Below are positions 1 through 34,361 of a stretch of 34,361 bases of DNA, in pieces (positions within the stretch are counted from its first letter, which is position 1; each line of letters opens with the position of its first letter). The stretch is from Sulfurovum sp. (GTDB taxonomy: Bacteria; Campylobacterota; Campylobacteria; Campylobacterales; Sulfurovaceae), in contig DYMX01000014.1 in assembly GCA_020721345.1 (NCBI GenBank), forward strand, positions 1-34,361, given 5' to 3'. A model generated the notes under the pieces. It worked only from the letters and a program-made list of their open reading frames with translations. It searched no databases and was not told the origin of the DNA. The translations under genes were made by a program, and so were the position numbers.

Positions 1-22
1 TAAAAAGAACAAAAGGAGAATA

Positions 23-48
23 GTGTACTATCACTATCACCTGACCCC
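23..48 (-). repeat. REP-like repeat unit, left copy 1
   Basis: Read on the minus strand this begins ggggtcaggtgatagtgata. It pairs with a near-identical plus-oriented copy at 1894-1919, and the similarity runs on through the flanking attctcct and T-rich bases, so positions about 1-48 and 1894-1940 form an imperfect inverted repeat of roughly 45 bases. The ggggtcaggt end resembles ends associated with RAYT/IS200-like transposases in other bacteria. That link is from memory and is unproven here, and no such transposase lies in the window. Confidence 0.65.
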
Positions 49-68
49 TATTCTTTCTATTCTTCAAA

Positions 69-94
69 ATGTGCTATTACTATCACCTGACCCC
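69..94 (-). repeat. REP-like repeat unit, left copy 2
   Basis: This is a second copy in the same orientation as the unit at 23-48. Its 26-base core (minus strand) matches the plus-strand copy at 1894-1919 except for two purine changes. It is followed by gtgacccctatatt-type partial copies at 101-114 and 139-152, so at least four copies of the gacccctat word are packed into the first 152 bases. Confidence 0.65.
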
Positions 95-100
95 TATATT

Positions 101-152
101 GTGACCCCTATATTGCTATATTCTATATTTCTATATTTGTGACCCCTATATT
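101..152 (+). repeat. Short direct repeats gtgacccctatatt with AT spacer
   Basis: Two copies of gtgacccctatatt (101-114 and 139-152) are separated by a tattctatatttctatat spacer of simple sequence. They sit exactly where the coding similarity of the transposase fragment begins, so their insertion or expansion probably removed the 5' part of that gene. Confidence 0.6.
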
Positions 153-334
153 TGAATGGCATTGAAAGCTTTTGGAGCTTTACTAAAAGAAGATTATTTC
201 AATTTAATGGTCTTAATGATGATACCTTCTATTTGCATCTAAAAGAGAGTGAGTTTAGGTTCAATAATAAAGTTAATGATTTGTATGGTATAATGTTAAA
301 GAGTTTAAGAAAAATCCTCTTTGAATTCAAATAA
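152..334 (+). pseudogene. IS1595-type (ISXO2-like) transposase, C-terminal remnant
   Basis: The 60-residue reading frame opens with NGIESFWSFTKRR and continues with FYLHLKESEFRFNNK, the hallmark end of the IS1595/ISXO2-like DDE transposase domain, including the final catalytic Glu in the IESFW stretch. Family members are usually over 200 residues with an N-terminal zinc-ribbon region, and all of that is missing. The frame has only a TTG at its beginning and runs straight out of the gtgacccctata repeats, so it is a broken relic and not a functional gene. It lies just upstream of the foreign vWA gene. Confidence 0.85.
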
Positions 335-339
335 AAATA

Positions 340-359
340 GGTCTAAAGTTTACCAGACC
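340..359 (+). repeat. Possible right terminal inverted repeat of the IS1595 remnant
   Basis: A short imperfect palindrome, ggtctaaagtttaccagacc, lies 5 bases after the transposase stop, where the IS end is expected. No left end survives for comparison, so this assignment is inferred from position. The vWA gene starts only 27 bases further on. Confidence 0.4.
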
Positions 360-386
360 CTAATGCATTATAAAAACTAAGGAGCA

Positions 387-1814
387 ATGATGAAGAGAGG
401 GATTATAGTCTTATTGTATTGTGCTATGCTGAGTATCTTGGGTTGGGCAAAAATGCCAGAAGCCATGCTGGTGCTGGATGCTTCAGGTAGTATGATGGGA
501 CAAATCGGAGGAGAGAGTAAAATCGCCAGTGCGCAGCGGGTGTTTGCTGAAGTATTGCCGACTTTTCCAAAAGAAACACCACTAGGATTGGTCGTCTATG
601 GTCACCGTGCCAAAAAGAAGTGCGACGACATTGAGTTGCTGCATCCTTTGGGGTTGAACAATCGTGATGTGTTATTGCAAAGCGCTAAACCCATCAAGCC
701 ACTTGGCATGACGCCGATTTCAGATGCAATTGCCAAGGCGTTGGGGTCGTTTTCCAAAGATGCGACGCAGCACATCGTGGTTCTGCTTAGCGATGGGATT
801 GAGACCTGCAAGGCGGATCCATGCGCATTTGTTCGCACTCTCAAAGACGCGGATGCCAAACTGATACTGTATATCGTCGGTTTTGGCGTCAAGGCAGACG
901 AAAGCGCTTCGCTGCGTTGCATGGCGAAGGCAGGCGGAGGAGAGTATTTTGATGCGCGGGATGCATCCAAGCTGCTTGAGGCATTTCAGACCATTGGTCA
1001 AAAAGTTGAAGTCGCTGTTAAAGGGGCCAAAACAGTCACCAAAAAAGTGGCGACCGGATTGGGCAAATTGCACATTTTACTACCCAAAGAGGCTGCGATC
1101 AGCCTTGCCGACATCAAACTGATCCGCACTTCAGATGATAAACTCATCAAAACCGCCGAAAAACCCGACGCAGATGCTACCTATCCCCTGCCTTCCGGCA
1201 AGTACCGCATCGTGCTCGGATTTGCCAATCCCAACTACCAGCCGCCGACAGATGTGACCCTGGGGAGTTACACGGTTGAGCCAAAAATGACGACCGAAGT
1301 GCGACTCGGCGCATTGGCGTATAATATCGCGCCCGCGCTCCAAAAGCTTCCGGCAGCAGCCGTGACGGTTGCATCTTCTGGAAACAATTTTGCGCTGAAG
1401 TTGCAAAGCCACAACAACGGCTACTACCTTTTTAAGCCCAAGCCGCTGCCGATAGGCAAGTACCAAGCGGGGATTCTTTATTCACAGAGCAAAACACCTA
1501 TGCTTTTTACGGCGCCTGTACAGATTGAAGAGGCACATACGACCTATGTGACGATTGATTCCGGATTTAAAATCATCAAGCCATCCCAGGGCGATGATGT
1601 GCAGAGGTGGGAGTTGGTCAAAGGGAATGGCGGAAAATCGGTGCTTGGAGTCGAGCGCCGCTGGGACAACCAATACCCATTATGGGAGAGTTTTGCTGTA
1701 TCACCGGGACGCTATAGTGTTCGATTTTTTCTTAAAGGTATGCCGGAGCCGCTCGATGCCGGTGAGTTGGAGATCAAAAAAGGTGAATTGGCCGAGTTTG
1801 AGAGCGGATTGTAA
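387..1814 (+). CDS. Secreted or periplasmic von Willebrand factor A domain protein
   Basis: A 475-residue protein of unknown role with a signal peptide or membrane anchor (residues 1-21, hydrophobic after MMKR). The vWA domain (about 26-200) has an intact MIDAS metal site: D31-x-S33-x-S35, T109 in GMTPIS, and D136 in LLSDGIETC. vWA domains usually mediate metal-dependent protein binding. The remaining 270 residues look like tandem beta-rich repeats I cannot name. The ATG at 387 has a good ribosome-binding site (aaggag, 379-384). Base composition is about 50% GC in sampled lines, against roughly 30-45% elsewhere in the window, and codon use differs, pointing to horizontal acquisition. It is flanked by an IS remnant and repeats. 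TerY/CaBP-type vWA functions are possible but unsupported. Confidence 0.8.
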   Translation: MMKRGIIVLLYCAMLSILGWAKMPEAMLVLDASGSMMGQIGGESKIASAQRVFAEVLPTFPKETPLGLVVYGHRAKKKCDDIELLHPLGLNNRDVLLQSAKPIKPLGMTPISDAIAKALGSFSKDATQHIVVLLSDGIETCKADPCAFVRTLKDADAKLILYIVGFGVKADESASLRCMAKAGGGEYFDARDASKLLEAFQTIGQKVEVAVKGAKTVTKKVATGLGKLHILLPKEAAISLADIKLIRTSDDKLIKTAEKPDADATYPLPSGKYRIVLGFANPNYQPPTDVTLGSYTVEPKMTTEVRLGALAYNIAPALQKLPAAAVTVASSGNNFALKLQSHNNGYYLFKPKPLPIGKYQAGILYSQSKTPMLFTAPVQIEEAHTTYVTIDSGFKIIKPSQGDDVQRWELVKGNGGKSVLGVERRWDNQYPLWESFAVSPGRYSVRFFLKGMPEPLDAGELEIKKGELAEFESGL

Positions 1815-1815
1815 C

Positions 1816-1842
1816 GGGAGGCACTCTATGCAAAAAATGTGA
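1816..1842 (+). pseudogene. Ribosome-binding site and first codons of a lost downstream gene
   Basis: One base after the vWA stop there is a strong Shine-Dalgarno sequence (gggagg, 1816-1821), a 6-base spacer and ATG (1828). Only four codons (Met-Gln-Lys-Met) follow before a stop at 1840-1842, where the sequence turns into tandem repeats. This looks like the start of the next gene of the donor operon, truncated when the segment was captured or rearranged. Confidence 0.5.
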
Positions 1843-1864
1843 GTATAGGAGTATAAAGGTTAAA

Positions 1865-1896
1865 GTCAAGGAGTCAAGGAGTCAAGGAGTCAAGGG
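1865..1896 (+). repeat. 8-base tandem repeat (gtcaagga) x4
   Basis: Four consecutive units of gtcaagga, the last ending in g instead of a, merge into the ggggtcaggt head of the REP-like unit at 1894. The array appears to have grown from the repeat end by slippage. It is noncoding and lies between the truncated gene start and the mnmC-type pseudogene. Confidence 0.8.
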
Positions 1897-1919
1897 GTCA
1901 GGTAATAGTGATAGCACAT
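1894..1919 (+). repeat. REP-like repeat unit, right copy
   Basis: Plus-oriented copy of the units at 23-48 and 69-94, continuing into ttctcct and a T-rich run to about 1940 that mirrors the A-rich beginning of the window. With the left copies it brackets the IS1595 remnant and the vWA gene as an inverted pair. Confidence 0.65.
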
Positions 1920-1994
1920 ATTCTCCTCTTTTTTTCTTTATAAAAATTATATCGCAAACTTTCTCTTACCTCTATATTCCCTATGCTTGAAAGT

Positions 1995-3096
1995 TCATTG
2001 CTTCATCTTCCTAACCCAATTCCAAAAAAGCCTCTCATTATCCGCTCTTTTGTCGATAGGCTTTTGCTCAATCATCAGATTTGCCAACTCCTTTGCCAGA
2101 TATGGCGCAAGCACAAATCCTCTCGCGCCCAAACCATTTAAAATATATAGATTTTCATGATAGATAGTAGGATATTTTCTACCGTCAAATATATAAGGAT
2201 ACTCAAACATCTTATTAGCGTCTATCACTTTGCCGACAACTGGCGAAAAGTCCCTACTCCCACTCCCTCATACCACAATACGTTTTAATGAGCTTAAAAT
2301 CGCTTGTATCTATCATATTTGATGCTTTTTCTAAAAGCTCATAATCTTTACTATCATCACACGGCTTTTTGTCTATAACTTCAAGCTCATGAGTAGCGCC
2401 AAGTTTGATAACTCCACCCATATTTGCAGAAATTGATAGTGATTCATGCATACTGACATCGAGTTTTAGCTGTGAGCTAAAGTCGCCACGATTTCCCCAA
2501 GTACCTTTTATACCCATATATCTCATATCAAATAGATCATTTTCAAATCCTGTTGAGAGAACGATATTTTTTGCTTTTTTGTCTTTAACTATCCAAACAT
2601 CATCTTTTTTTGTTATATCTTTGACATCAAAGCGTAAAAAATCTATGTCTTTTACTAATTCTGTGCAAATCTCTTTTGCATCACATGTGCCGCCGTCAAA
2701 AAACAGAGTTGAGTTATATCTGACATCGAAGCCATATTTGCTTATCTGACTAGGTGTCAGCTCTGCATATTTTGCATTGTGAAATTTGGAATATTTTGAA
2801 GTTTTAGAAGCATTAAGCTCATCTTTGGGTACTCGTATCACTCCTGTTTGATGATAGTATTGTGGGAAATTCTTTTTATAAAAATCTATCGTAAAATTAA
2901 ATGCATCGTCTGTTAGATCTTTTAGAGGCGAACTCACACCTATCTTAGGAGAGAGAAAAGCTCCGGCAGCACCGCTCCCGCCGCTTGCAATACCTTCTTT
3001 ATCGACTAGTAGAACTTTTTGATTTTTTTGTTTTAAAAAATAAGCAACACTACAACCTGCGATCCCTGCACCTATGACTACAGTATCGTAAAGCAT
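1995..3096 (-). pseudogene. mnmC: FAD-dependent oxidoreductase of the MnmC C-terminal type, frameshifted
   Basis: The N-terminal frame (3096 down to 2254) has a Rossmann FAD site, G9-A-G-I-A-G14, and DAO-family similarity. It ends prematurely after YCGMREWE. The rest continues in another frame as SRDFSPVVGKV then IDANKMF, followed by LYILNGLGARG, the usual MnmC(o) end. A single extra base in the ggg/gtggg stretch at about 2252-2270 (for example the CCC at 2265-2267) explains the break: removing one gives CGMRSGSRDFSPVVG. The MnmC oxidoreductase domain acts on wobble uridine of tRNA, turning the carboxymethylaminomethyl group into aminomethyl. The N-terminal methyltransferase domain of E. coli MnmC is absent. 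The start overlaps the glyS stop by one base (TAATG). Real inactivation and sequencing error cannot be separated here. Confidence 0.7.
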
Positions 3097-5099
3097 TAGA
3101 TAGTTATCTCTTTTATATCGGCAATGTTTTTAAAACTATTATAAATTTGTCCGATAGTTGCTAAGCGGTTATTTTTCAAGGATACATCATCGCTATTTAC
3201 CATAACTTTATCAAAATAATTATCAAGTAACTCTTTTAGAGAAAAAAGTGCTTTTAAATTATCTTCATAACTCTCATGTTTTTTTGAAATTATATTTTTG
3301 AACTGTGTATAAAGATCTTTTTCTTCATCCAACTCAAATTTATCCTCATCAACATTAAAATCGCTTACATCTTTTGATATATTTGCTACTCTTTTAAATG
3401 TTATGGATATATCTTTAAAGTCATTTCCACTAACAATGCTATTTAGCGCTTCGCATTTTTTAAATATTTTGACTATATCACTCTCATTTGAACTTAAAAC
3501 TGCATTTATAATCGAAGGATTCATATCTATACTTTTTGAAATTCTCTCCAACATAAATGCTTTTAGTTGTTTTAAATCAAACTCTTTATATTCATTTGCA
3601 AGCCCTTGTATCATCTCGTCAATATCAAAAGGCAAGTCAAACTCTAAAACGATTCTAACTATCCCGTTAACCGCTCTTCTGAGCGCAAATGGATCTTTAG
3701 AGCCTGTCGGGATCTTACCGACGCTAAATAAACCTATAAGAGTGTCAAGTTTTATCGCCATTGCTACTATTGCGCTAAATATAGAGCTTGGAAGTTCGCT
3801 TCCCTCGCCTGTTGGCATATATTGCTCTTTTATTGCTAAGCGCACGTCGCTATCAAGATTTAAAGCTTTGGCGTAATAATAGCCCATAAGCCCCTGAAGC
3901 TCTGTAAACTCGTAAACCATCTCACTTGTAAGGTCAGCTTTAGCAAGGCGCACGGCTTGGCTTATCTTTTTACCATCAATGCCGAATTTGCTTGCCAAAT
4001 AAAGTGCAATTTTTTCTTCTCTGTCAATTTTATCGATAACTGTACCCAATCCATCCATAAACTGCACAAGCTCAAGCCCATCAATTTTAAGTCCACGCTT
4101 TAGGTCATTTTGATAAAAGAACATAGCGTCGCTAAGTCTAGGTTTAAGCACTCTCTCATTACCTGCAACTACTTTACTATAATCATCCGTTAGAGCATTA
4201 CTTACTACCACAAAGTGATTTGATAATTTATCTCCATTGAACACAGGAAAATATCTTTGATTTTCTTTCATAGATGTTATGATAACTTCAGGTGGTAAAG
4301 TCAAAAATGCTTCCTCAAATTTACCAAGCAACGCTTTTGGATTTTCCGTAATTGCCACAACCTCATCAAGCAGATCTTCATCTATCTCTATGGTTATATT
4401 GTTCTCTTTTTGAAGCTCTGCAAACTCTCCAAGAATCAACCCTCTTCTATCATCAGGCTTTAGCAATACGCTACCCTCTCTTAAGATACTTTCAAAATCA
4501 CTAATTTTTACAACTTCTTGTTTTTCAAAACTTTTCATTCTATTAACATAAGTAAAATTACTGCTCTTAACACCAAAAAGTTCAGCATCCACAACACCAT
4601 CATCAAGTCTAACTTGAAGCCATCTGATCGGTCTTATAAACTCATCGCTCCTATCTCCCCATCTCATCATTTTTCCAAACGACATAGACTCTATCCACTC
4701 TTTTATCATATCTTCCAATAATGAAGCAGTATCAACACCTTCTTTTGTACTACTATAATAAAGCGCTTCTTTGCCTCTATCCACAGTAGTAGAAAGCGCG
4801 CTGAACTCAACGCCGCACTTGTTGGCAAAACTAATTCCTGCCGGTGTCGGTATGCCGTTTTTTGTTGCTATTGCCACAGGGGGTCCAAAAAGTTCCATGT
4901 TCGAATCGGCTTGTTTAAGAGAAATCTCTTTGTGTATCAGAACTAATCGTCTAGGAGTATAAAAGAAGTCAAAATCACTTGCAAGCAGATACTTCTCTAA
5001 AATATTACTCCAAGATGATTTTATATTGTCTATGATTTTTAAAAGTGGGATTGCCGGAAGTTCTTCGACTCCAACCTCTACCAATAATTGTGCGCGCAT
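3096..5099 (-). CDS. glyS: Glycine--tRNA ligase beta subunit
   Basis: At 667 residues this has the normal length for the beta chain of bacterial alpha2-beta2 glycyl-tRNA synthetase, which charges tRNA-Gly in the cytoplasm. The N-terminus LLVEVGVEELP is the family hallmark. TGEGSELPSSIFSAIVAMAIKLD and GSKDPFALRR mark the middle HD-like region, and an alpha-helical DALR-type anticodon-binding region ends the protein. The alpha subunit gene (glyQ) is not in the window. The ATG at 5099 lies 61 bases after the small membrane ORF, with a weak AGGA upstream. The 1-base overlap with the mnmC-type gene suggests coupled translation. Confidence 0.97.
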   Translation of the reverse strand: MRAQLLVEVGVEELPAIPLLKIIDNIKSSWSNILEKYLLASDFDFFYTPRRLVLIHKEISLKQADSNMELFGPPVAIATKNGIPTPAGISFANKCGVEFSALSTTVDRGKEALYYSSTKEGVDTASLLEDMIKEWIESMSFGKMMRWGDRSDEFIRPIRWLQVRLDDGVVDAELFGVKSSNFTYVNRMKSFEKQEVVKISDFESILREGSVLLKPDDRRGLILGEFAELQKENNITIEIDEDLLDEVVAITENPKALLGKFEEAFLTLPPEVIITSMKENQRYFPVFNGDKLSNHFVVVSNALTDDYSKVVAGNERVLKPRLSDAMFFYQNDLKRGLKIDGLELVQFMDGLGTVIDKIDREEKIALYLASKFGIDGKKISQAVRLAKADLTSEMVYEFTELQGLMGYYYAKALNLDSDVRLAIKEQYMPTGEGSELPSSIFSAIVAMAIKLDTLIGLFSVGKIPTGSKDPFALRRAVNGIVRIVLEFDLPFDIDEMIQGLANEYKEFDLKQLKAFMLERISKSIDMNPSIINAVLSSNESDIVKIFKKCEALNSIVSGNDFKDISITFKRVANISKDVSDFNVDEDKFELDEEKDLYTQFKNIISKKHESYEDNLKALFSLKELLDNYFDKVMVNSDDVSLKNNRLATIGQIYNSFKNIADIKEITI

Positions 5100-5160
5100 A
5101 AGATTAAATTTCCTATAAAATAAAGTTAATTATTTTACCCAATATTTCGTAAAGAGGCGG

Positions 5161-5304
5161 TTAAGAGTTATTCTCTTCTTCTTTCATATCTTTTCTCTTC
5201 CAATCCTCATCAAACTTTCCTTTGTAATAACTTCTTATATTAAAAATCGTAATAGCTATGAACATAATCAATGCTATGTAGTAAATTATCTCTTTTGTCT
5301 CCAT
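5161..5304 (-). CDS. Small single-pass membrane protein, 47 residues, unknown function
   Basis: An ORF opens with ATG at 5304 and ends with TAA at 5161. It encodes METKEIIYYIALIMFIAITI, then a charged tail rich in Lys, Asp and Glu (GKFDEDWKRKD, KEEENNS). Residues about 6-22 form one hydrophobic segment, with the charged tail probably cytoplasmic. The start codon overlaps the trmL stop by one base (TAATG), the same coupling seen at leuD/leuB and glyS/mnmC, which supports it as real. I do not recognise a family. It is too short for homology by eye, and conservation in related genomes would decide. Confidence 0.6.
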   Translation of the reverse strand: METKEIIYYIALIMFIAITIFNIRSYYKGKFDEDWKRKDMKEEENNS

Positions 5305-5777
5305 TATAAATTATCCTTTATTACTTCATAATTTTGTCTTATAGCTTCGTAAGTTACAATTCCGACACTAAGTGCGAGATTTAAACTTCTTCCATTATCA
5401 CTGCTCATGGGAATAGTTATACAATTTTTAGCATTTTCATCTAAAATATAACTAGGTATTCCCTTTGTTTCAGAGCCAAAAACTAAAAAATCGCCTGCTT
5501 TATAACTGCTATTAAAATATAAATTTTTTGTTTTTGTCGTAGCAAAATGAAATCTATCATCTATTGGGTTGTGGAACAAAAAATCATCTAGACTTTCCCA
5601 AACTTTCAGATCAAGCTTTTCCCAATAGTCAAGTCCTGCCCTTTTAACTTCTTTATCATCGATAGAAAAACCGAGCGGCTTAACCAAATGCAAAGTTGCG
5701 CCTAAATTTACGCAAAGTCTTCCAATTGTGCCGGTATTTGGCGGAATTTGTGGATTGATTAGAACTATGTTGAACAT
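5304..5777 (-). CDS. trmL: tRNA (cytidine(34)-2'-O)-methyltransferase, SPOUT family
   Basis: A 157-residue SPOUT-fold enzyme that methylates the 2'-OH of the wobble nucleotide of tRNA-Leu isoacceptors using SAM. It begins NIVLINPQIPPNTGTIGRLC, where the invariant Asn-Thr-Gly-x-x-x-Arg binds substrate. The knot motifs VFGSETKGIP and ITIPMSSDNGRSLNLALSVG are intact. Length equals the family norm. It follows the purU stop immediately (TAAATG) and overlaps the small membrane ORF by one base. Confidence 0.95.
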   Translation of the reverse strand: MFNIVLINPQIPPNTGTIGRLCVNLGATLHLVKPLGFSIDDKEVKRAGLDYWEKLDLKVWESLDDFLFHNPIDDRFHFATTKTKNLYFNSSYKAGDFLVFGSETKGIPSYILDENAKNCITIPMSSDNGRSLNLALSVGIVTYEAIRQNYEVIKDNL

Positions 5778-6614
5778 TTAAAAAATTATTGTCTTATTGC
5801 CGTTTACAAATACTCTGTCCGTTAGCACTAGATCAAGCGCCCTGGAAAGTACGATCTTTTCCACATCTCTTCCTGCACGCTGCATATCAGTCCAGTCAAA
5901 TCTGTGATTTACCGGTATTACATCTTGGGAGATAATCGGTCCTTCATCGAGGTCGTTTGTTACAAAGTGTGCTGTTGCGCCAATGATCTTAACGCCTCTA
6001 TGGAAAGCTTGTTTATATGGATTTGCTCCAATAAAAGCCGGCAAAAATGAATGATGGATATTGATGATCTTACCTGTAAAATGCGTTACAAAATTTGGTG
6101 TTAGAATCCTCATATACTTTGCAAGTACAACATAATCAAATTCAAATTCATTTAAAAGATCTATAATGACCCCTTCATGCTCTTCTCTGCTCATCTCGTC
6201 TGCGCTTATATGAAAAAACGGTATATCAAACCTTCTGACAAGCTCTTCGAGGGTATTGTGATTTGCCACAACAGCAACTATCTCGGCATCAAGTTCATCA
6301 TCTTGATGACGTATAAGTATATCGCCTAAAGCATGAGATTCTTTTGTTGCCATAAGAACTATTTTTTTTCTTTTTGGCATAATTACTTTTATATTTGCAT
6401 CATTCGGCAGCGCAACCAAAAGTTCGCTTTCAAGTATCTCTGGGTCAAATTTACCTGAAATTACGGTTCTCATAAAAAACCTATTTGTTTCAACATCAAC
6501 AAACTCTTGATTGTCTTCTATATTTAGATCTTTATCAAAAAAAAGTTTTGAAATTTTATAAACCAAGCCCTTGTCATCATTACAGTCAATTAAAATTCTT
6601 GCTTTTAAACTCAT
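5778..6614 (-). CDS. purU: Formyltetrahydrofolate deformylase
   Basis: Hydrolyses 10-formyl-THF to formate and THF, balancing one-carbon pools and supplying formate. The start is set at the ATG at 6614, giving 278 residues, the family norm; a longer frame to 6677 would begin inside leuB. An N-terminal ACT domain (about 1-80, starting MSLKARILIDCNDDKGLVYK) precedes a formyltransferase fold with INIHHSFLPAFIGANPY, IGATAHFV and LDEGPIISQDV. The Asn, His and Asp catalytic set is present. The gene begins 14 bases after leuB and ends flush with trmL. Confidence 0.95.
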   Translation of the reverse strand: MSLKARILIDCNDDKGLVYKISKLFFDKDLNIEDNQEFVDVETNRFFMRTVISGKFDPEILESELLVALPNDANIKVIMPKRKKIVLMATKESHALGDILIRHQDDELDAEIVAVVANHNTLEELVRRFDIPFFHISADEMSREEHEGVIIDLLNEFEFDYVVLAKYMRILTPNFVTHFTGKIINIHHSFLPAFIGANPYKQAFHRGVKIIGATAHFVTNDLDEGPIISQDVIPVNHRFDWTDMQRAGRDVEKIVLSRALDLVLTDRVFVNGNKTIIF

Positions 6615-6628
6615 TTTTATCCGTTTGC

Positions 6629-7696
6629 TTATTTTATATAAGAGACTATAACATCTCCCATTTGTGAACAGTTGCATATCGTTTTAGCATCATATGCGCC
6701 GATATCGCCTGTTCTATATCCATCTTTAAGAGCTTGTTTTATAGCATGATCTATTTTACTAGATGCTTCCATCTCGCCTAATGCATATTTTAACATCATA
6801 GCAGCGCTTGAAATTGTTGCCAACGGATTTGCTATTCCCTGCCCTGCAATATCAGGAGCTGAGCCGTGAATAGGCTCATACAGCCCTACACCTTCGCCTG
6901 TGCTTGCGCTTGGAAGAAGTCCGATGGATCCGCTTAGCATACTAGCGGCATCTGAGAGAATATCGCCAAAAATATTTCCGGTTAGTATTACGTCAAACTG
7001 TTTAGGATTTCTGATAAGCTGCATAGCAGCATTATCAACATACATATGAGAGAGTTCAACTTCAGGATACTCTTTTGCTACTTCTATAACCACATCTCTC
7101 CAAAATTGGCTGACCTCAAGAACATTTGCCTTGTCAACAGAACAGACCCTTTTGTCTCTTTTCATGGCTATCTCAAATGCTACTTTAGCTATTCTTGTCA
7201 CTTCTGCCCTAGTGTATATCATGGTATTATAAGAATGATCTTTTAGATATTCTCTTGGCTGTCCAAAATAAATGCCGCCTATAAGCTCACGAACCACCAT
7301 GATATCAACACCCTTTACTACTTCCGGTTTTAAAGTAGATGCATTTACCAACTCATCGTAAACAACAGCCGGACGAAGATTTGCAAAAGTTCCCATATGA
7401 GCTCTTAGCGCCAAAAGTCCGCTTTCGGGTCTTAGACGTCTCTCTAGGTTATCCCATTTAGGACCGCCGATTGCTCCAAAAAGTACAGCATCACAACTAT
7501 CAACGCCTTTTTTTGTTTCGTCTGGGAAAGGAACGCCTGTAGCGTCTATCGCCGCGCCGCCAAGCAACATCTCTTTATATTCAAAGTTGATATCGCAAAC
7601 AGAGCCGACTTTATCAAGTACCTTCAAAGCTTCCGTTACGATCTCCGGACCTATCCCATCCCCTCTTATAATGCCTATTTTATATGTTTTTGCCAT
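6629..7696 (-). CDS. leuB: 3-isopropylmalate dehydrogenase
   Basis: A 355-residue NAD-dependent decarboxylating dehydrogenase that turns 3-isopropylmalate into 2-oxoisocaproate in leucine biosynthesis. Seen motifs: GDGIGPE (12-18), the substrate arginine region [12 protein letters not shown], and the metal/NAD segment [24 protein letters not shown] followed by [19 protein letters not shown]. The start overlaps the leuD stop by one base (TAATG), so the two enzymes are translationally coupled. leuA and leuC are not in this window. Confidence 0.97.
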
Positions 7697-8190
7697 TATT
7701 TACTTTTCCCTTCAAGCTCTTTTTTTGCAAACTCTATAAGTCCGCCGGCATCAACCAACTGTTGCATAAATGGAGGGATCGGAACAAATTTGTATGTTTT
7801 CGCTTGGGTTATGTTTATAATTTCGCCCTTGTCCATATCTATCTTTATAGTATCGCCTTCATTTATCTCATCAGCTTCTTTGAGCTCAAATATCGGTAAC
7901 CCCATATTGAAAGCATTTCTATAAAATATTCTGGCAAATGTCGGCGCTATTACTGCATTGATCCCTGCTGCTTTTATTGCTATTGGCGCATGCTCACGGC
8001 TGCTTCCGCATCCAAAATTTTCGCCTGCAACAATAATATCGCCTTTGTTCATTTTTGAAACAAAATTCGGATCTGCATCTTCCATGACATGCTTTGCAAG
8101 CTCTTGTGCGTCACTCGTGTTTAGGTATCTTGCGGCTATTATCAAATCGGTATCGATATTCTCTCCAAATTTCCAAACTTTACCTTGCAA
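7696..8190 (-). CDS. leuD: 3-isopropylmalate dehydratase small subunit
   Basis: A 164-residue small (swivel) subunit that pairs with the [4Fe-4S] LeuC subunit to isomerise 2- to 3-isopropylmalate. It has the short LeuD/HacB form common in Campylobacterota. [15 protein letters not shown] and [13 protein letters not shown] (57-69) are the substrate-binding hallmarks. The start is a TTG at 8190: it is preceded by AGGA with a 6-base gap, matches the usual MQGKVWKFG beginning, and lies about 30 bases downstream of a clear -10 box at 8221-8226. First gene of the leuD-leuB-purU-trmL-glyS train. Confidence 0.95.
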
Positions 8191-8220
8191 TGATTGTCCT
8201 TTTGTCCGTTATTTTGGGCG

Positions 8221-8226
8221 ATTATA
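8221..8226 (-). promoter_or_regulatory. Promoter -10 box for the leuD operon
   Basis: Minus-strand TATAAT preceded by TTTTGGA, about 30 bases upstream of the leuD TTG start. No good -35 is visible, which is usual for sigma-70 promoters of Campylobacterota. It lies in the 190-base divergent gap shared with rpoD. Confidence 0.7.
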
Positions 8227-8291
8227 TCCAAAAGTAGCATAAAAACCAAAGAAGAAAGCGCAAATTTGTTCTATGATTAAAAAAATTTCGG

Positions 8292-8297
8292 TATAAT
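8292..8297 (+). promoter_or_regulatory. Promoter -10 box for rpoD
   Basis: TATAAT preceded by a T/A-rich stretch (aaaaaaatttcgg), 83 bases upstream of the rpoD ATG. A second, weaker cataat box at 8304-8309 could be an alternative. Seen by consensus match only; the start site is inferred. Confidence 0.6.
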
Positions 8298-8380
8298 ATA
8301 TGACATAATATAAAGATTACAAAAACAGAAAAAGTTTACAGAATATAAATAAAAAGATATAAAACAAAGGATAGTCAAAA

Positions 8381-10261
8381 ATGGCAGAAAAAGACAGCTT
8401 GAAGACAGTAGAAGAGATGTTGTATCAGAAAAACAATAATGATTTTATAACCTATGAAAATATAGCGAGGGAATTCAACAAACCCATCACAAGCACTCAA
8501 GCAAAAAAAATATATAAAATAACACAAGATAAAAATATAAATGTCATAAGCGCTTCTGAGGCTGCTAGAGATCTAACCATTAGAAGACAGATAGAAAATA
8601 GTGAAATTATTCGTAAAAAAAATAGTGACGGCAACCTAGAAGAAGAGTTTGACTTTGCAAAAGAAAAAGAGCTTCTAGAGTGGAGCAGAAGTGATAGTCC
8701 TGTGAGGATGTATCTAAGAGAAATGGGCAAAATTCCTCTTCTTACAAAAGACGAAGAAGTTGACCTGAGTATACAGATAAAAGAAGGAGAAGACATCATC
8801 ATAGATGCTATCTGTTCAGTTCCTTATCTTGTTGACTATATCATCAGATACCGCGAACCGCTCCTTAACCGCGAAAGAAGAGTAAAAGAGCTATTTAAAA
8901 GCTTTGAAGATGCCGATGATAGTGAAGAAGAAGTTGAAGAAGTTGAAACGGAATCCGAAGAATCAGAAGAAAACACAGAAGCAAAAGCAAAACCTGCAAA
9001 AGAAGACAAAAGAGTTGGACAAGTACTTGAGAGCTTTAAAGCTTTAGAAAAAGCAAAAAAAGAGTGGATGAAGTCTAGAGGCGAACTTATAAAATTCATA
9101 AACGAACACGGAGATGTTGACTCGGAAGATGTGTTCACTGAAAGACTCAAAGTGGCTTACAAAAAAGAGCTGCTTAAACATGCTCTTTTAGACCTTGGGC
9201 CGACAAGCAAACTAATAAATGAGCTTGTAAAAGCCATGGAAACAGCGCTAAAAAGCGATGACAGCTTTGATAAAGAACTTAAACGTCTTGAATACAAGCT
9301 TCCGCTTTTTAATGAGATACTTATCAAAAACCATGAGAACATACTAAAAAACATTATTAATATGTCAAAAGAAGAGATTGCTATTGCCGTTCCTGAAGCG
9401 ACAATGGTAAGCACATACGTAGAGATCAAAAAGCTTTTTGAAACCAAAGAGGCAAGCAAAGGCGGATTTGACCTAAGCCCTGAAAAACTTGAAGAGATAT
9501 TAAATCAAATCAGACTAGGTAAAGCCAAAAGCGAAAAAGCGAAAACGAGAATGGCAAAAAGCAACCTTAGACTTGTTGTCTCTATAGCAAAAAGATACAC
9601 AAACCGCGGACTGCCGTTTTTGGATCTTATCCAAGAAGGAAATATAGGTCTTATGAAGGCGGTTGATAAGTTCGAATACGAAAAAGGGTATAAATTCTCA
9701 ACTTATGCGACATGGTGGATAAGACAAGCTATAAGCCGCGCAATCGCAGATCAAGCGAGAACCATCAGGATACCTATCCATATGATAGAAACTATCAATC
9801 GAATAAATAAAATTACCAGAAAGCACCTGCAAGAAAACGGCATAGAGCCGGATATAGACACGATAGCAAGAGAGATCGGACTCTCAGCTGATAAAGTAAG
9901 AAATGTTATCAAAATAACAAAAGAACCCGTAAGTTTAGAATCTCCTGTTGGTGACGAAGATGATGGAAGATTTGGTGACTTCATAGAAGACAAAAGCTCA
10001 TTAAGCCCTACAGAAGAGGTTCTTAGAGATGATTTAAACAATCAAATAGATGAAGTCTTAGAACAGCTGAACGAAAGAGAAAGAGCCGTTATAAGAATGA
10101 GGTTCGGACTACTTGATGATGAAAGTGACAGAACGCTTGAAGAGATAGGAAAAGAGCTAAGCGTAACAAGAGAAAGAGTTAGACAAATAGAATCGTCAGC
10201 GATCAAAAAACTAAAACATCCAAAAGTCGGCAGAAAGCTAAAAAATTATATAGAAGATTGA
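8381..10261 (+). CDS. rpoD: RNA polymerase primary sigma factor (sigma-70)
   Basis: A 626-residue housekeeping sigma factor. In order: an N-terminal region 1.1-like segment; region 1.2 ([21 protein letters not shown], about 107-127); a long non-conserved insert with an acidic Glu/Asp-rich stretch (about 175-205); region 2 ([40 protein letters not shown], with the aromatic melting residues intact); region 3 ([16 protein letters not shown]); and region 4 ([19 protein letters not shown], then [20 protein letters not shown]). The ATG at 8381 is preceded by aaagga. It is transcribed away from leuD. The stop is two bases before the GTG of the CinA-like pseudogene, which probably shared its transcript. 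Confidence 0.98.
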
Positions 10262-10263
10262 TA

Positions 10264-11007
10264 GTGGATTTTTATGCTCTTATCATAGGAACGGAGATTT
10301 TAAATAAGAGAAGAGAAGATAAGCATTTTGAATTTCTCTCATCCGAGCTTGCAAAATACGGTCATACGCTAAAAGCATCTTTGGTCATTATATGATGATC
10401 CAAACTTGATCGTCTCGACGCTTAACTGGCTAAATTGTCTACCAGATGGTGTTATTTTTTGCTTTGGCGGGATCGGCTCAACTCCTGATGACCACACAAG
10501 ACAAGCTGCCGCAACTGCTCTTAGAGACGGTGTACTTTATATCAATGAAGAAGCAAAAAAAAAATAATTGATACACTAGGAGTTAGAGCATATCCATATG
10601 CCATAAATATGGCGAATTTACCCAAAGATTGCAAATTGCTAGAAAATCATTTTAACAAAATGCCCGCATTCAGCCTAGATGAGAAATTCTTTTTTATGCC
10701 CGGTTTTCCGGAGATAAGCCACCAAATGGTGTTAGATATTCTTCCAAGATTGAATATCAAAAAAAGAAAAGTTTATAGACACACCTTAACTGCTTTGTGC
10801 AAAGAGAGTGAGTTGATACCTATCATGGAGACAATGCCAAAAAATGTTGAAATGTCTTCTCTGCCAAAGCTTTATAGCGATGGGTCAAGAGTTACGCTCT
10901 CAGTTGCATCGACTGACAAATCAGTAGCTTTAGAAAATTTCAAAAAATTTACAGATGAACTTCAAAAAAAAGAGATAATATACGCATTAAATGATGAAAA
11001 AGAGTAA
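10264..11007 (+). pseudogene. CinA/MoCF-type molybdopterin-binding domain protein, two frameshifts
   Basis: Translation in three pieces rebuilds one protein of about 245 residues. From the GTG at 10264: DFYALIIGTEILNKRREDKH, ending at TGA near 10392. From about 10393 in another frame: DDPNLIVSTLNWL, then FCFGGIGSTPDDHTRQAAA, to a stop after ten A's (10555-10564). From there in a third frame: IDTLGVRAYPYAINMANLPK to the stop at 11007. GTE near the start and GGIGSTPDD are the MoCF_biosynth fold signatures seen in MogA/MoeA and CinA. Family role: handling of cofactor-like nucleotides; the exact substrate is unknown. Both breaks look like one-base changes, one of them in an A10 tract. Only the third piece (10609-11007) has an ATG. 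Confidence 0.75.
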
Positions 11008-11024
11008 TCTTTCAAACCTTTTAT

Positions 11025-11030
11025 GATAAT
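11025..11030 (+). promoter_or_regulatory. Possible -10 box for ppa
   Basis: GATAAT within a ttatgataatattt context, about 30 bases before the ppa ATG. A strong ribosome-binding site aaggag follows at 11048-11053. The match to TATAAT is imperfect. Confidence 0.4.
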
Positions 11031-11060
11031 ATTTCACCAATCAAAACAAGGAGTAATTTT

Positions 11061-11579
11061 ATGAATATAGATAAGATCGGTCATGGTAAAAATCCTGACG
11101 AAGTTAAGGTTGTTATCGAAGTTCCGTTAAATTCAAATATCAAATATGAGCTAGATAAAGATAGTGGTGCGGTTATGGTTGATAGAGTTTTGTACTCAGC
11201 AATGCACTATCCTGCAAACTATGGATTTGTTCCTGATACACTTTCAGACGATGAAGATCCAGCCGATGTATTGGTACTTTGTGACTATGTACTTCAAGCA
11301 GGAAGCGTTATCAAATGTCGTCTTGTGGGCGTGCTTCTAACAGAAGATGAAAAAGGCGGGGATGAGAAGCTAATAGCAGTACCTTCTAGCAAGATCGATC
11401 CGACTTATGATAATATCCAAGATCTAAACGATATTCCTGTTCACACTCAAAACCGTATCAAAAACTTCTTTGAAACATACAAAGCGCTTGAGCCAAATAA
11501 ATGGGTAAAGGTTACAGGATTTAAAGGCAAAGCAGAGGCAACTGCTATTTTAGAAAAAGCCATCAAAAACTACAAATAG
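11061..11579 (+). CDS. ppa: Inorganic pyrophosphatase, family I
   Basis: A 172-residue Mg-dependent cytoplasmic enzyme that hydrolyses pyrophosphate and drives nucleotide and amino-acid activation reactions forward. The signature D64-E-D66-P-A-D69-V with LVL following carries the metal-binding aspartates. The flanks MHYPANYGFVPDTL and KWVKVTGFKGKAEA are typical. Length matches the family. It faces amiC convergently across a 72-base gap. Confidence 0.97.
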   Translation: MNIDKIGHGKNPDEVKVVIEVPLNSNIKYELDKDSGAVMVDRVLYSAMHYPANYGFVPDTLSDDEDPADVLVLCDYVLQAGSVIKCRLVGVLLTEDEKGGDEKLIAVPSSKIDPTYDNIQDLNDIPVHTQNRIKNFFETYKALEPNKWVKVTGFKGKAEATAILEKAIKNYK

Positions 11580-11602
11580 TTTATACAATTTCAAAAACAT
11601 AC

Positions 11603-11621
11603 TCCCATCGTATTGATGGGA
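11603..11621. terminator. Hairpin between convergent ppa and amiC
   Basis: tcccatc (11603-11609) and gatggga (11615-11621) form a 7-base-pair stem with a 5-base loop, in the 72-base gap between converging genes. On the minus strand the hairpin is followed after a few bases by a short T run (gtttttg). On the plus strand it is followed by A's. It could serve as a weak terminator mainly for the long minus-strand operon. Confidence 0.45.
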
Positions 11622-11651
11622 AAAAATGCCTCTAGGCTACAATAATTATTT

Positions 11652-12899
11652 TTAAAACCCTATCTCTTCTCTTTGATTTGCAAGATACCTAACAACCCCG
11701 TCGGCTATTCCATTAGCGATCTTAGATTGATATCCATCATTAAAGAGCATTTGTCCTTCTTCAGGATGGGTGATATAGCCCATTTCCACAAGAACTGACG
11801 GTCTGCTCGCGCCCACCAATACCCAAAAAGGAGCGCTTCTAACCCCTCCATCTTTTGTCGGCAGATTTTTCATAAGATTATTTTGGATATCGATAGCAAG
11901 TTTATTTGAAAGGACTATCTTTGGTCCGCATAGTACAGCATCTACGATAACTTGTTTGCTTTTCTTGTCGGCTCCTTGTAAAACAGAGGCATTTTCCCTA
12001 GCCGCGATCGCTTGGCTTCTGGCATCTTTACTTCTCTGCAAAAAGAATGTTTCAATACCTTTCATATTGTTTGCCGCTCTTTCATTTGGCGCAGCATTGC
12101 AATGGAGCGACAGAAATATCTTTGCATCTTTTTTATCTGCCATTTTAGTTCTTTGCTCAAGCGTGATAAATCTATCATCGTCCCTAGTAAGATATACTTT
12201 GTAGCCTCTATTTGCCAATATCCTGCCAAGTCTTTTAGCAACTGAAAGTGTCACATCTTTTTCTTGCAAATCTCCGCTCACAGCACCAGGGTCTTTTCCG
12301 CCGTGACCGGCATCAATGACTATAACATCCCCGCCCGCAGTTGGCTCTTTAATAAATTGTTCTTTTGACTTAAAGCCGTTATTACTATTTTTACTTTTCT
12401 TTGTAGGCACTTCGCAATCTTCGATTTTTATTTTTGGCGCTTTTTGAATGCCTGAAAAAATACTATCAAGTTCATTATATTCTATATTTTTCGTGCTTGA
12501 GTTCTTGATCTCTTTTTTGCTTTCTGCAGAAGTGCTCTCAAAAGATGAGCTGCTGTTTATTTTGAGAGGTATTTTATATATATTGCCTGACAATCGTGCA
12601 TCACTGTCAAGCTTTCCTGATATTACGACCCTTACTCTATCTGGTCTATTTTGCGCTATTTTTACCATACCATCAGTATCAATGGAGCCTATATCGTCGC
12701 CTATTTGTGAATTTTCAAAGTCAAAAATTTCTCTTTTCGGGTCTTCGAGTGTTAGATAATTAATCTCTTTAGGTTTTAAATCTTTTTTAAATTTCAGCTC
12801 TAAAGTACTGCCACTTAGAGATACTTTTTCTAAAACATTCATTGCGTATGAAAAACTTAAAAAAATAAAGATTAAAACAAACAACAATCTCACATTCAT
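11652..12899 (-). CDS. amiC: N-acetylmuramoyl-L-alanine amidase with AMIN domain
   Basis: A 415-residue exported zinc amidase that cleaves peptides from peptidoglycan glycan strands, needed for daughter-cell separation. Signal peptide 1-19 (hydrophobic, ending FSYAM). An AMIN domain (about 21-115) binds the wall. A Ser/Lys/Asn-rich linker (115-190) leads to the Amidase_3 domain. Zinc ligands H199 (IDAGHGGKDPG), E213 (QEKD) and H266 (LSLHCNAAPN), and the catalytic E372 (VEMGY), are all present, so it is probably active. AmiC-type enzymes are activated by FtsEX-EnvC-like partners, and the window encodes ftsE, ftsX and a degenerate M23 protein upstream on the same strand. Last gene of the long gene train. 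Confidence 0.93.
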   Translation of the reverse strand: MNVRLLFVLIFIFLSFSYAMNVLEKVSLSGSTLELKFKKDLKPKEINYLTLEDPKREIFDFENSQIGDDIGSIDTDGMVKIAQNRPDRVRVVISGKLDSDARLSGNIYKIPLKINSSSSFESTSAESKKEIKNSSTKNIEYNELDSIFSGIQKAPKIKIEDCEVPTKKSKNSNNGFKSKEQFIKEPTAGGDVIVIDAGHGGKDPGAVSGDLQEKDVTLSVAKRLGRILANRGYKVYLTRDDDRFITLEQRTKMADKKDAKIFLSLHCNAAPNERAANNMKGIETFFLQRSKDARSQAIAARENASVLQGADKKSKQVIVDAVLCGPKIVLSNKLAIDIQNNLMKNLPTKDGGVRSAPFWVLVGASRPSVLVEMGYITHPEEGQMLFNDGYQSKIANGIADGVVRYLANQREEIGF

Positions 12900-12908
12900 A
12901 ATTTACTA

Positions 12909-14003
12909 CTACTCACCGTTTACAAGTTTATCTAATAGTTCTTTTACGGAAATTATTTCATTTAGTCTGTATCCATTTGACCCCGTGAAGAAAAGCCCTT
13001 TGCTCAAATCTCCATCGTACGCATCACTCAATCTGTCTGCGATACAATATCCAACAGCTTTTGCTTCTTCTCCATGATGACAAGGGGCAACACAATTTGA
13101 TATACATGCAACTTTTGGAGCTGTACCAAGTTCTATCATATGGTGAAGATTAGTTTTTACGCCTCTTGCCGGATATCCTACCGGTGATTTAAAAAGCCTA
13201 ATGTCCTCTTCTTTCGAATCAAGTATGACTTGTTTGAACTTATCGCTCGCATCACACTCATAAGTGCCTATAAATCTTGTACCTATTTGCACACCGCTGG
13301 CTCCTAGCGCAAACATTTTTTTAATATCGCTATTGTCCCATACTCCGCCTGCGGCAATTACCGGCATATTGCCCCACTCTTTCGCTTCTTCTACAACAGG
13401 AGGTAAAATTGCTTCAAGTTGATTTTCAGGTAAAAAACATTCATCATATTTAAACCCTTGATGCCCACCGCTAAGCGGTCCTTCTACTATAACGGCGTCA
13501 GGCATTCTACCGTGACTCTTTTCCCATCTTCGGCACAATATCTTAAGCGCTTTAGCGGTAGAAACGATCGGGACTAAAGCAACATCAGGAAAATCTTTGA
13601 CGCATTCAGGCATAGTTAGAGGCAAACCTGCTCCTGTAATAATGATATCTGCGCCAGCTTCACATGAGTCTATAACAACTCTTTTGTAGTCATTTATAGC
13701 ATATAAAACATTTGTGGCAAGGGGTTTGTTTCCGCATATTTTTCTTGCCCTTGCAAAAATTTCATGAAGCGCTTCTTTTGAATAAAAGTTAACTGCGTCA
13801 ACCGGACGGTTATCGCCGGCTAACTTGTTAGAATATCTTCTATTTTCATATATACCGGTCCCAACAGAACTTATAACTCCAAGTCCGCCCTCTTTTGATA
13901 CGGTTCCTGCTAGCCTATCCCAGCTGACTCCTACTCCCATACCGCCTTGGATAATTGGTGTATCTATGATATGTTTTCCGATTTTTAATGGTGCAAATGA
14001 CAC
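12909..14003 (-). CDS. Nitronate monooxygenase / 2-nitropropane dioxygenase-like FMN protein
   Basis: A 364-residue FMN TIM-barrel protein of the NMO/FabK superfamily. Motifs: PIIQGGMGVGVSWD at the start, ITGAGLPL, EGPLSGGHQG with the catalytic-type His at 181, AAGGVW, and GASGVQIGTRF for phosphate binding. NMO enzymes oxidise alkyl nitronates; related FabK enzymes reduce enoyl-ACP. Sequence by eye fits the NMO annotation given to Campylobacterota homologues, but the true substrate is uncertain. The Cys-rich CISNCVAPCHH stretch near 310-320 is unusual and may be functional. The start is a GTG at 14003 directly after the tyrS stop, with AAGG 8 bases upstream. Confidence 0.8.
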   Translation of the reverse strand: MSFAPLKIGKHIIDTPIIQGGMGVGVSWDRLAGTVSKEGGLGVISSVGTGIYENRRYSNKLAGDNRPVDAVNFYSKEALHEIFARARKICGNKPLATNVLYAINDYKRVVIDSCEAGADIIITGAGLPLTMPECVKDFPDVALVPIVSTAKALKILCRRWEKSHGRMPDAVIVEGPLSGGHQGFKYDECFLPENQLEAILPPVVEEAKEWGNMPVIAAGGVWDNSDIKKMFALGASGVQIGTRFIGTYECDASDKFKQVILDSKEEDIRLFKSPVGYPARGVKTNLHHMIELGTAPKVACISNCVAPCHHGEEAKAVGYCIADRLSDAYDGDLSKGLFFTGSNGYRLNEIISVKELLDKLVNGE

Positions 14004-15203
14004 TTATTTAACCTTTATTTTTGCAAATTTTCTTTTTCCGACTTGAGCTATATACTCACCACTTTCTAGCGTCATCTGTTCATCAGAGATCTTTTTCCCA
14101 TTTAGTTTGATGGCACCTTGCTTAATGTCTCTTCTAGCTTGTGACGTAGAAGGTTCAATTTGTACATCTACTAAAATTTTACATATCCATGTAGGTTTAT
14201 TGATCTCAAACTCATCAATATTCGAAGGAAGTTCATTGGATTTAAACACTTTATCAAATTCCTCTTTTGCTATATTAGCCAACTCTTGATTATAAAACCT
14301 TGTAACTAGCTCAAGCGCTAGATTTTCTTTTACTTTTTTTGGATGGATAGTGCCACCAAGAACGCCTGTTTTTAGATCATTTATCTCATTTAGACTCAAA
14401 GAGCTTAAAAGTTCATAGTATCTCCACATCAGTTCATCCGATATCGACAATACTTTTGCATATATGGTATTTGGCTCTTCCGTTATGCCTATATAATTAT
14501 CTAGCGACTTGCTCATCTTTTGCACACCGTCCAAACCTTCAAGTATAGGCATAGTGATAACCGCTTGCTCTTTGCCGACATGGTAAGAGCGTTGCAAGTG
14601 TCTTCCCATTAATAGATTAAACTTCTGATCCGTTCCGCCAAGTTCAATATCGCTTTTTAGCTCTACACTATCATATCCTTGCAATAATGGATACAAAAAT
14701 TCGGATATTGATATACTTTGGTTCGATTTGAATCTTTTTTCAAAATCATCACGTTCCAGCATTCTTGCAACATTAAATTGTGTTGTTAGAGCAACCATTC
14801 CTGAAGCTCCCAATTTTTCAAACCAAACAGAATTGTACACAGGCTCAGTTTTTTCTTTGTCTAAAACCAAAAATGCCTGATCTTGATATGTTTTTGCATT
14901 TTTTATAATTGTTTTTCTATCCATAATCTTTCTTGTTTCACTTTTTCCGGTTGGATCGCCGATAGTGGCAGTGAAATCACCTATTACCAATTGTACCGTT
15001 GCACCGTGTTTTTGAAAAGTTCTTAATTTATTTAAAAGTACGGTATGTCCCAGATGCAAATCTGCGCCTGTCGGATCAAAACCTGCTTTTATCGTATAAG
15101 TGGTGCTGTCACTGTAATATCTTGTTACGAGTTTTTCAATATACTCAAAATCGATGATCTCGCTAACTCCTCTTTTTATCTCTTCAAGTGCTCTTTGTAT
15201 CAT
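14004..15203 (-). CDS. tyrS: Tyrosine--tRNA ligase
   Basis: A 399-residue class I aminoacyl-tRNA synthetase attaching tyrosine to its tRNA. It has HLGH (50-53), KMSKS (229-233), the tyrosine-site segment ELGGTDQKFNLLMGRHLQ, and a C-terminal S4 RNA-binding domain (about 335-399). This is the TyrRS-type with the spacing found in many Gram-negative bacteria. The ATG at 15203 is preceded by gagggg. It follows spoT by 14 bases and joins the NMO-type gene without a gap. Confidence 0.97.
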   Translation of the reverse strand: MIQRALEEIKRGVSEIIDFEYIEKLVTRYYSDSTTYTIKAGFDPTGADLHLGHTVLLNKLRTFQKHGATVQLVIGDFTATIGDPTGKSETRKIMDRKTIIKNAKTYQDQAFLVLDKEKTEPVYNSVWFEKLGASGMVALTTQFNVARMLERDDFEKRFKSNQSISISEFLYPLLQGYDSVELKSDIELGGTDQKFNLLMGRHLQRSYHVGKEQAVITMPILEGLDGVQKMSKSLDNYIGITEEPNTIYAKVLSISDELMWRYYELLSSLSLNEINDLKTGVLGGTIHPKKVKENLALELVTRFYNQELANIAKEEFDKVFKSNELPSNIDEFEINKPTWICKILVDVQIEPSTSQARRDIKQGAIKLNGKKISDEQMTLESGEYIAQVGKRKFAKIKVK

Positions 15204-15217
15204 TTTCCCCTCTTAAC

Positions 15218-17374
15218 TTAATTATTATACGCATCATTTAAGCTTATGATCTCGATCAACTTATACTCTTTTGAAATCTTTGCCTCAATGTTTGATTTTT
15301 TATTTTCAAAACTTTCAACTTCTATTTTACAAAATTCTGCCTTGTCGCTTACATTGATGCCTAGCTCAATGCTTGTAACATTCAAGTCCATTTTTGACAA
15401 AAAAGATAGTAAGCTCGCGAGCATTCCTTTTTGGTTTTGAAGACTAATGATAAGTCTATATTTTGAAAGTTTTGAATTTTTCCAACTTACAAAAACCATC
15501 GGTTTTTCTTCGGACATCATTCCGTATGCCTTATTGCAAAGTTTATGATGTATTATAGCTTTACCGTTGTCATAAAAAGCAACTATCTCATCGTTTATTT
15601 TTGGATGACAGCAATAGTCAAATTCAACACTGTCTATATTTTTATTACCGAAAAATTCAAAAAGTTCTATAGTTTTCAAAAATGGTTTTTTATAGCCTTT
15701 TTTAAACAACTCCCACGATCTTACCTCTTTTAGACCTAAAAGTTGCGATATTTTGCCTATTTTATCTTTTAAAAAATCTAATTTTGTAGCTATTCTATAT
15801 ATATTTTTGCTATTTTTTTGATTGTCTATGGTTGCTTTTATCTCATATGCAGGCACATCGAATATTGTAGAAAGCATATTGAATGAAATAAGCATATCAC
15901 ACTCTTTCAGCCTTGATCTGCATAGATTTTTTATCCCATCTTTTGCTTTTGAAGTTTTAACGCTATCTAACCAAGAACAATGATAGTTGTTTTCATCACT
16001 TGTTATTATCCTGATTATATCCCCATTTCTAAGGGGAGACAATAATGAACCTTTTTGCTTGTTTAGATTTGCGCCCATAGCCTTTGCCCCGACTTCAGAG
16101 TGAATAGCATAGGCGAAATCCAGCGCAACAGATCCTTTGGGAAGAGTAAATTGATCTCCTTTTGGCGAAAATACCGATATATCTTCGCTAAAGAGATCAC
16201 CCTTGGCTAGCTCATAAAATTCTTCGATGGAATCATTTTGGTACTGCAATCCTTCCAGCCAATCGAGCTTAACAGAAGAGTCCATACTCTTGTATTTCCA
16301 ATGAGCGGCAACTCCGAACTCAGCGAGTCTATGCATATCTTTTGTTCTTATTTGAACTTCAACTATATTTTTATCATCGAAAATGGAGGTATGGATAGTT
16401 TGATATCCATTTTCTTTCGGCAATGCTATGTAGTCTTTAAATCTTGATATAAGAGGAGTGAAATTGATATGCATAGCGCCAAGTACTTTGTAGCACTCTA
16501 TCGGATTATCAACTATGGTCCTGATAGCAATAAGGTCTAAAACTTCATCTATATCTATACCTTTTCTATGCATTTTGATATATATTGAATAGTTATGTTT
16601 AATCCTGCCTATTATTTCAAAGCTATCTTTTAAAAATCCATTTTTAAAAAGTATATTTTTTGTTTTGTCTATAAAAGAATTTAGACTTAGCTGCAAGTTT
16701 TGATTGTTAGCTATGAGATATTCATTTATCTTTTGATAATCTTTTGGATAAATTATCTCAAAGCTAAGATCTTCTAATATATTTTTTATCTTTGAAATAC
16801 CAAGCCTATGAGCAATTGGAGCATATACTACCAATGTCTCTTGGGCTATCCGCTCTTGTTTTTCATGATTCAATGCAGACAATGTCATCATATTGTGCAA
16901 TCTATCGCATAGCTTGATCACAAGAACTCTGACATCGCCGATTGAAGCAATTAACATTTTCCTAAAAGACATGGCCGAGCTGATAATTTTTTCATTTGAT
17001 TTAGAGGAGACGATTTCGGTATCTCTTATGGCAACTATCTTTGTAAGTCCTTCTACAAGATGAACAACATCACTAGAAAAATCTTTTTCGATATCACTTT
17101 TTTCCAAAAGCGTATCTTCGATCACATCATGCAAAAGAGCAGCCTGAACCATAGTTTCATCACCGCTTATAAATGCAGTAATTGATGCCACCAAAATAGG
17201 ATGAATGATATACGGCTCGCCGCTTTTTCTAAATTGTCCTACATGGGCTTTGATTGCGATTTCAAGCGCTTTTAATGTAGACTCTGAAGGTTTATTGTTT
17301 AATTGCGAAAAAAGTATATTTTTAGATTCTTCAATAGTACTACATTTTTTAACTTCATCTAAAAATGTATCCAC
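15218..17374 (-). CDS. spoT: Bifunctional (p)ppGpp synthetase/hydrolase
   Basis: A 718-residue RelA/SpoT homologue that makes and degrades (p)ppGpp. The HD hydrolase domain keeps H44, H58, H82-D83 (LLHDVIEDT) and D147 (KLCDRLHNM). The synthetase domain keeps RIKHNYSIYIKMHRKG, DLIAIRTIVDN, ENGYQTIHTS and EVQIRTKDMHRLAEFGVAAH. TGS (about 391-450) and a C-terminal ACT domain (about 645-710) follow, so both activities appear intact. Campylobacterota generally have only this one long Rel enzyme. It starts with GTG at 17374, 5 bases after the rpoZ stop, with only a weak ribosome-binding site, which suggests coupling to rpoZ. Confidence 0.97.
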   Translation of the reverse strand: MDTFLDEVKKCSTIEESKNILFSQLNNKPSESTLKALEIAIKAHVGQFRKSGEPYIIHPILVASITAFISGDETMVQAALLHDVIEDTLLEKSDIEKDFSSDVVHLVEGLTKIVAIRDTEIVSSKSNEKIISSAMSFRKMLIASIGDVRVLVIKLCDRLHNMMTLSALNHEKQERIAQETLVVYAPIAHRLGISKIKNILEDLSFEIIYPKDYQKINEYLIANNQNLQLSLNSFIDKTKNILFKNGFLKDSFEIIGRIKHNYSIYIKMHRKGIDIDEVLDLIAIRTIVDNPIECYKVLGAMHINFTPLISRFKDYIALPKENGYQTIHTSIFDDKNIVEVQIRTKDMHRLAEFGVAAHWKYKSMDSSVKLDWLEGLQYQNDSIEEFYELAKGDLFSEDISVFSPKGDQFTLPKGSVALDFAYAIHSEVGAKAMGANLNKQKGSLLSPLRNGDIIRIITSDENNYHCSWLDSVKTSKAKDGIKNLCRSRLKECDMLISFNMLSTIFDVPAYEIKATIDNQKNSKNIYRIATKLDFLKDKIGKISQLLGLKEVRSWELFKKGYKKPFLKTIELFEFFGNKNIDSVEFDYCCHPKINDEIVAFYDNGKAIIHHKLCNKAYGMMSEEKPMVFVSWKNSKLSKYRLIISLQNQKGMLASLLSFLSKMDLNVTSIELGINVSDKAEFCKIEVESFENKKSNIEAKISKEYKLIEIISLNDAYNN

Positions 17375-17379
17375 AAAAA

Positions 17380-17589
17380 TTAACTTTCAATATTTACTGT
17401 AATTTTTCCTTCGGCAATTTCCAAAAGTGCAATATCTGTGTTTTTCATTTTTTTAACATTCATATCAATTAACGGTTGTGCGCCGTTGCTTAGCTCTGCC
17501 GCTCTTTTGCTAACAGCGCAGGCAAGTAAATATCTATCAAATCCAACTTTTTCCAAAGCTTTTGCTGCAACTTGTTCGAGTCTTATCAT
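17380..17589 (-). CDS. rpoZ: RNA polymerase omega subunit
   Basis: A 69-residue protein that stabilises assembly of RNA polymerase beta' and forms part of the ppGpp-binding site. It begins [20 protein letters not shown] and includes the [20 protein letters not shown] helix region typical of omega. It sits between pyrH (17-base gap) and spoT, the conserved rpoZ-spoT pairing, which fits shared control of transcription and the stringent response. Confidence 0.95.
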
Positions 17590-17606
17590 TTTGTATCCTT
17601 TTTATA

Positions 17607-18356
<750 letters not shown>

Positions 18357-18383
18357 TTATAGGCTGTTTAAACTAGATTTGAT

Positions 18384-19751
18384 CTAAATTTGAATCAGTT
18401 GCAAAGGGTCTATCTGCCTTGAGTTTTTTGTTGCTTCAAAGATCAATCTTCGCGACACTTTTCCTATTGTATATCCTCTTGAAACAGCCGTTCCTGCCGT
18501 AATTGTCGGAGGAATTTTTGACAATCCTGCATAAACGGTATGCAAATTACCTGCATGAGCTATCACAACAACCTTTCCAAGCATACTGCTATTTCCGGCA
18601 TATACAACTTTCCCATCCATTACGCTTACTACGGCTGCGTCGCTTGACGGTGCTTGCAGAGTTATAGACTCATTAAATATCTTTATCTTGTATATCGGAT
18701 CTTCGTATGTACCGAATCTTTTTATTACGCTTGCGCCTGCGATAGGAGAAATTGTTTTACCGCCGCTGTAACTTGATGTTGCGGTTGCCTTATATGATGA
18801 ATTTATCTGTTTAACGCTGTCGCTTTGCGCTTTTGCTTCCAATGCTTGTACATCAACTTTTTTACCGGTTGTTCTTTCCATATGCTTAGCTTTTGCTATC
18901 TCGCTTCTAAGTCTTTTTTTACGCGCTACTTCCGAAGCAATAGCTTGTCTTTGCACCTTGGCTTGTCTTTGCGCCTCTGCAACCTCGTTTGCTCTTAGGA
19001 TATTGAGTTTAGCGAGAGTGTTTCGCAACTCATCTTGTCTTTTTGTAATGGAGTCTAGATCTCTTTGATATTTTTCTTCTTGTTTATTAAGCGCAATTAT
19101 CTCTTTTTCTTGGCTTGTCTTTTGAATAGTATAAGTATGCCGTTGTTTTGTAATGATACCTAATGTATTTTTGGCATTTTGCACTATCTCCAATCTTTTG
19201 TTTTTTATCAGATTGAGGCTTAAGATATCTTTTTCTAAGTTTGATATCTTTTTTTGGTTAGAAATTTTTTGTTTTTCATAAAACTCAGCAGATATTACCG
19301 ATCCCTTTGTTAAATCTCCGGCTTGTCTTATTGCAACACTAAGTGATAATTGCTCGGCAGATAAAGTTATTAAAGCATTATGTTTTATCTCCAACTCTTT
19401 ACTAACCTTTTCTAGTTGGGCTTCACATATCTCAACTTCTTTTGAGATCTGTTTATACTCTTCTTCGGTAAAAATATAATCTTTTGATAACTTGGTTAAT
19501 TTTCCATCAATCAATCTTATTTCATTTTTTACTTTACTTATATTTTGTTTAGTGTTTTCTATTTTTTGTTTGATTGCCAAAGCATTATTATTTGTCTCTT
19601 TAATAGCCAAAGCTGATTGATTTATTTTCTTTATCGTACTTGATGTTCCATTTGATGATTTTGTACGTTTATCTTTTGCATTGGCAGCTGACGCACTGCC
19701 GTTAAATACAACAACAATAAAAAAAACTAAAGCAGGCAAAACCCTGATCAT
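18384..19751 (-). CDS. EnvC-like murein hydrolase activator, degenerate M23/LytM domain
   Basis: A 455-residue exported coiled-coil protein. Signal peptide 1-22 (MIRVLPALVFFIVVVFNG). Long coiled coils rich in Lys, Glu and Gln span about 40-290. The C-terminal LytM/M23 domain is about 330-455 (SPIAGASVIKRFGTYEDPIYK, then VVSVMDGKVVYAG). The zinc-binding residues of active M23 enzymes are lost: the HxGxD position reads NESITLQ and the YAHL motif reads YAGL. It should therefore activate an amidase and not cut the wall itself, as known for EnvC. The start overlaps ftsX by 4 bases (ATGA), so it is very probably the periplasmic partner of FtsEX and may act on AmiC (encoded at 11652). Confidence 0.85.
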   Translation of the reverse strand: MIRVLPALVFFIVVVFNGSASAANAKDKRTKSSNGTSSTIKKINQSALAIKETNNNALAIKQKIENTKQNISKVKNEIRLIDGKLTKLSKDYIFTEEEYKQISKEVEICEAQLEKVSKELEIKHNALITLSAEQLSLSVAIRQAGDLTKGSVISAEFYEKQKISNQKKISNLEKDILSLNLIKNKRLEIVQNAKNTLGIITKQRHTYTIQKTSQEKEIIALNKQEEKYQRDLDSITKRQDELRNTLAKLNILRANEVAEAQRQAKVQRQAIASEVARKKRLRSEIAKAKHMERTTGKKVDVQALEAKAQSDSVKQINSSYKATATSSYSGGKTISPIAGASVIKRFGTYEDPIYKIKIFNESITLQAPSSDAAVVSVMDGKVVYAGNSSMLGKVVVIAHAGNLHTVYAGLSKIPPTITAGTAVSRGYTIGKVSRRLIFEATKNSRQIDPLQLIQI

Positions 19752-20563
19752 ATATCTTTTTCCTTTGAAGATGTTACAACGCTATAAACAGAAATTAAAA
19801 CCATAAATAAAGCGCTTGAAAACAAAATAGCTCCATCAAGCGTTAAAAATAGCAACTTGCTATTTTGTTCTACAATATCAATGCCGCCCACATTTACGCC
19901 GTAATAACTAAAAAATAAAAATATGCCGGCTATTATAAAAGTGGATATTATCGCATCTAAAAATGCTACCCTAAAAAGAATTCCGCTTCTAAGCATAAGA
20001 GGAGCTCCAAATATCTCCATAACCTGCATTCTCTCTTTATGAATATATCCCCAAACTTCCATCTGTTTGATAACCAAGAACAAACTTACAATGCCCATAA
20101 ACAGTATAAATAAATTTAATATAAATTTTATAAATTTAAAAAGTTTATAGTTTGAACTATAACTGATTTCAAAAGTTTCGACTTTTTTAATTTTGCCTGA
20201 AACCATCAGCTGTTTTTTTAGCTTTTCAATGCCTTGGGTATCCAAATATTTTGCTAGTTTTAGATTGTAAAAATTTGGCAATGAATTCATTATTTCTTCC
20301 ACATCTTCCGGTTTCTGACCTGCGGATATCTCTTTTAGGATTTCGTTTCTTTCAACTTTTATACTGCTGGCAATATTTGGATTTATAGCCTGAAAATCTT
20401 TTATAGTAAGCTCTCTTTCACTTACCGCAAGCATTGTATAGCTATTTTTTAATTTTTCTTCATATGCGTCTGCTAATCTTTCAAAGATCAAAAAAAACTG
20501 TATTCCCAAAAGGATAGCAATCAGGGGCAAAATAAACATTAAATGATTTTTAATGGACTTCAT
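19748..20563 (-). CDS. ftsX: Cell division ABC transporter-like permease FtsX
   Basis: A 271-residue inner-membrane partner of FtsE. A first membrane segment (about 8-26, LMFILPLIAILLGIQFFLIF) leads to a large periplasmic loop (about 30-150) that contacts the wall-hydrolase activator. Three more segments lie near 155-175, 200-223 and 245-265. The start is placed at ATG 20563, two codons inside the longest frame, because AAGGG sits 5 bases upstream of it while the upstream GTG overlaps that same site. It overlaps ftsE and the M23-type gene, giving a tight ftsE-ftsX-activator unit. Confidence 0.92.
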   Translation of the reverse strand: MKSIKNHLMFILPLIAILLGIQFFLIFERLADAYEEKLKNSYTMLAVSERELTIKDFQAINPNIASSIKVERNEILKEISAGQKPEDVEEIMNSLPNFYNLKLAKYLDTQGIEKLKKQLMVSGKIKKVETFEISYSSNYKLFKFIKFILNLFILFMGIVSLFLVIKQMEVWGYIHKERMQVMEIFGAPLMLRSGILFRVAFLDAIISTFIIAGIFLFFSYYGVNVGGIDIVEQNSKLLFLTLDGAILFSSALFMVLISVYSVVTSSKEKDI

Positions 20564-21221
20564 AAACACCCTTGTTTTCTAAGATTAAATGTCTATATGG
20601 CAATGAAAACACCATAGGAATTTTATGTGTTACAACAACAACAGTTGTTTGAAGCTGTACACACGCATTTTCTAACAAATCCCAAATTACATTTGAAGAG
20701 TAATCATCAAGATTTCCGGTTGGCTCATCTGCTAAGATCATCATAGGATTTTTAGCCAAAGCCCTTGCAACGCCTACTCTTTGCTGCTCTCCACCGCTTA
20801 GCTCATATGGGTATCTATTTGTATAGTCGCCCAACTTTACATGTTTAAGAAGCCTTTGAACCTGTGTTTGCTGAAGATCCATAGAATATCCTGCTATCAT
20901 CAAGGGAAGAGCTACATTTTTAGCAACAGTCCATTCGTTTACCAGCTTATAGTCTTGAAATACGATACCAAGATGTGTTCTTAGTTCTTGAAGCTTGGAC
21001 GACGTAGCATTTTTAAGCTCCAGCTCTCCAACTTTAAGCAAGCCGGAATCAGCCTTTATGCTGCCGTAAAGCGATTTTAGCAATGTTGATTTTCCGCTTC
21101 CGCTTGGTCCGGTTATAAAAATAAATTCGCCTTTTCTTATATTGAAGTTTGCCTTTTCTATAACTATATGTTCTTTATTGTATGAAAGAGACAAGCTTCT
21201 TGCTTCAACAACATTAGGCAT
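20550..21221 (-). CDS. ftsE: Cell division ATP-binding protein FtsE
   Basis: A 223-residue ABC ATPase that energises FtsX and couples the cytosolic divisome to wall hydrolysis. Walker [10 protein letters not shown] (38-46), Q-loop FQDYKL, signature LSGGEQQRV (141-149), Walker B MMILADEP (160-167) with catalytic E166, and the H-loop VVVVTHK are all intact. The ATG at 21221 overlaps the trmB 3' end by 8 bases. Confidence 0.96.
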
Positions 21222-22392
21222 TTAATAACTCCTTTATCGTATTATGCGCATCAAAATTAGCTCTTGATCCTATCGGTTCCGAGTGATAGTAATAACAACC
21301 TTCTTTGTTTAAAATTATATACTTGTGTTCAGGTCTAGCAAAATCTCCAAATGCGCATCTAATCATCATTGATTCTTTTCCAATCATATAAAATCTCTCG
21401 AAATGGACGAAAAAGCTTTTATAGATATTACTTTCACGCGGCAGATTCTCTGCCATGCTTATATTATAACTCATTTTATCAAAAGAAAAAAGAAAATTAT
21501 TGTCAAATTTTTGTGATTTTTCATTGCAAACCATTGTAATGTCATAAATATCTTTTTCTTGCTTGTTCCATCTAGCTTCATACTTACTGATTATAGGCAA
21601 TGCAAAGTTCTTTTGTATTTGCATTTTTATCTTTTCAAATGAGCTAAATACTTCTAGAGAGTATCTATAATACAAGTCACTATCGGTTCTAAGCTCTAAT
21701 GTACCCCCCATATCCAAAACCCTCATGGCCTCGCTTACAAAATCAACACTTATCACTCTACGGTTTGGTTTTTTATCCCAAGGAACAGGAAAATGAACAA
21801 ATATTTGTTTTGCAATATTTGACGGCAGCATTTCTAAAAAAAGTCTAGCATCATAATTTACTGCCCATATATTATTTAGGTTTTGTATCTCTATCTGCTT
21901 TAGCAGCTGCTGCGCTGATGGAGTGTGTATCTCAATGCCAATATATAATATATCAGGGTTTTGAGCAGCTTGGTACAATATATGCCGCCCGCTCCCAAAC
22001 CCAACCTCAATGGCAACTTTATCAAAATCAAAATGTACTTCTTTAAAATCTTCAATTTTTTTATAATACTTTGAAGCAAAAAGAGGTGGTTTTTTATTTA
22101 AATTTTCGATATTCGAGCTCACTATTTCAAGTTCCAACAGTTTAGAGACTCTGCCGATTGCCTCTTTTAGAGTTGCCAATTTAAGCGGTCTTGTGATCTT
22201 TTCAAATTTAAGCAGCCCCTCACTATCATCATATTTATAGATAAGCAAAAATTTTTCATTTTCATAATTTACGGATATTAGCAACTCATTATAATTTATA
22301 GAATGGGCTACAAATTCGATAATATCGGGATATTTACTTGCTCTAGTTTCGAGTTCATGGCTACTAATCGGCTTTGTTTTAACATGAGGCAC
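21214..22392 (-). CDS. trmB: tRNA (guanine-N7-)-methyltransferase, long Campylobacterota form
   Basis: A 392-residue SAM-dependent enzyme making m7G46 in tRNA. The SAM-binding site is VAIEVGFGSGRHILYQA (about 129-145), followed by YIGIEIHTPSAQQLLKQI and the HFPVPWDKKPNRRV substrate motif. Typical TrmB is about 220-240 residues. Here an extra N-terminal domain (about 1-120) and a C-terminal extension are present, as in homologues from this phylum. The start is GTG at 22392 with AGGAG 6 bases upstream, overlapping the rluD end by 14 bases. Confidence 0.93.
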   Translation of the reverse strand: MPHVKTKPISSHELETRASKYPDIIEFVAHSINYNELLISVNYENEKFLLIYKYDDSEGLLKFEKITRPLKLATLKEAIGRVSKLLELEIVSSNIENLNKKPPLFASKYYKKIEDFKEVHFDFDKVAIEVGFGSGRHILYQAAQNPDILYIGIEIHTPSAQQLLKQIEIQNLNNIWAVNYDARLFLEMLPSNIAKQIFVHFPVPWDKKPNRRVISVDFVSEAMRVLDMGGTLELRTDSDLYYRYSLEVFSSFEKIKMQIQKNFALPIISKYEARWNKQEKDIYDITMVCNEKSQKFDNNFLFSFDKMSYNISMAENLPRESNIYKSFFVHFERFYMIGKESMMIRCAFGDFARPEHKYIILNKEGCYYYHSEPIGSRANFDAHNTIKELLNA

Positions 22393-23359
22393 TAAAAACT
22401 CCTTTTATCGCTTTTGGTGTTATAAGATCAATACAATTTGTTTCAAAATTGCTATCTAAAAACTCTTTCATGTCGTCAAATAACGGCGCTTCAAACTCTA
22501 CAATTTCATTTGTCGCCGGATGCTTAAAATATATAAGTCTTGCGTGTAAAAAAACTCTTGGCATATCTTTTCCTCTATATCCATATAAATTATCGCCTAG
22601 TATATGTCGTCCCAAATGAGCCAAATGAACTCTAATCTGATGTGTTCTGCCCGTATAAAGTTTTGCCGCAATAAGTTCGATGTTGTTTTTTCCAAGGCTT
22701 AGTTTGGCGAAAGCGCTTTTTGCAAATCTTCCACTTTGGGCTACTGCCATTTTAAGTCTATTGGTACTATTTCTGGCAATATTTTCTTCAATAGTGATAT
22801 CTTCTTTAAGCGGATAATCAATAATAGCCAGATAATACCTTCCCATTGTTTTATCTTCCAATTGAAGGCTCAATGCTTCGTGGGCTTCATTTGTTTTAGC
22901 TATTACTAATGCTCCTGTTGTATCTTTGTCTATCCTATGAACTATGCCATGTCTCTCTTCGCCTGATATCGTAGATAGAGATATGCCTTTTTTTATTAGC
23001 CAATCGACCAGCGTGGGTTCTTTGACACTGGGGGCTGGATGAACCACAAGATTGCTGGGTTTATTTACAACCATCAAATACTCATCTTCATAAAGAATCT
23101 CTATATCAAGATCAATATTCATTGCCTCTTTTTGTGATGCTTGCGACAGTAGATATGAAACGATATCGTTTATATATACCTTTTGGCTTGTTTTTGATAT
23201 AACCTTGTCGTTGATACTCACGAAGCCTTTTTCTATGAGTTTTTCTACCTGATTGCGGCTTGAATTTAATTGTCCGGCTAAAACCTTATCAATACGATTA
23301 TCTTCACTTACAACAAAGCTAAATTGCTCGCTGTTAGTTGCTAATTGTTCACTGCTCAC
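22379..23359 (-). CDS. rluD: Ribosomal large-subunit pseudouridine synthase, RluD family
   Basis: A 326-residue pseudouridine synthase. An S4 RNA-binding domain (about 15-75) is followed by an RluA-type catalytic domain with HRIDKDTTG (141-149, catalytic D144), ARLIYFKHPAT and KLYTGRTHQIRVHLAHLGR. RluD modifies 23S helix 69; assignment within the RluC/RluD/RluA group is by similarity. The start is GTG at 23359, overlapping the ttcA stop as GTGA. The first 13 residues (MSSEQLATNSEQF) come from a 7-base tandem repeat and are probably not conserved. Confidence 0.92.
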   Translation of the reverse strand: MSSEQLATNSEQFSFVVSEDNRIDKVLAGQLNSSRNQVEKLIEKGFVSINDKVISKTSQKVYINDIVSYLLSQASQKEAMNIDLDIEILYEDEYLMVVNKPSNLVVHPAPSVKEPTLVDWLIKKGISLSTISGEERHGIVHRIDKDTTGALVIAKTNEAHEALSLQLEDKTMGRYYLAIIDYPLKEDITIEENIARNSTNRLKMAVAQSGRFAKSAFAKLSLGKNNIELIAAKLYTGRTHQIRVHLAHLGRHILGDNLYGYRGKDMPRVFLHARLIYFKHPATNEIVEFEAPLFDDMKEFLDSNFETNCIDLITPKAIKGVFSASC

Positions 23360-23375
23360 TGTTCACTGCTCATTT
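23327..23375 (-). repeat. Heptanucleotide tandem array across the ttcA/rluD junction
   Basis: Seven 7-base units read on the plus strand: ctcgctg, ttagttg, ctaattg, ttcactg, ctcactg, ttcactg, ctcattt. The inner 13 bases tgttcactgctca occur twice at 14-base spacing (23346-23358 and 23360-23372). The array contains the ttcA stop codon and the rluD start codon and makes both proteins carry Met-Ser-Ser-Glu-Gln at the junction. Because 7 is not a multiple of 3, copy-number change would shift frames. Confidence 0.75.
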
Positions 23376-24147
23376 TATTTATATCATCTCTATTCCACCT
23401 GGCTGGATCAAAAAAAGTGTCATCATGTATATGCTCAAAAGATGCTTTTAACATTTTAAAAAGATTTTTTTGTTTTGACTCCATCTCTTTTAACCACTCT
23501 TTTGTTGATTCTCTGGCATGTGGCATTTTTACATTTTTTAGCATTGCCGGGCATGCTTCATCACCGATTGTCTGAATGTTGTTTTCATCGGCAAATGCTC
23601 TAAGCTGTGATTCTCTTGCTTGGATTAGCGGGCGAATAAGATGAACTCCTCTGTTTGTTTTATAGATAGGTGCTAAACTTCTCATGGAACCGTTATAAAA
23701 CATATTCATAAAAAAACTCTCCACAGCATCATCAAAATGATGCCCCAAAGCAATTTTTGTAAATTCTCCATTTTCGGCAAATGTATAAAGCGCACCTCTT
23801 CTCATGCGAGAAAAATAACTGCAAAATGAGCTATTTTCTCTAATGGTATCATTTGAGATTTCAAAAATATTTGTATCATATACCGTATGTTTTATTCCAT
23901 GTTCCAAACAATGATCATGAAGATATTCATATGATTCTCCAGGCATTCCATAGTTAACTGTGCAAGCTTCAAACTCAAACTTGAAAGGCGCATGTCTTTG
24001 CATATGTTTTAGTATATGGACGAGCGCCAAAGAGTCCTTGCCGCCACTTAACCCAACGAGTACCTTATCACCTTCATTTATTAGCTTAAATGCAGCATTT
24101 GTCTTACCTGCTACCCTGAGGAGTTTTTTGCTTACACTTATCACCAC
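23356..24147 (-). CDS. ttcA: TtcA-like PP-loop ATPase (tRNA 2-thiocytidine synthesis family)
   Basis: A 263-residue N-type ATP pyrophosphatase. The PP-loop VGLSGGKDSLAL (SGGKDS at 34-39), SRMRRGALYTFA, LGHHFDDAVESFFMN and IGDEACPAM match TtcA, which thiolates C32 of certain tRNAs using an Fe-S cluster. In E. coli TtcA the cluster is held by CxxC plus a later Cys. Here C109 is present (SFCSYFSRM) but position 112 is Phe, and C199 is kept. The exact reaction is thus less certain, and the name may cover a related Campylobacterota subfamily. It starts with GTG at 24147. Its AAAGG ribosome-binding site lies within the last codons of the RhuM-type gene, 3 bases upstream. Confidence 0.8.
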   Translation of the reverse strand: MVISVSKKLLRVAGKTNAAFKLINEGDKVLVGLSGGKDSLALVHILKHMQRHAPFKFEFEACTVNYGMPGESYEYLHDHCLEHGIKHTVYDTNIFEISNDTIRENSSFCSYFSRMRRGALYTFAENGEFTKIALGHHFDDAVESFFMNMFYNGSMRSLAPIYKTNRGVHLIRPLIQARESQLRAFADENNIQTIGDEACPAMLKNVKMPHARESTKEWLKEMESKQKNLFKMLKASFEHIHDDTFFDPARWNRDDINKMSSEQ

Positions 24148-24148
24148 T

Positions 24149-24160
24149 TTTTACCTTTGT
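24149..24160. repeat. 12-base direct repeat, copy at the RhuM/ttcA border
   Basis: ttttacctttgt here is repeated exactly at 25020-25031. The two copies bracket the RhuM-PLD-type gene. On the minus strand the word contains AAAGG, which serves as the ttcA ribosome-binding site, so chance similarity of Shine-Dalgarno regions explains only part of the match. Confidence 0.65.
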
Positions 24161-24981
24161 ATCATCTTTAATATCTCATTACTATCTATATCCATCTTGC
24201 TAAAAGCAAAAACTTTTTTACCCAAATCTTTCAAACTTGCTCCTATGTGATATATCTCTTTATCATCAATTATTATAAATCTATCGTGATAATTTTTAAT
24301 CTCTTTTATTTCTAAGTTATTATACTGTTTATTGTATTTTTCTATATCTAATTGCGATTGTTTTGATATGCTTTGGGTATATATAGTTATTTTAACATTT
24401 TGATTTTTTGAAAATAGTATCAATACAGACTCATCTATGTAGTTATCAACTACAATAATTGATTTTTTAGCACTTTTTATCAAACCTGCTATAAACAAAT
24501 AAGCATCAAATATCTGCCCATCAAAAAATATTCCTTGTTTTATCTCCAATGAATTATCTTTTATTTGAGATTTTATACTTGCAACATCATTTTCCAGTAG
24601 CATTAATCTTTGTTCTGTTATTTTATGACTATTTATAGCATAACTATTTTGGATATAGTTTTTTAGCACACTTGTTGCCCACTGTCTAAACTTTACACCT
24701 TTTACAGACTTAACTCTATAGCCAACTGAGATAATTACATCTAGATTATAATGTTCTGTAATATATGTTTTCCCATCTGAAGCAGTTGTCGCAAAATTTG
24801 CGACAACTGCTTTTTTTACAAGTTCGTTATCTTTAAATACATTACTAATATGTTTACCAATAGTTTTTATGTCCCTGTCAAAAAGATATGACAGTTGATT
24901 TCTGTTTAACCAAACAGTATCCTCTTCAACTGATACCTTTAGCTCCAACTCCCCATCGTTATAGACTATAATGTTTTGCAT
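24151..24981 (-). CDS. RhuM-type DNA-binding protein with phospholipase-D-like C-terminus
   Basis: A 276-residue accessory protein of unknown role. The N-terminal part (about 1-125) matches the RhuM/ORF6N group: VWLNRNQLSYLFDRDIKTIG helix-turn-helix-like segment, HISNVFKDNEL, ATTASDGKTYITEHYNLDVI, GYRVKSVKGVKFRQWATSVL. After a coiled-coil-like linker, the C-terminal part (about 150-270) resembles PLD-fold proteins: SAKKSIIVVDNYIDESVL, then H232-x-R234-xxxx-D239 with HIGASLKDLGKK. This is a one-copy HKD-like motif with Arg replacing Lys, so nuclease activity is possible but unproven. The gene is AT-rich, lies between housekeeping genes, contains a perfect palindrome (24781-24811) and is bracketed by a 12-base direct repeat. 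RhuM homologues are common on islands. Confidence 0.8.
   Translation of the reverse strand: MQNIIVYNDGELELKVSVEEDTVWLNRNQLSYLFDRDIKTIGKHISNVFKDNELVKKAVVANFATTASDGKTYITEHYNLDVIISVGYRVKSVKGVKFRQWATSVLKNYIQNSYAINSHKITEQRLMLLENDVASIKSQIKDNSLEIKQGIFFDGQIFDAYLFIAGLIKSAKKSIIVVDNYIDESVLILFSKNQNVKITIYTQSISKQSQLDIEKYNKQYNNLEIKEIKNYHDRFIIIDDKEIYHIGASLKDLGKKVFAFSKMDIDSNEILKMIQR
24781..24811. repeat. Perfect 15-base-arm palindrome inside the RhuM-type gene
   Basis: Arms agcagttgtcgcaaa (24781-24795) and tttgcgacaactgct (24797-24811) are exact reverse complements around one central base. In the gene it encodes residues 58-67 (AVVANFATTA). On the plus strand it is followed by a run of seven T's (24811-24817), the form of an intrinsic terminator pointing antisense to the gene. 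Operator and terminator functions are both only inferred. Confidence 0.9.
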
Positions 24982-25019
24982 AGGTTAATCTTTAATCGTA
25001 TAAGCAAAATCATTGTCGC

Positions 25020-25031
25020 TTTTACCTTTGT
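25020..25031. repeat. 12-base direct repeat, copy at the hrgA-like 3' end
   Basis: ttttacctttgt, an exact partner of 24149-24160, overlapping the last base of the hrgA-like stop codon. With its partner it could be a target-site duplication from insertion of the 0.87-kb RhuM-type gene unit. Confidence 0.65.
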
Positions 25032-26014
25032 CACATTATCTCTTCTGTATCTTCAATTGGTATACTCTTTTCTTTACAATAATTTTCAACTTCTGTATCG
25101 TTATCAAAATAATCATCACAAAATACGTCTAATTCTTTTTCAGCACCTGAAGCATATTTTTCACTTGCAGTCATTAGTTTTTCTGTTTGCTCAATAAATA
25201 TTTCAAATTCTTTGTTTATTTTACAAAGTTTATCAATTGTCTTAAAGTCTAAATCTCTATAAGCTGCTGGAAATAGCACTTTACTCTGATAAGGGTTTGC
25301 ATCAAGTTTAATTATCCCGATTCCAAAAGATTGATTTAGTCTTCCCATCTCTTCGTTTAAACTATCGCTAAACTCAAATGCGACTAAATACCCATAATTT
25401 GCCCAACTTGAATTAGAAACAGCTTGAAAAAATGCTTTTTTAAGTTCACTATCACTATTTATTTCTCTTTTAAGTTCGTACGAACTTAATTTGAAAGTGT
25501 CAACACGATTAATTGATTTGAGAAAATTTTGACTTGCTTTCGTTTGTAGTTTCAAGAACTTAATTCCAATCATATCAGGATGTGTCCAAATTTGATTACT
25601 ATCTTTTCCATTTGATTGTTCGTGAAAAATTGTTTTTGAGTAAGTATCTGTATTTTTTAAATAGCTACTCAAAAGCTTATGTAAATCTCTTTCCTCATAA
25701 GTCTTCAATTTATGTATTTTATTTGGCTTTTCAATTTGAGATTCCTTGTCTCCACTCAAAATTTCAATTCCAATATTTTGTTCATTTTTTGTCAAATAGT
25801 AAGAATAAGTTCCTCCATCTTGTTTTATTCGTTTTACTCTTGTATCACCTTTGCGAATAAAGTCACCAAGTAATGCAGAAATCGTTGATGAAGGAGTTTT
25901 TCCAATTTTAAAATCATAATAATCTTGCTTAACAATATAATTATAAACATCCATATAGTTAGTCAAACCATTTATCTCATCAAGACTTTTTAATATTGCT
26001 TCTTTTATTGTCAT
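25031..26014 (-). CDS. hrgA: HrgA-like protein: HARE-type winged helix plus putative PD-(D/E)XK nuclease
   Basis: A 327-residue accessory protein resembling HrgA of Helicobacter/Campylobacter restriction loci. Residues 1-75 (MTIKEAILKSLDEING, YNYIVKQDYYDFKIGKTPSST, IKQDGGTYSYYL) fit a HARE/HB1-type winged helix, predicted in the literature to read DNA state. Residues about 105-255 contain WTHPDMIG (P146-D147), SYELKRE (E180-x-K182) and FFQAVSNSSW (Q197), in the order expected of a PD-(D/E)XK nuclease core; this is my inference by motif. The acidic C-terminus is about 290-327. The ATG at 26014 has aaaggaa upstream and lies 15 bases after mtnN. One sampled 60-base line is about 27% GC, against about 45% in mtnN, so it is probably acquired. 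No methyltransferase gene is nearby. Confidence 0.7.
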   Translation of the reverse strand: MTIKEAILKSLDEINGLTNYMDVYNYIVKQDYYDFKIGKTPSSTISALLGDFIRKGDTRVKRIKQDGGTYSYYLTKNEQNIGIEILSGDKESQIEKPNKIHKLKTYEERDLHKLLSSYLKNTDTYSKTIFHEQSNGKDSNQIWTHPDMIGIKFLKLQTKASQNFLKSINRVDTFKLSSYELKREINSDSELKKAFFQAVSNSSWANYGYLVAFEFSDSLNEEMGRLNQSFGIGIIKLDANPYQSKVLFPAAYRDLDFKTIDKLCKINKEFEIFIEQTEKLMTASEKYASGAEKELDVFCDDYFDNDTEVENYCKEKSIPIEDTEEIM

Positions 26015-26029
26015 TTTATTGTTCCTTTT

Positions 26030-26719
26030 TTACACCCTCTCAACCATCTCAAGGATAAAATCAGCACTTACTTTTGCGCTGCTAGCTAGAAATGTATCAA
26101 AATCCACATCTGCGCTTCCATCGGCACTGTCACTTATTGCGCGAAGAATAAAAAATGGAATATTCAAGGCATTACATACAACGGCAACACTTGCCCCTTC
26201 CATTTCCAAGGCATCCGCTTTAAAAGTTTTTGCTACCCACTCTTTTTTTTCACCACATGCCACAAACTGATCCCCAGTAGAAATAACCCCTTCTTTTAAA
26301 GTTATGCCTTTGCTGATTGCAACTTCTTTTGCTATGGCTCTAAGTTTTACATCTGTTGGTATGCATACTTCGCCTTCCGGCACAAATCCATAAGGGTGAC
26401 CAAAAGCAGTAATATCCAGATCATGCTGACAAAGTCCGTCAGCGATTATCAAATCCCCGATCTTAAGATCACTGCTTATAGCTCCGGCAACACCGCTGAA
26501 AAGAACCATTTCGCATCTGAATTTTTCTATCAAAAGAATCGATGTCAGAGCTGAGAAGACTTTGCCTATTTTAGAGTATGCCACTACAACATCCCTTCCT
26601 TTGTATGAGGCCTCATAAAATGTATTATTTGCATAATGCGTCTCTTTAATATTGTCCATATGGGACAATAAAGGCTCTATCTCTTCCCTCATGGCCCCCA
26701 TTATTGCGATTTTACCCAT
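26030..26719 (-). CDS. mtnN: 5'-methylthioadenosine/S-adenosylhomocysteine nucleosidase
   Basis: A 229-residue enzyme cleaving adenine from MTA and SAH. In Campylobacterota it also acts on 6-amino-6-deoxyfutalosine in the futalosine route to menaquinone. It begins IAIMGAMREEIEPLL. The known catalytic residues fall at the same numbers as in E. coli: E12, E174 (LEMEGAS, with M173) and D197 (AISDSADG). The ATG overlaps the fabD stop by one base (TAATG). Confidence 0.96.
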   Translation of the reverse strand: MGKIAIMGAMREEIEPLLSHMDNIKETHYANNTFYEASYKGRDVVVAYSKIGKVFSALTSILLIEKFRCEMVLFSGVAGAISSDLKIGDLIIADGLCQHDLDITAFGHPYGFVPEGEVCIPTDVKLRAIAKEVAISKGITLKEGVISTGDQFVACGEKKEWVAKTFKADALEMEGASVAVVCNALNIPFFILRAISDSADGSADVDFDTFLASSAKVSADFILEMVERV

Positions 26720-27657
26720 TATAGCTCTTTAAGTGCTTCTATCGTTGCTTCTAAGCTTGCCATATCGCTAACATTGAAATGAGGTTTTGATGTCGAACTT
26801 TTATTTAATCCTTTTAAAACATTTCCATGCCCAAATTCTATATAGCAATCCACATCGGCGTCTATATTTTTTATAGACTGCTTATAAAGCACAGGCATTA
26901 CAAGCTGTTTTGGTAAAAGCTCCAAAGCCTCCGCTTTTGTACTGTATGGTTTTGCCGTAACGTTTGATATTACCGGAGCTAAAAAAGCATCTTTTATAAC
27001 CTCTTGTAATTTTAAAGCAAGAGGCTCAGTCGCACTTTCTAAAAGCGGGCAATGGCTTGCAACCGACATATTAAGCAACATTGCTCTTTTTGCCTTTGCC
27101 TCTTTAAGTACATCTACTAACTCTTCAAGGTCTTTTTTTATTCCTGCTATGACGATCTGTCCATCACTATTGTAATTTACAGCCCAGACTTGTTTTCCAT
27201 TGTCTCTTTGTTTCTGACAAATATCTTCAACTGTTGCATCATTAAGTCCAAGACTAACAAGCATACCAACTTCTTGTTTAGCGCAAGCATCAGCCATAAG
27301 TTTTCCTCGCAAGTTTACAAGCTCCACGGCATCTATGGCATCCAAAACACCACTAGCCACAAGAGCAGAAAACTCACCAAGCGAATGCCCCAAAGTAAGC
27401 GTTGGAACAATCCCTGAATTTTGCACAAAAAGTCTATTTGCAATAGAGCTGATAAGTAATATAGCCGGCTGAGTAAATTCCGTTTGAGCTAAATTTTCAT
27501 TTTCTGTAAACAAAAGAGTTTCAAAATCGATACCTGTTCTTTCTTTTGCCGCCGCAAACATTTCTTTTGCAACGCTTGAGTTTTCAAAAAAATCTTTTCC
27601 CATATTCAAAGCTTGTGAGCCTTGACCCGGAAATACAAATGCACATCTTATTGACAT
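26719..27657 (-). CDS. fabD: Malonyl-CoA:acyl carrier protein transacylase
   Basis: A 312-residue enzyme that loads malonate onto ACP to feed fatty-acid elongation. Motifs: VFPGQGSQALNMGKD, the nucleophile S92 in GHSLGEFSAL, R117 in NLRGKLM, H202 in VASHCPLL, and IEFGHGNVLKGL near the end. It is the first gene of the long minus-strand train. The ATG at 27657 has AAGGAT upstream and a clear -10 box at 27690-27695. Confidence 0.97.
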   Translation of the reverse strand: MSIRCAFVFPGQGSQALNMGKDFFENSSVAKEMFAAAKERTGIDFETLLFTENENLAQTEFTQPAILLISSIANRLFVQNSGIVPTLTLGHSLGEFSALVASGVLDAIDAVELVNLRGKLMADACAKQEVGMLVSLGLNDATVEDICQKQRDNGKQVWAVNYNSDGQIVIAGIKKDLEELVDVLKEAKAKRAMLLNMSVASHCPLLESATEPLALKLQEVIKDAFLAPVISNVTAKPYSTKAEALELLPKQLVMPVLYKQSIKNIDADVDCYIEFGHGNVLKGLNKSSTSKPHFNVSDMASLEATIEALKEL

Positions 27658-27689
27658 ATTTTCATCCTTGATTAATAAATAATATATCT

Positions 27690-27695
27690 ATTATA
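27690..27695 (-). promoter_or_regulatory. Promoter -10 box for the fabD operon
   Basis: Minus-strand TATAAT preceded by AAATGG (extended-type TGg), about 33 bases upstream of the fabD ATG and just after the stop of the FTR-rhodanese gene. It is the best candidate for the start of the 16-kb train down to amiC. Confidence 0.7.
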
Positions 27696-27714
27696 CCATT
27701 TTAAGGGTTAGGAA

Positions 27715-28455
27715 TTAGCCCTGCTCGACTTCTCCTCTGTATGAAACTACGCCATATTCTAGATTTGTTATATGCTTGTAGCCCATACTTGACATTATCT
27801 GTTGGCAATATGCGCTTCTGCTTCCGCTAAAACAATAAACCACTATATTCTGCTCTTTTTTGTCATCGATTTGTGATAATGCTTGATAAAAAGATGTAGT
27901 TGGAACCAAGAAATCTGTTCCTTTTATCCTTCTGGATTTATACTCCATCCACTCCCTTACATCTACTAAGTAAAAATCTACCATTCCGATCTCTCTTGCC
28001 TCAAGCAGACTGATAAGTTCGTCGGAATCAATATTTTTCTGTTTAAGCAGAGCTTCACATTCCTCTTTTAAGAGTCCCCTTGAATGCGTATGTGACACAA
28101 GGGCTGCTTCTTTTTCTATCATATGATATTTGGCATACTCAGGTGTGCAAAAAATTCCGCAATGACAATGTCCATCATTAGGAATTTCAACTTCAATGGC
28201 AGGTTTGCATGGGCATATTCTATTGTTAGCCGCCTTCCTCTCTTCATCACTCTCACCTTCAACCATAAAACAAGGACAATATTTCTTGTTGTATATCAAC
28301 TTGTTTCTTGCTAGTCCCATAGTAACAGATTCGTTAATCTCATTTTCCGGATTATAAACAAAATTGAATTGCTTGCATACTTTATCAGTAAATGCAACTG
28401 TTTTTGCATATTCATCTTTAAATTCAGGCGAATTTGTATCTATTTTGATAATCAT
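27715..28455 (-). CDS. Ferredoxin:thioredoxin reductase catalytic domain fused to rhodanese
   Basis: A 246-residue two-domain protein. Residues about 10-115 carry the FTR catalytic-subunit cysteine pattern: CPC (60-62), CPC (81-83), CHC (97-99) and a further C103, which in FTR hold a [4Fe-4S] cluster next to a redox disulfide. Spacing between the motifs is slightly longer than in plant FTR. Residues about 140-246 are a rhodanese domain with active-site C208 in YCFSGSRS and the FYLVDVREWMEY beginning. Together this suggests a redox-driven sulfur or persulfide transfer function; the partner is unknown. It has its own -10 box (28486-28491) and is separated from slyD by a MITE-like repeat. Confidence 0.82.
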   Translation of the reverse strand: MIIKIDTNSPEFKDEYAKTVAFTDKVCKQFNFVYNPENEINESVTMGLARNKLIYNKKYCPCFMVEGESDEERKAANNRICPCKPAIEVEIPNDGHCHCGIFCTPEYAKYHMIEKEAALVSHTHSRGLLKEECEALLKQKNIDSDELISLLEAREIGMVDFYLVDVREWMEYKSRRIKGTDFLVPTTSFYQALSQIDDKKEQNIVVYCFSGSRSAYCQQIMSSMGYKHITNLEYGVVSYRGEVEQG

Positions 28456-28485
28456 GATAAATTTTCCTAATGTTTATTTTTTGAA

Positions 28486-28491
28486 ATTATA
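28486..28491 (-). promoter_or_regulatory. Promoter -10 box for the FTR-rhodanese gene
   Basis: Minus-strand TATAAT in a T-rich context (ttttttcaatataat), about 31 bases upstream of the ATG at 28455, with AGGA as ribosome-binding site. No -35 is obvious. Confidence 0.6.
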
Positions 28492-28539
28492 TTGAAAAAA
28501 ATTTAGATTTTAGTGTATGTTGTAGTATAAGTGTAAATA

Positions 28540-28612
28540 TGTCACTGCGAGACTTTGAAAAAGTCGTGGCAGTCTATAAAAATAGATTGCTTCACTTTAG
28601 TTCGCAATGACA
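28540..28612. repeat. MITE-like intergenic inverted repeat
   Basis: The ends tgtcactgcga (28540-28550) and tcgcaatgaca (28602-28612) are inverted repeats with 10 of 11 matches. Inside there are two smaller hairpins: gactt...aagtc (28551-28565) and gcagtctat...atagattgc (28569-28590). The TGTCATTGCGAG...CGCAATGACA form is a dispersed intergenic repeat type known from several bacterial groups. It lies between slyD and the FTR-rhodanese gene. Confidence 0.7.
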
Positions 28613-28641
28613 ATTTTAAAATTAAATGATGTCAAACAAGG

Positions 28642-29151
28642 TTAATGGCAATGTCCGCCGCCGCAACACCCGCCTTCATCATCACAAGCAAGCTGACCAG
28701 TCATTGCTTCATCTACCGTAGCTTCTCTAATTCCCATTACTTCAACTGAGAACATAAGGTCTTTTCCTGCCAAAGGATGATTGAAGTCGATTGTAACTTC
28801 AGCATCATCAAATGCTTTTACAACAACTTGTACTGTTTGACCATGCTCGCCTTGACCGTATAGAACCATACCTTCTTTAAGGTCAATTCCTTCGAACTGA
28901 TCTTTAGGAAGTGTTTGGATTGCTTCAGGATTTACTTCACCATAAGCTTCTGCAGCAACAACAAATATATCGCCTTTGTCTCCAACTTTCATATCCATTA
29001 AAGCTTTTTCAAGCCCAGGGATGATATGGCCCTTACCTGTTATAAGCTCAAGCGGAGATCCGCCGACATTACTGTCTATTACTTCGTTTTTTCCTGCTTC
29101 TACCAATGTGTATCCCAAAGATACGACGCTATTTTCTTTTGTTATTGTCAT
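28642..29151 (-). CDS. slyD: FKBP-type peptidyl-prolyl isomerase SlyD-like, metal-binding tail
   Basis: A 169-residue cytoplasmic chaperone and proline isomerase. The FKBP domain is split by the IF insert as in SlyD: VVSLGYTLVEAG, LITGKGHIIPGLEKALMDM, GDKGDIFV, then VEVMGIREAT. The C-terminal tail ends GGCCGGGHCH, a short Cys/His metal-binding cluster that in SlyD binds nickel, useful for hydrogenase or urease maturation. The ATG at 29151 follows ggag. A possible -10 box lies at 29183-29188. Confidence 0.93.
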   Translation of the reverse strand: MTITKENSVVSLGYTLVEAGKNEVIDSNVGGSPLELITGKGHIIPGLEKALMDMKVGDKGDIFVVAAEAYGEVNPEAIQTLPKDQFEGIDLKEGMVLYGQGEHGQTVQVVVKAFDDAEVTIDFNHPLAGKDLMFSVEVMGIREATVDEAMTGQLACDDEGGCCGGGHCH

Positions 29152-29182
29152 TGTTTCTCCAAATAATTATTGATTTTATGTG

Positions 29183-29188
29183 ATTGTA
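29183..29188 (-). promoter_or_regulatory. Possible -10 box for slyD
   Basis: Minus-strand TACAAT preceded by tttggc, about 32 bases before the slyD ATG, in the 105-base gap after cpoB. One mismatch to consensus. Confidence 0.4.
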
Positions 29189-29256
29189 GCCAAAGTAGCT
29201 TTATAAATTCTTAGACGATAAAAATTAGTAACTTGTTTTTATTTTTTAAATAAATA

Positions 29257-29967
29257 TTACTTTAGATTATCCAAATGTTGCTTTGCGATTTTCGCGCTAG
29301 GTTTTTGTAGATATTTATCTATAATAAGTTCATAGAATTTCTTTGCTCCAACATTATCTTTGGTATTTTCAAGAGATATGCCGCTATGCAAAAGTAGTGT
29401 ATCTATATAAGTTGCATTGCTGTCAAGTTTAGCGCTTTTTTTATAGTAATATAAAGCATCTTTGTAATTTTTTTCATAATATGCTATCTCACCTAGGTAG
29501 TAATTAGTAACCGCATTTTTATAGTTTTGCTTATCTAGTTCCAAAAAATACTCTTTTGACTTTTTATACTCTTTGCTTCTAAAAAGTGTTTTTGCATCTT
29601 CTAATATTTTATTTTTATCATTTGAGATACTTTCTGATGGCTTGCTTTGAACGGCTGGTTTATTTTGCGCTTCAAGCATAGCTTTAAACTCATCTTTTTT
29701 GATGCATTTATTCTCTAGCTCATCTATCATTTTTGCTAGATCTTTGATAATTTTTTCATTTTTTACTGCTTCATCGCTTTGCGCATCTTTGTTTTTTATA
29801 ATCTCTTCTAGCGATTGAATCTTATCGTTTAATCCTTCTACAACACTTGTCAGTCCGTCTATTTTTTCATTTTGTTCATTTATTTTTTGCTGCAGCTCTA
29901 CTTCGCCGGCATAAATGAAATTGACCGTAAAAAGATATGCAAATAGGGATATTAATACTTTTCTCAT
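29257..29967 (-). CDS. cpoB: CpoB/YbgF-like Tol-Pal periplasmic coordinator
   Basis: A 236-residue periplasmic protein. The start is set at ATG 29967, which overlaps the pal stop as TAATG and opens a proper signal peptide (MRKVLISLFAYLFTVNFIYA); the longer frame would begin inside pal. A coiled coil (about 22-80, LQQKINEQNEKIDGL, then KIQSLEEIIKNKD) gives trimerisation, and tetratricopeptide-type repeats (about 120-236, AKTLFRSKEYKKSKEYFLEL, YYLGEIAYYEKNYKDALYYY) follow. In E. coli CpoB links Tol function to peptidoglycan synthesis. Last gene of the Tol-Pal operon. Confidence 0.88.
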   Translation of the reverse strand: MRKVLISLFAYLFTVNFIYAGEVELQQKINEQNEKIDGLTSVVEGLNDKIQSLEEIIKNKDAQSDEAVKNEKIIKDLAKMIDELENKCIKKDEFKAMLEAQNKPAVQSKPSESISNDKNKILEDAKTLFRSKEYKKSKEYFLELDKQNYKNAVTNYYLGEIAYYEKNYKDALYYYKKSAKLDSNATYIDTLLLHSGISLENTKDNVGAKKFYELIIDKYLQKPSAKIAKQHLDNLK

Positions 29968-30548
29968 TATTGTTTTTTCAAATCCACTCTTCTGTTTTTT
30001 GCATAACATTCATCTATTGCATCAGTACAAACAGGGGTACTTTCTCCCAATGAAATAATGCTAAACATACTGGCAGGAATTCCCTTTGCTACAAGCGCAT
30101 CTTTTACTATCTTAGCTCTTTTTAGTCCAAGCGCATAGTTAAATTCATCCGTTCCAAACTCATCGCAGTTGCCCTCTATCTTTATTTTTCCATTGTAACT
30201 TTTGAGAGCATTGGCATTTTTATCTATAGCTTTATACATATCATTAACTATTGAGTAGTCACCAAACCCGAAATATACGCTCTGTAAACCTTCTGAACTG
30301 TTGTTAAAAGTGCCGTCATTAGGAATCCCGCCGCTTGGACTCATTCTTGATTTTATATCATTAGCTGTTGCATTGCCTTCTTTTATATTTACTCCGCTAT
30401 CTGTTGTAACGGATGGGCTATCGGATATATTTCCGGGACTTACTTTACTGTTTGCCGCATCATCAGATGGTACGGTTGGAGCACTCTGAGTGCATCCTGC
30501 AAAAAACAATAGTGTAAAAAATGCAAATCCTAATGTTATTTTTTTCAT
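29967..30548 (-). CDS. pal: Peptidoglycan-associated lipoprotein Pal
   Basis: A 193-residue outer-membrane lipoprotein. The start is set at ATG 30548 because it has AAAGGA 8 bases upstream and gives a clean lipoprotein signal MKKITLGFAFFTLLFFAGC, with lipidated C19. After a Ser/Asn/Pro-rich linker, the OmpA-like domain (about 85-193) has KIEGNCDEFGTDEFNYALG and LKRAKIVKDALVAKGI, which bind diaminopimelate in peptidoglycan. It follows tolB and overlaps cpoB by one base. Confidence 0.95.
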   Translation of the reverse strand: MKKITLGFAFFTLLFFAGCTQSAPTVPSDDAANSKVSPGNISDSPSVTTDSGVNIKEGNATANDIKSRMSPSGGIPNDGTFNNSSEGLQSVYFGFGDYSIVNDMYKAIDKNANALKSYNGKIKIEGNCDEFGTDEFNYALGLKRAKIVKDALVAKGIPASMFSIISLGESTPVCTDAIDECYAKNRRVDLKKQ

Positions 30549-30593
30549 GAGAAGAATCCTTTGCGTATAAGAATAAATGTATATTACCATAAA

Positions 30594-31808
30594 TTACCAA
30601 TCAATAGATTGAACCCTGCTGTTGATCTCAAAGAGCTTGTTTTGATTTGTTCTAGGATTCACAAAACCTGCATAACTATTGCCGTTTGATTGCCTGATAT
30701 ACATCACAACACTGCCGTCATCAGAAAATCTAGGAAACTGATTTTCACCGCTTGACGTAATAGGAAAAGTGCTGCCGTTTGATATCATATAGATATTGAA
30801 GGTATTGCTTCCAAATATATTTTTACTCTCCCTTGATGAGTAAATGACCTTGCTACCTTTTGTATCGCAGCTATTGTTCTCCCTGCCTTTAAATACCATT
30901 TGTGAAACTGTAGGTGAATCTGTATATTTTTTAAAGATATTTGGATAACCGAGTCTATTTGACACAAACACTATCTCTTTTTCGTTTGATAGATACTGAC
31001 CGCTAACGTCTATACCGCTAAAGTCTGTTAATTTAATACTATTTTTAGTTGTTTTATCAAACTCATAAATATCAGGCTGTCCATCCGGGGACATAGTGAG
31101 AAGCAATCTGTTGCCGTCACTACTTACATCAGAACAGACAAGCATGCCTTCGCCTGATACAATATGATTTTTTATACCGCTGTTTAAACTATACTCATGA
31201 ATCGCAGGCAAACCTGAATTTATAGATGTATAGTAAAAGCTTGTTTGACTTTTATTTGCCCACTTTGGAAACAGATTTAATCCATCTGTAACAATAACTT
31301 TTCTATACGTAAAAGTATAATCAGTTAAAACTATTTCGCTTTTCCCGGACCCTGTATATCGTGACATCAAAACCAAACGATTTATCCATTCCATACTATC
31401 GTATCCAAGAAATTTATTTATATCGCTTATGGATTTGTGTATCAAAAATGGATACTTATCAAATGATGAAATATTGTAGTTTTTTTGAAATAGTAGCGAA
31501 TTGCCGTCTCCATTAAACAAACTAACATTTAAATTAGCGCCATTGGCGCCTGAAAGATCATATTTCAATAGATAATTATCTGAGCCTGAGATATTTTTAC
31601 TTTCTACAGTTTCAAAATTTCCGCTTAGCGTTAGATCATCTTTAAAAAGTATAAAACTTTTTTGTGAGATGGCAGGCATTAATCCACTGCTTATATTTTC
31701 TATAGAAATGCCTATTCTAGAGCCAACATTTTTTTTAATAGTTAAACTAACATCGCTCTCTCCTCTCATTATTGTAAGTATAAAAAATAAAATATATATG
31801 TAACGCAT
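30594..31808 (-). CDS. tolB: Tol-Pal system beta-propeller protein TolB
   Basis: A 404-residue periplasmic protein that shuttles between TolA and Pal to maintain the outer membrane during division. Signal peptide about 1-16 (MRYIYILFFILTIMRG). An N-terminal alpha/beta domain is followed by a WD40-like beta-propeller with YTSINSGLPAIHEYSL, SSDGNRLLLTMSPDGQPDIY, FVSNRLGYPNIFK and RFSDDGSVVMYIRQ blades. It directly abuts tolA and lies 45 bases before the chosen pal start. Confidence 0.93.
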   Translation of the reverse strand: MRYIYILFFILTIMRGESDVSLTIKKNVGSRIGISIENISSGLMPAISQKSFILFKDDLTLSGNFETVESKNISGSDNYLLKYDLSGANGANLNVSLFNGDGNSLLFQKNYNISSFDKYPFLIHKSISDINKFLGYDSMEWINRLVLMSRYTGSGKSEIVLTDYTFTYRKVIVTDGLNLFPKWANKSQTSFYYTSINSGLPAIHEYSLNSGIKNHIVSGEGMLVCSDVSSDGNRLLLTMSPDGQPDIYEFDKTTKNSIKLTDFSGIDVSGQYLSNEKEIVFVSNRLGYPNIFKKYTDSPTVSQMVFKGRENNSCDTKGSKVIYSSRESKNIFGSNTFNIYMISNGSTFPITSSGENQFPRFSDDGSVVMYIRQSNGNSYAGFVNPRTNQNKLFEINSRVQSIDW

Positions 31809-32693
31809 CTATCTCTCCTCAATAAAATCAACATCAAATATATAAGCTCTGCCTCCGTCATGAGCGCCAAAACCTACTCTTTGAAGCTGCTTAAGATATT
31901 GTATCAATCCTTTGTTGAACTCTTCATTAGAAGATTGGCTGACAACGTCAAATTCAAATCTGCCGCTTGGCTCAATAACAAATTTTATCCTAGCTTTATT
32001 CCCTGCAAAATCGCTCTGAGCAGGCCAGCCGTTCAAGATAGATTTAACTTTTGATTTATAACCGTCTTCTACTCCGCTGCTTTTAGCCGATGAAGCATTG
32101 CCAATAAGATCGGACGCCTTACTGGTTGCTTTAGCTTTGGCTGCGGGAATTCCACTGGATACTGTCTGTTTTTGTAATACTACTGCAGTTTTTTTAGCGC
32201 TCATGCTTGGCTCTTTTGCATCAATGGTTTCAAATAGCGAAGTGGTATCTTTGATTATTTTTGATGTTTCTTTGATTGGTTTTTTAACAACAGTTGTTTT
32301 TTTAATAGTAGTATTAGTTTCCGGCTTTTCTTTTTTTCTCTCAACTAAAGGCTTATTTGGTTTTTCTATCTCTTTAGGCTCTTCTTTTACAAACTCTTTT
32401 TTTGCAAGCTCTTTTTCAATAAGTTCTTTTTTCTCTTCGGGAATATTTTCGATCTTCTTAGGTTCTTGCGCTTCTTCTTTTTTTGGCAACTTTTGATTTT
32501 GAGGCTTATCGTTAGACTTTTGAACGGACGGTATATCAATGCCTGACATATCTACTTTTATCGCTTGCTCTTTGCCGCCTTGTGATTTATCATCTTTTGT
32601 ATTTTGAACAAAAGCAAATATGACTATGAAAATGATCAAAATATAGATCAAAATAGCAATCAAACCACTTTTAATAGTATATGCTTTTCTCAT
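31809..32693 (-). CDS. tolA: TolA/TonB-type energy transducer
   Basis: A 294-residue inner-membrane protein spanning the periplasm. One membrane helix (about 12-30, LIAILIYILIIFIVIFAFV) precedes a long Lys/Glu/Pro-rich spacer (about 35-200, PKKEEAQEPKK, EKPNKPLVERKKEKPE). A C-terminal domain (about 205-294, YKSKVKSILNGWPAQSDFAG, KARIKFVIEPSGRFEFDVVS) is of the TonB/TolA C fold. Position between tolR and tolB makes TolA the likely identity; on sequence alone TonB is possible. Confidence 0.88.
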   Translation of the reverse strand: MRKAYTIKSGLIAILIYILIIFIVIFAFVQNTKDDKSQGGKEQAIKVDMSGIDIPSVQKSNDKPQNQKLPKKEEAQEPKKIENIPEEKKELIEKELAKKEFVKEEPKEIEKPNKPLVERKKEKPETNTTIKKTTVVKKPIKETSKIIKDTTSLFETIDAKEPSMSAKKTAVVLQKQTVSSGIPAAKAKATSKASDLIGNASSAKSSGVEDGYKSKVKSILNGWPAQSDFAGNKARIKFVIEPSGRFEFDVVSQSSNEEFNKGLIQYLKQLQRVGFGAHDGGRAYIFDVDFIEER

Positions 32694-32695
32694 CT

Positions 32696-33076
32696 CTACT
32701 CTGTTATCAATGAAACATTTAAAAATCCGGCTTTTTTGACACCCTTCAAAAGATCCATAATATCTTTATACTCCAAAGATTCCTCCGCTCTGATATATAC
32801 GCTGCTATTTTTATCTATATTTTTATCCGAAAAATGATCCGCAAATGAACCAATTTCATAAACTTTATCGTCTATATAAACCTGCCTTGTTTTATCCATC
32901 CTAATTGTAAGAGAATTTGTTTTTTGAGATTTTGTAGTTTTTGAGCCGCCAGGAAGTGTTATCTGCTCTTGATATGTAATAGTTGGAGCGGCTATCATTA
33001 AAACCGCCGTAAGAACAAGCATTACATCCATTAGCGGCGTAATGTTCAAATCCGGATCATCGTCCCAATTAAACAT
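32696..33076 (-). CDS. tolR: TolR/ExbD-family proton-channel subunit
   Basis: A 126-residue protein with one N-terminal membrane helix (about 14-33, PLMDVMLVLTAVLMIAAPTI). D17 is the proton-carrying Asp essential in TolR/ExbD, and the periplasmic domain follows. The start overlaps tolQ by one base (TAATG). Campylobacterota genes of this kind are often labelled exbD; the tolA-tolB-pal neighbours favour TolR. Confidence 0.92.
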   Translation of the reverse strand: MFNWDDDPDLNITPLMDVMLVLTAVLMIAAPTITYQEQITLPGGSKTTKSQKTNSLTIRMDKTRQVYIDDKVYEIGSFADHFSDKNIDKNSSVYIRAEESLEYKDIMDLLKGVKKAGFLNVSLITE

Positions 33077-33648
33077 TATTCTTCTTCATTATAACTTTTT
33101 GCCAATATCATTTTTGACTCAGAATTTAAAAGCGAACTAAGTTCATATGCTTTTCTTTTTAGTATCAAATGAAATGTATAAGCAAATATAGCTACCAATA
33201 TCCCTGCGGCAGTTGCCACAAGGGCTTCTGAGATAGCAGGCGCAACAACATTTAGTGCTGCACTGGTTTGATCTCCAAGTTTTCCAAATGTTTCCAATAT
33301 CCCCACAACAGTACCAAAAAGACCTATGAACGGTGCAGTTGAAGCTATGATGGATAATAATGTAAGATTTCTTGTAGATACTCTAAGCGCATCGCTAAAA
33401 GCTGCTTCTAAAATTGTAGAATTTGGATTTTTTACTTTTTCAAGATAACTATAAAGAATTGAAAATTGGCTTATGCTATTTGAATTAAATGCGTACATAC
33501 TTTTTAGAGATTCAGCTTCTATTTTTATACGAGCTTCAAGTAATTTAAATCTGTCGATAAAAACCCAAAAAGTGATTATAAAATATAAAGAAAGTATTAC
33601 CAATACAAAAATAGTGATAATACTTAATTGAGAGAGAAAATGTGCCAT
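33076..33648 (-). CDS. tolQ: TolQ/ExbB-family proton-channel subunit
   Basis: A 190-residue inner-membrane protein with three predicted helices (about 8-30, 98-122 and 140-163). The conserved core APFIGLFGTVVGILETFGKLG and ISEALVATAAGILVAIFAYTF forms the proton channel with TolR. It begins 9 bases after atpC with no clear ribosome-binding site, so it is probably translated by coupling to the ATP synthase transcript. Confidence 0.93.
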   Translation of the reverse strand: MAHFLSQLSIITIFVLVILSLYFIITFWVFIDRFKLLEARIKIEAESLKSMYAFNSNSISQFSILYSYLEKVKNPNSTILEAAFSDALRVSTRNLTLLSIIASTAPFIGLFGTVVGILETFGKLGDQTSAALNVVAPAISEALVATAAGILVAIFAYTFHLILKRKAYELSSLLNSESKMILAKSYNEEE

Positions 33649-33657
33649 AGATGCAGA

Positions 33658-34044
33658 TTATAGCGTTTTTGCCATTTGCTCGACTTTTGCAACAGCGCTT
33701 GCAATCGCAATATTCGAAGATTCTGTGCTTTTGAGAAGTTTTTTAGCTTCTTCTAGAGCATAAGCCAACTCATTACCTTCACCAGAAATTGCAACTGCTC
33801 CGTCAACAATACAAGTTGTTTTAGTTTCATCAACTTTTACATAACCCGAGTTGATAGCAATTGCAATTTTTTTACTTTCCTGTGTTTCGATCTCTACAAC
33901 ACCGACATTAAGCAAAGAAACCAAAGTAGCGTGCTTTGGAAGTACTCCAAACTCACCCTCGCTACCCGGCAAAGTAACTTGTTTGACCTCATTGTCAAAT
34001 ATTACACCATCGGGTGTAACAATTTCAAGTTTTAAAAGTTCCAT
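33658..34044 (-). CDS. atpC: ATP synthase F1 epsilon subunit
   Basis: A 128-residue rotor-stalk subunit that couples F1 to Fo and can inhibit ATP hydrolysis. Beta-sandwich signature: EIVTPDGVIFDNEVKQVTLP and GSEGEFGVLPKHATLVSLL, followed by a C-terminal helical pair. It follows atpD by 17 bases and is linked to tolQ, an arrangement common in Campylobacterota. Confidence 0.95.
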   Translation of the reverse strand: MELLKLEIVTPDGVIFDNEVKQVTLPGSEGEFGVLPKHATLVSLLNVGVVEIETQESKKIAIAINSGYVKVDETKTTCIVDGAVAISGEGNELAYALEEAKKLLKSTESSNIAIASAVAKVEQMAKTL

Positions 34045-34061
34045 AATTTTCCTTTAATGGA

Positions 34062-34361
<300 letters not shown>

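What the first reader, a model, noticed from the sequence alone, without database searches (positions are those of the whole stretch)
25031..26014. HrgA-like protein carries a plausible PD-(D/E)XK core
P146-D147, E180-x-K182 and a following Q197 are in nuclease order and spacing after a HARE-type winged helix. Together this suggests a solitary modification-sensing restriction enzyme (type IV-like) and not an uncharacterised regulator.
Basis: inference. Interest (0 to 1): 0.5.

Follow-up and report, generated by a model that had tools for sequence, protein, structure and literature searches.

The report
HrgA-family HARE-domain nuclease gene
This gene, acquired from other bacteria, encodes a protein whose front part resembles a DNA-modification reader and whose back part carries a fully conserved DNA-cutting site; it is probably a one-protein defence enzyme, and its family ('HrgA', named in Helicobacter pylori) has no nuclease model in any of the four protein-family libraries searched.

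Summary
The gene lies on the minus strand (26014→25031, 327 aa), and P146-D147, E180-L-K182 and Q197 are where stated. The motif alone proves nothing, since 19% of shuffled copies contain it. Conservation does: across 149 homologs, the only invariant D/E/K/R/H/Q residues out of 114 are E108, D147, E180, K182 and Q197, a PD-(D/E)XK site. AlphaFold2 gives the alpha-beta-beta-beta-alpha-beta core (pTM 0.83). Foldseek's best PDB match is 3dnx, followed by weak matches to AspBHI, NucS/EndoMS, FokI, MspJI and HindIII. The N-terminus is a diverged HARE-HTH. The protein belongs to the HrgA family; the H. pylori member replaces the restriction gene hpyIIIR. With a rhuM-type gene it forms a low-GC insert between mtnN and ttcA, absent there in genus relatives, and it nests among Bacteroidota sequences. 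Some homologs sit between hsdS and hsdR of type I systems. One has its HARE domain replaced by the N-terminal domain of candidate defence family PDC-S02. 'Nuclease' is well supported. 'Restriction/defence' is likely. 'Modification-dependent (type IV-like)' is the best guess but untested. HARE-HTH plus REase fusions are already predicted modification sensors, so this is a new member of a known kind.

The parts
25031..26014 (-). hrgA-family gene, 327 aa (ATG at 26014; AGGA ribosome-site-like sequence at 26023-26026)
   Evidence: homologs annotated 'HrgA protein' on plasmids
25769..26014 (-). N-terminal HARE-HTH (winged helix), residues 1-82
   Evidence: All 20 clade N-termini match PF05066, best 2.7e-8, window 0.026; hhalign to HARE-positive homologs E 5.4e-7; model H3-14 H20-30 H41-54 E60-64 E70-74
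25166..25708 (-). PD-(D/E)XK nuclease domain, residues 103-283
   Evidence: AF2 domain model pLDDT 85, pTM 0.83; Foldseek PDB 3dnx E 2.5e-4 then weak PD-(D/E)XK matches
25691..25693 (-). E108, invariant acidic residue of the first core helix
   Evidence: 149/149
25574..25579 (-). P146-D147, motif II
   Evidence: 149/149; start of strand 148-153
25469..25477 (-). E180-L181-K182, motif III
   Evidence: E180 and K182 149/149; inside strand 174-185
25379..25426 (-). Q197 and family signature QAVSNSSWANYGYLVA (residues 197-212)
   Evidence: Q197 147/147; helix 188-201 and strand 207-215
24151..24981 (-). Neighbouring RhuM-N-terminal gene with an HxR...D (phospholipase-D-like) C-terminal motif; PADLOC candidate defence family PDC-S05
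   Evidence: PF13310 1.4e-21; PDC-S05 4.3e-105; a paralog in the same genome lies directly upstream of hsdM; the PLD-like reading of the C-terminus is by eye
24148..26029 (.). Inserted two-gene segment (GC 27-28%) between mtnN and ttcA (41% and 36%)
   Evidence: mtnN and ttcA directly adjacent in G003, G004, G005; about 200-250 bp apart in G006, G007; a different 359-367 aa gene there in G002, G008, G010

Best explanation
The protein is a single-chain DNA endonuclease of the HrgA family: a HARE-HTH DNA-reading domain joined by a short flexible linker to a PD-(D/E)XK nuclease domain. Most likely it acts as a restriction (defence) enzyme without a dedicated methylase partner. The HARE domain would recognise a feature of incoming DNA, probably a modified base, and the nuclease domain (metal bound by D147 and E180 with help from E108, K182 in catalysis, Q197 supporting the site) would cut it. 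Shown by computation: domain architecture, invariant catalytic set, predicted fold, purifying selection, horizontal transfer and recurrent association with restriction genes. Inferred: DNA cleavage, defence role, modification dependence. Separate estimates: active nuclease 0.9, defence role 0.75, modification-dependent 0.5.
For: Invariant E108/P146/D147/E180/K182/Q197 in 149 homologs. AF2 models with the canonical core. Foldseek: 3dnx E 2.5e-4, then weak matches to AspBHI and MspJI (modification-dependent), EndoMS/NucS, FokI, HindIII, Ecl18kI; MmcB-like, VRR-NUC and restriction-type viral proteins. HARE-HTH. The same nuclease core in L099 carries the N-terminal domain of PDC-S02 instead of HARE, inside a type I operon. 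Homologs lie between hsdS and hsdR on a plasmid and near hsdR/S/M in 20 of 100 representative loci. The H. pylori homolog replaces the restriction gene hpyIIIR (PMC6563999, PMC4687069). Foreign insert, nested in Bacteroidota. dN/dS about 0.04-0.06 against the nearest homologs, with dS near saturation. No PF02384, PF01555, PF00145 or PF02086 methylase on the window's contig. HARE-HTH-REase fusions already proposed to discriminate modifications (PMC10853773).
Against: No Pfam, NCBIfam or PADLOC profile places the catalytic core with any nuclease family. Except for 3dnx, PDB fold matches have E > 0.05. The window's own HARE score is below the curated cut-off. No experimental data on any HrgA protein's activity were found. 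The genome contains several DNA methylases, so the enzyme must ignore or be protected from their marks. Many members sit beside restriction-modification genes, which also fits an accessory role.
Confidence: 0.55

Rival explanations
1. HrgA is a conventional restriction nuclease, or an accessory subunit, that works with a methylase or type I complex encoded nearby or elsewhere in the genome: it cuts unmodified sites, or extends the host system's specificity.
For: On a Proteus plasmid HrgA is encoded between hsdS and hsdR, and on a Vibrio plasmid directly upstream of hsdR; 12 of 22 clade C loci are near type I genes; the H. pylori gene is upstream of hpyIIIM; the host genome has a complete type I operon and other methylases.
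Against: 61 of 68 window-clade loci have no type I gene within five genes and immediate neighbours are highly varied; no methylase of four tested families on the window's contig; clade members pass between phyla without a fixed partner.
Confidence: 0.22
2. HrgA is a DNA-repair or recombination nuclease (MmcB- or NucS-like) that acts on damaged or structured DNA and was carried along in mobile clusters.
For: Best fold matches are 3dnx (MmcB-like by my own knowledge) and viral MmcB-like proteins, then EndoMS/NucS.
Against: Patchy distribution (1 of 10 sampled genus relatives; 92 of 298 phylum genomes), horizontal transfer, plasmid and provirus locations and association with restriction genes fit defence better than housekeeping repair.
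Confidence: 0.12
3. A transcriptional regulator with an inert nuclease-like domain, as the automatic 'HTH domain-containing protein' label suggests.
For: Annotated so on two plasmids; the N-terminus is a winged helix.
Against: All catalytic residues are invariant in 149 homologs, which is not expected for an inert domain; L099 keeps the nuclease core and lacks the HARE domain.
Confidence: 0.05

Closest known systems
HrgA family (H. pylori hrgA, which replaces hpyIIIR; C. jejuni cj1602 homolog)
   Same: Homology over the nuclease core and, in the nearer members, the HARE domain; same invariant residues; plasmid homologs annotated 'HrgA protein' at about 30-37% identity
   Different: H. pylori hrgA lies beside the methylase hpyIIIM (PMC6563999); the window gene has no methylase neighbour and belongs to a Bacteroidota-centred clade
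HARE-HTH plus REase fusions predicted in Dnd and BREX neighbourhoods (Aravind & Iyer 2012; PMC10853773; PMC12839542)
   Same: A HARE-HTH fused to a PD-(D/E)XK domain, proposed to discriminate modified DNA
   Different: PMC10853773 and PMC12839542 do not mention HrgA; whether their REase domain is this subfamily could not be checked, and the 2012 paper is not held
Modification-dependent PD-(D/E)XK enzymes AspBHI and MspJI
   Same: Reader domain plus PD-(D/E)XK nuclease in one chain; among the first PD-(D/E)XK fold matches
   Different: Their reader domain is SRA-like (own knowledge); fold E-values only 0.07-0.7; not found by sequence searches
MmcB-like proteins (3dnx) and NucS/EndoMS
   Same: Same predicted fold class; 3dnx is the best solved match, E 2.5e-4
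   Different: 12-17% identity in the fold alignments, different genomic context
PADLOC PDC-S02 candidate defence family
   Same: Its N-terminal domain is fused to the HrgA nuclease core in L099
   Different: The window protein has HARE-HTH instead and does not match PDC-S02

Membership tests
PD-(D/E)XK nuclease superfamily | Conserved PD...(D/E)xK catalytic residues | tested here: met
   E108, P146, D147, E180, K182 149/149 and Q197 147/147
PD-(D/E)XK nuclease superfamily | alpha-beta-beta-beta-alpha-beta core with the residues on strands 2 and 3 | tested here: met
   Secondary structure of two AF2 models and Foldseek match to 3dnx E 2.5e-4; residue distances not measured
PD-(D/E)XK nuclease superfamily | Match to a curated nuclease profile (usual, not obligatory) | tested here: not met
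   No Pfam, NCBIfam or PADLOC nuclease model matches the core; membership rests on fold and residues only
PD-(D/E)XK nuclease superfamily | DNA cleavage | not testable with these tools
   Needs biochemistry
HrgA family | Sequence homology to proteins annotated HrgA | tested here: met
   tblastn to plasmid genes annotated 'HrgA protein' in Helicobacter, Vibrio, Proteus, Shewanella and Alteromonas, E 3e-18 to 3e-21
HARE-HTH proteins | PF05066 match above the curated cut-off | tested here: inconclusive
   Window 15.4 bits against 25.9; close homologs up to E 2.7e-8; hhalign to HARE-positive homologs 5.4e-7
Type IV (modification-dependent) restriction enzymes | Reader domain fused to a nuclease domain | tested here: met
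   HARE plus PD-(D/E)XK; that HARE reads modifications is a published proposal, not shown
Type IV (modification-dependent) restriction enzymes | No cognate methylase | tested here: inconclusive
   No PF02384/PF01555/PF00145/PF02086 hit on contig C37, which is the whole window; other contigs do carry methylases, and many homologs are near type I genes
Type IV (modification-dependent) restriction enzymes | Cuts modified and not unmodified DNA | not testable with these tools
   Needs cleavage assays; therefore called type IV-like, not type IV
Mrr family | Mrr_cat (PF04471) domain | tested here: not met
   No Mrr_cat match in the protein nor anywhere in the genome

The most novel reading that the evidence does not exclude
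HrgA is a widespread, so far uncatalogued family of modification-dependent restriction enzymes (HARE reader plus its own PD-(D/E)XK subfamily). It is found in about a third of sampled Campylobacterota genomes and many Bacteroidota, and it can swap its reader domain. This would explain why hrgA stands in for the restriction gene hpyIIIR in H. pylori, and would make HARE-HTH testable as a base-modification sensor.
Probability: 0.42. Interest if true: 0.55.

Novelty: new member of a known kind. Interest (0 to 1): 0.4.

Why it matters
hrgA has been a named gene of unknown function since 2002, with a reported gastric-cancer association. Automatic annotation calls homologs 'HrgA protein' or 'HTH domain-containing protein', and no model for the catalytic core was found in the libraries searched. 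Five invariant residues turn it into a directly testable nuclease. A HARE-HTH attached to a small nuclease would give a simple biochemical assay for what HARE domains read, a question that also concerns ASXL1-type proteins in animals (own knowledge).

Tried and rejected
Whole-protein Foldseek was dominated by winged helices and gave no match below E 0.001, so the nuclease domain was folded alone. Profile searches of PDB sequences found nothing convincing. Weak hits to Pfam Methyltrans_Mon_1st and RlmN_N and to a BstA-like PHROG were set aside as chance or low-complexity matches. No homolog in the INPHARED phages. Inert regulator rejected because of the invariant catalytic set. The 17-nt repeat around rhuM was considered as an insertion scar and left open. 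Ando 2003 and Aravind & Iyer 2012 are not in the library. A paper search for MmcB as a PD-(D/E)XK family gave nothing useful.

Full report
What is there. The coordinates hold one ORF on the minus strand, 26014 to 25031, 327 aa, ATG start with an AGGA sequence about 8 bases upstream. P146-D147, E180-L181-K182 and Q197 are at the stated positions. The gene order, in the direction of transcription, is fabD - mtnN - hrgA - rhuM-like - ttcA - rluD - trmB. Gene names other than hrgA and rhuM are my own reading of the translations.

Is the motif more than chance? By itself no: PD-x(10,45)-[DE]xK occurs in 18.7% of shuffled copies of this protein and in 4 of 25 other window ORFs. Conservation decides it. 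In 149 of them, including sequences down to about 25% identity, the only invariant D/E/K/R/H/Q residues out of 114 are E108, D147, E180, K182 and Q197. The scan patterns contained PD..G and QAVSNSSW, so D147 and Q197 are partly favoured by retrieval; E108, E180 and K182 are not.

Fold. AlphaFold2 on the full protein (pLDDT 85, pTM 0.66) and on residues 103-283 alone (pLDDT 85, pTM 0.83) gives helix 108-121, strands 124-128, 148-153 and 174-185, helix 188-201 and strand 207-215: the PD-(D/E)XK core, with D147 at the start of strand 2, E180/K182 in strand 3 and Q197 in the next helix. Ten-residue blocks holding D147, E180/K182 and Q197 have mean pLDDT 86, 92 and 94 in the domain model. Foldseek against the PDB puts 3dnx first (E 2.5e-4), then AspBHI, EndoMS/NucS, FokI, Cap4, MspJI, HindIII and Ecl18kI with E 0.07-0.7, among unrelated chaperonin and ClpP chains of similar E. 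Against viral models the best named matches are MmcB-like proteins, nucleases and restriction endonucleases. The tools give no coordinates, so residue distances were not measured.

N-terminus. PF05066 (HARE-HTH) matches 33 of 74 family members and all 20 N-termini of the window's clade, best 2.7e-8, the window itself 0.026. A profile comparison with the HARE-positive distant clade gives E 5.4e-7. HARE is therefore supported by homology, though the single sequence is under the cut-off.

Family. Homologs on plasmids are annotated 'HrgA protein' or 'HTH domain-containing protein'. No Pfam, NCBIfam or PADLOC model covers the catalytic core. The family is present in 92 of 298 sampled Campylobacterota genomes, with several broken copies in one genus. 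In H. pylori hrgA replaces hpyIIIR next to hpyIIIM (PMC6563999 and PMC4687069); in Acinetobacter baumannii it stands alone (PMC6563999).

Neighbourhoods. On a Proteus plasmid HrgA lies between hsdS and hsdR, and on a Vibrio plasmid directly upstream of hsdR. Of 100 representative loci with at least four neighbours, 20 have hsdR, hsdS or hsdM within five genes: 7 of 68 in the window's clade, 1 of 10 in the distant HARE clade, 12 of 22 in the third clade. Immediate neighbours in the window's clade are highly varied, with a scattering of methylases, MADS, DRT and Fic genes and no fixed partner (no background control was run). In L099 the same nuclease core is fused to the N-terminal domain of PDC-S02 instead of HARE (PADLOC E 5.6e-69 over residues 1-163), inside an HsdM-HsdS-...-HsdR operon.

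History. In genus relatives mtnN and ttcA are directly adjacent (G003, G004, G005), a little apart (G006, G007), or separated by a different gene (G002, G008, G010). hrgA and rhuM have 28% and 27% GC against 41% for mtnN and 36% for ttcA. The window protein is 86% identical to a Cecembia rubra protein but 73% to the only other same-genus copy found and 55-64% to full-length same-family copies. In a maximum-likelihood tree it nests inside Bacteroidota sequences, away from most same-family sequences (quick method, SH-aLRT only). dN/dS against the nearest homologs is about 0.04-0.06, with dS near saturation. The gene is thus horizontally acquired and kept under purifying selection.

The neighbour. 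The rhuM-like gene matches PF13310 and PADLOC PDC-S05. Two paralogs exist in the genome; one is directly upstream of the genome's own hsdM-hsdS-hsdR operon. Both genes of the insert therefore belong to kinds of genes that travel with restriction systems.

Mechanism. Most likely HrgA is a one-protein restriction enzyme: HARE reads the DNA, the PD-(D/E)XK domain cuts it. That HARE-HTH fused to REase discriminates modified DNA is a published proposal (PMC10853773; similar fusions in PMC12839542), and another paper cites an analysis in which HARE domains more likely sense cytosine modifications (PMC11037411). The host has several DNA methylase genes of the N6/N4, C5 and D12 families on other contigs, so the enzyme must tolerate their marks. 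In H. pylori it coexists with hpyIIIM, which, if that methylase is active, argues against GATC adenine methylation as its target there (inference).

Verdict. Observation confirmed; nuclease interpretation strongly supported; restriction role likely; modification dependence plausible but untested. New member of a known kind.

Noticed in passing
24149-24165 and 25020-25036: A 17-nt imperfect direct repeat (TTTTACCTTTGTATCAT / TTTTACCTTTGTCACAT, 88%) brackets the rhuM-like gene; possible insertion scar or duplicated ribosome-binding region.
   Followed up: no
24780-24812: A perfect inverted repeat (16-nt arms, 1-nt loop) lies inside the rhuM-like coding sequence.
   Followed up: no
24147-26030: The mtnN/ttcA junction is a variable site in the genus: empty, or occupied by a 359-367 aa gene of unknown function, or by hrgA plus rhuM.
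   Followed up: partly
L272 (G000:C42:12000-24000), 3030-10999: The host genome has a complete type I operon ordered RhuM - HsdM - HsdS - 271-aa KilA-N-like protein (by eye) - HsdR.
   Followed up: partly
L099 6062-9149: Type I operon carrying, between hsdS and hsdR, a 433-aa protein resembling ApeA, the PDC-S02/HrgA fusion nuclease and a 150-aa EVE-like protein (names by eye): a dense defence cluster.
   Followed up: partly
L036 1452-11873: Type I locus with two oppositely oriented hsdS copies and a tyrosine recombinase, with hrgA between the recombinase and hsdR: a likely phase-variable system.
   Followed up: no
L009 1180-2073: HrgA copy with an in-frame internal deletion covering Q197; L032 and L084 hold truncated reading frames and several copies in genus g44 are broken, so the family decays often.
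   Followed up: no
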